The position numbers were made by a program, and so were the translations under genes. Shown piece by piece: positions 1 to 64,000 of a stretch of DNA of 64,000 nt. The stretch covers positions 124,001 through 188,000 of the forward strand of contig JAHBUX010000005.1 of the NCBI GenBank assembly GCA_019637855.1, read 5' to 3'. The stretch comes from Bdellovibrionales bacterium. Its GTDB lineage: Bacteria; Bdellovibrionota; Bdellovibrionia; Bdellovibrionales; UBA1609. Under the pieces are notes generated by a model. The model was not told where the DNA came from. It saw only the letters and a program-made list of their open reading frames with translations, and ran no database searches. The number at the start of each line of letters is the position of its first letter. Within the stretch, counting starts at the first letter, position 1.

Positions 1-714
1 GTTTTGCTCGCGACTCCGCGCTTATGGGCTCAACATCAGATGGCTAACTGGCTGCACATCTCCTCCACCTACTCTGAGTTCAACTACAAAGAACCGAATG
101 TGATGAGTGAGAAAGGCCGTTTGGCGGGGGTACGCGGCGAGTTGGGATTGTCCTTCGGCCAGAGCCTCGCATTGAGCGTCGGCGGCGAATACCAAGATGG
201 CAATTTGAACTACGACGGATCCACTTTTGACGGTGATCCGGTCAAGCAGGTCACCAAGGACTATGTCCGCGATCTACGTTTAATGGCGCATGTGATCTAC
301 GCCCCATTGGTTCTGTCGGCTGGGGTGGCCGAACGCTACTGGTACAATGATCTGGTCGTGTCCTATCGCCGTCGCACGCAGTACAACTACAATCCGGTGC
401 AGATCTCCTACTTCATGGACAATGTTTACCTTACCGTCGAGCACGATGTGTGGCTCAAGGGCACCAACAAGAGTCATATGAGCGACGTGACGTCGACGGC
501 TCGTGATGTGGAGTTTACTTTGGGGAAAGGTTCGGGGTTTGGTGTGGAGATCGGGTACATGATTCCCAGTCCCACAATCTATACCCGACTGTTTCTGCGC
601 TACCATAAATGGAGCGTGAAACAGTCAGATACTCAGAGTGACGGGATTCATACTCTGGTCGAGCCCGACAACAACACCACTCTGTTGCAAGCGGGTATCG
701 GGCTCGGCTTTTAG
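1..714 (+). CDS. Outer-membrane beta-barrel protein, 5' partial
   Basis: The reading frame is open from the first base, so the true start and most of the signal peptide lie upstream of the window; a TTG at base 4 would leave too short a leader. What remains (about 237 residues) ends a probable signal peptide near LWAQ and continues as alternating polar and aromatic segments typical of a transmembrane barrel, finishing with an aromatic C-terminus (GLGF) as outer-membrane proteins do. It overlaps the convergent coiled-coil gene by 4 nt. No family recognised; an outer-membrane location is inferred from composition and the terminal Phe. Confidence 0.6.
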   Translation, partial: VLLATPRLWAQHQMANWLHISSTYSEFNYKEPNVMSEKGRLAGVRGELGLSFGQSLALSVGGEYQDGNLNYDGSTFDGDPVKQVTKDYVRDLRLMAHVIYAPLVLSAGVAERYWYNDLVVSYRRRTQYNYNPVQISYFMDNVYLTVEHDVWLKGTNKSHMSDVTSTARDVEFTLGKGSGFGVEIGYMIPSPTIYTRLFLRYHKWSVKQSDTQSDGIHTLVEPDNNTTLLQAGIGLGF

Positions 715-1349
715 TCTTTCAGTCTATCGTACTTAACGCGCGTTTGTTCGGCCACCTGAGCTTCTTTGTCCCACTTGCCCGACTCGGTCTTGTAACCTTT
801 GCGCTTTTCAATCCACTTTTCACGCTCGGCCATCGCCTTCGTCTCTTTGTTTGCGAGTTCATTGGCAATGGCGGTGAAAGCCTGCTTCTGCTGATCCCAA
901 TCGGCCTTTTCTTGCTCGACTTCCGAAATCTTCTGAGTGTAAGTGGCGATGTTCTGTTCGCGCGTGGCCTTATTGGTCTCGAGCTTTTCCAAAGTCGCTC
1001 TCAACTGAGCGATCTGCGACTCTTCTTTTTTCAACTGAGCGCTCTCGTCTTTCTTGAAGCCCTCCAGTTTTTCTTTCATCTTATCCAGAACTGCGCGGTT
1101 TTTTTCCAGATTCTGACCGTTGGAAGTCAGCTGAGTCTTCTGCTCGCGCAACTGTTTGATGGCCGCCGTCACTTCGACAATGTTTTTGGAAGCGATTTCG
1201 GCGTTGTCTTCATACTGCTTGCGATTGGCCTTGGCGTTCTCCTCGTTGGTCTTCAACTGCTGGAGCGCGCCTTTAACATCAGTCTTCGCGGTTGCGCTGA
1301 GAGCGAAACCGGCCAGACTCGCGAGAACTAAGAGTTTTGTCGTTTTCAT
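711..1349 (-). CDS. Secreted coiled-coil protein at the end of the Glt-like operon
   Basis: A 212-residue protein with a signal peptide (about residues 1-21, ending SATAK) followed by an almost wholly helical, Lys/Glu/Gln-rich sequence from about residue 25 to the end, with heptad-like spacing typical of a long coiled coil. It contains no Cys and no recognisable enzyme domain. It starts 12 nt after the GltI-like gene, preceded by an AAAGGGG ribosome-binding site, so it is probably the last gene of the operon. A periplasmic spacer or scaffold role is inference from structure and context. The stop codon overlaps the convergent barrel gene. Confidence 0.7.
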   Translation of the reverse strand: MKTTKLLVLASLAGFALSATAKTDVKGALQQLKTNEENAKANRKQYEDNAEIASKNIVEVTAAIKQLREQKTQLTSNGQNLEKNRAVLDKMKEKLEGFKKDESAQLKKEESQIAQLRATLEKLETNKATREQNIATYTQKISEVEQEKADWDQQKQAFTAIANELANKETKAMAEREKWIEKRKGYKTESGKWDKEAQVAEQTRVKYDRLKD

Positions 1350-1361
1350 ACCATACCCCTT

Positions 1362-3929
1362 TTAATCTTCATTCACAGTGGTGGCCGTGCGGCTGCTCGC
1401 CGATGGACACACGTTTTGCAGCGACGAGCGATAGCTGCCGATCTCGTCTTCCCAGAATTCGCCGTCGAAGTTCCAATTCATCATCTTGGTCGGCTTGATG
1501 CTGGCCGGAATGCGGTTCTCTTTCCCCACGACTCCGCCCGAAACTTGATAACGGATGTTTTCACCTGAGCCGGAAAATACTTCGTAGCGCAGGAATTCGT
1601 TATTATCTAAAACCCGACCCATCTCTTCGGTCATGCTCTTAGCATGCTTGCTGAGAGATTGGCCCGCACGCAAAGAAATAGAAGCGGTTTCCGTATCGAG
1701 CTTCTTTTGAGCCTTACCTTGAAAGTCCAAGAATCCCTGGCGGCTGAGTTCAAGAATCTGCAGTTTGAAGCGGTGACCGATGGTCAGATCGCGCTCGCGG
1801 CGTAGGTTATTCTCCCACTCCGTGCGGTTCTTGGCCAAACTGCGATCCGAATTGATTTTAGCCAGCTGGGCCTTCCACTGATCAAAACGCTTCTTGGCTT
1901 GTTCGGCGTAGAAGCGAATATTGGCTTTCTCTTGCTTGATCTTTTCGTTCACGCCGTCATAGCGGCGGGCTTCATCCTGCTTTTCGTTCAACGCGGTTTG
2001 CAGATTCAGGAAGTCTTTACGGCGGGCCATCTCACGCCACACTTGATAGGGTACGCCATCGACGTTCTCGGTGCTTTTGCCTTTGATGTAGGCCTTTACC
2101 GTCGCGTACATATCGAGCGGCTGCGATTTCATCTGGCTATAGCTGCGCACGCGATCCAGCGCCTCGCGGTACTCTTTTTCTACCTGAGTCAGCGTGCGGT
2201 AAGCATCGCCGTATTGGCAGATGTTCAAGTAACCGATTGTGCGCACCACGAAAGACTCCGGCTGATAAACCGCACGGAAGTACGGTGAGTGCAGCGAATA
2301 CATGTTACCGATGGCGCCCGAGTAGTCTTCAAGCGCCACTTGCGTCCAACCTTGTTCGATCAGAGCTTGCACCCATAGCGGGTGGTCTTTCGGCACTTGC
2401 ATGTAAGACTCGTGCGCTTTGGCATAATTCTTCAGAGAAAAATGCATGCGCGCCAAGTTCACCGCGGTCAAAGCGCGGATGTTTTTGTCCTGCACCTTGC
2501 GAGCTTCCAAGGAGGCGGAAAGCTCTTCGAGCTTCTTGAGGGCCGCCGGCTTGTCGCCCAGAGCTAGCGAGTTCATAGCCGTCAAGAAACGGGCTTCGTC
2601 GAAATACTCTGTGCCGCTGTTCACCCGACCGGCGTAGCTGCTCGACGTTTTATAGTCACCGGCGCGGTAGGCACCTTTGGCCGTGCGATAGGCGACGGCG
2701 TCTTGCGAAGCTTCGCTCACCAGATTCTTAAAGCTCTTGATACCTTTGATCAGGTGATAAAAGTCTTTCTCATAGATCAGGGGGATGTCTTTCACCAAGA
2801 GATCGAGAGCCTGAGAGCCGAACTCTTTGTCTTCAGCGGCCACCACTTGCGATAGACGATCAAACGCCACTTGCTCCATTTTCAGAGAATCAGCGCACGC
2901 ACCTAAGTGGTAATTGGCTTCCGTCCTGGTCTTTTCATTCAAAGCCAATTGGTGAAACAAACCCATGATCATATGACAGTGATTGCCGCGATCAAATAAG
3001 ATCAAAGCGGCCACCATTTTCAGATGCTCTTCACTCAGCGGCTTGTAAGGCAATAAAGCCACATCGGATACGGGCTTGATCGCATAAACGATCTTCGCAA
3101 TGCTCTCGCTAGTCACAGGCTTGCCTTGACCGCGCATGTTGGCTTGCAGGCCCTTTGCACCGAAGGCTTTCGTCACCGGCTGACCTAAAGCTTTTTGAAA
3201 GTCCGACTGACTGACTTGAGCGGGCTGCGGCAACTTCTTGAGATCGCTGGGGCGACCGATGCCAAAACTAATATCGCCCATGGCGAAGTCTTCACGCGAG
3301 ACCAAAACGTCATAGCCAATATCGAGTCTGGGAACCACTTTGGTGGCGCGCATTTTTTTGAAGTCCGCTACCGGCACACCGACTTTGGTGCGCGGAAGAA
3401 CTGTTTTTCCCGGACGAGCCGGTTGAGCGGCCTTGAACAAGGGCTTGGCTTTTACGCTGTCGCGCAAACTCTGCAGTTCTTGCAGCGTTGTCCCTTTGTT
3501 GCGCTCGAACACTTTTTGCTGGCGCAGGGCCTTGTTTTCCTCATTCATGGCGGGCTTTGCCGCCACAGGCTGTTGCGTCGGAGCAGCCGTTTGCTGTTGC
3601 GGAGCATTCGGAAGCGGAGCGCCCGCCCCAGCACCTGCGGAGGTAACGGATGCAGGTTCAGTCACCGGCGGTGTCGGAGCCGCTGTCGTTCCGGTGCCGA
3701 CATTGGTTGAGCCACTGCCATTTTGTTTGTTGGCCGCATTCTGCTGTTGAGCTGGAGCATCTGGTTTGGTGTTCCAGTAGTCCATCCACTCTTTGACTTT
3801 CACCTTCACCGTTGTCGTGAACTTGGCCCATAGGCCTTGATCCTGAGCCGCAGGATCAGCGAACGCGCCCTGGGCCACTGCGGTCCCAAGCGCGATCACG
3901 AACAACAGTTTGTAGAACTGAGACTTCAT
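1362..3929 (-). CDS. GltI-like large periplasmic TPR protein
   Basis: An 855-residue protein with a signal peptide (cleavage near AFADPA, residues 22-27), a Pro/Ala/Gln-rich linker at about 55-135, and then helical repeats with TPR character from roughly 290 to 620 (for example the stretch around NYHLGACADSLK and the one around ALEDYSGAIG). Residues 640-780 are charged and coiled-coil-like. The start has a strong site, AGGAGAGGG, just upstream. Its place after the GltH-like barrel matches gltI (AgmK) in the Myxococcus order gltD-E-F-G-H-I-J, though it is much shorter than AgmK. TPR arrays bind proteins, so a scaffold role is likely. The GltI equivalence rests mainly on gene order. Confidence 0.6.
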   Translation of the reverse strand: MKSQFYKLLFVIALGTAVAQGAFADPAAQDQGLWAKFTTTVKVKVKEWMDYWNTKPDAPAQQQNAANKQNGSGSTNVGTGTTAAPTPPVTEPASVTSAGAGAGAPLPNAPQQQTAAPTQQPVAAKPAMNEENKALRQQKVFERNKGTTLQELQSLRDSVKAKPLFKAAQPARPGKTVLPRTKVGVPVADFKKMRATKVVPRLDIGYDVLVSREDFAMGDISFGIGRPSDLKKLPQPAQVSQSDFQKALGQPVTKAFGAKGLQANMRGQGKPVTSESIAKIVYAIKPVSDVALLPYKPLSEEHLKMVAALILFDRGNHCHMIMGLFHQLALNEKTRTEANYHLGACADSLKMEQVAFDRLSQVVAAEDKEFGSQALDLLVKDIPLIYEKDFYHLIKGIKSFKNLVSEASQDAVAYRTAKGAYRAGDYKTSSSYAGRVNSGTEYFDEARFLTAMNSLALGDKPAALKKLEELSASLEARKVQDKNIRALTAVNLARMHFSLKNYAKAHESYMQVPKDHPLWVQALIEQGWTQVALEDYSGAIGNMYSLHSPYFRAVYQPESFVVRTIGYLNICQYGDAYRTLTQVEKEYREALDRVRSYSQMKSQPLDMYATVKAYIKGKSTENVDGVPYQVWREMARRKDFLNLQTALNEKQDEARRYDGVNEKIKQEKANIRFYAEQAKKRFDQWKAQLAKINSDRSLAKNRTEWENNLRRERDLTIGHRFKLQILELSRQGFLDFQGKAQKKLDTETASISLRAGQSLSKHAKSMTEEMGRVLDNNEFLRYEVFSGSGENIRYQVSGGVVGKENRIPASIKPTKMMNWNFDGEFWEDEIGSYRSSLQNVCPSASSRTATTVNED

Positions 3930-3942
3930 AAGTCCCTCTCCT

Positions 3943-4770
3943 CTAATAGAAGAACGTTAGGCCAAGTAAGAACAGCGTATCTATTCTTGAATCGTCCTTA
4001 ACCTTGCCACCGGTCGGGATGCCGCCCGAGGTGTGATAGCGAGCTATTTCTTCCGTCAAAAACTGGTTTTTCAAATCGGCACGAATGGCGAAGTAGTTGG
4101 TAAAGAAAAAGTACTGAGTCACATCCAAACCGTAGGTGAAAGCACTTTTCTTGCGGCTTCCACCATTTTCGATCTGCTGCTCATACGTCGTGGTACCAAT
4201 CGTCGGCGAGATGGCCATATCAAAGTAAATGATTTTTTTACCCCAGAAGCTCATCTTGGCGTAGAACGGAACGATATTGAACGCGAGGCCGGTATAGTTC
4301 ACAAATCGGTTATGATCAGCGTAGATACCTGAGCCGTAGTTCGATGCGATGAAGTCAGAAGCCTCATTGTTCGCCATGCTTCCCATCACATGGGTGGCCT
4401 GTACACCAAAGCGCTCAGACCAGAAGTAGTTAACCGAAAGCCCCGCGACGTTACCTACGCTCCACTGGTCGTTGATCGGTCGACCGAAATGCCCGGTCAA
4501 AAAGAACCGACCATCCTTCGAGTACGTTCGGTTCTGAACAACAGAGAAATCCGTGTCCTTCGGCGCCCAGTACTTGTTCTCCAAATCAGAGATATCGACT
4601 TTGTCTTCGCCTTTTTTGACTCCGGCAGCGGGTGCTGTCGGTGCCGAAGCGCTAGGTGCAGTGGGAGCCACCGCCTTCTTGCCTTGAGCGAAAGAGGTTG
4701 TTGAAACCAACGCCACTGCGCTGAGCGCGCCAATAGCGAAGCCGTACAGAGATGTATTCCGCGTTGCCAT
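3943..4770 (-). CDS. GltH-like outer-membrane beta-barrel protein
   Basis: A 275-residue protein with a signal peptide (residues 1-28, ending SFAQG), an Ala/Pro-rich linker (about 30-55), a short conserved-looking N-terminal segment (DLENKYWAPKD) and then a barrel that ends in LTFFY. This layout fits the outer-membrane barrel domain family shared by myxobacteria and Bdellovibrio that accompanies Glt genes. A GGAGGGATCT site precedes the ATG. It lies between the GltG- and GltI-like genes, 114 nt after gltG; that gap holds a REP-like repeat. It would be the outer-membrane part of the trans-envelope complex. The family call is fairly safe, the GltH identity is by position. Confidence 0.65.
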   Translation of the reverse strand: MATRNTSLYGFAIGALSAVALVSTTSFAQGKKAVAPTAPSASAPTAPAAGVKKGEDKVDISDLENKYWAPKDTDFSVVQNRTYSKDGRFFLTGHFGRPINDQWSVGNVAGLSVNYFWSERFGVQATHVMGSMANNEASDFIASNYGSGIYADHNRFVNYTGLAFNIVPFYAKMSFWGKKIIYFDMAISPTIGTTTYEQQIENGGSRKKSAFTYGLDVTQYFFFTNYFAIRADLKNQFLTEEIARYHTSGGIPTGGKVKDDSRIDTLFLLGLTFFY

Positions 4771-4824
4771 AGATCCCTCCTTAAGGATCGTATGTTATTT
4801 GCGGGGACACCACGCGTTACTTGC

Positions 4825-4864
4825 CCTCAGATCACGTATATTTCCGGAAATGTTAGGCCCTACC
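4825..4864 (-). repeat. REP-like element, solitary copy
   Basis: On the minus strand this reads GGTAGGGCCTAAC then ATTTCCGGAAA and, a few bases on, GATCTGAGG. It matches the three copies around the RAYT gene at 47 kb. It has the GTAG tetranucleotide at its foot, as known RAYT-recognised REPs do, and a TTTCCGGAAA palindrome. It starts 20 nt after the gltG-like stop codon, in the sense of that gene, inside the Glt-like operon. A separate perfect palindrome, CCGGACGTCCGG, sits at 4873-4884, next to the stop. Confidence 0.75.
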
Positions 4865-4884
4865 TTTTGGGCCCGGACGTCCGG

Positions 4885-6384
4885 CTATTTCGTGCTCTTA
4901 AACAAGAACGGGTATGTGACTAGCACGTTCGTTCCACCCTTTGGAGTGGGGAACTGCCATCCCGCAATACGCCTCAGAATACATCCCTCGACCATGGCGT
5001 TGTTTAAAGACGTGTTACCAATCGCTTGGGCCACAACACTACCTGCAGCACCAATCGTAAACTTGACCATAATTTTGCCGTACAGATCCGGGTTGGCGCT
5101 GAGCTGACGCTCATAGCAGTAGCGGATCTGACCGAGCTGTGAACGAATCACGCGAGCGATGGCCTCTTTGTCCAGACCGCCGTCCACTTCGCTCTCTTCT
5201 TCCAAAACTCCGACTTCAGCATTACCGATGTTGCCAAGGCTCAAAGCGCCCGTGCCTTTGTAGCCCGAAGAGCCGCCGCCCTTGCCAGCCGTACCAAGGC
5301 CACCGACTTTCATCGTCGTGCCTGTACCGCCGCCGCCTCCGCCGAGTTTATCCAGCGCCGAGCCACCACCCAAACCAAGAGCGCGACCCGATGAAGCTGC
5401 GGAGTCCGCCGAAACACCAGCCGATTGCACTAACGACGCCGTCTTCGCTGCGCGTGCGGCCACTTTGCCGATCATCGCACCCAAACCTGCGTTCTTCAAA
5501 TTCAACACCACTTTGGCGCCGGGAGGAGCTTTCGTACCACCAGCCGCTTTGCTGCCCGCATCGCCGCCGGGAGTGTTTTTAGCCACACCTTGATTCGATT
5601 GACCCTGCAGATTCTTACGCATCTTCTCCGCCACGGCTTTCTTCTGACGGACTTTTTGTCCATCAAAGATCATGCGCGTGTACTGGTTCTGCATCTCCGG
5701 AGTCAGTGTTTTCAATTCATCATTGGGGCGTTGCGGGACCAAGATGGTCGCAACGATCAACAGCAAGACCAAAACCAGAGCGGCGATGGCCGGCGTCGGG
5801 CGTTTGGATTCTTCCACAGCCGAATCCGCACCTTTAAGCACATCCGACTTGGTCAAACGTTGCTTGACGGTCCATTCGCCTTTTTCGGTCACGGTCCATT
5901 CGCCACCTGTCGGTGCCGGCACCACACCGAATTCACTCAATCCCGTGTCATAAGAGGCGGACTTGTCGAGCAAGAGCGAGCGATGCAGAAGACCTTTACG
6001 CAAAACGACTACCTGATGGTAGGTGTTCTGCCCCAAGCCCTGATCCAAAGCCGTGGCGAAAAGCTCGCGTTCCAAAATATGAGGCGTGGCTTTCAGCTGG
6101 TGATTTCCGATGTGTATGACAGTAGCGCCTTCAACATCGTATTCAATCACCGGCTTTTGGTTGACCCAGGTACCCGATTTACTGCCCAGATCACAAAGCT
6201 TCCATTTTTCTTCCAGCAGATCGAACGCCGCATGCAGGCCAGAGACCTCATCGCCCAACAGGCGAATGTCGGCCGTGCGTGAAGAACCAATGGTTGCCGT
6301 GCGTACACCTTCGAGAAGGTGAACGCCTACAACCCGGTTCTTAAACTTATGCTCAACCTGTAATGCCTGCTTTTTCATTGCCAT
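4885..6384 (-). CDS. gltG: GltG-like protein: FHA domain, membrane segment, TonB-like C-terminus
   Basis: A 499-residue protein. An FHA domain occupies about residues 15-100, with the phosphothreonine-binding signature residues visible (GSSRTADI at 33-40, SGLHAAF at 48-54, LGSKSGTWVN at 66-75). A single membrane helix lies at about 199-217, followed by a charged helix, a long Gly/Ala-rich linker (about 270-390) and a C-terminal AgmX/PglI-type TonB-like domain (about 405-499, with YCYERQL and a single Cys in VEGCILRR). In Myxococcus, GltG spans the inner membrane, with FHA inside and the TonB-like end reaching across the periplasm. The ATG overlaps the preceding stop by one base (TAATG), so translation is coupled. 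Confidence 0.82.
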   Translation of the reverse strand: MAMKKQALQVEHKFKNRVVGVHLLEGVRTATIGSSRTADIRLLGDEVSGLHAAFDLLEEKWKLCDLGSKSGTWVNQKPVIEYDVEGATVIHIGNHQLKATPHILERELFATALDQGLGQNTYHQVVVLRKGLLHRSLLLDKSASYDTGLSEFGVVPAPTGGEWTVTEKGEWTVKQRLTKSDVLKGADSAVEESKRPTPAIAALVLVLLLIVATILVPQRPNDELKTLTPEMQNQYTRMIFDGQKVRQKKAVAEKMRKNLQGQSNQGVAKNTPGGDAGSKAAGGTKAPPGAKVVLNLKNAGLGAMIGKVAARAAKTASLVQSAGVSADSAASSGRALGLGGGSALDKLGGGGGGTGTTMKVGGLGTAGKGGGSSGYKGTGALSLGNIGNAEVGVLEEESEVDGGLDKEAIARVIRSQLGQIRYCYERQLSANPDLYGKIMVKFTIGAAGSVVAQAIGNTSLNNAMVEGCILRRIAGWQFPTPKGGTNVLVTYPFLFKSTK

Positions 6385-6647
6385 TACCTCAAGTACTCAA
6401 CCGATTCGAGCATGTTCTTCTCGAATTGGTTATTCACTTTATAGAGAGGAAGAAACTGTACGCCTCTCTTCTGCAAGAGATAAGCGCCGTCCGGGGACCG
6501 CACCTGTCCATCAATGCCCGTTTCATCAAAGTTCACTTCTTGCGTTTTGCGATAGGTGACCTTTTTCTTGGTCTCTTTTTTCTCGCCGTCCGCAAACACA
6601 GGAAGCGCAAGGCTTGCCGCCAAAACGAGTAGGATTAAATGTCTCAT
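6384..6647 (-). CDS. Small periplasmic GltF/CglF-type protein
   Basis: An 87-residue protein with a signal peptide (about 1-19, ending PVFAD), a Lys-rich segment and a conserved-looking C-terminal half containing SPDGAYLLQKR and FEKNMLESVEYL. It sits between the GltE-like lipoprotein (4-nt ATGA overlap) and gltG (1-nt overlap), which is where the small gltF lies in the Myxococcus cluster. Its size and the PDGAYL stretch also recall CglF-type gliding proteins. It is too short for an independent family call; position carries most of the weight. Confidence 0.62.
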   Translation of the reverse strand: MRHLILLVLAASLALPVFADGEKKETKKKVTYRKTQEVNFDETGIDGQVRSPDGAYLLQKRGVQFLPLYKVNNQFEKNMLESVEYLR

Positions 6648-7567
6648 TTGCTGACCTGCCTTTCCGCCGGTTTACGAGAGTTCACTTGGCTCCCCTTGTT
6701 CACCTGCGACAGACTCTTTTCAAGAGTCTGGATTTTTTCTTCCAGGTTCATCGACTGAACGTTTTCGTCCAGTTTGCGCTCGGTGCCGAGCTGCTTGAGA
6801 TCGCGATAGGTTTGCAAAGCCTCTTGCGCCTTTTTCAAATGCAGCTCTTGCACTTGACCGAGCGCCAGACGGGCCTTTGAACTGCGCGGATTGGCCACGA
6901 TCGCTTGATTCAACAAGCTTTCAGCCTTGTCGTAGTCTTTGGCTTTAATCTCCACTTCGGCCGCACCTAAAAGTGCCGGTGCATGACGAGACTCGTTCGC
7001 CAGGGCCTTACCGAACATCTTGCGCGCCAACGACAAATCGTCCGAACGCAGCGCCATTTGACCCATCACATAGTGTGCGTCCGTCAGCGCTGGATTCAGC
7101 TCCGAAGCCAGTTTCATTTCTTTGATGGCGCCGGCCTCATCGCCTTGCTCCCAGAACAAACGACCGAGTTCGTAATGGAAAAGGCCTTCATTCGGAGCTT
7201 TCTTCAAAGCCAGCTCCAGCATCCACTGAGCGCGCGGATAATCTTTGCGCATAGTGGCCACCAAACTCATATAGTACGCACCCCACGGAGTGAGCGGCGC
7301 GGTCTTAGCCAAGTGGTTGCCGATCTTTTCCAACTGATTCCAATCTTTGGCTTTCACGCAAGCATTGGCCATGGGGACGATCTTGCGCCATTCTTCTTTT
7401 TGATAAACGCTCTCGTTCGGGCAAACGCCCGATCTTTGATCGTCCAAGGAAATGGCATTCACCTTTTCCGTATATGTGGCTTTGACCGTCTCTTCAGATT
7501 TCTTCTGCGGACCACTGGCACAAGCTGAAAAGGCCAGTGCGGTGATCGCAAGAACTAGTCTTTTCAT
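6644..7567 (-). CDS. gltE: GltE-like TPR lipoprotein
   Basis: A 307-residue lipoprotein: signal peptide with lipobox FSAC (lipidated Cys16), then a helical TPR array at about residues 85-265 in which the W-LG-Y-A-A-P pattern is clear (for example GLFHYELGRLFWEQGDEAGA and ALTDAHYVMGQMALRSDD). This matches the outer-membrane TPR lipoprotein GltE (AglT) of the gliding machinery, which binds the barrel and periplasmic components. Start and stop both overlap the neighbouring genes by 4 nt (ATGA), so it is translated as part of a tight unit with the GltD-like and GltF-like genes. Confidence 0.75.
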   Translation of the reverse strand: MKRLVLAITALAFSACASGPQKKSEETVKATYTEKVNAISLDDQRSGVCPNESVYQKEEWRKIVPMANACVKAKDWNQLEKIGNHLAKTAPLTPWGAYYMSLVATMRKDYPRAQWMLELALKKAPNEGLFHYELGRLFWEQGDEAGAIKEMKLASELNPALTDAHYVMGQMALRSDDLSLARKMFGKALANESRHAPALLGAAEVEIKAKDYDKAESLLNQAIVANPRSSKARLALGQVQELHLKKAQEALQTYRDLKQLGTERKLDENVQSMNLEEKIQTLEKSLSQVNKGSQVNSRKPAERQVSK

Positions 7568-10500
7568 GGGCCTACCCCCGCGACAACAGGCAACATCACT
7601 TCCGGCTTGGTCAGCGACGGGGCCACATTGATCACCACTTGTTTGTTAAGTACGTTCAATTCATTTTCCAATCGCACAGCTGTACTATCTAAGAACGGCT
7701 GTTTGCGCGCGAACTGAACGGCTTGCGCTAGTGTATCCACGCTCTTTTCTTCGAGGGGCACGACAAGATTGTCGATTTCCGCACGAAACGCCTTTTCATC
7801 CTCGGCCGTAAGTCCAGCCGGAGTCGGCATTTCTTTAAGAGCTTTAACATAGTGAGCGTAGCAACCATAGAGACGCTCGAAAGCTTCCATCGACACACGG
7901 GCGTTACCCAGTTTGATCGTGTCTTGCAAAGCTTCTTGCGCCTTCACGAGTTTCTCGGTCTTGATGGCCAGAACAGAACCCACCCGCTCGGCGCGCGACT
8001 TCACGCTCTGTTTTAAGAACTCCTGCTCAAGCACTTTGGCTTGAATCAAACGCAAACGGGCTTTGAGATCCTTCGGCATGCTCGAGGTCTGCTGGCGACG
8101 AGCCTCGTTGAAAGCTTCGGTCAGCTGATTCTTGGCGTACATCTTTTCAGCCAACTCCACGCGGGCCAGATTGGCCTGCGGTTGGATGTTCTGATCGATC
8201 ATGGCGCGCAACACTTCGGCGTGCGATTGCTCCGAACCATAGTTTTTCTCCAACGCCTCGAGTTTGCGCATGATCTTCACGCGCTGTTCGGCGTTGGCGT
8301 TGGTCTTCAACTCGCCATACAGTTTGCGGGCCGCCGGCATCTCGTCTTGCAAGGCATGGAAATCAGCAGCCAGCTCTTTCCAGCGCGCCGAAGCCTTTTC
8401 GTCTTTGGCCGCCAGTTTGGTCAGAACGCGGGCGGCTTCACTGAGCTGCGCCATTTGCTCAAAAGTCTGTGCGGCGCGCAGAAGCGAGTTCACAGCCTGC
8501 GGCGATTTGGGGAACTGAGTGGCGAATTGTTCGGCCGTCTTAGCTCCATTCCACAGATCGCCGGTCTTGAACTGCAACTGCATGGCATTCCATACGGCTT
8601 TCTCCGCCAGATCTGAACTCGGGTTCTGCTTGGCGAAAGCCAGATACTCAGCCAGAGCCTCTTTCAAACGATTCTTCTCTTCCAAGCCTTGGATCTCGAG
8701 GAAATAGGCTTGTTCGTAGAGTTTCTGCATCTTCTGGCCACGGGTCGGATCGGCGCTCAACTTCATCAACTCCGTGGTGTAGTTGCGAATGCCGCGATAG
8801 TCCTTTTTTAGGTTCAAGATATCCAAGTAGAGGTCTTGCGACTTCATACCTTTTTCTTGAGTGGGGAATTCGCGACCAAGGCGTACAAATGTGGGCGCGG
8901 CCTCGTCGTAACGGTTACGCTCATAAGCCAACAACGCCATTTTGTATTCGATATCCAGGCGATAGGCGCCCTTGGGATTTTTTTGCACGTACTCCGTCGC
9001 CAACTGGTGAAACGACTTTTCGTCATCCGACGACCACTTTTCACCCACTGCTTTTTCCAAGCTCACGATAGCGCCGTAAGAGGCATCGTGACCCAGCTTC
9101 GCAGCTTTGCCTGAACGGCTAACCTGAGCGTACTGCGTGCTGGCCGCGCGGAACTTATTGCGTGAAAACAACAGATCGGCGTAAGCGTAGCGCGACTCAT
9201 TGTAGTCATCGTTGTCGGCCGGCGTGCGTAGATAGATTTCAAACGCTTTCTCAGAAGCGTCGGCGTAGCTCGTATCGCTCGGCAGTTTCTTCCAAGCGCG
9301 AAGCCATTTACGTGCCAGTTTCAAAGCCGTGTCATTCAATCCGGTCAAGCATTCACTCGAAAGCTTTTTGCCTTCCTCGCTGTTCTTGACTTGCGACTTC
9401 ACCCAACGACCGTCGTCCTTACATAACTGCGAGAAATCCTCCATGCGTTTGACCGCTTGGTCTTTTTCACGCAGATGATCGTAAGCCAACACCAGGTCGG
9501 TATGCACTTTGGGCAACAACGGAGATTTGGGCAACTCTTGCACAAACTGCTGCAAAGCCACGCGTTGATCGTTGAAACGCGAGTGACGCTCATACAAAGT
9601 GGCCATCTTCAAAAGGATAGGCCCAACTTCTTCAGCACCCGCCTGTTCGCGGAAGTATTTGTAGGCGTCTTTGGCCGGATACACGTCCTCGTAGAACAAG
9701 GTCATGTCATTGAGAGCTTCTTTACGCAGATCCAAACGCGCATCGGTATTGGACTGCTCGACGAATTTGCCGAACGCCACAACCTCTTCCAATTTCTTCA
9801 AGCCCTTTTCCGCATCGCGCATATTATAGTGTGTCCATGCGGCTTTGTAGAGACCGTATGGGTACACGCGGCTTTCAGGATACTTGCGAATGGCGTTGAA
9901 ATGATCCAAAGCCAAGGCAAACTGACTGCGGTTAAAAGCGATTTCACCCATTGCCAAATGAGCATCGGGCACAAGTGGCGATGAGGAGTGTTTGTTGATC
10001 AGATTCTGGTAAAGACCTTCAGCGTCCTTCTCTTGCCCCAGAGCCTGGCGCGCAAAGGCGTGGTTAAAAATAACCAAGTCCATTTGCGCAAAGCTGGGAA
10101 AGCTATTCTGAATCATACTATATATATTAACGGCGTTTTGAACGCTGGACCGTGATGAAGATTCCTTGACCTGGCGGGGCGCCAAGCGCACCACGGTTTC
10201 CGACTCGCGATGCACTTCAAAGAAGCGATCGGTTTTGGATTTGCGCATATAGAGCTCAGCCAGGCGGAACTGGATTTCGGGCTCAAGAGCGGTGTTCTTA
10301 TATTTCTTCAAAAGCTTTTGTGCTTGAGCAATGGCTTGTAGCTCGGCTTTGGTCACCAGCAGCTCGGCCTTCAAACTCTTCACTTCATTGCCCTGCTCAT
10401 CGCCTTCAACCAAACGCAACTCATCTAGCGGGGTGGTCACCTTTTTAGCCGCAGGCTCAGCCGCAACCGCGGAAACCTCCGCGCTCTTGCCTTTGGCTTT

Positions 10501-10617
10501 TGCCTTTTTAGCTGCAGCCGGCTTCTTCGCTTTCTTCACGGCAGGCTGCGCCGCCATGGCCGTGTGGCCAAGGCTCAAGCAAACCAACAGTTTAAGAGTT
10601 GCGCTCAACATCTTCAC
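7564..10617 (-). CDS. GltD-like large periplasmic TPR protein
   Basis: A 1017-residue protein with a signal peptide (about 1-23, ending TAMAAQ), a Lys/Ala-rich linker (24-60) and then TPR-like helical repeats through most of its length, roughly residues 90-800. Repeat units visible include LEPEIQFRLAELYMRK, PDAHLAMGEIAFNRSQ and YESRYAYADLLFSRNK-like segments. The final 150 residues are helical without clear repeats. It follows the GYF-PilZ gene after only 2 nt and precedes GltE-like by overlap. In Myxococcus a TPR protein of similar size (AgmU, renamed GltD) heads the same gene order. A periplasmic scaffold role is inferred. The name must not be confused with glutamate synthase gltD. Confidence 0.65.
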   Translation of the reverse strand: MKMLSATLKLLVCLSLGHTAMAAQPAVKKAKKPAAAKKAKAKGKSAEVSAVAAEPAAKKVTTPLDELRLVEGDEQGNEVKSLKAELLVTKAELQAIAQAQKLLKKYKNTALEPEIQFRLAELYMRKSKTDRFFEVHRESETVVRLAPRQVKESSSRSSVQNAVNIYSMIQNSFPSFAQMDLVIFNHAFARQALGQEKDAEGLYQNLINKHSSSPLVPDAHLAMGEIAFNRSQFALALDHFNAIRKYPESRVYPYGLYKAAWTHYNMRDAEKGLKKLEEVVAFGKFVEQSNTDARLDLRKEALNDMTLFYEDVYPAKDAYKYFREQAGAEEVGPILLKMATLYERHSRFNDQRVALQQFVQELPKSPLLPKVHTDLVLAYDHLREKDQAVKRMEDFSQLCKDDGRWVKSQVKNSEEGKKLSSECLTGLNDTALKLARKWLRAWKKLPSDTSYADASEKAFEIYLRTPADNDDYNESRYAYADLLFSRNKFRAASTQYAQVSRSGKAAKLGHDASYGAIVSLEKAVGEKWSSDDEKSFHQLATEYVQKNPKGAYRLDIEYKMALLAYERNRYDEAAPTFVRLGREFPTQEKGMKSQDLYLDILNLKKDYRGIRNYTTELMKLSADPTRGQKMQKLYEQAYFLEIQGLEEKNRLKEALAEYLAFAKQNPSSDLAEKAVWNAMQLQFKTGDLWNGAKTAEQFATQFPKSPQAVNSLLRAAQTFEQMAQLSEAARVLTKLAAKDEKASARWKELAADFHALQDEMPAARKLYGELKTNANAEQRVKIMRKLEALEKNYGSEQSHAEVLRAMIDQNIQPQANLARVELAEKMYAKNQLTEAFNEARRQQTSSMPKDLKARLRLIQAKVLEQEFLKQSVKSRAERVGSVLAIKTEKLVKAQEALQDTIKLGNARVSMEAFERLYGCYAHYVKALKEMPTPAGLTAEDEKAFRAEIDNLVVPLEEKSVDTLAQAVQFARKQPFLDSTAVRLENELNVLNKQVVINVAPSLTKPEVMLPVVAGVGP

Positions 10618-10619
10618 AA

Positions 10620-11480
10620 TTAAGCCACTTTCTTATACAGCTCATCTTGCACTTCCTGACTTAGGCTCAAGAAACGCAGACCGTATTCCACGGGAGTGTT
10701 GTCGTTGACGAATTTCTTGCTAACCACTTCACAAATGGCATTGAACGCGGGCCAACCGTCCTGCGAGTTGAAGTGCACATTCACTTGTTGTCCCGGCAAC
10801 ACCATGCTGTTCGCCATAGTAATACCGACACCGCCGCGCGAGATCTCCGTGCCCTGACCTTTCCACAACGACATATTGTCGTGGATGATCACACGGCCGC
10901 TGTACTGTTGGCGTTGAAAGCGACGTTGCACGAATGCGTCTTTACCATCGGCCTTACCATACAAAGCGCGGATGCTGGCTGGGGAGAACTCCGCGATCTC
11001 GGCCACGCGCTGCCATGTCTGCATTCCGGCGTGCCAGATAAAATCAAAAGGAAATACGACTTTTTGTTGCAGCATTTTAACGACGTCTTTGAAAGCGAAG
11101 GGACCAAAGCGGTTTTCGCCTTTCAACACAAACCATTCCGTAACGGCGTGAGCGCTCGTCGGCGGCGGGCTGATGCTTTCAGCGCTTACGCTTTCGGCGC
11201 TTACATTTTGTGCACTGACATTCAAACGCACTTCAACGACCTCTTCGGTCGGAGCGGTTGTTTTAGTCGTGCCGGTACCCACCGTCGGCGGGCGGTTGGG
11301 TTTGTTGTTTTTCAGCTTCGCAGCGAGGGGTTGGAACTCAAGCAAAAGAATCCAATCGTCCTTTTGCTCATCGTAGATATAATCGAACAACTCCAACTGC
11401 TTGCCGCGGACCTGCGCGACGATCTCTTCCAAAGTAAACGGACCTGTTTGTTCACCCTGATGAGACACCAAATACTTCAT
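10620..11480 (-). CDS. Double GYF domain and PilZ domain protein
   Basis: A 286-residue cytoplasmic protein with no signal peptide. Two GYF_2 domains lie at about 1-50 (QTGPFTLEEI) and 115-162 (RFGPFAFKDV), joined by a linker with a short NVSAQ/NVSAE/SVSAE repeat. A PilZ domain follows at about 186-280. The PilZ RxxxR motif is present (R186, R190), but the second motif reads ExSxxG (E212, S214, G217) instead of D/NxSxxG, so c-di-GMP binding is plausible but not certain. The ATG at 11480 is chosen because AAGGAAG precedes it; an upstream TTG at 11501 would include that site in the coding region. As first gene of the Glt-like operon it could link c-di-GMP to the machine (inference). Confidence 0.78.
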   Translation of the reverse strand: MKYLVSHQGEQTGPFTLEEIVAQVRGKQLELFDYIYDEQKDDWILLLEFQPLAAKLKNNKPNRPPTVGTGTTKTTAPTEEVVEVRLNVSAQNVSAESVSAESISPPPTSAHAVTEWFVLKGENRFGPFAFKDVVKMLQQKVVFPFDFIWHAGMQTWQRVAEIAEFSPASIRALYGKADGKDAFVQRRFQRQQYSGRVIIHDNMSLWKGQGTEISRGGVGITMANSMVLPGQQVNVHFNSQDGWPAFNAICEVVSKKFVNDNTPVEYGLRFLSLSQEVQDELYKKVA

Positions 11481-11741
11481 AGTCCACTTCCTTTTTAACA
11501 ACTCTCCATCGGTCTGGATGCAGTATGGCTCAAGGGCTAACCGGCTAAATCGATTGGGGTTACAACGCAGTGCCTCGGATTGAGACAGCCGGCGAGAGTT
11601 TGCGGAAAACTGTCGAGATCGACAACACCGCCAGAGTCAAAAAGGTCGACGGTTTTGGGCAATTTCCGCTGCGGTATTTTTCCGGAACGGTTGCTGCAAG
11701 CGTTTTAAGTCTGCAATACCAAATCAAACAAGGGGACATAC
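11481..11741. promoter_or_regulatory. Divergent intergenic region of the Glt-like operon
   Basis: This 261-nt gap must hold the promoters of the Glt-like operon (minus) and of the secreted-protein pair (plus). The clearest element is a near-perfect dyad, TGTCGAGATCGACA, at 11611-11624, about 130 nt from each start, that could be an operator. An AAGGGG ribosome-binding site precedes the plus-strand ATG at 11742. I do not see a convincing -35/-10 pair on either strand, so the promoter positions are unknown. Confidence 0.35.
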
Positions 11742-12392
11742 ATGCACAAGAAGCTGGTACTTTTTTCTTTGCTCTCTATCATTTCGTTTGACGCAATGGG
11801 CGCAGGACTGCGCGATCCGCGCGAGATTTTCAATCAACCGGCTACCGGTCGCTTAACTCAAGTGTTTCTCGGATTGAGCGAAGCGGGTGTTGCAAAAATG
11901 GTGTGGCCCGGATTGGCGCAAGAAGAAAAAGCGCTCGCTGCCGCCGAGAAAGAACTGGCTTTGACTCGCCGCCTTCCTACTTCGGAAATCGAACGCAATG
12001 CTCGTATCGAAGCGCAAGCTGCGGTGATCGCTCGCAGTGAAGCTACCGCTTACATTCCCAAAGTGTTGCCGGTCGATCCACGCCTTCCCAGTGCTGCGGA
12101 AGAGTTGCAATTCTTGACCTCCAACGGCGTGGTCTCGGCTCAAGAAAAAGCTGCGCTGATTGTTAAAGCGGAAGAAGCTGTGGCCGAACGTTCGCGTATG
12201 GCGTTGATCGCTGCTCAAGAAGCAGGCTACCTGTCCAAAGCTGTGCGTGTGGCTCGCTACGGCACCAGCGTTTTGCTCGGTCTCGACATCGCTTCGCGCG
12301 TTTACATTTTTAACATCTTGGATGCTAACCCCGGCCTGACTCCGGTGGTCGGTTTCTCGGCCGAACAGATTCGCGCAATCCTAGGCAACTAA
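11742..12392 (+). CDS. Secreted helical protein of unknown function
   Basis: A 216-residue protein with a signal peptide (about 1-21, ending DAMGAG). The mature part is Ala/Glu-rich and helical (about 55-175), with two heptad-like stretches, and has a hydrophobic segment near residues 165-190 (SVLLGLDIASRVYIFNIL) that could be a membrane anchor. The AAGGGGACATAC leader places a good ribosome-binding site before the ATG. It lies 19 nt ahead of another secreted protein, and the two probably form one transcript. No family recognised. Confidence 0.6.
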   Translation: MHKKLVLFSLLSIISFDAMGAGLRDPREIFNQPATGRLTQVFLGLSEAGVAKMVWPGLAQEEKALAAAEKELALTRRLPTSEIERNARIEAQAAVIARSEATAYIPKVLPVDPRLPSAAEELQFLTSNGVVSAQEKAALIVKAEEAVAERSRMALIAAQEAGYLSKAVRVARYGTSVLLGLDIASRVYIFNILDANPGLTPVVGFSAEQIRAILGN

Positions 12393-12411
12393 GAAAGAGC
12401 AGGGAAAGGTT

Positions 12412-13449
12412 ATGAGACAGTCGTTCCTTTCCCTACTCTTGGTTCTGTCTTTGAGCACGCCGGCAGCCCATGCCGGCATTTGCTCCGACGCGCTTTCTTC
12501 CGTCAAAAAATATGCTCTTGAGGTGCGCGAGAGTCGCGGGCTGCGCCTGCTTGTCGCTCCCTCCAAAGGCGATCCACCTGAACGCTTTTACGGATTTGTC
12601 TCGGCCCGCGGTTGGCCCGCGCCGTTCAGTGGTCTGTTCAATGTTTTGGCCGACAAACCCAGCAATGCCGTTGTACGCGCCTTCGCCGGACCAGAGAAAA
12701 AAGCCTCATTGCTGGTGAAGTTCCCCGTCATTCTAGGATGGGCTTTGCTGGCGCAAGTGTATGTGATTGATCCTGTCACTGACTACGCCTTCGACTCTCG
12801 CATTCAATCCGAAATCGCTGAGAATCGCTTGGCCTTCGATCGCCTGATCGAAGAAGACTACCGTTTTGATTCCATTCGTCGCGCCCTGATCACGGCGACG
12901 ATGGCGCGCGAAGAGGCGGAACGTCAGGCCTACATGGTGGCCCGAGCCTACTCGAGCTACTACAAATATCGCGACAGCAAGAACGCTCAGTTTTCCGACG
13001 AAGATAACGATGCCCTGCTTGACCACTATCTCTTTGCTCACCTGAAGTCGGTGCTTGAAAATGGCGTGCAGGTTCCTTCCGACTTCCGCGTTTCATCCAG
13101 TTATTCACAACAGGTGACCGCGCACCAACGCCAACGTTTGTTTCAACTGACTCATGCCCTGTACATGCGTTATCAGATTTTGGATGCCTACGTGAAAGGC
13201 GACGCCAATCCAGCCCTTCAAGAGGCTTTCAAAATTATTCGCCAAGATCCTTTTTCACAACAGGCGGAAAACCTCTGGCGACAAGGTCGCATCGACAAAG
13301 GCCACTACCAACGTGTTCTGCAAGAGCGCGCCTATTGGTCCTATCGACTACAAAGCTACGGCGTTTTGGGTCTGCAGAAACTGCACCCACAAAGTGGGCA
13401 ACCGGTGACGTTGGCCGACTACGATGTGGAAATCCTGGCCGATCTCTGA
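12412..13449 (+). CDS. Secreted protein of unknown function, helical
   Basis: A 345-residue protein with a signal peptide (about 1-22, ending AHAGI). A hydrophobic stretch at about 103-121 (LGWALLAQVYVIDPV) may insert in a membrane or be buried. The remainder is helical and rich in Arg, Tyr and Gln (for example YSSYYKYRDSKN). It shares the layout of the preceding gene (signal peptide, helical body, one internal hydrophobic segment), so the pair may act together. No catalytic motif or known domain is recognised. Confidence 0.6.
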   Translation: MRQSFLSLLLVLSLSTPAAHAGICSDALSSVKKYALEVRESRGLRLLVAPSKGDPPERFYGFVSARGWPAPFSGLFNVLADKPSNAVVRAFAGPEKKASLLVKFPVILGWALLAQVYVIDPVTDYAFDSRIQSEIAENRLAFDRLIEEDYRFDSIRRALITATMAREEAERQAYMVARAYSSYYKYRDSKNAQFSDEDNDALLDHYLFAHLKSVLENGVQVPSDFRVSSSYSQQVTAHQRQRLFQLTHALYMRYQILDAYVKGDANPALQEAFKIIRQDPFSQQAENLWRQGRIDKGHYQRVLQERAYWSYRLQSYGVLGLQKLHPQSGQPVTLADYDVEILADL

Positions 13450-13454
13450 TTCAC

Positions 13455-13471
13455 CCTGCTAGGATAGCAGG
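13455..13471 (+). promoter_or_regulatory. Hairpin over the ribosome-binding site of the HAD gene
   Basis: A perfect 7-bp stem, CCTGCTA / TAGCAGG, with a 3-nt loop GGA ends one base before the ATG at 13473. The only Shine-Dalgarno-like sequence (AGGA, or GCAGGA) lies in the loop or 3' arm, so a folded RNA should limit initiation unless ribosomes finishing the gene that ends at 13449 open it. There is no T-run, so it is not a typical terminator. The structure is seen; the control role is inference. Confidence 0.45.
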
Positions 13472-13472
13472 A

Positions 13473-14210
13473 ATGGAAAGCCCGCACCCCCTCCTCACCA
13501 TAGCTGAAAACGTTCGCCAAGAGGCCGCGCGTTCGCGAGTGGCCGTGGTCTTCGACTTGGACTCGACGTTGTTTTGCGTGAGTTCGCGTACCCAACACAT
13601 TTTACGCCAGCTGGGCCATGATCCCACCTTCGCCACTCAGTTTGCCGAGCCCGCGGAAATTCTGCGTTCGATCGAAGTTCTGCCTTCGGACTACAGCGTG
13701 CGTGAGGTCATAGCCCGCACTCAGCTCAAGCCGTCCGAAGAGCTCGGCCTTGCGATCCGCAACTATTGGCGCAAACATTTCTTCGCCAGCCATTTTTTGG
13801 ACAAAGATATCTTATATCCCTCGGCCAACGAGTATGTGAACGCGCTTCGCAGCCTTGGCGCCGAGATCCTTTATCTCACCGGCCGTAATCATGGCAGCAT
13901 GCGCGAGGGCACCTTGCGAGCGCTTTATCATCACGGGTTTCCTCTATTCAACGAGACCATGCTGCATATGAAACCGAGCGATCTACAGAGCGATGAAAAC
14001 TATAAGGTCACCGTTCTGAAAGAACTAGTGCATGACTACGATCATATTTGGTTCTTCGAGAATGAACCGGTGATTATTGCCGAAGTGCGCATGGCATTGC
14101 CGCAGATTCATATCGTGTTTGTTAAGTCGGCCCACTCGGGCAAAGCCGCTGAGCCTCTCGATCTCCCTACGATCACACCAGACTATAAAATCGGTCTGCC
14201 TACGAAATAA
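13473..14210 (+). CDS. HAD-superfamily hydrolase
   Basis: A 245-residue cytoplasmic protein. HAD motif I is clear as VFDLDSTLF (nucleophile and acid/base Asp at about residues 29 and 31), motif II is LTGRNHGSM (about 134), and a candidate motif IV is FENEPV. The cap is inserted between motifs I and II (about 40-115). HAD enzymes with DxDST are usually phosphatases; the substrate cannot be told. ATG 13473 is chosen because the domain begins just after it; a longer frame would overlap the preceding gene. The 3' end overlaps the convergent Nudix gene by 11 nt. Confidence 0.72.
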   Translation: MESPHPLLTIAENVRQEAARSRVAVVFDLDSTLFCVSSRTQHILRQLGHDPTFATQFAEPAEILRSIEVLPSDYSVREVIARTQLKPSEELGLAIRNYWRKHFFASHFLDKDILYPSANEYVNALRSLGAEILYLTGRNHGSMREGTLRALYHHGFPLFNETMLHMKPSDLQSDENYKVTVLKELVHDYDHIWFFENEPVIIAEVRMALPQIHIVFVKSAHSGKAAEPLDLPTITPDYKIGLPTK

Positions 14211-14754
14211 GGCCGCGGTCGCGCAACGGTTTATAAGCCAACCCCAAAGACGAGGCGATGATAGAATGCTTGATCTCACCGCTCATCCATTTGTCCATCA
14301 CCTCTTGTGCCGGCAACAGCACAGTCTTCAAGTCCTCAAACGGATCGAGTTCGGGCTCTTGCACTTTGCGACAGCCAAGCGCCAGGTAGGTATGCATACG
14401 GTTGGTCTGCAGGGCGGGGTTGGGATAGTGATAACCTAAGTAGAGAGTCTCTTGCGGGGCATAGCCTGTCTCTTCCAAAAGTTCGCGCAGGCCCGCCAAC
14501 TGCGTGTCCTCGCCCCGCATATTGGTGCTGCCGCCAGGAACTTCTAAAAAGATATCGTCGCCGCCATGGCGATACTGCTCGACCATGACCATCTGTCCGC
14601 TTTCAGTGAGAGCGACCACATTCACCCAGTCAACGAACTCCATCACGTAGTAATCGGGCATGATACGCCCGTCCGGCAGTTCGCACTCATCCACGCGCAG
14701 GCGGAAGAAGCGGCTTTTGAAGATATCTTTGGATTTGAGCACTTTCCAACGCAT
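14200..14754 (-). CDS. Nudix hydrolase, ADP-ribose pyrophosphatase type
   Basis: A 184-residue protein with a Nudix box at about residues 74-98: PGGS, then GE, and the metal-binding RELLEETGY. The segment between the double Gly and the first Glu is one residue longer than in the common PGGxxxxGE form. The N-terminal part (YYVMEFVDWVNVVALT) and the PNPALQTNR segment after the box resemble ADP-ribose or nucleoside-diphosphate-sugar pyrophosphatases. It probably cleaves a nucleoside diphosphate derivative in the cytoplasm; substrate unknown. It is convergent with the HAD gene and divergent from the RsmI-like gene (24 nt between starts). Confidence 0.82.
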   Translation of the reverse strand: MRWKVLKSKDIFKSRFFRLRVDECELPDGRIMPDYYVMEFVDWVNVVALTESGQMVMVEQYRHGGDDIFLEVPGGSTNMRGEDTQLAGLRELLEETGYAPQETLYLGYHYPNPALQTNRMHTYLALGCRKVQEPELDPFEDLKTVLLPAQEVMDKWMSGEIKHSIIASSLGLAYKPLRDRGLIS

Positions 14755-14778
14755 AACGATTGTGATAGCGACCTTAGC

Positions 14779-15441
14779 ATGGCCCTTTTCGTCGTCGCAA
14801 CACCTATTGGGAATACCGGAGATATCACCACTCGTGCGCTGGAACAGCTGCGCTCCGCAGATCTGATCATCGGCGAAGAGCTTAAAGCTTTACGCCAGAT
14901 CTTGAAGGCGGCAGGTGTTCAAGCCCGTGCCATGGATCAGCTCAACGAGCATTCACGTCCCGCCGATATCGAGCATTTTGTGAATGAATGTCGCGAGAAG
15001 AACGTGGCCTTAGTCAGCGATTGCGGAACTCCGGGCTTCTGTGATCCGGGTGCCGACTTAGTGGCCGCCTGCTACGACGCGGAAGTCCCAGTACATGCCT
15101 TGCCAGGAGCTTCCAGTCTAATGGCGCTGCTGAGCGTGTGCGGAGTGCGCGTCGATGCGTTTACCTTCTTTGGCTTCCTACCGGCAAAAAACGAACAGCG
15201 CGCCCAAGCGTTGAATGAACTCAAACGCGAAAGACGTGCCTGCATCGTGATGGAAACCCCCTATCGCTGCGCTAAACTCGTGGAAGATCTGTCAACCAAC
15301 TTCGGTGACCGTTTTTGTGTTTTAGCTCTGAACCTCACGCAGGAAAAAGAGCGCGTGGTGCGCGCTTTTGGACGCGATCTCGCCAAGCACGGCCCATTTG
15401 ATGATGCCGAGCCGGTGGTTTTAATTCTTCCCGCGAAATAG
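14779..15441 (+). CDS. RsmI-like SAM-dependent methyltransferase, short form
   Basis: A 220-residue protein with the tetrapyrrole-methylase fold features of RsmI, which 2'-O-methylates C1402 of 16S rRNA: the N-terminal VATPIGNTGDIT, then NEHS, VSDCGTPGFCDPG, LPGASSLMALLSVCG and METPYR. RsmI is usually about 280 residues, so the C-terminal part after the methylase domain is missing. The usual AEDTR stretch reads GEELKALR. The start is ATG 14779, which puts VATPIGN at residues 5-11 as in the family. These differences could mean changed specificity; I would call it RsmI family, not proven RsmI. Confidence 0.75.
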   Translation: MALFVVATPIGNTGDITTRALEQLRSADLIIGEELKALRQILKAAGVQARAMDQLNEHSRPADIEHFVNECREKNVALVSDCGTPGFCDPGADLVAACYDAEVPVHALPGASSLMALLSVCGVRVDAFTFFGFLPAKNEQRAQALNELKRERRACIVMETPYRCAKLVEDLSTNFGDRFCVLALNLTQEKERVVRAFGRDLAKHGPFDDAEPVVLILPAK

Positions 15442-15444
15442 ACG

Positions 15445-15642
15445 TTATTTGTTGGTGGACGCCGGCATGCGTGTTGCCGACGGATCAAACTTCATGGCTT
15501 CAAAACGCTCGGGCCGCACTTTGGTTTCTGGCTCAACAACACTGTATTTGGGGCTTTCCACCGTCGGTTTGGACGGCTTCATCAACCAGAGAGCGGCACC
15601 AGCAGCCAAGACAGCAAATGCGGCAGCAATCATGAACTTCAT
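15445..15642 (-). CDS. Small membrane-anchored protein
   Basis: A 65-residue protein: an N-terminal hydrophobic helix (residues 3-21, AAAFAVLAAGAALWLM region) and a short Pro/Lys-rich tail (PSKPTVESPKYSVVEPETK). A purine-rich GAGGGGG site precedes the ATG, which argues that it is a real gene. It may follow the YhaM-like gene (60-nt gap) as the last cistron of the long operon. Function unknown; it could be a single-pass inner-membrane protein or be processed and secreted. Confidence 0.55.
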   Translation of the reverse strand: MKFMIAAAFAVLAAGAALWLMKPSKPTVESPKYSVVEPETKVRPERFEAMKFDPSATRMPASTNK

Positions 15643-15702
15643 AGGAACCCCCTCTTAATCTCTTTTCGGAACAGAGCCCCGGAACTTTAAATCCGCTCGA
15701 CC

Positions 15703-16683
15703 TTAGCCCTGTCCCTGTTGGCGACGAAAGAAGTCGAGGAAAAAATAACGTTCAAAACCCGGATGGTAGTGACTCCATTTTTCCGTCGGCGGCACGTTCT
15801 GCGTCTCGTTCTTCAAGAAATGAAACAACGTGTTCATCTTCGAATCCAGATCGTCAATCATCGACACCACGACCGCCTCAGGCAGCATGGGCAGCTTGGG
15901 CGAGCCGTACTCGAGCTTACCGTGATGGGACAACACGATGTGCTTTAAGACATCGCGTAGATCGTCGGGGAATCCGGAAATCTTGGCCGCCATTTTGTCG
16001 ATCATCTCGCAGGCCAAAACCATATGACCGACGAGTCGGCCGCTCTGCGTGTAGTGGATGCCGTCGGTAAGATCGAGTTCGTAGATCTTTCCGATATCGT
16101 GATAGATCGCGCCGAACACCAAAAGGTCACGATCCAAAAAGCCATAGTGCTTCGCCACGCCGTCCATCAGGCTGACGATCGAATGTATGTGCTCGATCAG
16201 ACCGCCGCGATAGGCATGATGGATGGTTTTCGCGGCCGGAGCGCGCAGTAAGATCTCTTGCATGCGCGGTTCGGTCAAAGTGTCGTGCAGAATCTGGCGC
16301 ACGTATTCATTTTTCAGACCGGCCACCAGCTCTAAAAGTTCAGCGTGATGTTTGCGCGGATCGCCGCCCAGATCGGCCACCAGCTGAGCCATATCGTACT
16401 CGCCGTCTTGTGCTTTGCGCACCTCGTGCACGATCAACTGTTTGCGATTTTGAAACAGCTGCACAAAGCCCTTGAGCCAAACCACATCGCCGACTTCAAA
16501 AGTCGCTGCGGCTTCATCGGCCTTTTCAAACATGCGACCGTTCACGTGGCCTGAAGCATCGGCCAGCGTGAGACTGAGAAAGGATTTGCCGTTTCTGTCT
16601 TTACCGGCGTTTTTCTCGGTAACCAAAAACGCGGTCTGCACATGGTCTTTTTCTTTGAATTCGCGAATCAAACGCTTACTCAC
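15703..16683 (-). CDS. YhaM-like 3'-5' exoribonuclease (OB fold plus HD domain)
   Basis: A 326-residue protein with an N-terminal OB-fold nucleic-acid-binding domain (about 12-85, with LTLADASGHVNGRMF and VGDVVWLKG) and a C-terminal HD metal-dependent phosphohydrolase domain (about 150-300). Metal ligands are visible in HHAYRGGLIEHIHS, in YHDIGK and in VLSHHGKLE. This architecture is that of YhaM, a 3'-5' exoribonuclease described mainly in Firmicutes. Its ATG overlaps the preceding secreted-protein gene by 8 nt. A role in RNA decay is inferred from the family. Confidence 0.8.
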   Translation of the reverse strand: MSKRLIREFKEKDHVQTAFLVTEKNAGKDRNGKSFLSLTLADASGHVNGRMFEKADEAAATFEVGDVVWLKGFVQLFQNRKQLIVHEVRKAQDGEYDMAQLVADLGGDPRKHHAELLELVAGLKNEYVRQILHDTLTEPRMQEILLRAPAAKTIHHAYRGGLIEHIHSIVSLMDGVAKHYGFLDRDLLVFGAIYHDIGKIYELDLTDGIHYTQSGRLVGHMVLACEMIDKMAAKISGFPDDLRDVLKHIVLSHHGKLEYGSPKLPMLPEAVVVSMIDDLDSKMNTLFHFLKNETQNVPPTEKWSHYHPGFERYFFLDFFRRQQGQG

Positions 16684-17365
16684 ACAACAGCCCTGGGTGA
16701 CGCGAATCCGTAAATGTCACACTGCCCACGTAGAGCGCATCTTTATCGTACTCAGCAAAAATGAAAGTTCCACCGATGACCGAGAGGTAGCGTTGATCCG
16801 CGGTGTAGAGATCCATCCCCTTTTCCCACTTTTTATGAAACTGAGTCGAAATATCCATGTACTTGTCACAGCCGGCGCCATACTCCTCGCCGGCCAGTAT
16901 ACGCGTCTTAGCCCGACTGACAAAGAATACGCGCGCGGTCGTGAGCGGCGAGCCGTTCTCCTTGCGGGCTACGAGTTTCAGGCGAAACGCCCCGCGCACC
17001 GGTGTGACCATCTCGCTCAAATCAACAACTCCGCCGCCCGTAGGTGTGCTAATTCGCGTATTCTCATGCAACGCACCGGGATGCTTTTGCGTTAGCTCCG
17101 CATTGATGTTGATCAACGCGCGTTTGATCGCCTCACGTTTGGCTCCGCCTTCGAGCTTAGTTAGATAGGCTTTGTATTCCTCTTCAATTTTGCCGACCAG
17201 GGCGCGCGGAATTTTCACATCACGGCTGCTGGTACGCGCGTTGTGTTCAGCCATGCGTTCGCTTTCATGTCCCTCCGCTGGCGCATGTGGCTTTTCTTCA
17301 CTGGCGAAAAGGGGGAACGTCGACAAAACAAGTGTGAGGAGCAGGCTAAATTCAATTGCCCGCAT
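16676..17365 (-). CDS. Secreted protein of unknown function
   Basis: A 229-residue protein with a signal peptide (about 1-22, ending LFASEE), a charged His/Glu-rich segment (23-45), a helical part (50-95) and a C-terminal beta-rich domain (about 115-229) with two Cys (in GAGCDKY and at the end, LLCE) that could form a disulphide. It overlaps the GYF-TPR gene by 14 nt upstream and the YhaM-like gene by 8 nt downstream, so it is translationally linked to both. No family recognised. Confidence 0.6.
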   Translation of the reverse strand: MRAIEFSLLLTLVLSTFPLFASEEKPHAPAEGHESERMAEHNARTSSRDVKIPRALVGKIEEEYKAYLTKLEGGAKREAIKRALININAELTQKHPGALHENTRISTPTGGGVVDLSEMVTPVRGAFRLKLVARKENGSPLTTARVFFVSRAKTRILAGEEYGAGCDKYMDISTQFHKKWEKGMDLYTADQRYLSVIGGTFIFAEYDKDALYVGSVTFTDSRHPGLLCE

Positions 17366-19118
17366 ACCAGCCTTCGCTCTCCGCCTTCTGGCGCAGCTCC
17401 AGCAGAGGGATGTATTCGGGCGAAAGGCGCAAACCTTTGTTCATCAGTTTAGCGGCCTCATTGTTCGATTTGATATCCGCATTGGCCCAGGCCATGCCAG
17501 CAACGGCGGGCAAATAATCCATATTGTTCTCGTAAATCTTCTGCCAGTTGCTGCGGGCACACTGTGACATTCCGGTTTGCTGGCAAAAGCGCGCTTGCAT
17601 CAGCACCGGCAACACATACTCACCGTTGCGATTGGCTTGCGTCGCCGAACCCAGTACCACACTGGCTTGATCCGCATCGCCCGACTCACGCAACACATAC
17701 GAGTACCAGGCTTGGATCAACGGGTCCTTCGGCGATTGATGCACGGCCTTTTCGATCGAACGACGAGCCGAGTCCCATCGGGCTTCGCGCGCGTAACAAG
17801 AAGCCAAAAAAGCCGAGACCCTTGGCTCTTCACTCATCTTCTCGGCCATCTGCTCGCAAAAGCGCGCCAGGATTTTCCACTGCGTACGGCCACGATATAT
17901 AAACAGATTGTGCCGATGATCCGCCGTCAAGCGCGGGTCACTGTCCAAATAGGCACGCAGTTTCTCCTCTAAACCCGAGGTCCGCCTTAGGAAATCAAAG
18001 TACAGCTGATAAAAATCCATTTCGCCGGCAAAGTCCCAGCTGCGCAAACGGAAATCACTGAGCAAGCGCGAGATCTGCACGAGCTCATTAGGATTAGCGC
18101 TGCGTTTGAAAAGGTACAGCTGCGCCTCAGCCAAAATCAACAAGGCTTCGCCCTGAGCCGGATTCAAACGCAAGGCACGAAAAGCCTTCTGCTTGGCGCC
18201 CGCATAGTCACCCTTTTGCAAACTGACGGCGGCCAGGTTAACAATGGCCGGAACATACTCGGGATCCAAATTGAGCGCGCGGTCGAAGTTTTCTTGCGCG
18301 GAATCCAACTGACCGTCCATCAGATCCGCCACGCCTAGCCCGGTGTACGCCTGTTTGACCTCCGGACGCTTAGTCGCCAAAACCGTATTGAACAGTCGAC
18401 GGCCAAGAAGAGTTTGCCCTTCTAGATGAACAAGCAGACCGCCATAGTAAATCGCCAAATCACCCGACTGCAGCGGATCGGAGTAGTAGCTTTTCAGATC
18501 GCGCAAAGCTTCGCTATAACGGCCGGCTTGAATGTGACCGATCACCGTTTGCTTGAGACTGGTCGCCGTGGGCTTGATATCAAAAGCACCGGTGCTCATG
18601 CGCCGTTGAAAAATAAAAGCCGCGGCGGCGACAAGAATGAGAACCGTAATGATCCACAACCCGCGTGTCGTCTTCTCGACCTGACGTTGAATAGCCGTGT
18701 TCTGCCCTTGAGCAGCCTGATAACGGCCACCGCTCTGCGTGTGCGAGGCGTGTGATTGCTCCTGCACGTTGTGCACGACAATCTCTTTTCCCGTGGCGCT
18801 GAAGCCATCAATGTCGGTGATCTCTTCCGTCAACTCACCGGCGCCTTCGACTTCGGTCAGCGTTTGAGTGAGTTGAGTGCTGTTAGGAGTCCAAGTGGCC
18901 TCCGTACGCTCGCTTAAGTTGGCTTTGCGGAGCGAGTCGACCACCGGGCGAAACTCTTCGTGATACTGAATCGTTTGCCAACGCCGCATCGGCGGAGAAA
19001 TTTCATCGAGGACAGAGATCTCACGCGTGCGCAAAAGCTCGCCGACCTTTTCGCTGCGAAAGGGACCTAGAATTCGACCACTGCTCTTGATCAGCCAGAG
19101 CACTTCATCTTGCGCCAT
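17352..19118 (-). CDS. GYF domain, membrane helix and TPR protein
   Basis: A 588-residue protein. A GYF_2 domain lies at about 5-55 (GRILGPFRSEKVGELL), an acidic Thr-rich linker follows, then one membrane helix at about 152-170 (GLWIITVLILVAAAAFIF), and a C-terminal TPR array at about 185-585 with clear repeats (AYTGLGVADLMDGQLDSAQ; AIVNLAAVSLQKGDYAGA). The predicted topology is GYF inside and TPRs in the periplasm, so it would connect a cytoplasmic partner with an envelope complex. GYF_2 domains also occur in the gliding protein GltJ and in the GYF-PilZ protein at 11 kb. It starts 51 nt after purH. Confidence 0.72.
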   Translation of the reverse strand: MAQDEVLWLIKSSGRILGPFRSEKVGELLRTREISVLDEISPPMRRWQTIQYHEEFRPVVDSLRKANLSERTEATWTPNSTQLTQTLTEVEGAGELTEEITDIDGFSATGKEIVVHNVQEQSHASHTQSGGRYQAAQGQNTAIQRQVEKTTRGLWIITVLILVAAAAFIFQRRMSTGAFDIKPTATSLKQTVIGHIQAGRYSEALRDLKSYYSDPLQSGDLAIYYGGLLVHLEGQTLLGRRLFNTVLATKRPEVKQAYTGLGVADLMDGQLDSAQENFDRALNLDPEYVPAIVNLAAVSLQKGDYAGAKQKAFRALRLNPAQGEALLILAEAQLYLFKRSANPNELVQISRLLSDFRLRSWDFAGEMDFYQLYFDFLRRTSGLEEKLRAYLDSDPRLTADHRHNLFIYRGRTQWKILARFCEQMAEKMSEEPRVSAFLASCYAREARWDSARRSIEKAVHQSPKDPLIQAWYSYVLRESGDADQASVVLGSATQANRNGEYVLPVLMQARFCQQTGMSQCARSNWQKIYENNMDYLPAVAGMAWANADIKSNNEAAKLMNKGLRLSPEYIPLLELRQKAESEGWYAGN

Positions 19119-19169
19119 CTATAGTAATGGTCGCTCAAGCCCTGTTAACTGTCACGTTTACAGATCGCG

Positions 19170-20690
19170 TCAATGGCGGAAATGGCGTTGCCCAGTGAGG
19201 ATAAGGTTTACGCCCAGGTCTTTGGCCCGACCAAGCACTTCCTCATCACGCATCGAGCCTCCCGGTTGAATCACCCAACGAATCCCCGCCTGATGAATCA
19301 GTTCAATCGAGTCCGGAAAGGGAAAGAAGGCGTCGCTCGCCAAGACCGGAGTCGAGGCCTGCGGATGAAATTTACGCATGCGACCGATCGCCAACTCCAC
19401 TGAGTCCACCCGGTTGGTTTGCCCCATGCCTAGACCTAAGGTCTGCTTGTTCTCGGCAATGGCGATGGCATTGCTTTTAAGAGCGGCCACTGCGGCCCAA
19501 GCGAAACTTAAATCGGAGCGCACTTGTGGTGAAGGGGCCGCGCCGTGAATCTTCCATTCCGGATTCCACAAGTGAACGTGATCCGGCTCTTGAATCAAGA
19601 AGCCCCCTTGAATGGTTTGAATGCGCCAGAAATCATCGCGGATACCCATGCCCTTCCATTCGAGCAAGCGTACGTTCTTCTTCTTCGCAAAGATTTGCAG
19701 CGCCTCCGGCGAATAGCTCGGTGCCACCACGCACTCGAGGAAAATCTTCGCGAGCGCTTCCGCCGCGCCCACCGTGACCGGCTGATTGACAGCCACGATG
19801 CCACCGAACACGCTGACTGGATCGGAGGTCAGGCATTTCTCGACAGCCGCATCCAGGGTTTCAGCGGTAGCCGCGCCACAGGGGTTGTTGTGTTTTACCG
19901 CCACAGCCGAGGGACCATCGAGATCGCGCACCAGCTGCAGAGCCGATTCAAGATCAAGCAGATTGTTATAAGAAAGCTCTTTGCCCTGTAGAATCTTAGC
20001 TTCGTGCCAACCGGCTTGAGCGCCACGGCGCTTGTACCAACTGGCTTTTTGGTGCGGGTTTTCCCCATAGCGCAAAGCTTGAATACGCGTTCCACCCAAA
20101 GAGAAGTTCGGAAACAACTGCTGTGGAGCCAGCGCTTGCGAAATCATGGCGTCATACGAACTGACGTGAGCAAAGGCCTTCGCCGCCAAACGCTGACGAT
20201 CGTCGAGAGAGATGTAATCCGTCTGCGCCAGATAAGCGTAGTCTTCCGGGTCGACAACAACGGTGATGCGTTCAAAATTTTTTGAAGCCCCACGCAACAG
20301 ACTGGGGCCGCCAATATCGATGTTCTCTATCAAATCGGCCTGCGAAGCGCGCGTCGCCAACGTTTGTTCAAAGGGGTAGAGGTTCACAATGATCAGATCG
20401 AAGGGCTCAAGGTCGTTCTCTTGCAGCAAGCGCATGTCCTCAGGGTGACTGTCGCGCGCCAAGAGGGGCATGTGGATATTGGGATGCAAGGTCTTTACCC
20501 GACCGTCCATAACCTCAGGAAATCCGGTCTGCTCAGACACGTCGATCACGCGCATACCGGCTTCACGCAGCGTGCGAGCCGTACCGCCGGTCGAGACCAA
20601 CCTCATCCCCTGCTCATACAATGGTTTGATAAAATCCACGAGACCGGTTTTGTCGGAGACACTGATCAAAGCGTTCTTAAATTTCGACAT
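19170..20690 (-). CDS. purH: Bifunctional AICAR transformylase / IMP cyclohydrolase
   Basis: A 506-residue protein of normal PurH length. The N-terminal cyclohydrolase (MGS-like) domain, about 1-190, has ISVSDKTG, STGGTARTLREAG and the VMDGRVKTLHP motif. The C-terminal transformylase domain, about 200-506, has LRYGENPHQKA, AVKHNNPCGAA, FGGIVAVN and the ending GQRHFRH. It carries out the last two steps of de novo IMP synthesis. It begins 12 nt after dltA and is probably in the same transcript, an unexpected place for a purine gene. Confidence 0.95.
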   Translation of the reverse strand: MSKFKNALISVSDKTGLVDFIKPLYEQGMRLVSTGGTARTLREAGMRVIDVSEQTGFPEVMDGRVKTLHPNIHMPLLARDSHPEDMRLLQENDLEPFDLIIVNLYPFEQTLATRASQADLIENIDIGGPSLLRGASKNFERITVVVDPEDYAYLAQTDYISLDDRQRLAAKAFAHVSSYDAMISQALAPQQLFPNFSLGGTRIQALRYGENPHQKASWYKRRGAQAGWHEAKILQGKELSYNNLLDLESALQLVRDLDGPSAVAVKHNNPCGAATAETLDAAVEKCLTSDPVSVFGGIVAVNQPVTVGAAEALAKIFLECVVAPSYSPEALQIFAKKKNVRLLEWKGMGIRDDFWRIQTIQGGFLIQEPDHVHLWNPEWKIHGAAPSPQVRSDLSFAWAAVAALKSNAIAIAENKQTLGLGMGQTNRVDSVELAIGRMRKFHPQASTPVLASDAFFPFPDSIELIHQAGIRWVIQPGGSMRDEEVLGRAKDLGVNLILTGQRHFRH

Positions 20691-20702
20691 GCGGCAGGCT
20701 TA

Positions 20703-22178
20703 TCACAGCCCCAAGATCTTGGCCAGCGCCACGCGATCCACTTTGTGGTTGGTGTTGTGCGGGATCTCGTCGATGCGCCGGAAGTCCGCCGGAATCATGT
20801 AGTACGGCAGCGTCTTGCCTAAATCCTCACGCACCCGATCAAGAACGTTGGCGGGCGCATCCGGCTTACATTTTACAAAGCACACCAGCTTCTTCACATC
20901 GCCGTCGCGCTGCAGACCGATGGTGGCGGCGGAGTCGACACCATGGACAGAGGCCACATGACTGTCGATTTCCTCCAGCTCAATGCGGTAGCCATGCAGC
21001 TTAATCTGTGAGTCGACACGGCCCTGATAAAACACCAGTCCATCTCTGTGGTAGCCCAAATCTCCAGTGAGATAGGCGCGTTGACCGTTTTTAGTGGCAA
21101 AGCGTGTTTGATTCAGATCGGGCCGGTTAAGGTATCCCGGCGAAACGTTGGCGCCCACAATCCACAGCTCGCCTTCACTCTCGCCGTCAGACGCCGTGGT
21201 GGGCATAGCGACGCCGGGCTTTACACGGCCGATCGGCACCGTCGGATATTTTTCGACGATTTCAGGTGTGACATGCACCAGAGTCGTGATCACCGTGGCT
21301 TCGGTAGGTCCATAGGCGTTCCACAGCTCACCGTTGGGAAAACGCTTCCAAAGGCGCTGCGCCAAGCTCTTGTGCACCACTTCGCCGGCCACATAAAAAC
21401 GGCGCAAACGCGGAAAGTTTTCGCCGTCAAAACCAGGCGCCGTTAGGGCCAAAGAAAGAAAGCTCGGCGTTGACGACCACACGGTCGGAGAATACCCCTC
21501 GGGCGCACCACTGAAGGGACGCGGGCGTTTAAGCTCATTCGGTGAGCTTAAAATCAGACAGGCGCCTGTTTGCAACGCGGATACCGTATCGAAAAATGAA
21601 ACGTCGAAAGAAAACGAGCATTGATTCAGAATCACATCTTCACGGCTGAAGGCGAAGTCGTCGGAGGTGGTCCACGCCGCCAGGTCATTCACATTGGCGC
21701 GTTGGATCTGAACACCTTTGGGTTCTCCGGAGCTTCCCGAGGTGAAAATGATGTAGGCCAAGTCATCGGCACCCTGCCAAGCCTCGGGCGCCGTCGCCTG
21801 ACCACTGAGCTCGAACTGCGGCACACTTAGACAGAAAGTGCCATCGACACGAGCGCCGGCCGGGCACAGCGCGAGAGTGCTGCCGGCAATCTGACGAATG
21901 GCTTGCACGCGCGCCGCAGGCACGATGGTGTCGATCGGAATGTAAGGCACGCGCGCTTGCAAGCAGGCCAATATGCAACTGATCATGCCCGCTTCTTTAT
22001 GACCGTAAATCAAAACGGGGTGTCCCTGCACTCGCTCGTGAGTGAGATGAGCGGCGATCTTAGCGCTCTCTTCCGCAAGCGCCGCCCAGGTCAGTTGGCG
22101 ATCGGTGCCGATCACGGCCAACGCCTCGCTTCGCGTTTGCATTTCCAACCATTTGCCGCTGTTGAAATCGAACTTCAT
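20703..22178 (-). CDS. dltA: D-alanine--carrier-protein ligase DltA
   Basis: A 491-residue adenylate-forming enzyme. Motifs in order: AYIIFTSGSSGEPKGV (about 141-156, ATP loop), NAYGPTEATV, GELWIVG, YLTGDLG, GRVDSQIKLHGYRIELEE, and the C-terminal Lys motif NHKVDRVAL. The length and motif variants fit DltA, which activates D-Ala as an adenylate and loads it on the phosphopantetheine of DltC in the cytoplasm. It starts 7 nt after dltB with a GAGG site, and the neighbours dltC, dltD, dltX and dltB settle the identity over other AMP-forming ligases. It is last of the dlt genes here, not near the front as in Firmicutes. Confidence 0.9.
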   Translation of the reverse strand: MKFDFNSGKWLEMQTRSEALAVIGTDRQLTWAALAEESAKIAAHLTHERVQGHPVLIYGHKEAGMISCILACLQARVPYIPIDTIVPAARVQAIRQIAGSTLALCPAGARVDGTFCLSVPQFELSGQATAPEAWQGADDLAYIIFTSGSSGEPKGVQIQRANVNDLAAWTTSDDFAFSREDVILNQCSFSFDVSFFDTVSALQTGACLILSSPNELKRPRPFSGAPEGYSPTVWSSTPSFLSLALTAPGFDGENFPRLRRFYVAGEVVHKSLAQRLWKRFPNGELWNAYGPTEATVITTLVHVTPEIVEKYPTVPIGRVKPGVAMPTTASDGESEGELWIVGANVSPGYLNRPDLNQTRFATKNGQRAYLTGDLGYHRDGLVFYQGRVDSQIKLHGYRIELEEIDSHVASVHGVDSAATIGLQRDGDVKKLVCFVKCKPDAPANVLDRVREDLGKTLPYYMIPADFRRIDEIPHNTNHKVDRVALAKILGL

Positions 22179-22185
22179 AAAAACC

Positions 22186-23361
22186 TCATCCTCTGAACGG
22201 CATACCGCTAAAAATAAACAAGGCCAACGCCGCCAGATGCACCATCAGCAAACGCGACAGCCACAGCTTGAGTCCACGAGTCGCAGGCGCACGCCCTTTT
22301 TGTTTAGCGTAGTAAACGAAAGTATTGTGCACGACGGAATAAATCCCGAAGAGAGCACCGCTGATGACAAACTGTTTGCGCGGGCCATTCCACAATCCCA
22401 TCAAAAGAAAAGTGAGGAACAGAGCGATGTTCTGTCGCATCAACGGTGAAAGCCCTGGCCAGCGTGCCGAGTGGCGATACAAAGGCTTAAAGAAGTAATC
22501 ACGCAGCCACTCACCCAGCGTGATATGAAAGCGGCGCCAGAAGTCCTGCGGATCACTGGCCAGAAAAGGCTTATTGAAGTTGACCGGCAAAGAGACACCC
22601 ACCAGTAGGGAAAACCCAATGGCCATGGCCGAGTAACCGGCAAAATCCAAATACAGATAGAGCGGATAACTGTAAAATGCCGCCACCCACTCACTCGCTC
22701 CGTTCAAGGTCCCAGGCAACCAATAGCGGCGAACGGCCTCGGCCAGAACGAATTTTTGCAATAGACCAAGCGCCAACCAGAAAGAAGCCTGCGGCCAAAA
22801 ATCCACCACCGGAGTTTTCCACGAAGCGAGCAGCGCCTCTTTGAACCGCGGCCAACGATCGATGGGACCCGCCAATAGCGCTGGAAAATAAAAAACGAAG
22901 AAAAACAGACGGCGAAAATTAAAGTCCACCAAGAGCGCGTCATCCATAAACAAATGAAAGGCGCGAAAGGTGGCGTAGGACAAACCCCAAAATTGCAACT
23001 CATGCACATTGTGCTTGAGTAAAAGTGGCAAAAGCAAAAGCGCGCCCTGAAGCCAGGTCCAACGCTTATCCCTCTTTCGCCACTGCAAAATCGCATAAAA
23101 CCATGTGGCCGAAAATACCAGTGCCAACGGATCGGGGAACAGCACAAGCAGATAGCCTGCGTTTAAGACCTGCAACAGCCCTAGCCACACACGCTCGCTT
23201 TTCAATCGACTCTTCAACAATCCCACGGCAAGGAAAAGTGGAATCAGAAAAACAAAGAACTCAAGACTCGAGTACGGCAGCCAGCGCAACAGGGAGAAAC
23301 TGGCGCCACCTTGCCACCCCAGAAGCCCACCCAAAACGGCTACGGCCAACCACACTCCCAC
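22186..23361 (-). CDS. dltB: MBOAT-family D-alanyl transfer protein DltB, Asn at the active-site His position
   Basis: A 391-residue polytopic inner-membrane protein of the MBOAT family. Family landmarks: LLAGPIDRW (163-170), YLYLDFAGYSAMAIG (about 235-249), PVNFNKPF (259-266), DPQDFWRRFHITLGEWLRDY (270-289) and MGLWNG (321-326). H279 in the RRFHITL motif is present. In MGLWHG-type motifs of DltB and other MBOATs the His is taken to be catalytic; here codon 325 (22387-22389) is AAT, Asn. DltB passes D-Ala from DltC across the membrane. The GTG start directly follows the dltX stop codon. Either this subfamily works with Asn or the protein is altered. Confidence 0.88.
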   Translation of the reverse strand: MGVWLAVAVLGGLLGWQGGASFSLLRWLPYSSLEFFVFLIPLFLAVGLLKSRLKSERVWLGLLQVLNAGYLLVLFPDPLALVFSATWFYAILQWRKRDKRWTWLQGALLLLPLLLKHNVHELQFWGLSYATFRAFHLFMDDALLVDFNFRRLFFFVFYFPALLAGPIDRWPRFKEALLASWKTPVVDFWPQASFWLALGLLQKFVLAEAVRRYWLPGTLNGASEWVAAFYSYPLYLYLDFAGYSAMAIGFSLLVGVSLPVNFNKPFLASDPQDFWRRFHITLGEWLRDYFFKPLYRHSARWPGLSPLMRQNIALFLTFLLMGLWNGPRKQFVISGALFGIYSVVHNTFVYYAKQKGRAPATRGLKLWLSRLLMVHLAALALFIFSGMPFRG

Positions 23362-23484
23362 TTAAAACTCCTGATACACAAAAGGTGTATTGGATTGCAG
23401 AGCCGGATTGGCGACGTAAAACCACAGCCAACCCAACGCTAGCGCAAAATAAAGCAGAAAGCGCAACCAGCGACTATTTCCCAT
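23362..23484 (-). CDS. dltX: DltX, small D-alanylation peptide (40 residues)
   Basis: A short gene between dltD and dltB. ATG at 23484-23482, 40 codons, TAA at 23364-23362, immediately followed by the GTG of dltB. The protein has a basic start (MGNSRWLR), one membrane helix (about residues 9-24) and ends in FVYQEF. Known DltX proteins are 40-50 residues, have one helix and end in FIYNEF or close variants, so the match is to both the architecture and the diagnostic tail. Its first 11 nt overlap the end of dltD, and an AAGAG site lies about 8 nt upstream. In Firmicutes DltX is needed for D-alanylation and works with DltB and DltD. Confidence 0.88.
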   Translation of the reverse strand: MGNSRWLRFLLYFALALGWLWFYVANPALQSNTPFVYQEF

Positions 23485-24577
23485 CGCACAACTCTTTTTG
23501 TAAGCGCACCCAGGCGTGATCGCTAAAGTGCGCGGCATCCGTCAACAGGGATAGATCGAAGGGTTCGGTAAAATAGCTTGTCCACTTGTGGCCGTCGGCC
23601 CGCAACTGAGCTTCGACCTCGGCAAACAAACGATCATGCTTGTCGAGCGGTGCATACACGCGGCGATGAATAGGTTGCATGATGAAATGCGCGCTCACTC
23701 CATGATCGTGCAAAAAACGGCTCAACGCCAACACGTCCTTTTTTTCGATTTGCCATGGGTCTAAGGGCGACGGTTTGTAAGGCGGATTGTATTTCTTGAT
23801 ACGATTGTAATATGCAGCGGTTGTACCCAGCGGATTGCCTTCGGCCTGATCGGTCAACGCCTTTTTGGTCTGCGCCAAGGCAGTGTCCCAATCGAAGTCT
23901 TTACTCAGTACGGCTGCTTCCGCCGTAACCTTGGTTATGCCAGGAAGCGGACCTTGCTCGGGAGCCAAACGCGCCAAAGCTGGCCATAACGGATAGAAGA
24001 AATCCGGATAGAGTCCCGTGAACTGCTCGCGATGCACGCGAATCTCGCGGGCGACAGTCGAGCGCACGGTCTCTGGCAGATCTGGCTGGCGCAGCAAGGT
24101 TGGCAAGGCATAGGGCGGTAGAATGCGCAAAAACGCATCGCTGGGTGTGCCCCGCTCAACAAACCATACCGGCGATAAAATAATAACGACCTGCGAATTC
24201 GGCGAAAGACTCTTGCGGGCTTGCGCCAAGGTCAACAAAATCGGCAGCGATTGAAAACCAGCTTGGCCCACCGCCAGCACCCGACGACCGCAAGCCATGG
24301 GATAAAAGTTCTGCAGAGCCTGCGGGCCATTGTTCGAAAGTTCGGAGGAACCGAACACCACAAGATCGCCACTGGACAGATTGTGCTCAAGGGCGATGCG
24401 AGTGGCCTCCGGATCGGCAGCGGGGCTCAAAATAAATTGTCCCGCCGGTAGGTGTAACTCTGCCGGCTGCACGGCGCGCGGAACTTTGGGGAGATAGTTG
24501 AATACCAGGCCGGCACAAACAAAGGCCGCGGCAATCAGTAGAAGTTCAGCTAGTAAAAAACGAAACGCACTCAACAC
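23474..24577 (-). CDS. dltD: D-alanyl transfer protein DltD
   Basis: A 367-residue protein with an N-terminal membrane anchor (about 5-28) and an extracytoplasmic SGNH-hydrolase-like domain. The nucleophile motif GSSEL is at residues 76-80, GQAGFQS follows at about 104, and the C-terminal acid/base region is LLTDAAHFSDHAW (Asp and His near 350-356). DltD is thought to move D-Ala to its final acceptor outside the cytoplasmic membrane. The GTG start overlaps the dltC stop by 7 nt and the end overlaps dltX by 11 nt. Which polymer or lipid is modified in this diderm is unknown. Confidence 0.88.
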   Translation of the reverse strand: MLSAFRFLLAELLLIAAAFVCAGLVFNYLPKVPRAVQPAELHLPAGQFILSPAADPEATRIALEHNLSSGDLVVFGSSELSNNGPQALQNFYPMACGRRVLAVGQAGFQSLPILLTLAQARKSLSPNSQVVIILSPVWFVERGTPSDAFLRILPPYALPTLLRQPDLPETVRSTVAREIRVHREQFTGLYPDFFYPLWPALARLAPEQGPLPGITKVTAEAAVLSKDFDWDTALAQTKKALTDQAEGNPLGTTAAYYNRIKKYNPPYKPSPLDPWQIEKKDVLALSRFLHDHGVSAHFIMQPIHRRVYAPLDKHDRLFAEVEAQLRADGHKWTSYFTEPFDLSLLTDAAHFSDHAWVRLQKELCDGK

Positions 24578-24822
24578 AGGTGATCGGAAATCTTACGGGC
24601 GATCTGTTCGACCGTGTTGAACTCGCGTTCATTGACCTGCTGTAGATCGATGGACACCTTCCACTGCTTTTCCAATTCGACAATCAGATCCACCACACCG
24701 ATGGAATCCAGAAGATTGGTGGAGATCAGCGGCTGATCACGCGTCACTTCGGTAAAAGTAATGCGCTTCACCAGGCTCTGGATCTGCGACTCGAGGTCGC
24801 TTAAGTTCACGTCATTCCGCAT
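24571..24822 (-). CDS. dltC: D-alanyl carrier protein DltC
   Basis: An acyl-carrier-protein-like protein of 83 residues if the ATG at 24822 is used. Upstream in-frame choices are an ATG at 24837 and a TTG at 24855; no strong ribosome-binding site decides between them, and 24822 gives the usual DltC length. The phosphopantetheine site is LLDSIG, with the Ser at residue 40. The C-terminal half (VDLIVELEKQWKVSID ... TVEQIARKI) is typical of DltC. It carries D-Ala as a thioester from DltA to DltB. It is the first dlt gene in the operon and lies about 58 nt after mlaD. Confidence 0.87.
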   Translation of the reverse strand: MRNDVNLSDLESQIQSLVKRITFTEVTRDQPLISTNLLDSIGVVDLIVELEKQWKVSIDLQQVNEREFNTVEQIARKISDHLC

Positions 24823-24880
24823 GACTTTCGATAGCATGCGCGCGATCTGATCCAAACTAATGACGCGTCGTATTGATTGT

Positions 24881-26227
24881 TTAGAAGGAGATTTTGGAAG
24901 CGAGCATCTTCAAGTCATCATTGGTGATGAAAATCCCCGCGCCAACGAAGGCGCTGGCACTGGTTTCACCCTTGCCGGCCAAGTTGTCACCGCCGCCGAC
25001 CACGTAGACTCCCTTAAAGAAGTTGTAGCGCACGAAGGCGCGAATCTGCAGCTCGTTGAAGTTAAAGAACTCGCTCGAGATGGTAAGGCTCTTGTCTGAC
25101 AACAAGTGATAGTCAAAGCCTACACCGCCGAAATTCTCAATGATCCCGCCCTTCACCGTCAGGTCCCAGAAGTTTTTGGCGAAGAGAGCGGTGAGCTTGA
25201 AATTGTTTTTGAACGTCTTGCGATAGGTGGCGTGACGTTGCACACCGTTTTCAACCGCATCCACGGACTCTTCACGCGTCACGCCGATGGAGTCCGAAAT
25301 CACCGCCACTTCATAGTAACGATCCAAGCCAGGCTGCAGTTTGATTCCGAGAAAGGACTTATTGTTGTCGTTGGCCATGAACTCGCTGTGGAAGTCGACG
25401 CTGGTCTGTAGTTTGTCGGCGCCGCCTAAGAACTTGTTCACGTTACTGATGGCGCTGTTGAGTTCTTCCACCGTTTGTTCGTCATTGACCAAGCGGCCCA
25501 GGGTGCCTTCGCCCTTGTTGATCTTGCCGGTGATCTCTTCGATGTTTTTGAGCGAGCGATCAACGCGCGCCAAGCTCTCTTCGTTGATGTAGGTGTCGAC
25601 GTTTTTCGACAGATTGCGGACGCGTTCGATGATCTCGTTGATTTTCTCTTTGTTTTCGCCGGTGACGTCGCGCAAGTCGGCCGTGATAGCCTCGATGTTG
25701 CCGATGATACGGCCCAGGCGCGTATCGTCGTTGCCCTCTTTAGTGGCGCGATTGAGCGTCTCCATTAGGTCATTCATACCCTTGGCGACCCGGCTCACTT
25801 CCACCATCAGATCATCAATGCCGCCCTTGTTGGGACCGACGTTCAGCTTTGAACCACTCTCGAGCTGAGGTTCCTCCGCATTCCCCGGAACCAGTTCGAT
25901 ATGCTTGTCCCCGAGGATACCGTCAGCTTTAAGCTGCACCTGTGTGCTCGGTGTAATACGCGCATTTTTGTCGACGTTGATCACGATGCGCGCCTGTCCG
26001 TCTTCCAAAATAATCTCTTTGATGGTGCCCATCTTGATGCCGGCCATTTTAACGGCGCTGTTTTGCACCAGTCCGCTGGCACTATCGACTTTGAATTCGT
26101 ATTGCCTGTGACCGCTGAACAGATTGGGACCCTCGGCCACTTTCAAAGCCATAACGCCAATCAAGCCGCTGACAACAACGACGAGAAAGCCGACTTTGAA
26201 TTCAGGAGTGCCGAGCCATGATGTCAT
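24881..26227 (-). CDS. mlaD: MlaD-family MCE protein with long C-terminal extension
   Basis: A 448-residue protein: one N-terminal membrane helix (about 10-29), an MCE domain (about 38-118, with SGLVQNSAVKMAGIKMGTI and LGDKHIELVPG), a long helical region (about 130-275), then about 170 residues rich in alternating aromatic and polar residues (295-448) that look beta-barrel-like (for example GVGFDYHLLSDKSLTISSEF, YVVGGGDNLAG). MlaD is the substrate-binding part of a phospholipid ABC transporter and normally stops at about 180-200 residues. The extension might reach or enter the outer membrane. It begins 10 nt after mlaF. Confidence 0.85.
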   Translation of the reverse strand: MTSWLGTPEFKVGFLVVVVSGLIGVMALKVAEGPNLFSGHRQYEFKVDSASGLVQNSAVKMAGIKMGTIKEIILEDGQARIVINVDKNARITPSTQVQLKADGILGDKHIELVPGNAEEPQLESGSKLNVGPNKGGIDDLMVEVSRVAKGMNDLMETLNRATKEGNDDTRLGRIIGNIEAITADLRDVTGENKEKINEIIERVRNLSKNVDTYINEESLARVDRSLKNIEEITGKINKGEGTLGRLVNDEQTVEELNSAISNVNKFLGGADKLQTSVDFHSEFMANDNNKSFLGIKLQPGLDRYYEVAVISDSIGVTREESVDAVENGVQRHATYRKTFKNNFKLTALFAKNFWDLTVKGGIIENFGGVGFDYHLLSDKSLTISSEFFNFNELQIRAFVRYNFFKGVYVVGGGDNLAGKGETSASAFVGAGIFITNDDLKMLASKISF

Positions 26228-26237
26228 TCGCGCTTGC

Positions 26238-27002
26238 TTACCCTTGCTTGAGGCCTTTGGACAGAAACTTCTGTATCAGCTCGTTGTCGGACGTGTGAAA
26301 TACATCCGGCGTACCAGCCAATAACACGCTGCCCTTATTTAGCATAACGATATAGTCACTGATACGGAAAGCCGCGAAAAGGTCGTGGGACACCACTATG
26401 GACGTCGATCCAGCATGGTTTTTATGAGTCGAGGCAATGAGATCATCCACCACTTCGGTCAAAATCGGATCAAGACCGGTCGTTGGTTCGTCATAGAGGA
26501 GGATCTCGGGATCAAGGGCCAGAGCGCGCGCCAAGCCAACACGCTTGCGCATCCCACCGCTGAGTTCGGCGGGAAGTTTGTTGAAGTGCTTCGACTCAAG
26601 TCCGACAGACTCAAGTTTACGAGCGGCAATTTCTGCCCACTGCGAAGGTCGCATATCTTTGCGATGTTCACGCAGCGGGAACTCGACGTTTTCCATCACA
26701 GTCATATCGTCGAAAAGCGCCGCATTCTGAAACAAAACTCCAAGACGTGTGCGCATTTTTATCAATTCATCGAGGGACATCTTCCAAAGGTCATGGCCCA
26801 GCACTTCCAAACGCCCAGAGGTAGGCCGAATAAGGCCAAGGATATGCTTCAAAAGAACGCTCTTACCCGTGCCCGAGAAACCGATGATGCAGGTGATCTT
26901 CCCTTTGGGAATGTCCAGGTTGAGGCCGTTGAGAATGTACTCTTTGCCGTCGAACGTTTTGCGCAGATCGCGGATATGAACGGCGGCGTTGTGAGTGATC
27001 AT
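26238..27002 (-). CDS. mlaF: Phospholipid ABC transporter ATPase MlaF
   Basis: A 254-residue ABC ATPase. Walker A GFSGTGKS at 41-48, Q-loop in VLFQNAALF, signature LSGGMRKRVGLARAL at about 148-162, Walker B LLYDEPTTGLDP and the switch His in IVVSHD. The LSGGMRKR form and the neighbours mlaE and mlaD identify the MlaF/Ttg2A group, which energises lipid movement between inner and outer membrane. ATG overlaps the mlaE stop by 4 nt. MlaB, MlaC and MlaA are not encoded nearby. Confidence 0.92.
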   Translation of the reverse strand: MITHNAAVHIRDLRKTFDGKEYILNGLNLDIPKGKITCIIGFSGTGKSVLLKHILGLIRPTSGRLEVLGHDLWKMSLDELIKMRTRLGVLFQNAALFDDMTVMENVEFPLREHRKDMRPSQWAEIAARKLESVGLESKHFNKLPAELSGGMRKRVGLARALALDPEILLYDEPTTGLDPILTEVVDDLIASTHKNHAGSTSIVVSHDLFAAFRISDYIVMLNKGSVLLAGTPDVFHTSDNELIQKFLSKGLKQG

Positions 27003-27841
27003 TTCCAGCCCATGGCGACGTAATAAAAGCGAATGAAGTTGGTCATGAAGAAATTCAAAATGATGATCAGAACCATGCTGTTGACCACTCCCTGGTTGGT
27101 TGCCTCACCGACACCCTTGGCTCCACCGCTGGCCATAAAACCACGGTTCGTGCACACAGCGGCGAAAGTCACCCCGAATACAGCAGCCTTGATCAAGCCC
27201 TGATAGATGTCACCGGGATTTAACCACAGCGAAATCTTGTCCCAAAAAACCGCCTGGTCCAGTTTCAACACGTTGATGCACAAGAAGTGCGAGCCCATCA
27301 TGGCAATAAAATCAAAAATTGCACAAAGCAACGGCACTACAACCACCGCCGCAATGATGCGTGGAGCGACCAGATATTGCTTGGGATCAACGCCCATTAC
27401 TTCGAGCGCGTCAATTTGTTCAGAGACCCGCATTGTGCCGAGTCGCGCAGCCATAGCGCCGCCGGCTCGTGCCGCCACCAGAAGACCTGTGAGCACGGGT
27501 CCGAGCTCACGTGTAATCCCCATGCCCACCGTGGGGCCGACGAGGTTGGTGGCATTGACAAGATTGAAACCAAGATAGATTTGAAATGAAAGGGCCAAGC
27601 CGGTGAACACGCTGGTCATGGCTATAATCAACACTGATTTATTTCCGATAAATTCCATATGGCGCACGATCTCTTCGAAACGATACGGAGGCTTAAACGC
27701 TAAGCGTACCGATTCAGCGAAGAAGATGCAGCCACGACCGGCGTCGCAGAACAGCTCATAGATGTTTTGTCCGATACGAATGAAAAATCCATCGATGGCT
27801 TCATTCACTCGCTCGCGATTTCTTGTCCATACTTCGATCAT
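26999..27841 (-). CDS. mlaE: Phospholipid ABC transporter permease MlaE
   Basis: A 280-residue inner-membrane permease with about five to six membrane helices. Family hallmarks are GMGITRELGPVLTGLLVAARAGGAMAA (about 126-152), RVSEQIDALEVMGVDP (about 158-173) and the ending FFMTNFIRFYYVAMGW. It forms the membrane channel of the MlaEFD complex. The ATG overlaps the alr stop by 4 nt, which couples lipid-transporter translation to alanine racemase. Confidence 0.92.
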   Translation of the reverse strand: MIEVWTRNRERVNEAIDGFFIRIGQNIYELFCDAGRGCIFFAESVRLAFKPPYRFEEIVRHMEFIGNKSVLIIAMTSVFTGLALSFQIYLGFNLVNATNLVGPTVGMGITRELGPVLTGLLVAARAGGAMAARLGTMRVSEQIDALEVMGVDPKQYLVAPRIIAAVVVVPLLCAIFDFIAMMGSHFLCINVLKLDQAVFWDKISLWLNPGDIYQGLIKAAVFGVTFAAVCTNRGFMASGGAKGVGEATNQGVVNSMVLIIILNFFMTNFIRFYYVAMGWK

Positions 27842-28935
27842 ACGGCCTCTCGCGGTACTCGCCGGGAAATCGACGTTACAATTTCGTAGGCGATGGTGCC
27901 CACCTTGTCGGCGATGTCTTGAGCATGAATCGTCTCACGGCCCTGACGACCAAGCATAACGACGGGTTCACCCCGCTTGGCTTCGCCTTCTTTTTGCGCA
28001 TCGGTTAAGTCGATAAAGATGTAGTCCATGCAGACGCCGCCCACAACAGGAACTCTTTGCCCGCGAAACAACGCCTCGCCCTTATTGCCCAAATTGCGCA
28101 TGTACCCATCGGCGTAGCCCATGGGCAAAACGGCGATGGTGGATCGACGAGGTGCAGTCCACTGTCCCGAGTAGCCGACGTTTTCACCCTTCTCCACCTG
28201 ATGCAGGTCGACGATCTCGGTCGACCAGGTCAGCACCGGCTTTAACCCTTCGCCGGTCGCCCGGCCTTCGTAAGGCAAACCATACATGCCTATTCCGGGA
28301 CGCGCGCCAAACTCACGCGCTTTCTCTTTGAGGACTGCAAGACTGGCACTTTTGTGTAGATGTCGGAGGCCGGGAAGGCCGTGGCTCATGTCTTTGAAGC
28401 GAGTGATCTGTTGTGCAGTCGGTCCGCTGAGAGAGGCGGCATCCTCTCCATGCGTGAGATGTGTGCACACGCCTTCCACTTTCAGGAAGGAAAGCTCTTT
28501 GAGGCGCGCGTGCAGCCGCGGCAGATCCTGCTTGTCAAAACCCAGACGCTGCATCCCGGTATTCAGCTTGACGTGCACATTGACCTCTCGCGGGCTGACT
28601 TTTTGTAAGGCCTCCAGATCGCGAAAGCGGCCCACCACAGGCGTGAGATGATGCTCCATCATGATTTTCATGGCATCGGCCTCGAACGAGGCGAACACCA
28701 AGATCGGTAACTGCACACCGTTTTGGCGCAGACGCAAGCCCTCTTCGATCAAGGCCACACCGACAGCGTCGGCCTTCGCCTTTTCCGCCTCTTTGGCGAT
28801 CAGGATTTCATCATGACCATAGGCATTGGCCTTTACCATCGGGCAAAAGAAACCGCTTCCCGTCCAGCCCTTAAGCACGGCGAGGTTGTGTTGCAGTGCC
28901 GAGGTGTCGATGCGGACCTTTGTCGGCCGATACAT
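27838..28935 (-). CDS. alr: Alanine racemase
   Basis: A 365-residue PLP enzyme that interconverts L- and D-alanine. The PLP Lys is K35 in MVKANAYGH, the second catalytic residue Tyr is Y255 in VGYSGQW, and the substrate-binding segments THLTHGED, RPGIGMYG and MDYIFIDLTD are present. The D-Ala made here serves peptidoglycan and, given the dlt genes downstream in the same operon, could directly feed DltA. Its ATG overlaps the GGDEF stop by 1 nt (TAATG). Confidence 0.93.
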   Translation of the reverse strand: MYRPTKVRIDTSALQHNLAVLKGWTGSGFFCPMVKANAYGHDEILIAKEAEKAKADAVGVALIEEGLRLRQNGVQLPILVFASFEADAMKIMMEHHLTPVVGRFRDLEALQKVSPREVNVHVKLNTGMQRLGFDKQDLPRLHARLKELSFLKVEGVCTHLTHGEDAASLSGPTAQQITRFKDMSHGLPGLRHLHKSASLAVLKEKAREFGARPGIGMYGLPYEGRATGEGLKPVLTWSTEIVDLHQVEKGENVGYSGQWTAPRRSTIAVLPMGYADGYMRNLGNKGEALFRGQRVPVVGGVCMDYIFIDLTDAQKEGEAKRGEPVVMLGRQGRETIHAQDIADKVGTIAYEIVTSISRRVPREAV

Positions 28936-30455
28936 TAAACTGCGCCCTTCTCCTGAACTTCAAAGTCCGGAGTGAATCCATCGGGAGCCTGCGCCAGGCA
29001 GGTCTTGTTGCCTAGTTTGCGAATTTGAAAAAGAGCTTCATCGGCCGTTTGCTGCAGCTCTTCCGCATCACGCACAAAGCTGGGATATTCGCTCACACCA
29101 ATGGACACGGTAATATGAGGGAAAGCCGCCAGCACCTTGGCAAAGTCAGCGGACTCCAAAATTCGCCTTAGGCGCTCCGCCTTGATCGACGCCCCCTTTT
29201 TGCCGGTGTGCGGGAGCAAAATACCGAACTCGTCTACACCGGTGCGGCCGATGATGTCGTTCACGCGTGAGTATTTTTCGATAATCCGCGCAATCATCTT
29301 AAGAACCACATTCGCTTCATCCTGCCCAATTTGCGATACGATTTGACCGTAGGGATCCACCGCAATGAGCAGCAGCGAGACCGGCAGATTGGTGCGACGA
29401 GCGCGGCTGATCTCTTGCTGAATCTTACCGACGAAGTTGGGGCGGTTGAGTAGCTCCGTGGCGGGATCTTTCACGGCGGTAACATGCAGCCGTTTTTCCG
29501 ATTCGATCAGACTGAGAGCCTTAGTCAGCAGCATCAACCAGTCTTTCATCAGCCCAGTTGTTGAGCCGCCGGGGTCCGCTCGCAGAAAAACCACAATGCC
29601 GAGAACCTCGCCCAAGGCTTCGATCGGATGGGCAAAATAGTCCGCGGTGCCGAAAACCTCAGGCACCATCTCACTGAGCTCGCCTATGCTCATCGGGTCG
29701 CGCAGCTGTGAACTTTTAAATCCGGATTCGCTATCGTTGAAATTCATGCCTAAGCCGCTTAAGTCGGTCCCGTCCAAGCGTGCGGCCAGTGAAGCCAAGA
29801 GCACACGCCGATTGGCCACGTATTTAAAAAACACCGCGGGACACGAGCCTAAAGCGCTTGAGGACGCGTTCAGAAAGACGTCAATACAGTCGTCCATGGT
29901 TTTTTGCTGAAACAGCTTGCGAGCGTAGCTCATGTTCATATCGCCCGCATTCTCGTCGGATGGCGCAAACTTGGAGGCCGCGTCCGCGCTCCGATTCGCA
30001 GGCGTCGTTTGCACTTGCTGTTGTTGTGGGGGCGAGGATTGCAAACGTTCGTTCATGTACATGAAGTAATCACGCTCAGCCGCGCGGTCGAGCGCCCGCA
30101 TCAGTTCCACCGACGAGGCCAACGGGGTGTAAATCAAATCGTAAACGCCCTCTTCCAACAGAGGAACGACCGTCGCCCTCTCATCCAACGGAGTGAGCAG
30201 GAAAATATGGCTTTCGGGCAACTGCAGGGACACTTGCTTGATCGCCTTCTTCAAATCGAAGCGGTTCTCACTCGACTCAAAAAGCAGAAAGTGCGGCGGA
30301 TTCGACGGAAATTCGGAAAACGCCGCCGTCAGCTCGCTGAAACTCGCGACCATATAGCCGGCAAGCCCCAAAGATTCGGCAACACCCTCGAACCTTTTCA
30401 GGTCGCTGGCGATGAGATACACGGTAAAAGAGGTGCGAATCTCGTCGATCTTCAA
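28935..30455 (-). CDS. Pseudo-receiver GGDEF protein
   Basis: A 506-residue cytoplasmic protein. Residues 10-128 have the receiver fold pattern, but the phospho-acceptor Asp is replaced by Glu (E60 in FLLFES), the first acidic pocket reads SD (17-18) and the conserved Lys before the cis-Pro is Thr (T110-P111). A GAF-like middle domain lies at about 175-325. The GGDEF domain (about 325-495) has GVDEF at 406-410 in place of GGDEF and an RxxD product-inhibition site at 397-400. It may make c-di-GMP or only bind it. It overlaps the kinase-like gene by 4 nt and alr by 1 nt. Confidence 0.8.
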   Translation of the reverse strand: MKIDEIRTSFTVYLIASDLKRFEGVAESLGLAGYMVASFSELTAAFSEFPSNPPHFLLFESSENRFDLKKAIKQVSLQLPESHIFLLTPLDERATVVPLLEEGVYDLIYTPLASSVELMRALDRAAERDYFMYMNERLQSSPPQQQQVQTTPANRSADAASKFAPSDENAGDMNMSYARKLFQQKTMDDCIDVFLNASSSALGSCPAVFFKYVANRRVLLASLAARLDGTDLSGLGMNFNDSESGFKSSQLRDPMSIGELSEMVPEVFGTADYFAHPIEALGEVLGIVVFLRADPGGSTTGLMKDWLMLLTKALSLIESEKRLHVTAVKDPATELLNRPNFVGKIQQEISRARRTNLPVSLLLIAVDPYGQIVSQIGQDEANVVLKMIARIIEKYSRVNDIIGRTGVDEFGILLPHTGKKGASIKAERLRRILESADFAKVLAAFPHITVSIGVSEYPSFVRDAEELQQTADEALFQIRKLGNKTCLAQAPDGFTPDFEVQEKGAV

Positions 30456-32146
30456 TCCAATGTCCTTACTACCGGTTTACGAATGGGCACATCCGGCCAA
30501 TTGGTGCGGCTCACGGGAACAGAAGCAAACTCTTCGCTATCAAGCGAGTCATCCTCGAACAGATCCAGAACCGGTTCTTGCTCCGTCGGCGTCTCCGCCT
30601 GCGTCTCGGCAACGGCGCCCTTCTCTAACGGCCAATCGATCTCGACGCGCACACCGCCGTCGGTACGATTGCGCACCTCCACGATGCCTTCCAGTTCCTC
30701 TACCACGCGACGAACCACGTTCAAACCTAAACCGCGGGCCACGCCTTGTGAATCTTTGGTGGAGAAGAACGGATCGAACACCTTCTTCACATCCGGCGCG
30801 GCGATTCCGCAACCCGTGTCTTCAATCGTAAGATTCGCGCGCTTACCCATACGTTGTGCCCGAATCGTGAGCTGGCGGTCCTGGCTTTCGCTCATGGCTT
30901 CAACGGCGTTTTTCAACACCTCTTCAATGGCCGTTTGCATCTGTAAGACGTCCGCGTCGACCTCCACCTCATCAAGACCTACGCGGTTGACGCTGATTCC
31001 GTTCTCTTTGATGCGCGCATCAAGTGAACGCAAAGCTGCGGAAATGATCTTGCCCAGCGGTGTTTTCGGAGGCGGCGCGGGCTCACCCACAGTCGCCTCA
31101 GTCGCGGCTTCCAGAAAGCTCACATCCGGAAGTTCAGCCGAAGGAATCACCAAATCAGGAGCCGGCGGCGGTGTCGCCATCGGCAATGCCGCAGTGGGAA
31201 GCGACACCCCGTCGTTGATCTGGCGCCGCATTTTTTCGACCAACTCTTCGGTTTGCGCCAATTGCAAGAACAGCGGGCGAATCATGCTGCTGAATAAAAA
31301 CCAGTTCAAACCAATAGCACCGACGGCGCACAACAGGAGATAGATCCAGGACTGAACAGCCGCAGCTCGGGTCAAGGGCGGCTTGGTTTCAATAGAAGCG
31401 AAGAGATTGCTATCGCTCAAACGCGTCGCCACACCTAAAAGAGGAATGCCCTTTTCACTCTTCCATTCTTGGCGCACACTGAGCGCGTCGCCATCCAGGA
31501 TTTCACTCACAAGGGGCTCGCGCTTCAGCGAAGCGCCCAAGTATGCCGGATGGCCCAGTGCCACCGCAAAACCTTGGCTATCAAACACGCGCACGTCACG
31601 CGCCTGATCCGCCGCAAAAGTTAAACCAAACTGCGAAGCTGGGAAAATCCCAACACCCAACATCGGCGTGTTGCTGGGACGACGCACAGGCACTAACAAG
31701 GCGAAGTACGGCGTGCCTTCCACATCGGCCACTTTGGCGAAGAACGCATCTTCGTTGGCGATTTTCGAGAGCGGCCAACCGCCCATCCACTCCCGCAGAT
31801 TGGCGGTTTCAAACCGGTCTTTCATTTTGGACGACTGCCACAGGATTTTCCATTGCGAAGAATCCCACTCAAGCAGCGCCGAGCTCACGAACGGCGAGTC
31901 CTGAAAGGCGCGGGTCACGTGATCGTTACCTTCGGCCTTCAGCACATCGAGGAGGCGGAATTTCATGGCGTTGGTCGACGCCTTCACGGCGCTAGACAGC
32001 ACAATCAGCTCTTGCTCGAGACTCGAACGCAACTGCCTTTCGGCCAGTTCCGCCTGCTTGGGAATCGTACGTAGACCCCAAATCAGCGTGAGGGCCACAA
32101 TGGCCAGTGAGCTGTATACGAACAGGCGAATGTTCTGCTTGTGCAT
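30452..32146 (-). CDS. Histidine-kinase-like membrane protein without phosphoacceptor His
   Basis: A 564-residue protein from ATG 32146, chosen because AAGGAAGGAAATCA precedes it; an upstream TTG at 32176 would swallow that site. Membrane helices at about 7-25 and 268-287 enclose a periplasmic sensor of about 240 residues. The cytoplasmic part has a Pro-rich linker (320-365) and an HATPase domain (about 365-515) with the N box EEVLKNAVEAM, G1 DTGCGI and G2 GLGLN. No histidine occurs after the periplasmic domain (the last is near residue 199), and no dimerisation H-box is seen, so classical autophosphorylation is impossible. It is first in the long operon. Confidence 0.8.
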   Translation of the reverse strand: MHKQNIRLFVYSSLAIVALTLIWGLRTIPKQAELAERQLRSSLEQELIVLSSAVKASTNAMKFRLLDVLKAEGNDHVTRAFQDSPFVSSALLEWDSSQWKILWQSSKMKDRFETANLREWMGGWPLSKIANEDAFFAKVADVEGTPYFALLVPVRRPSNTPMLGVGIFPASQFGLTFAADQARDVRVFDSQGFAVALGHPAYLGASLKREPLVSEILDGDALSVRQEWKSEKGIPLLGVATRLSDSNLFASIETKPPLTRAAAVQSWIYLLLCAVGAIGLNWFLFSSMIRPLFLQLAQTEELVEKMRRQINDGVSLPTAALPMATPPPAPDLVIPSAELPDVSFLEAATEATVGEPAPPPKTPLGKIISAALRSLDARIKENGISVNRVGLDEVEVDADVLQMQTAIEEVLKNAVEAMSESQDRQLTIRAQRMGKRANLTIEDTGCGIAAPDVKKVFDPFFSTKDSQGVARGLGLNVVRRVVEELEGIVEVRNRTDGGVRVEIDWPLEKGAVAETQAETPTEQEPVLDLFEDDSLDSEEFASVPVSRTNWPDVPIRKPVVRTLD

Positions 32147-32188
32147 TGATTTCCTTCCTTGGAAATTTACCCGCAAATCCCTGACTTT

Positions 32189-32217
32189 ATTCTAGGTTTA
32201 CTTTAGGCCAGTTCCAA
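32189..32217 (-). promoter_or_regulatory. Candidate sigma-70 promoter of the signalling-alr-mla-dlt operon
   Basis: On the minus strand TTGGAA and TAGAAT are separated by exactly 17 nt, and the -10 box lies 43 nt before the ATG at 32146. The fit is 4 of 6 at -35 and 5 of 6 at -10. No other promoter-like gap longer than about 60 nt exists downstream until the operon passes purH, so this may drive about 13-16 kb. Identified by eye only. Confidence 0.4.
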
Positions 32218-32262
32218 CAGAGATTTTCATTTGAGCACCGCATATGTTAGTACTCCTGCACG

Positions 32263-33822
32263 ATGGACACTCAGGCTCTGGTTTTAGGTTCAGGTTTGGC
32301 GGGGCTGGTACTGGCACTTAAGGTGGCGGACCAGGCTAAAGTCCTGTTGTGTACGAAAACGGATCTGAAGACCACCAACTCGGCCATGGCCCAGGGTGGA
32401 ATCGCCGCCGTGATGTCGGATGAGGATTCCTTCGAACGTCATATCGAAGACACCTTGATCGCCGGCGCGGGCTTATGCAACCCCGAGATCGTGCGTGCCG
32501 TCATCGAGCAGGGACCGGCGCGCATCCAGGATTTGATCCACTGGGGCGTGAAGTTCGATCTGGACGAGAGCTCACGCATCGCGCTCACCCGTGAAGGTGG
32601 TCACTCGGTGCGCCGGATTCTTCATATCGCTGATCATACAGGCCAAGAGGTGCACGCCGAGCTGCTGAAACGCGTACTGGGACATCCGAATATCCAAGTT
32701 TTGGAGAATCACTACGCCATCGATCTTATACTGAATCACCATGTGAATCCCCGCGCTGTTGGCGAGCGGCGCTGCCTAGGCGCTTATCTCTTGAATCGCG
32801 AAAGCGGTAAAGTTTCCGCCGTTTTGAGTCAGGCGACTTTTTTGGCCACTGGCGGGGCAGGTAAAGTTTATTTATATACATCCAATTGGAGTGGCGCGAC
32901 CGGCGACGGCATCGCCATGGCTTATCGGGCCGGGGCGCGGGTGGCTGACCTTGAGTTTATGCAGTTTCACCCAACCTGTTTGTATCACCCCCAGTCGCGC
33001 AATTTCCTTATCACCGAGGCCCTGCGTGGCGAAGGTGGAGAATTGGTAGATCGCGCCGGCAATGCCTTTATGAAAAAATACCACCCGCTGGGCAGCCTCG
33101 CTCCTCGTGATATCGTAGCCCGCGGAATCGACGCCGAGATGAAGCGCACGGGCGCCGAATGCGTGTATCTCGATATCCGTTCACAACCGCGTGCGTTTTT
33201 AGAAAAGCGCTTCCCACAGATTTATGGCCGCTGCCTTGAGCTCGGCATCGACATGGCCACTCAGCCTATTCCGGTTGTTCCGGCCGCTCACTATCTTTGC
33301 GGAGGCGTGCTTACGGGTTTGGATGGGCAGACGGACGTGGCTGGTTTGTATGCCCTGGGCGAGACCGCATGCACGGGGTTGCACGGCGCCAACCGCTTGG
33401 CTTCGAACTCTTTGCTCGAGTGTTTAGTCATTTCCCATTGGGCAGCCGAGCGCTTTTTGCGAGCACCGCAGATCGACCTGCCGTTAAGCGTCCCCGATCT
33501 GCCACAATCGCACCTAGAAAACGCCGATGAGATGATTGTGATTCATCACATGTGGGACGAGATCCGCCGCTTGATGTGGAATTATGTCGGCATTGTACGC
33601 ACGGACCGCCGTTTGCATCGGGCACAGCATCGGCTAGAGAATATTCAGCGCGAGATTGGCGAGTACTACTCATCGTTCAAAACGCATTCGGACATTGAAG
33701 AGTTGCGTAACATCGCGCTGGTGGCCGAGCTCACAGTGAAATGCGCTTTGGCGCGCAAAGAGTCACGCGGCATCCACTACAATCTCGACTATCCAGAAGT
33801 GCCGATCGAAACCCGCGCCTAG
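32263..33822 (+). CDS. nadB: L-aspartate oxidase
   Basis: A 519-residue FAD enzyme for the first step of NAD synthesis from aspartate (to iminoaspartate). Visible motifs: FAD-binding GSGLAGLVLALK near the N-terminus, TNSAMAQGGIAAV, the substrate region REGGHSVRRILH, EFMQFHPT, ITEALRGEGG, and ALGETACTGLHGANRLASNSLLE. The C-terminal helical domain ends near residue 515. nadA and nadC are not nearby. It is divergent from the kinase-like gene and its end overlaps the convergent HNH gene by 4 nt. Confidence 0.93.
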   Translation: MDTQALVLGSGLAGLVLALKVADQAKVLLCTKTDLKTTNSAMAQGGIAAVMSDEDSFERHIEDTLIAGAGLCNPEIVRAVIEQGPARIQDLIHWGVKFDLDESSRIALTREGGHSVRRILHIADHTGQEVHAELLKRVLGHPNIQVLENHYAIDLILNHHVNPRAVGERRCLGAYLLNRESGKVSAVLSQATFLATGGAGKVYLYTSNWSGATGDGIAMAYRAGARVADLEFMQFHPTCLYHPQSRNFLITEALRGEGGELVDRAGNAFMKKYHPLGSLAPRDIVARGIDAEMKRTGAECVYLDIRSQPRAFLEKRFPQIYGRCLELGIDMATQPIPVVPAAHYLCGGVLTGLDGQTDVAGLYALGETACTGLHGANRLASNSLLECLVISHWAAERFLRAPQIDLPLSVPDLPQSHLENADEMIVIHHMWDEIRRLMWNYVGIVRTDRRLHRAQHRLENIQREIGEYYSSFKTHSDIEELRNIALVAELTVKCALARKESRGIHYNLDYPEVPIETRA

Positions 33823-34298
33823 AGAGCTTCGATTTCGGCTTCGATGGCGGGAGCTTCAGCCAAATTGTGCTTAGCACGTAAGATAAGCTCCACCGCGCGA
33901 GCCTGGCGCAGGCGACCGGCGGCCATTTTTTCGCACGCTAAACCTTCTAAGCGATCGGTGATTTCGTACACAGTTCTGTGTTGCGGCCACAGATTGTCTT
34001 TTTGATTGCTGCCGCCAGCACACAGAGGAATCAAGTGATCAATTTTAAACTGGCCGCGATCGCCACGCTGAATGTCCCAACCATGCTCATTGTAAGTTTC
34101 GATGACTTGCCACTTCTCGCTCTTGCTGACATTGCGCTTGCAGTACGGAATACGTTGAGGATAACGGCGGCTATCCGGCCTTCCACATAACGACCCGGGC
34201 GTGAGTTTGTCGTCAGGAGTGGTCGGATAGTAAGAAGCGGCAAACAACGGACCAGAAACAAATATCAAAAGCGATACGCAAAACGCCGCAAACTTCAT
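33819..34298 (-). CDS. Secreted HNH-type endonuclease
   Basis: A 159-residue protein with a signal peptide (about 1-20, ending LFAASY). The core at about 85-112 has IDHLIPLCAGGSNQKDN followed by LWPQH, the pattern of HNH nucleases (Asp-His, then Gly-Gly-Ser-Asn and Asn). Two Cys pairs (around CGRP, YCKR, LCAGG and LACEK) could form disulphides, as expected outside the cytoplasm. A secreted nuclease could digest prey or environmental DNA; that use is inference from location and presumed lifestyle. Confidence 0.75.
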   Translation of the reverse strand: MKFAAFCVSLLIFVSGPLFAASYYPTTPDDKLTPGSLCGRPDSRRYPQRIPYCKRNVSKSEKWQVIETYNEHGWDIQRGDRGQFKIDHLIPLCAGGSNQKDNLWPQHRTVYEITDRLEGLACEKMAAGRLRQARAVELILRAKHNLAEAPAIEAEIEAL

Positions 34299-34354
34299 TC
34301 GAACTCCCCCCAGAGTTAAAAATCAATGAAGGTCCGATGCTATCCCAGGAAACA

Positions 34355-34375
34355 GAAAGGTACCAGCTTCCTTTC
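34355..34375 (+). repeat. Inverted repeat left of RAYT 1
   Basis: A 21-nt imperfect hairpin with arms GAAAGG and CCTTTC around TACCAGCTT. It matches the reverse complement of 35143-35163 at 20 of 21 positions. The pair brackets the RAYT gene at 34476-35111. Confidence 0.75.
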
Positions 34376-34475
34376 CGATATTCGGGCAGTGAAAACGCCG
34401 GCCGGACAATGGAGGTCGTTATCTCTGCATCAAATGCATTACGCCGTTGCCACAAACTTTGCACAACCGTTAAGC

Positions 34476-35111
34476 ATGCCACGAAAACTGTATCTTCCCA
34501 ATGACACCGACGCCTATCACATCTCTGCTCGATGCATAAACCGCCAATGGTTTGATATTCCCATGCAGGAGGTTTGGACCATCATGCAAGACTACCTATG
34601 GTTCATCCACCACGCCTTCGAGATTCAAATCTACGCATTTGTGCTGATGTCCAATCACTATCATCTGATCGTGCGGCAGCCAAAACTGACGCTCAGTGAG
34701 GGTATGCAATATTTTATGCGCGAGACGAGCCGGTGCATCGGCGCTCAAGCTGGTCGGATCAATCAGACCTATGGCGGAAGGTTTTTTAGATCGAGAATCG
34801 GTAGCCTCAACTACTTCCTTCACGCCTACAAATACGTGTACCGAAATCCCGTAGAAGCCGGGCTCTGCACCCGGGTGGAGGAGTATCCATTCTCAACGCT
34901 TCCGGGATTGCTCGGCCAGAGCTCTCTCTATATCCCCGTTCAAGAAGACCTTACTCTGTTCGATAACCTGGAATCCACGATGTCGTGGCTAAATACAGCC
35001 CCTTCGCCGGAATCAAAGGAGGATGTGAGGCGTGCTCTTAGAAAAGCTGAAATGGCCTTCGCGCGCCCTAAAAATGGAAGAAAAAATCCGCTGATTGAGG
35101 GCGTCTACTAG
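34476..35111 (+). CDS. REP-associated tyrosine transposase (RAYT 1)
   Basis: A 211-residue protein of the TnpA-REP / Y1 transposase family. The HUH metal-binding motif is in MSNHYHLIV (about residues 58-66), and the region HAYKYVYRNPVEAGLC (about 111-126) holds the candidate nucleophile Tyr. The N-terminus MPRKLYLPND and the VEEYPFSTLPGLLG segment are usual for the family. Such proteins cut and join single-stranded REP hairpins instead of moving as classical insertion sequences. The gene is bracketed by inverted 21-nt repeats. A longer in-frame start at 34326 is rejected because it would cover the left repeat. Confidence 0.85.
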   Translation: MPRKLYLPNDTDAYHISARCINRQWFDIPMQEVWTIMQDYLWFIHHAFEIQIYAFVLMSNHYHLIVRQPKLTLSEGMQYFMRETSRCIGAQAGRINQTYGGRFFRSRIGSLNYFLHAYKYVYRNPVEAGLCTRVEEYPFSTLPGLLGQSSLYIPVQEDLTLFDNLESTMSWLNTAPSPESKEDVRRALRKAEMAFARPKNGRKNPLIEGVY

Positions 35112-35142
35112 TCAGGAACCGGTGGTGATGCACAGCATTCCA

Positions 35143-35163
35143 GAAAGGAAGCTGGTACCTTTT
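35143..35163 (-). repeat. Inverted repeat right of RAYT 1
   Basis: Arms GAAAGG and CCTTTT around AAGCTGGTA; it is the inverted partner of 34355-34375 with one mismatch. It overlaps the first two bases of the neighbouring minus-strand barrel stop codon (35162-35164), so the element is placed exactly at a gene end. Confidence 0.75.
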
Positions 35164-35713
35164 AAGCTCCCCCGCCGCCGCCTGAGCCTAAGCGCCAGAC
35201 TATGCCGAAGCCGAAGTAGAGGGAAGTGCCGGGGCTAAAACCAAATTTCATGTCACCGCGGAACCAAGCGGAGCCGGAAAGGTGAGCCATCACGCCGCCG
35301 CCCACATGCCCGCCAAAGATCAAGCGACTGCCTCCAGAAGTGCCTTTGTAATAGACGCTGTCGGCACCGATGTAAGCCATCCCCAACAGGTTTTCAACCG
35401 GCACATCCATGCGTACATCTACGTGCGCGTTCTTCCACTGCTGGCCACTGCCATTGCCAGTGATAAACCCGCCTTCTAGATAGCTGCCGGGAGAAAGACG
35501 AAAGCCCATGCGGGCGCCGCCCAAACCCATGATCTCAGTCACGCCAGCGATTTGATTGGGTAAGAGATTGCCGATGTGCATGCCAAATTCAAAAGGCGCA
35601 TCTGCGCCCGGTGAGGCCGCAGCCGAGCCACCGTCCTCATTCTGCGCCCAGGCGCCGAGAGAAAAAACACTGATCCCCGTCAAAAGAAGTGCGTACAACC
35701 ACCGTTGCTTCAT
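35162..35713 (-). CDS. Small outer-membrane barrel-like protein
   Basis: A 183-residue protein with a signal peptide (about 1-23, ending GAWAQN), an acidic/Ala-rich linker and a Gly-rich beta pattern (SPGSYLEGGFITGNGSG, LIFGGHVGGGVMAHL, LYFGFGIVW). It ends in a run of glycines and Ala after the last strand (WRLGSGGGGGA), not the usual Phe. About eight strands would fit an OmpA/OmpW-like small barrel. No precise family recognised. Confidence 0.62.
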   Translation of the reverse strand: MKQRWLYALLLTGISVFSLGAWAQNEDGGSAAASPGADAPFEFGMHIGNLLPNQIAGVTEIMGLGGARMGFRLSPGSYLEGGFITGNGSGQQWKNAHVDVRMDVPVENLLGMAYIGADSVYYKGTSGGSRLIFGGHVGGGVMAHLSGSAWFRGDMKFGFSPGTSLYFGFGIVWRLGSGGGGGA

Positions 35714-35772
35714 TCAAATCATGGTAACGAACCTTGACCCTATTAGCAATAAGGCTAAAACTTGTGAGGTAT

Positions 35773-36612
35773 ATGGCACAGCGCTTTGAAGGTCAGTTTG
35801 ACGGTCATGACCAGACCGAGCTCTTCTTCCAAACTTGGACTCCCGAGAACGTGCGCGGCACGTTTATCCTCACGCACGGCTTGGCCGAGCACAGTGAGTG
35901 CTATCATCCGCTCGCCAAAGCTTTGGCCGACGACGGTTGGCTGGTCTACGCCTGGGATATGCGCGGTCATGGGCGGTCGGAAGGCAAACGTGGTTATGTG
36001 CGCAGTCTTTCGCAGTTCATCGATGACCTTGAAGTGTTTCACAAACTGGTGCGCACCAAACACCCGCAGCTCAACACGGTCTTCTTCGGCCACTCGTTGG
36101 GTGGCTTGATAACGACACGCTACCTGGAAACCCGTCGTCCTGAGTATTCAGCTCTATGCTTGAGCTCTCCAGCCGCCGGTTTGAGCGTCGCCGTTCCTAA
36201 ATTAAAAGAAAAACTGGCCCATATCGCCAATCGCTGGATGCCTACCCTGACGATGTACAACGAGATCAAGTACGAAGATCTCACTCGCGATGAAAGCATG
36301 ATCAAATCCTACCGTGCCGATACACTTCGCCACGATAAGATTTCACCGGGACTGTTTCTAGGAATGGTCGAACACTTTCCGTTGCTGCTTGAGCAAGCCA
36401 CTGAGATCAAAAGTCCCGTGCTGATGCAGTTGTCGGGTGAAGATCGCCTGGTTAGCACCCAAGCAGCGCGGGAACTCTTTGAGCGCTTTCCGAACAAGAA
36501 GAAAGAGCTCGTGCTCTACGCCGAGAGCTACCACGAGGTGTTCAATGATCTCGACCGCGACAAAGCGATGGCCGATTTGAAAAAGTTTGTGAATCCTTAT
36601 TTAGGAGCTTGA
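35773..36612 (+). CDS. Alpha/beta hydrolase, monoacylglycerol-lipase-like
   Basis: A 279-residue hydrolase with HGLAEH (oxyanion region), DMRGHGRSEGKRG, the nucleophile elbow GHSLGG (Ser near residue 101), the acid Asp in SGEDRLV and the His in SYHEVFND. This combination is that of the monoacylglycerol lipase / lysophospholipase group. No signal peptide, so it is probably cytoplasmic or membrane-associated. ATG 35773 follows a GAGG site; a start at 35734 lacks one. The next gene begins with a TTG at the stop codon, so the two are coupled. Confidence 0.8.
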   Translation: MAQRFEGQFDGHDQTELFFQTWTPENVRGTFILTHGLAEHSECYHPLAKALADDGWLVYAWDMRGHGRSEGKRGYVRSLSQFIDDLEVFHKLVRTKHPQLNTVFFGHSLGGLITTRYLETRRPEYSALCLSSPAAGLSVAVPKLKEKLAHIANRWMPTLTMYNEIKYEDLTRDESMIKSYRADTLRHDKISPGLFLGMVEHFPLLLEQATEIKSPVLMQLSGEDRLVSTQAARELFERFPNKKKELVLYAESYHEVFNDLDRDKAMADLKKFVNPYLGA

Positions 36613-37206
36613 TTGCGTTTCTTTCTTTGCCTCTTTTTGATTGTGAGTGCTTGCGCTACCAAACCCACCAACAATCCCGGCGGCATCGAAGCTTTAAGCC
36701 GTCGCGAATATCGCACGTTGGTGGATAAAAATACACGTCAAGCCAATCAGTATGCCGGCTTCTATCAAACCTTCCAAGCCGACGCGACTTTGCTGACCAC
36801 CGAGCTGCAAACCGCGCAGTTAAAAGAGCGGGCTCAGTTCATGCAATGGGATCAGACCACCTACAATAACGAACGCGAGAAGGCTTTGCAGGAGTCCAGC
36901 GCGTACGCCAAAGTCTTTCTGCGCTTCTTTGCGCCCGAACGCGAGTACGATGATTTGTCAAAAGGCGTAAAGAGCATCTGGAAGGTGTACATGGACTTCA
37001 ATGGCAATCGCTTTGAAGGCAAAGTTCGCAAGATGAACGACAAGCTGATCGAGATGCAGACTCTCTATCCGCATCTGGATGGCTTCAGCACGCCCTATGA
37101 AGTGACGTTCAATGTGCCCATGACAACGGTGGAGCAGGGCAAAGCCAAAGTCACTTTGACCAGCAGTCTAGGCGCCGCTGAATTCGTTTTCCCAACGGAG
37201 AAATAA
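36613..37206 (+). CDS. Lipoprotein of unknown function
   Basis: A 197-residue lipoprotein with lipobox IVSAC (Cys14). It starts with TTG directly after the hydrolase TGA, with AGGAG as ribosome-binding site in the end of that gene. The mature part is helical (about 35-100) then beta-rich, with VTLTSSLGAAEFVF near the C-terminus. The last 39 nt overlap the convergent addA gene. Function unknown; the neighbouring lipase-like enzyme suggests a lipid-related role, which is only a guess. Confidence 0.65.
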   Translation: MRFFLCLFLIVSACATKPTNNPGGIEALSRREYRTLVDKNTRQANQYAGFYQTFQADATLLTTELQTAQLKERAQFMQWDQTTYNNEREKALQESSAYAKVFLRFFAPEREYDDLSKGVKSIWKVYMDFNGNRFEGKVRKMNDKLIEMQTLYPHLDGFSTPYEVTFNVPMTTVEQGKAKVTLTSSLGAAEFVFPTEK

Positions 37207-40128
37207 CTCCTCCGAGAATGGCCGCACCTCAGCGTTCTTGGCCAGCGGGTAGATCACCACCATCTGCATCGGTTCGGTGTGACCGAAACGGCGTAAGGCC
37301 CAAGCGTAAATGCTGAGCTGGGTGAAGGCGTCCTCTTTACGCTTGGGCGAACCGGATTTGTAATCGACGATATAGATCGTGCCGTCGTGCTTACCCCATA
37401 AGTCAATCTGCCCTTCGATCACGCCAGTGAAGGTCTGCACTTGAAAGCCCCACTCGGTTTGTCCTGAACGCACAAGCTCGCTCATCGGTGGAGTTTCCAG
37501 TCCAAGGACATAGTTGAGAGCCTCATCGTCCTCGGGGATATCCTCCGCGCGATAACGAAGAGCTTCCAAACGACGATGCAATCGTGTTCCTGCCGACTGC
37601 GCTTCCCAACGAGAAAGCAATTCTTTTGTGCGCGGCTGCAAGGACGGAGCTTCAGGTTTCGCGATCAAATCGGTCACTGACTGACGTTCGTCCCCGGCTT
37701 GCGAAGATTCTCGCCACAACGGTCGAACCGCGGGAGCAGCACGGGCTGCCCCAAGATAGGGTTCGGGGTCTGGCCACTCTTCGACGATCTCGTAGGCATA
37801 ACGTTCTTTTTCATGTCGCCCCGCCGGTAATGAGAACCACGGGCTGCGTTCCGCCCAAGATTCACGCGAGCGTTCCGACCAAGTGAGCGTCAACGTGTGC
37901 TTGGCACGGGTAAGAGCCACATATAGCCAACGGTCAAACTCCTCCAACTCGCGCCTAGCCTGGCGGCGCGCGCTTAAGTAATCCAGTGGGCTGGCGATAA
38001 ACTCACCTTGAGCTTCATTCCAGATCGGAAAGTAAAACGCGCCGTCGCTAGCCTCCAGAGGCGCCGTCACACTGGTGCGAGGCATATCGCCCATGCGAGG
38101 TAAAATCACGTGTTCAAACTCCAATCCCTTGGAGCCGTGAATCGTCATCAGGTTAATACAATTCGGCTCTTGCGCCGAAGTCGCGTCACCTTCGGCCGCA
38201 TCCAGGGGATCGGTGGTCGATGAAGATTCAAGAAAATCCAAAGCGGAAACGCCGCCTTCTTTTTCTAGAGTGCGGGCTTTGCTGATCAGCTTCCACAAGT
38301 TGGACTCTTTGCGGCCAGCCGGATCATTGACCAGGCTCAGATCCAAAAAGGCGGCCGAACACAGTGTCTCTTCAAAAGCATGCACTAAACCGGCCCGATC
38401 CAAAGCCACTCGCGCTTGCTTAAGTCGGGTGACGCTCTCAGGGATATCTTCTGCGAGCGCATCCAATCTTCGCCACAGCGAAACCGGTTTGTCATTCATC
38501 AGCTCGGCCAAACAGTAGTCTTCAACAAAAAACCAAGGTGAACGCAATAGGATCATCAAGTTCACATTGTCGTGCGGATTGATCAGAAACTTCCATAGAG
38601 CTTGCGCATCGACGACCTCACGCCGAGTGCTAAAACCGCGCGAGGAATGAACATGAGTGGGATAGCCATACTCTTTCAACGCCCGCGAGACATCCATCAG
38701 ATTGCGGTGCGTGCGGCCAAGAACACAGATTTGTTCCAAACGCGCCCCTCCCGCGAGCAGAGCGCCGATACGCGAGGCCACGGCGCGCAATTCGCTTTCG
38801 CCATCGGAGGCGCGCACCAATGTCGCGCACACGCGTGCTTCGCCCGCGGTTTCCTCACGGGGCTCCATAGAGCTAAAGGCCGAGCTGAGCGATTCCATAA
38901 AGTCATTGATCCACAAAAGCAGATCGGGAGAGGAGCGATAGTTGCGCCGCAGCTGACGAACCTCGCCCCCACTGTCGCGCACGGACTTTTCGGCCTCGTC
39001 AAACACGCGCACCTCTGCACCACGAAACAAATAGATGCTCTGCTGAGGATCGCCGACCACGTACTTCGGGCGATCGCCGATCAACGCACTGAGCGCCTCG
39101 ACTTGCAGAGGGCTGGTGTCTTGATACTCATCGATCATCCAAAAGTCCCAGCTTTCGGCGAACACGGTACCCAAAAAAGGCTTCGAGCGTAGGATTTCGA
39201 TCGCTTTGAATTCCAAATCAGACATTTGGTAACGAGCTTGTCCCTCTTTGAGTTTGTCCATGTGGCTGACGAAGTCATCGCCCAACTGCGCGAACTCCGC
39301 CCAGGTCGCCACCATGGCAGGCCACAACTCACGATTCCAACACGGACGACCCATTTCTTTTTTGAATTCTTTGATCGCCTCATCCACGCGATCGTGCCAA
39401 GCTTCAAACTCAGCTTGTTTTTTTGAGCGCCGAGGTTTGGAAGGTAGCGCCTCCAAATCGGCGCCATCGCCCGCCCACGTTGTCACAAAACTCTCGAGTG
39501 CGCGGGCATAGACCTGCCAAGACTCTTCGCTTACTCCGTCTGCAATCTCGATCGCCAACTCGCCAAGCCATAATTTCCACTTCTCGGCTTCCACATGTGA
39601 AGCTTGCATAAGGGCATCGAGCGTCGCGGGTTCAAGGCCACCATATTCGTGGCGCGCCTCTTCATAACGCTGACACATCTTCAACACCCGGTCGAAACCG
39701 TAGGTGTCAAGCCAGCGCAAACCATTGGAACTGGCGATCACGGTCTCGCGCAGAGCGAGCCGGGCTAAATGTTCACCTTCACTCTCACTCACGATCTGAA
39801 ATCCGGCATCCAAGCCAGCCAGATGACCTACCTGACGTAGAAACACATTCAGTAGACCATGAATGGTGGAGATATGCAGACGTGCCGGATCGGAAACAAA
39901 CTGCAAGAGGCCGGGATCGCGCTCGGCGCAAGCCTTCAAAATCAAACGCTCTTTGAGTTCCTGGGTCGCTTTACGCGTGAACGTGGTCAGTACAATGCGC
40001 GGCACTTCGCCCCGCATTTGAAAGTGTCGGTAGACCTCGACCACCTTTTCAACCAAACCACGCGTCTTACCGGCGCCGGCGCCCGCTCGAACGACAGAAT
40101 TTTTTAGTTCAAGTGAGGGGCTCTGCAC
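37168..40128 (-). CDS. addA: AddA-type helicase-nuclease
   Basis: A UvrD/RecB-type superfamily 1 helicase with a C-terminal nuclease, 986 residues from the GTG at 40128, chosen because GGAGGAAATT precedes it (a GTG at 40155 is the other option). Walker A is AGAGAGKT near the N-terminus, Walker B is DEYQDTSPLQ, then GDPQQSIYLFRGA, and motif VI LYVALTRAKH. The PD-(D/E)XK nuclease at the C-terminus shows RLHRRLEAL, EGQIDLWG and IVDYKSGS. With AddB it processes double-strand breaks for RecA loading. It overlaps addB by 25 nt and a convergent lipoprotein gene by 39 nt. Confidence 0.85.
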   Translation of the reverse strand: MQSPSLELKNSVVRAGAGAGKTRGLVEKVVEVYRHFQMRGEVPRIVLTTFTRKATQELKERLILKACAERDPGLLQFVSDPARLHISTIHGLLNVFLRQVGHLAGLDAGFQIVSESEGEHLARLALRETVIASSNGLRWLDTYGFDRVLKMCQRYEEARHEYGGLEPATLDALMQASHVEAEKWKLWLGELAIEIADGVSEESWQVYARALESFVTTWAGDGADLEALPSKPRRSKKQAEFEAWHDRVDEAIKEFKKEMGRPCWNRELWPAMVATWAEFAQLGDDFVSHMDKLKEGQARYQMSDLEFKAIEILRSKPFLGTVFAESWDFWMIDEYQDTSPLQVEALSALIGDRPKYVVGDPQQSIYLFRGAEVRVFDEAEKSVRDSGGEVRQLRRNYRSSPDLLLWINDFMESLSSAFSSMEPREETAGEARVCATLVRASDGESELRAVASRIGALLAGGARLEQICVLGRTHRNLMDVSRALKEYGYPTHVHSSRGFSTRREVVDAQALWKFLINPHDNVNLMILLRSPWFFVEDYCLAELMNDKPVSLWRRLDALAEDIPESVTRLKQARVALDRAGLVHAFEETLCSAAFLDLSLVNDPAGRKESNLWKLISKARTLEKEGGVSALDFLESSSTTDPLDAAEGDATSAQEPNCINLMTIHGSKGLEFEHVILPRMGDMPRTSVTAPLEASDGAFYFPIWNEAQGEFIASPLDYLSARRQARRELEEFDRWLYVALTRAKHTLTLTWSERSRESWAERSPWFSLPAGRHEKERYAYEIVEEWPDPEPYLGAARAAPAVRPLWRESSQAGDERQSVTDLIAKPEAPSLQPRTKELLSRWEAQSAGTRLHRRLEALRYRAEDIPEDDEALNYVLGLETPPMSELVRSGQTEWGFQVQTFTGVIEGQIDLWGKHDGTIYIVDYKSGSPKRKEDAFTQLSIYAWALRRFGHTEPMQMVVIYPLAKNAEVRPFSEELFLRWENEFSGA

Positions 40129-42839
40129 AATTTCCTCCACGAACAGCTGCCGCACACCTTTTCGCTCTCAGGCTCCGGATTGAGTCGCCCCTCCATCAGG
40201 GCCGTGACCGCACCGTTGATCTGCTCGCGCAGACGGGCGAAAAGTTCGCTCTTCTCTTGTTCGTTGATAAAGTTATAGTGCCGGTCGGCGCTCGAATAGA
40301 GCTCGCTGGTTTCATCACGAAGATGAAATCCCTTGCGCCGATCCGATTCTTTGATGACGTAGTAATTGGCCGCCGTCACAGGACCCGCAGGCAGTCCGGT
40401 CAAGCCCTCCTCCACCAGCATGGAGTAGAGCGCCAATTGCACATCATGATTGGCTTCCCAGGATTTCCAATTGCGAAGGTTGGCGCTACTGGCCTTGTAG
40501 TCAACCAAAGCGTAACGACCCTTTGAATCTTGATCGATGCGATCCAAGCGACCCGATAACGTCACCGCTCCACCTGCTGCGCCTGGCGCCCCGGTTGAAA
40601 GATCCCATGAGCATTCAAAGCCGGTCTCACGTCCTACCGTTTTGGTATTGGGAAAACGACGCCGCCACTCCTGTTCAAAATCCAAGAGATAGCGCGCTAA
40701 ACGCGTGTGCTGAGCTTTGAGCGCGGGCCACATACGCTCATCGCCAAGCCGAATTTTCTCGTCGGCGCGGCAACGCTCGATCAAATCGCCGAGCTCTTCA
40801 TCACTCCAATCGAAACGCAAAGGCTCTTCAGTCAAGCGCTCAGCCAAAGCATGCAGCAAACTGCCGCGCGTGCGACGATCCAAATCCAAATCCAGTGCAG
40901 GGGCATCGCTAAGTTTGAGTTTACGTTCGGCAGCGAATTGAAAAGGACAGTTCCAGTAGCGCTCAAGCGATGAGGCGGAAACTCTCTCCCTCGCGCTCGG
41001 CTTCCAAGTGGAGACGGCAATCGAAGTGTCCCGCGTGAGGCCTGTTTCCAACCCCTGCTGCCGGACCTTGTCCCAACGTCGCACCTCTGCCAGCTGTGCC
41101 GGCGATTGGCGCTGAATCTCATCCCAACGAGTCACACGTGGTGCCTCCGGCTGGTGTTTGAGTTGCTCGTTGGTAAAGGCCGCCCACATCCAAAGTTTGG
41201 ACGGGGTCAGTACGCGGCCTTCGAAGTCGGTGGCGGCAAAACACAAACGCAACTCGTTCCACTCGCGTTTTAAAAACCAAAGCAGTTCGAATTCGTTCTC
41301 TTGGTGATCACTGGTACCCACCGCATAACCCGTGTCCGCGTAAATCTTCTGCGCTTCTCCTGAGCTTACGGGCGTATTCTCGACGGAGCGTAAGGCGCCT
41401 TCCGACAGATTCAGAAATACACCGTGCGTGACAGGCAGCCAATCGGCCGAGCTCAAAGACACGCACCACACCCCATTCTCATCGGCCGGCCGCAAGGTCT
41501 GTTCACGACGGGCCAGAATGCCTTCGAAATAACTGAGCCATTGATGCGGCAACAACTCCAAATCCGGCGGCACCTCTTGACCAATCACCTGCAGCAAGGC
41601 CAACAAGCGTTGTGTGGGCGCCGCCGTCGACCAGAACTTAAGCGTCCAGATCAAAAACTCCGAAGCACGCAAAGTCCGCGCCGCATCGAGTGGTGTGACT
41701 GCACTTTCAAACAAGTAGGACGCGCGCCGCAGATCGTAGGAATCATAGACATGGGTAAACAGAACGCGGAAGTCTTCGAAAGACAGGCGTGGCTGATCCT
41801 GCATGGAAAACAAAAACATTTCTAAATCGGCCGCACTGACTTTGGCCAACGCCGTACGCAGCGTGGAGATCCAGCGCGCCATCTCGAGAAAACTTCCCAA
41901 ACGGGCGGTCACCGGCTTGCAAAAAGCGATGCCCTCTTGCTGCGCGTACATTTGCAAAGCGGGCCAGTATTCCTCAATATCGGGGGCCACCACGGCGATC
42001 TGTTGCGGCTGCACACCGCTATCCAACCAGGCCCGCACGCGCCCCACGGCATCTTTCACCTCAGCTAGTTGAGTGGAGAAACGCCCGAACTCAAGCGCCG
42101 AACTTACCGAGGGTTGCCATTCCGGATCACCCTTATACGGCTGCGCTAAAAGATCATCGTAAGGACGCAGGGTGTTTTTCATTAAGCTCACCCAAGGCGC
42201 CTCCGGAAAAATCAAATTCACTTCGAAGTGGCGCGATAGCTCTTTGATCAATTGCCCTTCGACTTGCGAAATCTGTGGGCCTAAATCAAACGTCAGTTCA
42301 CGCTCCCAAACCAGTGCAGAGAGATCTTGCGACAGGAGCACGGCTGGCAGCCAGTTCACCATAACCAGACCTTCGCTTTGACAGCGCCGCCAAATTTCAG
42401 CGCACAGTTCGAACCAATGCCCCCAACGCACGTAGGATTCGGGATTGGCTTGGAACCATTGCGGCATAATCTCTTCGTGTTGCGGATCAGAAAAGAGGCT
42501 CATCCACATCTGCATTTGGTTCAACACGACCGGCACAGCTTGCGGAGACTTGGCCCACGGCAGCCCCATGGGCTCGATCCAATTCCAAAATAAAGTTTGC
42601 GCCAGTTCCGGCGACAGCAAACGCACGTCGGGTTGCAATTGAAACGCGAAGTGCCGCCACAGTTCAGTGGCCCGCCACACGCAAGCTTGTTCCAACACGC
42701 CTTCTCGGCGCAACAGCTCTTTTTGCAAATGCCATTTGGATTGCAGATCCGACACCACCCAAGCGCCACCGCTCGCATCAAAATCAGCGAACAGGCTCCG
42801 CTTAGCCTCGGGTTGCGCACACGACAAGATTTTAAGCAT
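40104..42839 (-). CDS. addB: AddB-type nuclease subunit
   Basis: A 911-residue protein whose C-terminal third is a PD-(D/E)XK nuclease with an iron-sulphur cluster arrangement: first Cys in RYWNCPFQF, then GSLLHALAERL, GRLDRID, LVDYKAS, QLALYS, and the final CGSCSWRKLC. Four Cys in this spacing mark AddB. The N-terminal part has helicase-like layout but I see no Walker A, so it probably does not hydrolyse ATP. It starts 5 nt after the outer-membrane barrel gene, an odd operon partner for DNA repair. Confidence 0.83.
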   Translation of the reverse strand: MLKILSCAQPEAKRSLFADFDASGGAWVVSDLQSKWHLQKELLRREGVLEQACVWRATELWRHFAFQLQPDVRLLSPELAQTLFWNWIEPMGLPWAKSPQAVPVVLNQMQMWMSLFSDPQHEEIMPQWFQANPESYVRWGHWFELCAEIWRRCQSEGLVMVNWLPAVLLSQDLSALVWERELTFDLGPQISQVEGQLIKELSRHFEVNLIFPEAPWVSLMKNTLRPYDDLLAQPYKGDPEWQPSVSSALEFGRFSTQLAEVKDAVGRVRAWLDSGVQPQQIAVVAPDIEEYWPALQMYAQQEGIAFCKPVTARLGSFLEMARWISTLRTALAKVSAADLEMFLFSMQDQPRLSFEDFRVLFTHVYDSYDLRRASYLFESAVTPLDAARTLRASEFLIWTLKFWSTAAPTQRLLALLQVIGQEVPPDLELLPHQWLSYFEGILARREQTLRPADENGVWCVSLSSADWLPVTHGVFLNLSEGALRSVENTPVSSGEAQKIYADTGYAVGTSDHQENEFELLWFLKREWNELRLCFAATDFEGRVLTPSKLWMWAAFTNEQLKHQPEAPRVTRWDEIQRQSPAQLAEVRRWDKVRQQGLETGLTRDTSIAVSTWKPSARERVSASSLERYWNCPFQFAAERKLKLSDAPALDLDLDRRTRGSLLHALAERLTEEPLRFDWSDEELGDLIERCRADEKIRLGDERMWPALKAQHTRLARYLLDFEQEWRRRFPNTKTVGRETGFECSWDLSTGAPGAAGGAVTLSGRLDRIDQDSKGRYALVDYKASSANLRNWKSWEANHDVQLALYSMLVEEGLTGLPAGPVTAANYYVIKESDRRKGFHLRDETSELYSSADRHYNFINEQEKSELFARLREQINGAVTALMEGRLNPEPESEKVCGSCSWRKLCRAPHLN

Positions 42840-42844
42840 GAGAT

Positions 42845-44032
42845 TTACCGACGCTGTTTAAGTCGGCCGCTGCCCCAAATCGAGCGACTGGAGCTGCCGC
42901 CCTTCCCACTCTTACCACCCGCACCGCCGCCGCTCGCCGAGTCCGCGCCACGGGCACTGAAATTGCCCACGCCAAGCTCCATAGAGAATTCCACAACGTA
43001 GCGACGATCTTCGATTTGCCCAGGATAAGCCCCCAATTCGGCGCCGTAGGACGCGGCGTCGACCTGAAACAGTCCGAGGTTCATGCCCACACCGTAAGTG
43101 TAGTAGCCCTCTCGGAAGCCAGCTCGAATATCCACCAAAGGCAGACCCACCTCAACCCCAAAGTTGATTTTACGCGTGAGCTGATAGTCCGCGCTGTTCA
43201 GATAACGAAAATCAATGGCGGGACGAATGCTCACCAGGGGCAAGTCGAACTGCAGCGCGAGCCCCAGCGTCAGATCATTGTCCTCAAACGGGATGCTCAC
43301 ATCCGGATTGTCCGAACGAAAATGCATCTGTCCGATGTTACGCCACACGGTAGAGAACGTCGCTTTAAAAAACGGCGCGGGCAAAACCACGTTGAAGCCC
43401 GCGTCGGCGCCATATCCTTTTCCCCAACCGGTGAGGTGACTCATGATGAGCTCGGTGTCGAGATCAGCCAAAAAGCCCGCAGCAAAAGGCACCCGCGCTC
43501 CTGTGCGCTTCACATATTTGAAAGCCACTCCAAATTCGAAGAATGGACCGATCGGAGCCCCCATGCCCGCGACGTAACCGTAGTCGTTGATCACGCTGGT
43601 GGAAATCTCCGGGTAAACCGGGTTGTCGACTTGCACAAGGGCGTCAGCATGATCAAAAATGGCGAAGCCAAACATCGGGGCGGTGAAAGCGGACTCAACG
43701 CCAAGGCCGGTGTAGATGTGCTCACCATAGAGCTCTTCGATCTGATCGGCCATATCACTGCCTTCCGCGCCAGAAAGATCGCTGATCTTCTTGTACGCAT
43801 CGAGGCCACTGGTGCCGACACGAAGACTAAATATTTTCCAATTCAAACCACTCACGCGCGAAAGGCCGGCCGGATTGAAGAACAGCGCCGACGAATCATC
43901 GGCCAGAGCAGTGTACGCATCACCCATACCAAGCGCCCGCGCCGTCGAATTGATAGCGGAGATCTGACCGGCATGAGCCGGCAGATGCAAAGCACAGAGG
44001 GTGAGAAGTACACCGATCAGGGGCAATTGCAC
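42845..44032 (-). CDS. PorV/FadL-like outer-membrane protein with Gly/Ser/Lys tail
   Basis: A 395-residue protein using the GTG at 44032 (AGGGGGC upstream). The signal peptide ends LPAHAGQ. The N-terminus of the mature part, ARALGMGDAYTALADDSSALFFNPAGL, is the plug-like motif of the OmpP1/FadL and PorV group. The barrel ends near VVEFSMELGVG and is followed by about 40 residues rich in Gly, Ser, Arg and Lys (SASGGGAGGKSGKGG), which is unusual. It shares both terminal signatures with the barrels at 45903-46970 and 47821-48993. It overlaps the lipoprotein gene by 16 nt. Confidence 0.72.
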   Translation of the reverse strand: MQLPLIGVLLTLCALHLPAHAGQISAINSTARALGMGDAYTALADDSSALFFNPAGLSRVSGLNWKIFSLRVGTSGLDAYKKISDLSGAEGSDMADQIEELYGEHIYTGLGVESAFTAPMFGFAIFDHADALVQVDNPVYPEISTSVINDYGYVAGMGAPIGPFFEFGVAFKYVKRTGARVPFAAGFLADLDTELIMSHLTGWGKGYGADAGFNVVLPAPFFKATFSTVWRNIGQMHFRSDNPDVSIPFEDNDLTLGLALQFDLPLVSIRPAIDFRYLNSADYQLTRKINFGVEVGLPLVDIRAGFREGYYTYGVGMNLGLFQVDAASYGAELGAYPGQIEDRRYVVEFSMELGVGNFSARGADSASGGGAGGKSGKGGSSSRSIWGSGRLKQRR

Positions 44033-44901
44033 GTCGTGATGCCCCCTGTGCAATCCGTGCCCAATCCAACCACAGAGTCTTCTTTGAGCAAACTTTTAAT
44101 ACCTTTGAGTTGATCGGCGGTGAAGGCCGCCGGGTCGGTGACGGAACAAAAATCATAGGCCGGATTAAGTACGGCTAAATCATCACAGGCATCGGTAATG
44201 GACGCGAGTGAGGCATCTCCGAGATCCACTGTTCCAGAAACAGCCGCGATATTGGCGAGTGCCAGAGTGAGTCCACTGCCAAACTGGCGCAAGTCGCCGG
44301 TATACCAATCACCGGTGACCGCAGTGGTGGGCCGAGTGGCACGCGGCGTTTCAGTGCAGGCGTTGTAGTCTGCGCCGCCAGTATCTGCGGCTGTATCGGG
44401 AATGCCGTTTTGATTGGAATCCGCGTAGAGACTGAGAACGTTACCCATCTTGGCAAAACTCACCAGAACCAGAAACATGTTTTCGTCGGTGGTGCGGTCA
44501 GCCGTATCACCGATAGATTCAATCAGGTCTTCAGCCGCAAGGCAGGAGTCGATGCGGGCCGGCGTTCCGCCAATAAACTGCGACGTAAGGAAGGGGAACA
44601 ATCGCGTCGTACCCATATCACCGAGCTCTTGCACAAAGCTCATAAAGCGAAACCCACATTTGCCGCCATAGGCAGACGCACGCAACATGACCACTTGACG
44701 TTTGTTGGAGTAATCGTCGCTCATCAAGGCGATCTTGGTGAGTGCTGCATCATATTCGCCATCGTTGATGAGCCTCTGCGCATCCACGAAATAAGCGTCG
44801 TCGGTATTTTTGTCGGCAAAGGTCTCTAGCACATTGACAGAACAGCTCAATGACGAGCCAGCCATGACAATGCAAAGACCCAATACGGCCATAGGACGCA
44901 T
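44017..44901 (-). CDS. Cys-containing lipoprotein, TPR-like
   Basis: A 294-residue lipoprotein: lipobox LSC (Cys20), a short helical-repeat region (about 35-80, RLINDGEYDAALTKIALMS) and a longer C-terminal part with several Cys (KCGF, DSCLAAE, NACTET, DACDD, DFCSV, TDCTG, TCNCP). The segment LYADSNQNGIPDTAADTGG resembles a calcium-binding loop of the DxNxDGxxD kind. GGAGG precedes the ATG. It lies between another such lipoprotein and the barrel gene, and looks related to the former (see 44971). Confidence 0.68.
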   Translation of the reverse strand: MRPMAVLGLCIVMAGSSLSCSVNVLETFADKNTDDAYFVDAQRLINDGEYDAALTKIALMSDDYSNKRQVVMLRASAYGGKCGFRFMSFVQELGDMGTTRLFPFLTSQFIGGTPARIDSCLAAEDLIESIGDTADRTTDENMFLVLVSFAKMGNVLSLYADSNQNGIPDTAADTGGADYNACTETPRATRPTTAVTGDWYTGDLRQFGSGLTLALANIAAVSGTVDLGDASLASITDACDDLAVLNPAYDFCSVTDPAAFTADQLKGIKSLLKEDSVVGLGTDCTGGITTCNCP

Positions 44902-44951
44902 CGCGAGCCTCCACGGTTCTTCTATATTATTTTAGTGGAGAAGATGAGAGA

Positions 44952-44967
44952 GGGGCCACGGGGCCCC
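44952..44967 (-). terminator. GC hairpin between two lipoprotein genes
   Basis: A perfect 6-bp stem, GGGGCC / GGCCCC, with a 4-nt loop, lies 4 nt after the stop of the upstream lipoprotein gene. On the minus strand it is followed by TCTCTCATCTTCTCC, pyrimidine-rich but without a U-run, so it would at most attenuate transcription or protect the 3' end of the first message. Confidence 0.35.
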
Positions 44968-44970
44968 GGT

Positions 44971-45750
44971 CTAGTTTGTCGCGCAGGTGCCGGTGTTGGC
45001 GTCGAACTTCAGGTCCTTTAGATAGCAAATCAATGCCTGGCCGATATTGGCAGGATCCACACCGGCGGATTGAACGGCTCCGTTGATCTGACCACAAACG
45101 TCTTTGTCGGCTTCGGTCGAGTCGCAATAGGTGGTCGAGAGAGCCAGCGCGGCGCTGCCCATCGTCTCCAAATTCTCTGCGCACTTGGCCTTGTCAGTCG
45201 GAGTCGCAGCAGGATCTGTGCAGGTCGTGAGCATGCTTTCGATCATGTTGTTCATCGCCGTGGTGTCAGTCGGATCGATACCCGAACCGCCATTAAAGCT
45301 TTCGATGGTGGCGTTGAGCGAAGTCCCCACCAAGATGGCGTTCGACAGATATTGCAAGCCGGGAACACCCGAAGCTTGGCAATAGGCGTTGGCGTTTTGG
45401 GCTTTCGGCAGCGCAAGTGTAGCTGTCGGATTGTCGAGGGACAACAACGTCATATAAGTGGCATGCTTGTTGGCTTGAGTGTCTTCTTTCAGTGCTTTGT
45501 AGGCGTTGACAATCTTACTCTCCACCAGACCACCCGAGGTCATGTAGATCGAGCACTTCAAGATTTTGGCTTGTTGGGAATCATACTTGTCGATGTACTG
45601 CAGGCATTCTTCGGCCTTGTTATTTGTAACACTCACGTCCAATTCGTCGAGGCACTGTTGGGCCTTGGCGAGATCATCTTGTTCCGAGTTGCACGACACG
45701 GAAGCCAAGATAGCAGCGGAAAGAAAGGCGAGCAGAATTTTATTCAGCAT
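44971..45750 (-). CDS. Cys-rich lipoprotein, TPR-like
   Basis: A 259-residue lipoprotein from ATG 45750 (GAGGA site upstream; a longer frame has none). Lipobox SVSC, then a helical part with a regular Cys pattern (QQCLDEL, EECLQYI, LKCSIYM), and a C-terminal half with further Cys (AYCQAS, TTCTDP, AKCAEN, TYCDST, DVCGQI, LICYLKD, GTCATN). The even number suggests disulphides. The helical N-terminal half and spacing resemble the next lipoprotein, so the two are probably paralogs serving the barrel downstream. Function unknown. Confidence 0.68.
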   Translation of the reverse strand: MLNKILLAFLSAAILASVSCNSEQDDLAKAQQCLDELDVSVTNNKAEECLQYIDKYDSQQAKILKCSIYMTSGGLVESKIVNAYKALKEDTQANKHATYMTLLSLDNPTATLALPKAQNANAYCQASGVPGLQYLSNAILVGTSLNATIESFNGGSGIDPTDTTAMNNMIESMLTTCTDPAATPTDKAKCAENLETMGSAALALSTTYCDSTEADKDVCGQINGAVQSAGVDPANIGQALICYLKDLKFDANTGTCATN

Positions 45751-45902
45751 GTGTAGTCCTCGTTGGTTACCACTTCTTTTCGGCATTTCGGGCACTTGGA
45801 ATTAACCCGGCGAAGGTCTAAACCGTGCAAGTGTCAGACTTAAGGCGGGAAGAAGACCGGCCGTCTCAAGACGAGACGTGGGAACGTCGATAGAGTCTAT
45901 GT

Positions 45903-46970
45903 ATGAAACGCTCTCTTCTAATCACCGCACTGCTCGTGATTCACGCGCCCGCATCGGCGGGGGAAATCTATGAGTTCTACAACGGTGTGCGCGCACTCGG
46001 CATGGGCGGCGCGGGCGTTGCTGTGGTCAACGATGAAACGGCGTTGTTGGTGAACCCGGCGGGCCTTGGTAAACTACGTGACTACTATATCACTGTGGCG
46101 GACCCTGAACTTGAAGGCGGATCCAATTCACAGAAGCTGATCGGCACCGATGTGATGGGCGTTATGGAACCACAGAAGGCTTTGACCCGCCTTACTCCCC
46201 ACCCTGACAAGCATTTGCATGAAAAGGCGCAAGTTTTCCCTTCGATCGTGGTGCCTAACTTTGGGTTTGGATTGTACGGGCGTTGGCAGGTGGACGCGCA
46301 GATTGATTCGGCCTCCAACACCTTCACCTACGACTATTTGCGCGACTACACGTTGGTGTTTGGGTTTAACTTTCGCCTCTGGAATGGGATTATCAAGCTG
46401 GGAGCGGTTTCGCGCGTGACGGATCGACTGCAAATTCGCCGCAGTGATTTGGATCCGGCGGCAACCGATCTCACCACCAATGATTTGGCCGGCTCAGGCA
46501 TGGGTGTGGCTTCGGACGCCGGCTTGATGCTGAGCGCTCCTGTAGCTTGGTTGCCGACCTTGGCTGCGACTTATCATGACATGGGGCGCACGGCTTACAC
46601 CTGGCGTTCGGGTTCAACGGCGACGGCGAATACGCCCGACTCCACTCCTGAAACTATCGATGTGGCTTTGGCCATTCACCCGATTTTGGGCAAACGCTTT
46701 CGCTCGACGTGGACAGCGCAGTACAACGACATCATGACTTACTCGGATGAAACCGATCAAATGCGCCGAGTGCACGCCGGTGTTGAGTTCAACTACGCCG
46801 ACGCTCTTTTCTTACGCGCCGGCATGAACCAACGCTACTGGACGGCGGGTGTTGAGCTTGCCATCGTCAACTACCAATTCCAAGCCGCCACCTACGGTGA
46901 AGACATCGGCACCGCCGGCTCCCCCAAAGAAGACCGCCGCTACGTAGCCAAATTCTCCTTCCGCTTCTGA
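45903..46970 (+). CDS. PorV/FadL-like outer-membrane protein
   Basis: A 355-residue protein with a signal peptide (about 1-19, ending ASAGE). The mature N-terminus has VRALGMGGAGVAVVNDETALLVNPAGL, and the C-terminus has ATYGEDIGTAGSPKEDRRYV and ends in FSFRF, a good outer-membrane signature. It is a paralog of the proteins encoded at 42845-44032 and 47821-48993. It is divergent from the lipoprotein operon, 152 nt between starts, so the two could share regulation. A REP-like repeat begins 3 nt after its stop codon. Confidence 0.74.
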   Translation: MKRSLLITALLVIHAPASAGEIYEFYNGVRALGMGGAGVAVVNDETALLVNPAGLGKLRDYYITVADPELEGGSNSQKLIGTDVMGVMEPQKALTRLTPHPDKHLHEKAQVFPSIVVPNFGFGLYGRWQVDAQIDSASNTFTYDYLRDYTLVFGFNFRLWNGIIKLGAVSRVTDRLQIRRSDLDPAATDLTTNDLAGSGMGVASDAGLMLSAPVAWLPTLAATYHDMGRTAYTWRSGSTATANTPDSTPETIDVALAIHPILGKRFRSTWTAQYNDIMTYSDETDQMRRVHAGVEFNYADALFLRAGMNQRYWTAGVELAIVNYQFQAATYGEDIGTAGSPKEDRRYVAKFSFRF

Positions 46971-46972
46971 GG

Positions 46973-47010
46973 GTAGGGCCTAACATTTCCGGAAACGTAT
47001 TCGATCTGGA
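46973..47010 (+). repeat. REP-like element copy A
   Basis: Reads GGTAGGGCCTAAC, ATTTCCGGAAA, then CGTATTCGATCTGG. It has the GTAG foot and the TTTCCGGAAA palindrome. It lies just after the stop codon of the upstream barrel gene and in its sense. Same family as 4825-4864, 47012-47048 and 47783-47818. Confidence 0.78.
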
Positions 47011-47011
47011 G

Positions 47012-47048
47012 GTAGGGGCTAACATTTCCGGCAATATGGTCGATTTGA
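47012..47048 (+). repeat. REP-like element copy B
   Basis: Reads GGTAGGGGCTAAC, ATTTCCGGCAA, then TATGGTCGATTTGAG. The palindrome has one change (GGAAA to GGCAA). It lies directly after copy A in the same direction, ending just before the RAYT 2 stop codon, to which it is antisense. Confidence 0.75.
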
Positions 47049-47049
47049 G

Positions 47050-47688
47050 CTAGATGGGCGTCCGGTTATTCGGATGTTCGACTCTGTCCTTGCTAAGACC
47101 GAAAGAGAACGTCCGCTTGCCTAGGCCTTTGCGGATTTCTTCGCGATATTTTTCGGCAGAAGGTTTTCGGTTTAACCACTCGAGTTGAAATTCGACGTCA
47201 TTGAGCAAAATCTCATCTTGAACTGGAATCAAAAGGTGCGAGAAACCTAAGAGCCCTTGAACGGTAGAATACGGGTATTCCTCAACCCGCTCACAAATGC
47301 CCGCCTCGACGGGGTTACGATACAGGTATTTATATACATTCTGATAGTGAACATAGCCGATCACACAAGCCGAGTGATAAGGCCTTCCCCACACTTGATT
47401 GATCCGACCGCTGAGACGATTGATCTCCTTCGCCGACTCACGCATGAGGTAGTTCATAGCAGGGGGAAGATTCGCAGAGTCGGCGGAAACGATTAGGTGA
47501 AAATGATTCGCCATCAAAATAAACGCGCGAATTTGTATGTCATAAGAATGGGAAATAAACGCGAGATAGCGGGAGAAAATATCCCAAACCTCGGGTAGTG
47601 GAATTTTGAACCACTCTTTGTTCGCACAGCGTGCGGTAATGAAAAACTCGAAACAGCCTTCAGGAAGATTGCGTGAACTTCGTGCCAT
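47050..47688 (-). CDS. REP-associated tyrosine transposase (RAYT 2)
   Basis: A 212-residue Y1-type transposase. HUH motif in MANHFHLIV (about residues 58-66) and YKYLYRNPVEAGIC (about 118-131) with the candidate Tyr. It is a homolog of RAYT 1 (shared NPVEAG-C-RVEEYP-ST-GLLG and LIPVQ segments) but clearly diverged, and it is bracketed by a different repeat: two GTAG-type elements on the 3' side and one inverted copy on the 5' side. It separates two paralogous barrel genes. It is probably the enzyme that spread this repeat. Confidence 0.85.
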   Translation of the reverse strand: MARSSRNLPEGCFEFFITARCANKEWFKIPLPEVWDIFSRYLAFISHSYDIQIRAFILMANHFHLIVSADSANLPPAMNYLMRESAKEINRLSGRINQVWGRPYHSACVIGYVHYQNVYKYLYRNPVEAGICERVEEYPYSTVQGLLGFSHLLIPVQDEILLNDVEFQLEWLNRKPSAEKYREEIRKGLGKRTFSFGLSKDRVEHPNNRTPI

Positions 47689-47782
47689 TCACACCAGTTC
47701 TGCAATCGCCAAGACCATTTCAAATCAAACAGAATGCGATCGCAGGTCCGTCGCGTGTCCGAAAATCCGATTTTCGAACCTC

Positions 47783-47818
47783 AGATCGACTACGTTTCCG
47801 GAAATGTTAGCCCCTACC
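47783..47818 (-). repeat. REP-like element copy C
   Basis: On the minus strand it reads GGTAGGGGCTAAC, ATTTCCGGAAA, then CGTAGTCGATCTGAG, the fullest version of the element. It is inverted relative to copies A and B across RAYT 2, and starts 3 nt after the stop codon (47821-47823) of the minus-strand barrel gene, in its sense. Confidence 0.78.
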
Positions 47819-47820
47819 CC

Positions 47821-48993
47821 CTAGAAGTCTAGGGCGGCTTCTAGCATGTAGCGGCGGCTTTCTATGGGAACGCTTGGGGTTCCGACCTCTTCGCCGTAGG
47901 TGGCTATGTCGAGCTGAAAGATCGCCATGCGGGCGCCGAAACCGGCAGTCCAATAACCTTGGTTTAGACCCACCGCCCAGTGCCCCTTCCACCAGTTGTA
48001 CATCTTCCAGTAAAGTTCGGCGCCGGCGTGAATGCCTTTTTTCGGAGTCCAATTGGGATGACCTACATCGCGTACATCCAAAGCGAAGTGCGGATCAAAC
48101 ACCCACACCTTCGGCAAATCCCATTTGCTGCCGAAGTCAAAACGACGTTGCAGCTTGGGCGGTTCGCCCGAGTTTTTGTCCATCAAATGGAAGTTTTGTT
48201 TGAAACCATAGTCCACAGCATTGCGCACAACAAATGCAAACGACGGCTCCATGTGCTTCAAAAACTTAAACATACCCGATTGCGGAACCGGAGGGCGCCA
48301 CCAATATCCCAAATCCAAATCGAACGTTAAGCCCTCATTCGCATGCGATTTATCCCAAACGGTGGAACCATTGGCCAGCTGACCTGCCGAAATCGCTTCG
48401 CCCACATGAATACGATGGATGCTCTTTATCGTCGCGCCCCATGAGGTCTCGTGCCGCTTACCCCACCAATTCATCTTACGCGCATAGGCCACAGCCAGCG
48501 TGGAATCCTGATACATATTCACATTCACCATGGGACCAATCTGACGATGGATCGAAAGATCTAAAGACAGATCAACCGGGATGAGAGCAATACCCCAACC
48601 AGGACGGGCCCACACCGCACCCGCCGTGGGTAAGCGGTAGTTAAAATGATCGCCGTAGTGGCTGGTGATCAAATCGGTATAAGCCTGGGGCTGATCCGCG
48701 TCGGGAACCTTCTTAACGTCTTCGATCTCTTTGAACAGCTTGAGCGACTCAGGGCCTAGACCTGCGCGCGCAAACATGCGCAAGTGGCCTTCGTTACGTA
48801 AAGCCAACATCGCCGGATTATAAAAAATAGCGCTGAAGTCATCGGCACCGGCGGTGAAGGCATTCCCCATTCCCGAAGCGCGTGTGCTGATGTACTCCTG
48901 GTGAATGGTGAAATCCAGCGACTTCACAGGTTCGCTCTGAGCATGAAGAGTGAGGGAGACCAGCGCGAGCCCGAACAACAGTACAGAACGCAT
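47821..48993 (-). CDS. PorV/FadL-like outer-membrane protein
   Basis: A 390-residue protein with a signal peptide (about 1-18, ending TLHAQS). Mature N-terminal motif TRASGMGNAFTAGADDFSAIFYNPAML and C-terminal ATYGEEVGTPSVPIESRRYM ending in EAALDF place it with the two barrels on the other side of RAYT 2. It is rich in Trp in the barrel (for example YWKMYNWWKGHW). Its start is 49 nt from the divergent barrel gene at 49043. Substrate or partner unknown. Confidence 0.74.
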   Translation of the reverse strand: MRSVLLFGLALVSLTLHAQSEPVKSLDFTIHQEYISTRASGMGNAFTAGADDFSAIFYNPAMLALRNEGHLRMFARAGLGPESLKLFKEIEDVKKVPDADQPQAYTDLITSHYGDHFNYRLPTAGAVWARPGWGIALIPVDLSLDLSIHRQIGPMVNVNMYQDSTLAVAYARKMNWWGKRHETSWGATIKSIHRIHVGEAISAGQLANGSTVWDKSHANEGLTFDLDLGYWWRPPVPQSGMFKFLKHMEPSFAFVVRNAVDYGFKQNFHLMDKNSGEPPKLQRRFDFGSKWDLPKVWVFDPHFALDVRDVGHPNWTPKKGIHAGAELYWKMYNWWKGHWAVGLNQGYWTAGFGARMAIFQLDIATYGEEVGTPSVPIESRRYMLEAALDF

Positions 48994-49042
48994 GCGAATT
49001 ACCTACCGTCAGCGAATTGGTTTGCGATATCTTATATCCACA

Positions 49043-49666
49043 ATGGCAAAGCTCACGATTTTTGTCAGTGCGACCATCGTCGCGATTTTCATCGGCACCT
49101 CAGCACAGGCAGCGCCTCACGGTGAGGCCCCAAGTCCAAGCCCTGCTGTGGAAGAGATCGGCGAAAGCCGTCCTCCCGGCGAGAACATGGCCATTACCCC
49201 TGTTGAGCAAGTCAATAGCGTGTCCCAGGCAACCGCTCCCCGCTATTATATGGCTCGCCAAGCACTGGTTTTCCGCGGTGGTCTAGCTAGCGACTTTCCG
49301 AAACTGGATTTCAGCGACTCTGTGACGGGCGTATCGTATCTGTTTCCTAAGTTTCTATCGCCACAACTCGAAGCCGGAGCGGACCTACACGAAAACGGAC
49401 GCGGCCATATGTATGCGGGCGCACGCTGGACCTATTTTCAACGCTCCTACTTCCGCCCCTCGGCCAAACTGGCCCTGGACCATTTTGTAGACGCAAAATA
49501 TGGTCTAGGTACTTTGGCTCGCATCGAAGATTGGTTCGTGCGCGGGGGAGGCTCCTTGGAATACACCATATGGAATCCGTATTCGATACGCTTCGACGCC
49601 GAGATGTTGTTGAGCTTCGAAGAGACGAAGATCGTAACGACGATTGGAATAAGCCGGGGCTGGTAA
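49043..49666 (+). CDS. Outer-membrane barrel-like protein
   Basis: A 207-residue protein from ATG 49043, chosen because the signal peptide (about 1-23, ending SAQAAP) starts there; longer in-frame starts overlap the divergent gene. A Pro/Glu-rich linker (25-60) precedes about eight beta strands (GRGHMYAGARWTYF, SIRFDAEMLLSFEE), ending in GISRGW. No ribosome-binding site is evident. Family not recognised. The 178 nt that follow, up to coaE, hold only a short hairpin (CGTCCGA / TCGGACG near 49742-49761) without a T-run. Confidence 0.58.
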   Translation: MAKLTIFVSATIVAIFIGTSAQAAPHGEAPSPSPAVEEIGESRPPGENMAITPVEQVNSVSQATAPRYYMARQALVFRGGLASDFPKLDFSDSVTGVSYLFPKFLSPQLEAGADLHENGRGHMYAGARWTYFQRSYFRPSAKLALDHFVDAKYGLGTLARIEDWFVRGGGSLEYTIWNPYSIRFDAEMLLSFEETKIVTTIGISRGW

Positions 49667-49844
49667 GAGCTGGCCTACTTGCCTGTGGTTTTTTGTACCA
49701 GTTATCAGAGGGAAAAACAGGGTTTGCGAGGGAATGTCGTCCGAGAGTTTCGGACGCAAAGGTATGGGACAGAGCTAAGACATAGAAAAAACTTTGGAAT
49801 CGACGTCCGGTTTGGCGAATGCATGTCCGCCAACCACACAGTGG

Positions 49845-50441
49845 TCAGCCAATTCCTAGATGATTCAAAGCCGAACTCACTTCGCGCTCCAGATCCTCCA
49901 GCGAGCCGTTGTTCTTCACCACGGCGTCGGCACGGGACTCTTTGAGTTGGGCCGGCAGCTGATGACTCCAACGCTCTTCAATCTCAGCCACAGTCAAACC
50001 CGTGCGCTTTTGCAAACGCTGCAAACGCACCGCCGGCGATGCACTGACGACAATGACCGCGTCGAATTGGTCCTCCATTCTCTTTTCATAGAGCAACGGC
50101 ACATCATAAAACGCAGCCTCTTCACCCGCCGCTTCGAGTGCGGCGCGCTGGCTCGCCACTTCGGCCCGCACACGCGGATGAATGATCCATTCAAGCTGCT
50201 CGAGCTTCGCGGGATTGCCGAACACCACCACGCCCAACTTACGCCGGTCGAGAGTTCCATCGACGCCGCGTACGCCCTCGCCGAAGGTCTTATAGACTTC
50301 CGTCTCGGCCTCTCCGCCCGGACTAAGGACGGTACGCACGACCTGATCCGCATCCAAGACTTTGAGCCCGCGACGACGCAAGATCTCGCTCACCGTCGAT
50401 TTGCCGCTGCCCATAGAGCCGGTAATTCCAATCCACTTCAT
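49845..50441 (-). CDS. coaE: Dephospho-CoA kinase
   Basis: A 198-residue P-loop kinase, the last step of coenzyme A synthesis. P-loop GSMGSGKS at 8-15, DADQVVR at about 30-36, the IIHPRVR motif, VPLLYEK and VVSASPAVRLQRLQKR are all typical CoaE features. It is convergent with the barrel gene and divergent from the Ser/Thr kinase gene (82 nt between starts). Confidence 0.93.
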   Translation of the reverse strand: MKWIGITGSMGSGKSTVSEILRRRGLKVLDADQVVRTVLSPGGEAETEVYKTFGEGVRGVDGTLDRRKLGVVVFGNPAKLEQLEWIIHPRVRAEVASQRAALEAAGEEAAFYDVPLLYEKRMEDQFDAVIVVSASPAVRLQRLQKRTGLTVAEIEERWSHQLPAQLKESRADAVVKNNGSLEDLEREVSSALNHLGIG

Positions 50442-50523
50442 GAGCCCATGCTAAATCGCTAACCGGCCTTTCGTCCACCATCATTCGTTTAAGCCGCGCG
50501 CGCAAAATACCGAAATCATTATT

Positions 50524-52755
50524 GTGTCAATGCCCTATGAGACCTTTGGAAAATACGTGCTTTTGGAAAAGCTGGCCACCGGCGGTATGGCCGAGGTCTT
50601 TCTTGCGCGCGGAACCGGCGCGGGCGGCATAGGTAAGTTCTTCGCCATCAAACGCATTCTTCCGCAATACGCCGACTCTCCTGAATTCATCGACATGTTC
50701 AAAGATGAAGCTAAGATTGCCATCAACCTTAACCATTCCAACATCGTGAGCATTCACGAGTTCGGTGTGGAAAAGGGGCAGTTCTTCTTAGTCATGGATT
50801 ATGTCGAAGGTCGTAACCTACGCCAGATTCTGAACAAGATGAAAAAGAGCGGCTTGCAGTTCTCGATCGACCAGATCTGTTACATGATCAAAGAGGTCGC
50901 CGCCGGTCTTGATCACGCTCACCGCTGTATCGACGGTTCCACGGGCAAACCGCTCAACATCACTCACCGGGACATGAGTCCACAAAACGTGATGGTCAGC
51001 TTTGAAGGCGAAGTGAAGATTGTGGATTTCGGCATCGCCAAAGCCGAAAGTCAACTCGAGAACACACGCGCCGGGACTCTCAAAGGTAAATTTGGTTATA
51101 TGAGCCCCGAGCAGGCCGAAGGCCAGCCGGTGGATTTACGCACCGACATTTTCTCACTCGGAATCGTGCTGTGGGAACTCTTGGCCAACGACCGTCTGTT
51201 CGTCGCCAACAACGAGATCAATACACTTCGCAAAATTCGTGATTGCCAAATCCCCTCACTGCGCAAAATCAATCCCAATATTCACAGCGAACTCGAGCGC
51301 ATGGTGCAAAAGGGTTTGGCACGCGATCGCAACCTGCGCTATCAAACCGGGGCCGCTCTTCACCGCGATATGAACCGTTTTCTTAACCGGCAATATCCGG
51401 ACTTCAGCCCACACGATTTTGCCGTGTTCATCAAGTCGGTGTTCGCCGACGAGATCCTCTCGCTGCGTAAGCGCTTGATGGACTACGCCAAAGTGAATCT
51501 GAACGTCAGCATGAACACACCGACTCGCATCATTTCCTCGGAGGAAACTTCGCTGGTCGATGCCAACACCAACTCTTTGGTGCAAACGGAAACCGACTCT
51601 AAACCACCACGCGATGGTTACCCGCGCGAGTACATCGTGCCGGAAGGCAGTCGTACCGGTGCCATGTCGACGGCCATCACGCATGACAAAACAGCGCAAA
51701 CAGACAGCAGCGCCATTGCCCTCGATATTTCGAATCTGAGCCGTCAGCCGGATACGGCCGATGAACCGACACAAAATATTCTGCCGAGCTCCCCCCAACA
51801 CAAACCTTCCAAAACGGGTACGAATCCGATTCTGGATGAACGCGCGCTAATGGCTGAATCTGAGCGCGACATTTCGGTGAGTGCAAAGATTCAACCGCTC
51901 AACGTGCGGGGATCTTCGGAGCCCGTTGAGACAGAAGAGGTTTCCGCCCCCGGATTTAAAGTCGAACGGCGCGCCCCACGACACGCCGACTACACCGAGA
52001 GCACCACGGAGACCAATAAGCCCGCACGCTTCGCGACATTCCTAGTCTTCGGCCTGATCTGTATCAGTGTCTATGCTTATCTCGTGAAGTACTTCACGCC
52101 CAGCATGACGGATGTGATTCGCGTCACCGATCCCGTCTTACATGATTTCCATACGGCACTTGGTGTGGACATGACCCGCAGCGTGGCCAGCGGTAGCTCG
52201 AACTCGAACCCCTCGCAAATACCGATTCAACCGGGCCAACCGGCTCCCGCAGTTAACATGCAACCCGCCCCGACCCGAGCAGACGCGGATCAAAGCGGAT
52301 TGGTCGTGACTTCGAATCCCTCAGGCGCAGAGATTTTCCTCAATGGACAATCCACCGGTATGGTCACGCCCACTCGTATCGAAGTGCCGCCACAAAACAC
52401 CTTTACGGTCACTGTGCGCAAACGTGGTTATCATGATTTCAAGCGCAACGACGTGACGCGCGAATCTGTAGGTCACCGCCTGGACGCCACTCTGCAAAAA
52501 CTCAATGTAGGTTGGTTGGATGTTGAGATCTTTCCGCCGCAGGACGCTCTGCTTTATGTGGGCGGCAAACTGATCCCCATATACCGCAATGCTGCCCGAG
52601 AGATTATGATTCCTGGCAACACCGCGGTGAAAGTCCGCGCAGAAAGTCGCTCAAAGCCCACCTATGATGAAACAACGGTCAGCATCCCCAGCGATGGCCG
52701 CCGCGCCATCAAGTTGAACCCGCGTAAAATGAGCCGCGTCCCGTCTTCCAACTAG
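50524..52755 (+). CDS. Transmembrane Ser/Thr protein kinase with PEGA domain
   Basis: A 743-residue PknB-type kinase. Gly loop LATGGMAEV (17-25), Lys43 in FAIKRI, HRDMSPQNV with Asp150, DFG at 168-170, and MSPEQAEG as the P+1 region. Residues about 335-500 are a low-complexity Ser/Thr-rich linker, one membrane helix lies near 503-522 (TFLVFGLICISVYAYLV), and a PEGA domain follows at about 595-665 (SGLVVTSNPSGAEIFLNG), which would be outside the cytoplasm. GTG 50524 or ATG 50530 could be the start. FHA proteins such as the GltG-like one are possible phospho-readers (inference). Confidence 0.88.
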   Translation: MSMPYETFGKYVLLEKLATGGMAEVFLARGTGAGGIGKFFAIKRILPQYADSPEFIDMFKDEAKIAINLNHSNIVSIHEFGVEKGQFFLVMDYVEGRNLRQILNKMKKSGLQFSIDQICYMIKEVAAGLDHAHRCIDGSTGKPLNITHRDMSPQNVMVSFEGEVKIVDFGIAKAESQLENTRAGTLKGKFGYMSPEQAEGQPVDLRTDIFSLGIVLWELLANDRLFVANNEINTLRKIRDCQIPSLRKINPNIHSELERMVQKGLARDRNLRYQTGAALHRDMNRFLNRQYPDFSPHDFAVFIKSVFADEILSLRKRLMDYAKVNLNVSMNTPTRIISSEETSLVDANTNSLVQTETDSKPPRDGYPREYIVPEGSRTGAMSTAITHDKTAQTDSSAIALDISNLSRQPDTADEPTQNILPSSPQHKPSKTGTNPILDERALMAESERDISVSAKIQPLNVRGSSEPVETEEVSAPGFKVERRAPRHADYTESTTETNKPARFATFLVFGLICISVYAYLVKYFTPSMTDVIRVTDPVLHDFHTALGVDMTRSVASGSSNSNPSQIPIQPGQPAPAVNMQPAPTRADADQSGLVVTSNPSGAEIFLNGQSTGMVTPTRIEVPPQNTFTVTVRKRGYHDFKRNDVTRESVGHRLDATLQKLNVGWLDVEIFPPQDALLYVGGKLIPIYRNAAREIMIPGNTAVKVRAESRSKPTYDETTVSIPSDGRRAIKLNPRKMSRVPSSN

Positions 52756-52791
52756 ACCGTCCCCAGCGCCCATGTTACTTGCCTAGCCATC

Positions 52792-54528
52792 GTGGAAAAG
52801 CGCAAGCCGATCACTCACCATTTGCTCTCTGCTCTTGAACGCCCTGCTGACTGGATCGCCGTGCGATTCAAACGTCACAAAGACTGGCTTCCCCTCACCT
52901 GGTCCGACTACTACAAAAGTATCGAAGCCGCCGGCGGTGGACTGGCTGCGCTTGATGTAACTCGCGGTGATCGCGTGGCTATTGTCTCCAACACCCGTTT
53001 GGAATGGGCCGTGCTCGACTTTGCGATTCTGGGTTTAGGTGCTGTGAACATTCCGGTGTACCAGAGTCATCGCCCGGACGAGATCGAATACATTCTGCAA
53101 AATTCCGAACCACGTGTCCTGATTGTGGAAGATGGCTCGCAACTGCGCAAATGGGAAAGCATCGCTAAACGTTGCAAATCCGTCGAGCACGTTGTGATCT
53201 TGCAACCTACCTCCGATATGCCAAAGAGCGTGATGAGCTGGGACGAGTTGCTCAATAAGGGCGTGGAGTTTATCGCCAAGCGCCCGGAGTATTTCAAAAA
53301 AGAGATCTTGCGGACAACGCTCGAAGAAACGGCCACCATCGTTTACACGTCAGGCACCACCGGCGAACCGAAGGGTGCGCTATTGACACACGCTCAAGTG
53401 CTCAGCGAAGTGGAAGACGTGGCACGCGCGTTCCCCATCTCGCCTATGGATGAGAGCTTGAGTTTTCTACCTTACGCCCATGTGCTTGGTCGCATCGAGC
53501 TGTGGCTGCACACGTACATCGGTTTCACCATGAACATGGCTGAAAGTATCGATCGCTTGAAGAGCAATCTGGCACAAACCCGTCCCACGGTTTTGATGGG
53601 CGTGCCACGCATTTTTGAAAAGATCTACGCCGGCATGTTGGCGCAGATCGAAGGTCATCCTCTACGCAAACAAGTTTTCTCTTGGCTTAGCAACAACCAG
53701 GGCTGGTGGCAGAACATGATCGCCGATCGCCTGCTTTTCGCCAAACTACGTGACGGCCTCGGCGGGCGCTTGCGCTTCGTCGTTTCCGGTGGTGCTCCAC
53801 TGGAGCCGCAGCTGGCGCAGTTCTTTCAACGCGCGGGTTTGCTCTTACTGGAAGGTTACGGTCTCACTGAGACAACCGCCGCGATTTGCGCCAACACTCC
53901 GATGTTTTACAAGTTTGGAACCGTCGGTCGCCCTTTGCCCGAAGTGAAGATCAAGATCGCCGAAGATGGGGAAATCTTGGTGAAGAGCACTAAGGTCATG
54001 CGCGAATACTACAAAGACAGCGACGCCACGGCCTCAGTATTCAAAGACGGATACTTTTGTACGGGTGACGTAGGCGAGCTGACCGAAGACGGCTATCTCC
54101 GCATCACCGACCGCAAAAAAGATTTGATCAAAACCGCCGGTGGCAAATACGTGGCTCCGCAAAAGCTGGAAGGCTTGCTGAAGATGAGTCCTCTTATCTC
54201 GCACGCCCTTATCCACGGCGATCGTCGTAAGTATGTGGTGGCTCTAATCACCCTCGATGAGGCCTACCTAAAAACTATGGCACGCGAAAACGGTTGGAGT
54301 TTTCGCGATTACCGCGCACTGACTCAGCTGCCGGAAGTGCAAGAGCAAGTGCGCAAAGCGGTGGCCTCCGTGAACTCGCAACTGGCCAGCTACGAGACGA
54401 TCAAGAACTTCGCGACGCTGCCGGAAGACTTCACCCTGGAGCGCGGCGAACTCACGCCCTCTATGAAGGTAAAGCGCCGCGTGCTCGATCAGAAGTATGG
54501 TGAAACCATCGAAGATCTATATCGCTAG
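52792..54528 (+). CDS. Long-chain acyl-CoA synthetase, AMP-forming
   Basis: A 578-residue FadD15-type enzyme. Motifs: TIVYTSGTTGEPKGA (ATP loop, about 180-194), LPYAHVLGRIELW, GVPRIFEKIYAGM, LLEGYGLTETTA, YFCTGDVGEL, RKKDLIKTAGGKYVAPQ and the C-terminal SMKVKRR Lys. It activates fatty acids to acyl-CoA for phospholipid synthesis or breakdown. The GTG start is 36 nt after the kinase gene, so co-transcription is likely; no clear ribosome-binding site. Confidence 0.9.
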   Translation: MEKRKPITHHLLSALERPADWIAVRFKRHKDWLPLTWSDYYKSIEAAGGGLAALDVTRGDRVAIVSNTRLEWAVLDFAILGLGAVNIPVYQSHRPDEIEYILQNSEPRVLIVEDGSQLRKWESIAKRCKSVEHVVILQPTSDMPKSVMSWDELLNKGVEFIAKRPEYFKKEILRTTLEETATIVYTSGTTGEPKGALLTHAQVLSEVEDVARAFPISPMDESLSFLPYAHVLGRIELWLHTYIGFTMNMAESIDRLKSNLAQTRPTVLMGVPRIFEKIYAGMLAQIEGHPLRKQVFSWLSNNQGWWQNMIADRLLFAKLRDGLGGRLRFVVSGGAPLEPQLAQFFQRAGLLLLEGYGLTETTAAICANTPMFYKFGTVGRPLPEVKIKIAEDGEILVKSTKVMREYYKDSDATASVFKDGYFCTGDVGELTEDGYLRITDRKKDLIKTAGGKYVAPQKLEGLLKMSPLISHALIHGDRRKYVVALITLDEAYLKTMARENGWSFRDYRALTQLPEVQEQVRKAVASVNSQLASYETIKNFATLPEDFTLERGELTPSMKVKRRVLDQKYGETIEDLYR

Positions 54529-54539
54529 AGAGTGACCAA

Positions 54540-55307
54540 CTAAAGAAAGTTCAGGTAAAAACGAAAGTTCACACCCACATTCAATCCGCCTAGATTGAGG
54601 GTTCGTTTCGAGCCGTCACTGTTCACAACAGCCTCACCTTTAGAGGCCGAACCACCTATGCCCGTGACATCCGTTTTGTACTTCAGAGAGCCGACTTGCA
54701 GATGACGATAGCCAAGATCCAGCGCAATAGTGACGTTGTCGGTGAACAAAGTCTCCACGCCCACACCAGCATGATAAGAGGTGCTGGTCGCGCTCATCAA
54801 CTCATCGAAGTTGCCGACAGAATAAGCGGCCGTACCGGCCGTCGACATGCGATAGCGATTCTCCACCGTCACATCTGCATAGCCCACGCCAAACAAAGCA
54901 TAGACTCGCGTGTTGTTCTTGGTTTCAAAAGTGTACTCAGCAGTGACATTGGGAACAAAGGCTGAGGCCGATGAGTTCAGTTGAAACAACTCATCTCCGC
55001 TAGCGTTTGTGCCCTTACCATCGCTAATCGGGCGATGTTGCAACAATTCAGCGCCGATGCGCACGTTGAAGTTACCCGCGCCAAACATAAAGCCGATCTC
55101 TCCGCTATAAGAGAACTTGCTCGACCCATCGATACTGTCCGTCTGACTCCCCGAGGACTCTTTGAAGGCCGATTGTCCCAGTGACGACAAACCGCCGGTG
55201 GCGCGCAAGTACGTGGCGAGATTGGTGTCCTTATAGCTGAAGACGCGGGCATGCAAGCTCAGTGGCGCCAACGTCAAAATGAGTAAGACGAAAGAGAAAA
55301 CCTTCAT
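54540..55307 (-). CDS. Outer-membrane beta-barrel protein
   Basis: A 255-residue protein with a signal peptide (about 1-20, ending LHARV). The mature part alternates polar and hydrophobic residues in eight or so strands (VYALFGVGYADVTVENRYRM, VTIALDLGYRHLQVG) and ends in FRFYLNFL. Long Ser/Gly/Thr-rich loops fit an OmpW/OmpA-like small barrel. Its ATG follows the AMIN-type gene stop codon without a gap, so the two are coupled. Confidence 0.68.
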   Translation of the reverse strand: MKVFSFVLLILTLAPLSLHARVFSYKDTNLATYLRATGGLSSLGQSAFKESSGSQTDSIDGSSKFSYSGEIGFMFGAGNFNVRIGAELLQHRPISDGKGTNASGDELFQLNSSASAFVPNVTAEYTFETKNNTRVYALFGVGYADVTVENRYRMSTAGTAAYSVGNFDELMSATSTSYHAGVGVETLFTDNVTIALDLGYRHLQVGSLKYKTDVTGIGGSASKGEAVVNSDGSKRTLNLGGLNVGVNFRFYLNFL

Positions 55308-55832
55308 CTAGAGTTTGGTCTTCGCTTTCACCGGCGTAAGATCCATCACGATACGCGCCGGTTTGCTGAGCTTGAAAACCTCCAGCTGCATGGGACGCTT
55401 CAAATGCACCACCATGGATGCCGCCTTATCTTCTGGATCTAAAGTGAAATCGACGGAGGCGACATAGGGGCTCTTTTTGAACAGTCTCTGAACCTGCTGT
55501 TCAGAGACCTTTGAGAGCTTCAGCTGCGAAATATCCAAAACCAAACGACGGTTGGCCGCATCCAGGCTGGCTTGAAAATAGGTCGGCTCGCTCTTTAACG
55601 GTTTAGCTTCGCGATCGCCAAGGGCCACGATCACCCGCTCAAGTTCCGTCTTGGCTGAAAACGCTCGACGTACCTCTAATATAGACGTGCCCTGCCCTGC
55701 CACGCCCCCGGTGAAGACGCCATCGCGGACATAGACGTTCTTCTTACCACTCAAGCTTTGTTTGTAAGGGGTTGCGCCCCAGGCATTCACCACTGTAGCC
55801 AATCCAATGAGGCTCAAAAGGATAAGTCGCAT
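55308..55832 (-). CDS. AMIN-like periplasmic protein
   Basis: A 174-residue protein from ATG 55832 (TTAGGGGG site); longer frames lack one. Signal peptide about 1-17 (ending VNAWGA). The mature part is beta-rich, with VIVALGDREAKPLKS, LVLDISQLKLS and, at the end, KPARIVMDLTPVKAKTKL. The last pattern is that of AMIN domains (the terminal RIVVDL motif), which bind peptidoglycan and localise amidases and secretin pilots. Its partner is the barrel gene directly downstream. Confidence 0.55.
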   Translation of the reverse strand: MRLILLSLIGLATVVNAWGATPYKQSLSGKKNVYVRDGVFTGGVAGQGTSILEVRRAFSAKTELERVIVALGDREAKPLKSEPTYFQASLDAANRRLVLDISQLKLSKVSEQQVQRLFKKSPYVASVDFTLDPEDKAASMVVHLKRPMQLEVFKLSKPARIVMDLTPVKAKTKL

Positions 55833-56185
55833 ATAAACACCCCCTAAAATTAGGATGCATAAGATGACCGATCGGTTCAAGGATTCGTCCTCCGATATGC
55901 CTCCTATATATAAAGAGGCCGCCAACCCAGAGCCGCTTTTCAGCCCGGCTGCTAATGAAATCCAGGGCCAATATATAAAGTATTGAAATTACTAATAAAG
56001 TAGCTATACACCCCCCTCTATCCCCATACAAAGCCCTTCCACACCCCCATAAAAGCGCCAAAAATCGGCTCAAAAACCCCTTCTGGATGCCATTATATTT
56101 TTTACAACGGTGGCACGTCCCGTGAAATACCCTCCTATCGAGAGCCGATGGCTCAAACGGATTATTAATTAGGGAGGGACCTAAC
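55833..56185. other. AT-rich divergent intergenic region
   Basis: A 353-nt gap between the AMIN-type gene (minus) and the Tyr-rich lipoprotein gene (plus). The middle (about 55960-56010) is markedly AT-rich compared with the surroundings, and ATTATATTTTTT at 56089-56100 could contain a -10 box for the plus gene. A small GAGCC / GGCTC hairpin lies near 56141-56155, upstream of the AGGGAGGG ribosome-binding site. No gene is evident here. Confidence 0.45.
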
Positions 56186-56794
56186 ATGAAACTTATGAAT
56201 GCTTTGGCGATTGCCGGCATGGCCGTAATTGCGGCTGGCCTAGTTGCCTGCGGGAAGACGAAGAACGACAGCAATGCGTCCACTCCCGCCAGTACCTGTG
56301 TGCGTAGCTACGACGGAACACTGCGCGACCAATACGGTCGTTCATGTAACCAATACGGTTACAACAGCGGTTCTTGCGTGAACGCTCGCTACTACAACGG
56401 TCAGTACTATGACCTGTACACCAATCAACCGATCAGCTGCCAATCGCAAGGCTACTTTGACGGTTACAACTCTGTTCCGTACTACGGTCAAAACCAGTAC
56501 GGCACTCAGTTCGCCGGCTGCCAAGGCTGGTCGCAAGTTTACTACGGCACCCAATACGTGCCGGTGGACTTGGGTAACGGTCAGTTGATCTGTATGAACA
56601 CGGCTTACCTGTATCAGCAAGCTCCGCAGTACAACTGGAACAACGCCTACTACTACCAACAGCCTGTTTACACCTGCCAAAGCTACGATTGCTACGGCGG
56701 TTCCTACGGCGGTTACAACTACAGCTGTACCACTCAGCTGAACCTGGGCTTCAACTTCGGTTACGGCAGCGCCGGCATCGGAATGTGCTTGTAA
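56186..56794 (+). CDS. Tyr/Asn/Gln/Gly- and Cys-rich lipoprotein
   Basis: A 202-residue lipoprotein with lipobox LVAC (Cys22). The mature part is extremely rich in Tyr, Asn, Gln, Gly and Ser, with motifs such as QYGYNSGSC, YYNGQYYDLY, YYGQNQYG and YQQAPQYNWNN, and about ten further Cys spread through it. It has almost no Lys, Glu or Leu, so it is either disulphide-bonded or forms an amyloid- or adhesive-like surface layer. Its strong AGGGAGGG site and strong terminator suggest high, single-gene expression. The surface role is inference. Confidence 0.75.
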   Translation: MKLMNALAIAGMAVIAAGLVACGKTKNDSNASTPASTCVRSYDGTLRDQYGRSCNQYGYNSGSCVNARYYNGQYYDLYTNQPISCQSQGYFDGYNSVPYYGQNQYGTQFAGCQGWSQVYYGTQYVPVDLGNGQLICMNTAYLYQQAPQYNWNNAYYYQQPVYTCQSYDCYGGSYGGYNYSCTTQLNLGFNFGYGSAGIGMCL

Positions 56795-56819
56795 GATCCG
56801 AGCTTTAAACGCGAACCTG

Positions 56820-56854
56820 AAAACCCTGGCTGCAAAGCCGGGGTTTTTGCTTTT
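56820..56854 (+). terminator. Intrinsic terminator of the Tyr-rich lipoprotein gene
   Basis: A 7-bp stem CCCTGGC / GCCGGGG (one T-G pair), loop TGCAAA, flanked by AAAA before and TTTTTGCTTTT after, 26 nt past the stop codon. This is the best Rho-independent terminator in the window. Confidence 0.88.
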
Positions 56855-56912
56855 GTGGTGCGTCGAGTCTTAGGCGCTGACCCACACCCACAGCCTGTGA
56901 TAGGAAATTCAA

Positions 56913-58940
56913 ATGAATCCTCTATTACAGCCCTCACCTTTAAAGAATTCTGCCGTTCCCTTCGACAAGATAAAACCCGAGCATTTCCTGCCCGCCTTAC
57001 AGCAAGCGATTGCGAGCGGTCACAAACGCTTGAGCGAATTGAAGTCCCACCCGGCAAGCTTCGACAACACTATGCGCGGACTGGAAGCGGTCACCGAAGA
57101 GATGGAGTTTGTTTACGGCGTGTTTGGCAACTTGATGGGAGCTCATACTTCCGACGAACTACAGGCGTTGGCGGAGAAGATGGGGCCCACGGCGTCGGCT
57201 TTTGCCAACGATATCCTGCTGGACCCTGCGGTATTCGGCCAAGTGAAGAGTGTTTATGAGCAACGTCACTCCTCCGCTTTGAATGAAGAGCAAATTCGTT
57301 TAGTGGAGAAAGTGTATCGCGACTTCCAGCGCAGTGGTGCCGCCCTCAACGAGGCGCAAAAGACGCGGATGCGTGAGATTGATGCGCGCTTGTCGCAGCT
57401 GCATCCCAAGTTTCGTGAGAACGTCTTGAAGGCCACCAATGACTTTGAAATGTGGATCGACAACGAAGCCGATCTCGCCGGCCTGCCCGCGACTCAAATC
57501 ACCGCGGCCAAAGAGGCGGCGAAGGAAAAGGGACAGCCGGGCAAATGGCTCTTCACTCTGCAGTACCCGTCTTACTTTCCATTTCTGCACTTCTCCACCA
57601 AACGCAAACTGCGCGAGAAGATGTTTCGCGCCTACCTGGCGCGCGGTTTCGGCGGCAAGTATGACAATCAGGCCCTGATCCACGAGATAGTCTCTTTGAT
57701 GCATGAGAAAGCGGCTTTGATGGGGTTTAAGTCCTATGCCGACTATGCACTTGAAACCCGCATGGCGGAAACTCCCACCCGCGTGACTGAGTTTTTAAAT
57801 AAAATTTTGAAGGCTGCCAAGCCCGCAGCCCAACGCGAGATCGACGAGATCACAAAGCTCTCCGTCGAAATGGGTGGACCAGCCAAGCTCGAAAGCTGGG
57901 ACCTTTGGTTTTACGCCGAACGCTTGAAAGAGAAACGTTACTCTTTCGACCAAGAGCAGCTGCGCCCCTATCTGCAACTTGAAAATGTTTTGGCCGGTGT
58001 GTTCGAGCATGCTCGTCGCCTATTTGGCCTGACCTTCAAAGAGACCAACGAGTATCCGGTCTACCATGAAGATGTGAAGGTCTACGAAGTGTACAAGCAA
58101 AATGGCGAGAAAGAATTTATCGGCCTTTTCTACGCCGACTTCTTCCCTCGCGCGTCCAAAAACGGCGGCGCTTGGATGACCAACTTCTATGAACAAGGTG
58201 TATTTAGAGGCAAACGCGTACGTCCGCACGTTAGCATCGTGTGCAACTTCACTAAGCCCACGGCCGAGAAGCCCTCTCTCCTCACCTTCGACGAAGTATC
58301 GACCTTGTTCCATGAGTTCGGTCACGCCTTGCACAGCTTGCTGTCACAGGTGGAGTATCGCTCTTTGGCCGGCACTAATGTGTACTTGGATTTTGTCGAA
58401 CTGCCATCGCAGATTTTAGAGAACTGGGCAGAGGAAGAAGAATCCCTAAAACTCTTCGCTCGTCACTATCAGACCGGCGAAATGATGCCGATGGAACTTG
58501 TCGACCGTCTGAAGCGCTCACAAAGATTTATGGCGGGCTACTACACCATTCGTCAGTTGAACTTCGCCTTCTTGGATCTGGCCTGGTTCACCGCTCCGCC
58601 CAAAATTGGCGAGAGCATCGCTGATTTCGAGGACAAGGTGACCTCAGCCACCACCTTGTTGCCGCACACCGCGGGAGCCAACATTTCGTCCTCGTTCGGT
58701 CATATTTTTGGTGGCGGATACGCCTCTGGCTACTACAGTTACAAATGGGCCGAAGCCTTGGACGCCGATGCGTTCGAGCTCTTTAAAGAAAAAGGCATCT
58801 TCGATGTGGATACGGCCCGCCGATTCGAAGAGCACGTTCTGTCTAAAGGGGGAAGTGACCATCCCATGCGCCTGTACGAGAAATTCCGCGGCCGCAGTCC
58901 GGACCCGGAAGCTCTCTTGCGGCGGGACGGTCTCATTTAA
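56913..58940 (+). CDS. M3-family oligopeptidase (oligopeptidase A type)
   Basis: A 675-residue cytoplasmic zinc peptidase of the thimet oligopeptidase family. The zinc motif FHEFGHALH is at about 466-474 (His467, Glu468, His471), with the third ligand Glu some 27 residues on, in the FVELPSQILENW segment. The N-terminus (PLLQPSPLKNSAVPFDKIKPEHFLPAL) resembles PrlC/OpdA. It would finish off signal peptides and imported oligopeptides. It is 3 nt from nadK. Confidence 0.92.
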   Translation: MNPLLQPSPLKNSAVPFDKIKPEHFLPALQQAIASGHKRLSELKSHPASFDNTMRGLEAVTEEMEFVYGVFGNLMGAHTSDELQALAEKMGPTASAFANDILLDPAVFGQVKSVYEQRHSSALNEEQIRLVEKVYRDFQRSGAALNEAQKTRMREIDARLSQLHPKFRENVLKATNDFEMWIDNEADLAGLPATQITAAKEAAKEKGQPGKWLFTLQYPSYFPFLHFSTKRKLREKMFRAYLARGFGGKYDNQALIHEIVSLMHEKAALMGFKSYADYALETRMAETPTRVTEFLNKILKAAKPAAQREIDEITKLSVEMGGPAKLESWDLWFYAERLKEKRYSFDQEQLRPYLQLENVLAGVFEHARRLFGLTFKETNEYPVYHEDVKVYEVYKQNGEKEFIGLFYADFFPRASKNGGAWMTNFYEQGVFRGKRVRPHVSIVCNFTKPTAEKPSLLTFDEVSTLFHEFGHALHSLLSQVEYRSLAGTNVYLDFVELPSQILENWAEEEESLKLFARHYQTGEMMPMELVDRLKRSQRFMAGYYTIRQLNFAFLDLAWFTAPPKIGESIADFEDKVTSATTLLPHTAGANISSSFGHIFGGGYASGYYSYKWAEALDADAFELFKEKGIFDVDTARRFEEHVLSKGGSDHPMRLYEKFRGRSPDPEALLRRDGLI

Positions 58941-58943
58941 TTA

Positions 58944-59816
58944 ATGCCGGTCAGCTCACGAATTAAACTGTTCAAAGAAAAAGTCCGCCGCGTGGTGATT
59001 GTTTATCGTCGCGGCACTCCCGCTGCCACTTCTTTGGCCAAAGAGGTCGCCGCATGGCTCAAGGAGCGTAAGCTTCAGGTCTTCAGCCACCCCACGCAGA
59101 AAATCCCCGGCTTAAAGCGTATGTCAGGGAAGCCCGATCTGGTGGTGGTGCTCGGCGGTGACGGAACTTACCTCGAAGCCGTTCGCATGCTCGATGGCGA
59201 GCGCGTGCCCTTGCTGGGTTTCAACATGGGCGGCCTTGGCTTTTTAACCGTGCACCGCTCACAAGATGTTTTTGAAATGCTTGAGCTGGCTTTGGATGGT
59301 CGTTTGGAAGTGAAGAGTCGCTCCATGCTCAGCGTGACCGTGCGTAACGGAGGCAAATCGCAAGAGTTTGCGGCCTTGAACGATCTGGTGATTGAGCGCG
59401 GTGCCTCTTCCCACCTCGTGTATTTTTCTCTCACTGTGGACCGTTTGCCGATCACGGCGATCAAGGCCGACGGCCTTATCGTGGCCACGCCGACCGGATC
59501 GACCGCCTATAACCTGGCGGCCGGAGGTCCGATTTTGCATCCGGAAGTCGACGCTTTGGTGGTCACTCCGATTTGTCCGCATAGCCTCACCTCTCGTCCT
59601 TTGATTTTTCCCGACCAGCGGCGTTTGCAATTTTCGGTTTTAGGTTCCAAAAACCGCGCCGTCCTGACTTTAGACGGAATAAAAAAGGCGACCGTCGGAC
59701 CGTCCGACGAAGTTTGGGTGCAGCGGCACGGCTGCGACCATCTATTTCTCCGTAAGGTTGGGCACAATTATTTCAGTCTCTTGAAAGAGAAACTGAAACT
59801 TGGCGAAAGGGCTTAA
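58944..59816 (+). CDS. nadK: NAD kinase
   Basis: A 290-residue NAD kinase that makes NADP. The signature GGDGT is at about 70-74, NDLVIERG near 150, and the third conserved region DGLIVATPTGSTAYNLAAGGP near 178-198. The gene starts 3 nt after the peptidase and ends 4 nt before recN, so it belongs to a peptidase-nadK-recN unit. A nadK-recN pair is common in bacteria. Confidence 0.93.
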   Translation: MPVSSRIKLFKEKVRRVVIVYRRGTPAATSLAKEVAAWLKERKLQVFSHPTQKIPGLKRMSGKPDLVVVLGGDGTYLEAVRMLDGERVPLLGFNMGGLGFLTVHRSQDVFEMLELALDGRLEVKSRSMLSVTVRNGGKSQEFAALNDLVIERGASSHLVYFSLTVDRLPITAIKADGLIVATPTGSTAYNLAAGGPILHPEVDALVVTPICPHSLTSRPLIFPDQRRLQFSVLGSKNRAVLTLDGIKKATVGPSDEVWVQRHGCDHLFLRKVGHNYFSLLKEKLKLGERA

Positions 59817-59820
59817 GCCT

Positions 59821-61515
59821 ATGCTCATCGAACTGAAAGTGAAAAACTTTGCGATCATCGAGAATCTCGAACTTTCGTTCGGTGAGGGACTAAATATCCT
59901 GAGCGGCGAGACCGGCGCCGGAAAGTCCATCCTGTTAAAGAGCCTGTCGCTGCTAATGGGTGAAAAGGGCGAAGCCGATGTGGTCCGCAGCGGCGTCGAC
60001 CACGCCGTGATCGAAGGTTACTTCGACCTTTCCAAACGTCCTGATGTATTGTCCGCCCTGGAAGAGATGGGTTTGGATATCACCGATGAAACCCTAGTCG
60101 TACGCCGGATTGTTTCGGCTCAGGGCAAAGGCAAGGTGTACCTGAATGGCGCATTGTCTCCCCTTTCAAGCCTGCGCAATATCGTAGCGCCCTTGATCAC
60201 TCTGACCGGCAGACAAACTCCACTGATCGAAATGACCGGTCAGCATGACAACCGCCACCTGCAGTCACGTGCCTATCACTTAGAGATCTTGGATATGTAT
60301 GCCGGCACTTGGACCTTGCGGGTGGAGTTTGAAAAGCAGTTCCAGCGCCTGCGTGAATTGGACTCTGAGATTGAGCGCTTGCAAGAGGCGGATCGCTCTC
60401 GAGAACAGCGTTTGGATTTTTTGAAATATCAACGCGATGAAATTGAGGCCTTGGGCCTCCGCCCGGGTGAAGAAGAAGAGCTGCAAGCACGTGTCTCACG
60501 CATGCGCAATTCGACCCGTCTGATCGAATTTGTCTCGGCCAGCGTGGACTCGCTCTACGCCAACGACGACGCCGTTATGGTGGGATTACATCAAGTTCTA
60601 CAACGCGGGGGTGAACTGGCCTCCGTTGACCCTGAATTGGCAGCGCGTTTGAAACCGCTAGGCGAAGCCAAGGCCTTGTTGGAAGATGCGGTTTTGGAGT
60701 TGCGCGAATACGGTCGTAAGCTCGACGCTGATCCTGAAGAGCTGAATCAAATGGAAGAGCGTTTGAGCTCTTTGCGCAAACTGCAGAAGAAGTTCGGCCA
60801 GAGCGTAGAGGACATTTTAAAAGCTCATCGCGAGATGGTGGAAGAGATTTCCACTCTAGAAAAGTACGAGGAGACCCTGCGCGGCTTGGATGAAGAACGC
60901 AAGCAATTGTCGCGCTCCTTGAACAAACGGGCACGTGAGCTGCATGAACGGCGCAGTGGTGGGGCCGAGCTGCTCGACAAGGGCGTAAATGATGAACTGC
61001 TGGATCTGAATATGAAAGGCGTCGTGTTTAGCGTGGCCGTGCAGTGGGCGGAAGAACTCACCTCAACGGGCCAAAGCGCGGTTGAGTTTATGATTCAAGC
61101 TTCGAAGAAAGACGAGCCTAAACCGATGGCCAAGATCGCCAGCGGCGGTGAACTCAGTAGGATTTTGTTGGCCTTAAAACGCGTGGTCGGCTCAAGCGAT
61201 CGGCCGCGCACCTATTTGTTTGATGAAGTCGATACCGGCGTGAGTGGACAGACGGCCGAGAAGGTGGGCAAAAAGTTAAAGGCGATCTCAAAAGGTCAGC
61301 AGCTGATTTGCGTAACTCACTTACCCCAGGTCGCCAGTTTTGCCGATCAACATTTTTTGATCGAGAAAACCCAGCGCGGTGGCGGTATGCGCATGAGTGT
61401 GGTGGGACTAACGAAAGATCAACGCGTGAAAGAGATCGCCCGCTTGATTTCCGGCGAGAAAATCTCGCAAACCAGTCTCGAGCATGCTCGACAACTTTTG
61501 GCGGAGTCGCACTAG
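59821..61515 (+). CDS. recN: DNA repair ATPase RecN
   Basis: A 564-residue SMC-like protein from ATG 59821 (AAAGGGCTTAAGCCT precedes; a start at 59800 lacks a site). Walker A GETGAGKS at about 34-41, the Q-loop MTGQHDNRHL, a coiled-coil arm with central globular part (about 150-400), signature IASGGELSRILLALK, Walker B TYLFDEVDTGVSG and the D-loop/H-loop ICVTHLPQVASFAD. It acts at double-strand breaks, and complements the addAB genes elsewhere in this window. Confidence 0.94.
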   Translation: MLIELKVKNFAIIENLELSFGEGLNILSGETGAGKSILLKSLSLLMGEKGEADVVRSGVDHAVIEGYFDLSKRPDVLSALEEMGLDITDETLVVRRIVSAQGKGKVYLNGALSPLSSLRNIVAPLITLTGRQTPLIEMTGQHDNRHLQSRAYHLEILDMYAGTWTLRVEFEKQFQRLRELDSEIERLQEADRSREQRLDFLKYQRDEIEALGLRPGEEEELQARVSRMRNSTRLIEFVSASVDSLYANDDAVMVGLHQVLQRGGELASVDPELAARLKPLGEAKALLEDAVLELREYGRKLDADPEELNQMEERLSSLRKLQKKFGQSVEDILKAHREMVEEISTLEKYEETLRGLDEERKQLSRSLNKRARELHERRSGGAELLDKGVNDELLDLNMKGVVFSVAVQWAEELTSTGQSAVEFMIQASKKDEPKPMAKIASGGELSRILLALKRVVGSSDRPRTYLFDEVDTGVSGQTAEKVGKKLKAISKGQQLICVTHLPQVASFADQHFLIEKTQRGGGMRMSVVGLTKDQRVKEIARLISGEKISQTSLEHARQLLAESH

Positions 61516-61962
61516 ATGTCGCAAGATCAGCGCAAACTTGCCAACTATATCAAGACGTCCGGATTGTCGAAGGGCTACTATCTACAGCTGTTCGCCGGCG
61601 GCGTGGCGTGTCTAGGCATCTTAATGATCTACTGCTCGAATCTCTTAAGTGACGCTCACTCGGCGGCGGCCGCGATTCCCGATGTGCAAACGGCGGGTCT
61701 ACTACAAGACCGCATCTTCACGGTGGCGGTTCTGTTCTTTCTTTCGTTTGCCGGCTTCTTGGGCTGCACGATTTTTTATCTCATCGTTCTCGGCCAGCGC
61801 GTGGGCGGTCCGGTCATCGCGATTTGCTCCTACATTCAAGAGCTGAAAAAAGGCAACTACGACGTCAAGCGCACCCTGCGCAAGAATGACGAGCTCGGCG
61901 CTATTATGTCCGAACTGCAGGATTTGGCCGAATCACTAAAAACTAAGAGCGAACGGCCTTAA
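61516..61962 (+). CDS. Two-helix membrane protein with HAMP-like domain
   Basis: A 148-residue protein with membrane helices at about 22-43 and 68-93 and a C-terminal HAMP-like region (about 95-145: GGPVIAICSYIQELKKGNYDVKRTLRKNDELGAIMSELQDLAESLK). There is no output domain after it, so it may pass a signal to a partner or act as a small sensor. Its ATG follows the recN stop codon without a gap. The last 20 nt overlap the convergent gene. Confidence 0.7.
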   Translation: MSQDQRKLANYIKTSGLSKGYYLQLFAGGVACLGILMIYCSNLLSDAHSAAAAIPDVQTAGLLQDRIFTVAVLFFLSFAGFLGCTIFYLIVLGQRVGGPVIAICSYIQELKKGNYDVKRTLRKNDELGAIMSELQDLAESLKTKSERP

Positions 61963-62635
61963 TCGAATCCACCAAGGCGCGGATCTTCGCTGGATGACGA
62001 CTGAGCTCACGATCAGTCAGAAACAGCACATGCCATTGACCATTGCGCGGATTTTTAAACACGTAAGCCACGTATTCATCGGCCTTCGCTGTGTTGCCTT
62101 TGTATACCGTCATACTGACACCGCTGCGGCTGTTGTAGGGCGAACCCTTGCCGCTTGGCTTTAATTTCAAATCGGCTTTGAAGAAGTCTTCGTAATAAGC
62201 GCGCGCTTTGTCTGCGGTGTACTTGCCTTTCAACGAAAACAAAAACATTCCGATCTTGCCTGCACCCGAAGCGCCGAGCAGCACCTTGGTGCCGCCATCC
62301 ACGGTTTCACCCACCTGCATGTTTTCTGGCAACAGGAGATCCAAACCGACTTCCTGCAAATGGCCGCGCGCGATTTTTTGTGCGTACTCATTCTGCTGTG
62401 TGAGCCAGTCTGCACTCACCGCGGCCGGCTCTCCACCTTGCGGCGTGGGCGGCTGAAAGGGTGCGGGTACTTCTTTTCTCTCGGCCTCTTTTTCGGTGTG
62501 TGGTGGTGCGGAAGCGGCTTTGCTTGTCCCCGCCCGCGGCGATCCAAAATTAAAAAACGTAAATACGGAATACAGCAGGCAAGCCGCGCCCACTAAAAAA
62601 ACCAGAGTCGGGATGTGTTTGTTCGGCGGATTCAT
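61943..62635 (-). CDS. Membrane-anchored periplasmic protein of unknown function
   Basis: A 230-residue protein with one N-terminal helix (about 8-29), a Pro/Glu/Ala-rich linker (33-75) and a folded C-terminal domain (about 85-228) with GKIGMFLFSLKGKY, ARAYYEDFFKADLK and WHVLFLTDRELSRHPAK. The topology is N-terminus inside, the rest in the periplasm. It converges on the HAMP gene (20-nt overlap) and is divergent from the pilin-like genes. No family recognised. Confidence 0.62.
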   Translation of the reverse strand: MNPPNKHIPTLVFLVGAACLLYSVFTFFNFGSPRAGTSKAASAPPHTEKEAERKEVPAPFQPPTPQGGEPAAVSADWLTQQNEYAQKIARGHLQEVGLDLLLPENMQVGETVDGGTKVLLGASGAGKIGMFLFSLKGKYTADKARAYYEDFFKADLKLKPSGKGSPYNSRSGVSMTVYKGNTAKADEYVAYVFKNPRNGQWHVLFLTDRELSRHPAKIRALVDSIKAVRS

Positions 62636-62666
62636 CTGTACTTACGCTCCGGCTAAAGAATATCCT

Positions 62667-63515
62667 ATGGAGGTGAAATTGCGGAACGCCTTTTTTGATT
62701 CGCTGCGCGGATTCAGCATGGGAAGCACGGTGATTGCTGTTTTAATCGGCGGTCTCTCCGCGGCGTTGATCGCCACTTTGGTCACTCGCGCCGTGGCAGG
62801 CCAGCGTGCGATCATCGATCGCGATGAAATGAGCGAATTTAGCGTTTTCGTCAAAGGCTTGCTCACTCGCGATGCGGTTTGCAATTCGTCTTTGTTGGAT
62901 AAAACCTTCTTGCCCGGCGGTAAAACCGATTTGGAGCTCGCCGTTCCCTATGGCAAAAAGAGCGGTCCCATCGGTAAAGGGTTCACGTTTGCCGGCGACA
63001 AACTCTCGGTGGCGGAACTGAGCATTGAAGATCGCGGCGATGCCCCTATCCCTATGACTCTGCGCTTGGCCAGCAGCCGTACCCCCGTACCGCTGAACCG
63101 TCATATGGCACGCGTGAAACTGCAACTCAGTCATGCGGATGGTTCGACTTATCGCTCGCGGTTCTTTGATTTGCCTCTGCTCGTCGATAGCCGCAATCAG
63201 ATTAAGGCCTGCAACAATGAGTTCACCGTTAGCGATGCTTGCCAAGCCATGGGCTTTGAGTGGAATAACGAGACTTCGCCTCCCACCTGTGTACCTAAGA
63301 ATGTTTGCGTTACCGGTGGCACGTACAAAGTGATCAGTGCCGGTCTGTTTGGTCGCGGGGGTTGCGGACTTTCCAACCCAGCCACCGGCGCTTGTCGTTG
63401 TCCGGCGGGGTTTACTGACACGATCGCCGGCGCGGCGGATGTAGCGATGTTCTGTGGTCGCTTTTGTTTTCTCACCTTCAATTTGGTTCACCAGTGCTTA
63501 CGCTGCCCACAATAA
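62667..63515 (+). CDS. Type IV pilin-like protein, Cys-rich
   Basis: A 282-residue protein from ATG 62667; a TTG at 62679 placed after GGAGGTGAAA is equally possible. The N-terminus is prepilin-like: RGFSMGSTVIAVLIGG with a hydrophobic helix after a short basic leader, but Ser stands where pilins have Glu5. The C-terminal half has about 11 Cys in closely spaced groups (KACNNEF, DACQAMG, PTCVPKNVCV, GGCGLS, GACRCP, FCGRFCF), suggesting disulphides. It overlaps the next gene by 22 nt. It may be a minor pilin or pseudopilin of an unseen pilus or type II-like system. Confidence 0.62.
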   Translation: MEVKLRNAFFDSLRGFSMGSTVIAVLIGGLSAALIATLVTRAVAGQRAIIDRDEMSEFSVFVKGLLTRDAVCNSSLLDKTFLPGGKTDLELAVPYGKKSGPIGKGFTFAGDKLSVAELSIEDRGDAPIPMTLRLASSRTPVPLNRHMARVKLQLSHADGSTYRSRFFDLPLLVDSRNQIKACNNEFTVSDACQAMGFEWNNETSPPTCVPKNVCVTGGTYKVISAGLFGRGGCGLSNPATGACRCPAGFTDTIAGAADVAMFCGRFCFLTFNLVHQCLRCPQ

Positions 63516-64000
63516 AGAAGAGCGTGCTGCTGTCCCTGGGGGTCGTGACATTGGTCGGCGCCCTAAGCATCGAGATCTATCGACGCACGGAAGCCACCCA
63601 GCTGACCAACGAGCAATCGATGTTTCATGAAGAAGCCGAATGGATCCTCCTCGGCATTGAGAGCCAAACGAAAAACGCCGACACCTGCACAGCTATGCTG
63701 GGCGGAACTGTTTTTACTCCTGAGAAAACAGAGTCTGTTGCTCTGAACTACAGTTACGACAATGGGTTTCAAGGCCCATTAAAGCCCGGGATAGAAGTGT
63801 CGCAAGATTTGGTTCTGGATGAGCTTGTTCTCGAGAGCGCAAGTGGGGCTCACTCACCGACACCTGCAGACCCTTCGAACGGCGCCGATATGCAGACCCA
63901 ATCCGCACTCTATCCCGGCGAAAAACTCACTCGCTATCCGGTGCGTCTGCGGATGACGATCACGGCAAAGGATCGATCCCTTTCCACCGCGGACACTGGT
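63494..64000 (+). CDS. Pilin-like protein, 3' partial
   Basis: A frame open from a GTG at 63494 to the window end (169 codons, no stop). It has a short N-terminal part, a hydrophobic helix (about 11-24, VLLSLGVVTLVGAL) and a polar helical stretch, then a Cys (DTCTAMLGGTVF) at the position where its upstream neighbour has DAVCNSSLLDKTF. The two are probably tandem paralogs. There is no GF cleavage motif, so processing is uncertain. GTG as start is the first reasonable choice after the helix; others are possible. Confidence 0.5.
   Translation, partial: MLTLPTIKKSVLLSLGVVTLVGALSIEIYRRTEATQLTNEQSMFHEEAEWILLGIESQTKNADTCTAMLGGTVFTPEKTESVALNYSYDNGFQGPLKPGIEVSQDLVLDELVLESASGAHSPTPADPSNGADMQTQSALYPGEKLTRYPVRLRMTITAKDRSLSTADTG

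Follow-up and report, generated by a model that had tools for sequence, protein, structure and literature searches.

The question raised by this locus is whether the short interval between dltD and dltB, in the dlt operon of a Bdellovibrionales bacterium, carries a gene of its own, and what the product of such a gene would do in a diderm cell. The whole stretch analysed, referred to as the window, comprises 64,000 nt, and the operon lies on its minus strand. The original prediction had placed in the interval a 40-codon gene, read as dltX.

A small gene between dltD and dltB

The operon contains, in order, dltC (24822-24571), dltD (24577-23474), dltX (23484-23362), dltB (23361-22186) and dltA (22178-20703). 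dltC, whose ORF is open to 24855, encodes a carrier protein with a DSI phosphopantetheine site (PF00550, E 1e-4; best NCBIfam match NF003464 DltC, below cut-off). The dltD product is a SGNH-type transferase with a N-terminal membrane helix and the GSSE and DxxH motifs (PF04914, E 4e-30; aligned to DltD 6o93). The 391 aa product of dltB fits the MBOAT acyltransferase model PF03062 (E 8e-12, 45.5 bits for a cut-off of 27), and dltA encodes an amino-acid:carrier ligase (TIGR01734, E 2e-117, below cut-off; DltA 3e7w, E 2e-91). All four, DltA, DltB, DltC and DltD, score below the NCBIfam equivalog cut-offs; for DltB, the model TIGR04091 gives E 3e-60 and 204 bits, against a cut-off of 375. The cassette is bordered by purH downstream (19170-20690, minus strand) and by a mlaD-type gene upstream (24881-26227, minus strand), both defined by synteny with relatives and considered as context, outside the system.

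An intact reading frame, composed of ATG, 39 further codons and TAA, extends from 23484 to 23362 and encodes a 40 aa microprotein, MGNSRWLRFLLYFALALGWLWFYVANPALQSNTPFVYQEF. With dltD ending at 23474 and the dltB GTG at 23361, the interval measures 112 nt, as previously assigned. The first 11 nt of dltX are shared with the end of dltD. Its TAA (23364-23362) abuts the GTG, as had been described, and lies in the same frame. The longest ORF in the dltX frame begins 18 codons upstream, inside dltD; the 40-codon start agrees in length with the homologues. The expected FVYQEF ending is found immediately before the stop (codons 35-40, 23365-23382, minus strand; Tyr37 codon at 23374-23376). An AGGAG, by sequence reading a Shine-Dalgarno-like site for dltB, is located at 23368-23372 on the minus strand, within the Gln-Glu codons of the tail and 6 nt before the GTG. 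This GTG likely is the dltB start; other dltB genes start about 25 codons further in. A single membrane helix is predicted at residues 3-25 of the microprotein, whose length fits the range of about 40-50 aa, and a N-in/C-out topology is inferred from the positive-inside rule (Arg5, Arg8). The six reading frames of the window contain 921 ORFs of 20 aa or more, and two of these end in FxYxxF, dltX and one of 21 codons.

Conservation was evaluated in two samples. The first was obtained by scanning genomes with the window DltB and consists of 80 named loci; in four the contig stops at dltB, which leaves 76 with intact upstream sequence. In all 76, distributed among Bacteroidota/Chlorobiota, Campylobacterota and Enterobacterales, a small ORF ending in [FY]xYxxF follows dltD and immediately precedes dltB, and in one of the truncated loci (L053) the ending ...TVEFVYEAF* is still visible. 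The tail varies by group, being ...FVYQQF in Bacteroidota and Chlorobiota, ...FVYEAF in Arcobacteraceae, ...FEYQKF in Enterobacterales and ...YEYQQF in Photorhabdus; the microprotein of a congener (G003, locus L003) ends in ...FVYQQF. The second sample was drawn with TIGR04091, a family model, applied at a threshold of E<=1e-50 to 694 genomes (398 and 296, from the phyla of loci L063 and L032), and the peptide is present in 7 of 7 Dlt-type loci, although species may overlap with those of the first sample. F35, Y37 and F40 are the only invariant positions in 25 aligned diderm peptides. The median pairwise dN/dS of dltX is 0.12 over 46 loci with enterobacterial-type sequence, 41 of them distinct, which indicates purifying selection on the enterobacterial gene. 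The ORF at 23362-23484 is a real gene, a point settled by its conservation in relatives: every testable related dlt operon carries the small ORF with its tyrosine tail, free of the frameshifts that would have spoken against the original prediction.

Relation of the peptide to DltX

The window peptide resembles Firmicute DltX (PF12459; Listeria locus L113; Bacillus thuringiensis, PMC5541007) in being a small single helix with a C-terminal FxYxxF, encoded in a dlt operon. The two differ in the tail, FIYNEF in Firmicutes and FVYQEF in the window, and in the position of the gene, which precedes dltA in Firmicutes and lies between dltD and dltB here. The gene order itself is X-A-B-C-D in Firmicute dlt and D-X-B-A in the core of the window operon, a difference on which the original prediction was silent. 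The latter order is shared with the operons of Dickeya and Pectobacterium, likewise of diderm hosts; in the window, however, dltC comes first, sequence identity to these operons is low and DltB falls elsewhere in the tree.

A search with PF12459, proposed at the outset as a check, did not retrieve the window peptide at E<=1, nor at E<=10, which leaves it outside the Pfam family as bounded by the gathering cut-off of 25 bits. NCBIfam also gave no match, and a PDB sequence search returned helix matches to PsbY only, which are meaningless. Elsewhere in the same genome, one sub-threshold PF12459 match, inside a 622-aa frame, was discarded as unrelated. The model scored the Listeria DltX, used as positive control, at 57.1 bits. 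Among 25 diderm homologues, weak matches were obtained for 7 (best E 4.6e-4); when six homologues were rescored singly, one matched, at 18.1 bits.

The window peptide nevertheless carries the protein-terminal FxYxxF (FVYQEF*) typical of the function, and diderm and Firmicute DltX alignments, compared with hhalign, matched with a probability of 91.8% and a score of 31.3. After removal of the six-residue tail from both alignments the values were 80.6% and 24.6, while 40 column shuffles, with the tail kept, scored 13.6 on average and 21.4 at most. By this profile-profile comparison the diderm family is linked to Firmicute DltX beyond the tail. Since position, partners, motif and profile agree, the window peptide most likely is a DltX-type shuttle outside the present Pfam family, in line with the original prediction. 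The homologue from Klebsiella electrica bears the RefSeq label 'hypothetical protein'. The soft-rot enterobacterial operon was reportedly named dltDXBAC by Pandin et al. in 2016, a study cited in PMC5541007; DltX has probably already been reported in enterobacterial dlt operons, and the window gene is therefore presented as a new member.

The DltB active site and the proposed acyl shuttle

Streptococcus thermophilus DltB (6bug, 8jem) has the same fold as the window DltB and is its best PDB match, both by alignment (6bug, E 1e-34) and by Foldseek with the predicted fold (8jem/6bug). His279 (22525-22527, minus strand) aligns with His289 and is His in 82 of 82 diderm DltBs. The positions of His336 and Tyr345 are instead occupied by Asn325 (22387-22389, minus strand) and Ser334 (22360-22362, minus strand), likewise in all 82; in five Firmicute DltBs the three sites read His/His/Tyr, and the second is His in 29 other MBOATs. 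His336 has been called an invariant active residue, with Tyr345 in the active site (PMC11035591), and the conserved MBOAT histidine, required in DltB and PatA, is regarded as universal (PMC12148441); the window protein lacks it. The loci of the first sample were chosen by similarity to the window DltB, with patterns that exclude the Asn325 site, one of them lying near it. In the second sample WNG is found in 7 of 7 Dlt-type loci, and WH at the same site in the other 53. The WNG DltBs fall on one side of a branch supported at 100/99, whose bootstrap is not fully settled. No paper noting the replacement of His by Asn in DltB was found in the open-licence literature.

The WNG clade is probably active, as a dltB mutant of Dickeya dadantii lost survival to polymyxin (PMC3544676) and the Dickeya DltBs examined (L077, L097) are of the WNG type. 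With Asn in place of His and Ser in place of Tyr, the loading step would probably depend on His279, which is retained, or on other groups.

In Firmicute Dlt and in PatA, the acyl group is placed by the MBOAT on the Tyr residue of a hexapeptide at a C-terminus, and passes from there to the SGNH serine; the hexapeptide is carried by DltX in Dlt and fused to the MBOAT in PatA-type systems (PMC12148441). The PatA/AlgI-type MBOATs thus share the tyrosine chemistry of DltX (PMC12148441), but differ from the window system in the fused motif, in the acyl-CoA donor and in retaining WHG. In relatives devoid of dlt, most MBOATs terminate in a motif like FIYFRF. The window DltB, like other diderm DltBs, ends shortly after FSG with no fused C-terminal motif, and a separate shuttle is therefore needed. 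No second MBOAT was seen in the genome (G000) at E<=1e-10.

The gene and its conservation, its operon shared with dltA, dltB, dltC and dltD, the invariant tyrosine motif and the carrier, ligase and SGNH motifs of the partners are established, and a scheme of the Firmicute kind can be proposed on this ground. The amino acid activated by DltA and loaded on DltC would most likely be alanine. DltB would move the aminoacyl group from DltC across the membrane onto Tyr37 of DltX, a single-pass peptide with the N-terminus inside and the C-terminus outside, which would act as an acyl shuttle and hand the group to the DltD serine. The polymer then esterified by DltD would belong to the envelope and would probably be lipopolysaccharide or a different periplasmic glycan, rather than teichoic acid. 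It is highly probable that the gene is the dltX of a diderm Dlt-type operon and that its product works as proposed. The wider notion of a Dlt clade extending across diderms, in which the tyrosine shuttle is combined with a re-built MBOAT site, transfer depends on His279 or on the substrate itself, the Asn/His arrangement is the reverse of that of animal MBOATs and the acceptor lies in the Gram-negative envelope, may equally well prove right or wrong. When DltX and DltB were modelled as a single chain, with the TAA read through, AlphaFold returned a mean pLDDT of 83 with DltB well predicted, but residues 28-63, including the DltX tail and the linker, remained below 50; for this reason no docking is claimed.

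Other explanations were weighed against this scheme. That the ORF is a chance frame, or a spacer for dltD-dltB translational coupling with no product of its own, is suggested by its 40 codons, by the failure to match any Pfam or NCBIfam family and by the dltB ribosome-binding site within the tail codons; yet every testable relative, in several phyla, has the same frame and tail, dN/dS is low, and the spacing between dltX and dltB differs among relatives while the peptide is retained, so that this reading is extremely improbable. A structural role, in which the microprotein would join DltB to DltD, the Tyr would stay unacylated and DltB, deprived of the catalytic His, would perform a different reaction, draws on the fact that Asn325 and Ser334, invariant in the 82 sequences, take the place of two residues that surround the inhibitor site of DltB. 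It is considered improbable: Tyr37 and its flanking Phe residues are what the peptide keeps unchanged, and the Dickeya dadantii phenotype (PMC3544676) indicates that WNG-type DltBs function.

A Dlt-like system with a cargo other than D-alanine, such as L-alanine, glycine or another amino acid, is a less remote, though still unlikely, alternative. Cys269, a main determinant of D-Ala selectivity in DltA (PMC4176424), is replaced by Ala in the window and by Ile or Met in most diderm DltAs, so that the window ligase lacks this mark of D-alanine specificity; in addition, other split-shuttle loci, described below, lie beside FkbH-like or decarboxylase-like genes, which suggest other cargoes. Against it, the equivalent of the amino-group residue Asp197 is kept in all DltAs, the best NCBIfam match of the window ligase is DltA, Cys269 is kept in the congener and in Arcobacter, and Bacillus cereus DltA C269A still prefers D-Ala, albeit less strictly (PMC4176424).

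Acceptor, origin and related loci

LpxC is present in the genome, while the teichoic acid polymerase PF04464, the only teichoic acid family searched, is absent from it. Teichoic acid is for these reasons not favoured, and LPS or another periplasmic molecule is the more likely acceptor, as inferred from gene content. The upstream alanine racemase was considered as a dlt-linked supplier and rejected, as the alr-mlaEFD-purH backbone is also found in relatives lacking dlt.

The order alr-mlaE-mlaF-mlaD-purH-TPR is unbroken in five relatives (G006, G007, G008, G010 and G037), in which mlaD and purH, the genes flanking the dlt cassette in the window, are adjacent. The same backbone spans 19170-28935 of the window, and the contents of the junction vary within the genus; in the congener G001, other genes are found there. 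Of the 369 genomes of the phylum, three contain a Dlt-type DltB at E<=1e-35; the layout differs in one of the three (G074). In the DltB tree the window groups with G003 (99/94), and the pair is placed close to Arcobacteraceae, though support for this is modest (84/72). The cassette was likely gained horizontally.

Clusters reminiscent of a split shuttle were also observed outside typical dlt operons. In a genome of the same order (G051; L121, 3884-9676), FkbH-like, carrier-like and SGNH-like genes are clustered with a 43-aa microprotein ending in FIYERF and a WHG-type MBOAT. This is probably a MBOAT system supplied by a carrier, which does not belong to Dlt but has a separate DltX-like shuttle, and whose cargo is perhaps glyceryl. 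In G074 (same phylum; L118, 4541-8611) one cluster comprises an AMP ligase, a SGNH-like gene, a WHG-type MBOAT followed by a 35-aa peptide ending in FQYEF, and a carrier. A third locus (G455; L203, 4937-10974) includes a decarboxylase-like gene, an AMP ligase, a possible SGNH gene, a 47-aa microprotein ending in FRYAGF and a WHG-type MBOAT; as this is another split shuttle, separate microproteins also occur outside Dlt. Two enterobacterial-type records may also be mentioned. One, titled Chryseobacterium (L080, CACSKA010000011.1), carries an enterobacterial-type dlt operon whose DltB groups with Enterobacterales, which suggests that the record is mislabelled or contaminated. The other, a Klebsiella electrica plasmid (L112, NZ_CP041250.1), contains a complete dltDXBAC flanked by insertion-sequence transposases and is a possible vehicle for spread.

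The combination of dltX with the altered DltB marks a diderm variant of Dlt. DltX-type microproteins generally accompany Gram-negative Dlt operons, yet they are missed by the DltX family model, so that the key acyl carrier escapes any annotation or screen that relies on PF12459. A large clade in which the tyrosine shuttle is kept and the 'universally conserved' His is gone, and in which one tested genus, at least, has a functional system, is a natural test of MBOAT chemistry, and deletion of dltX offers a way to approach the acceptor in bacteria which have LPS and apparently no teichoic acid.
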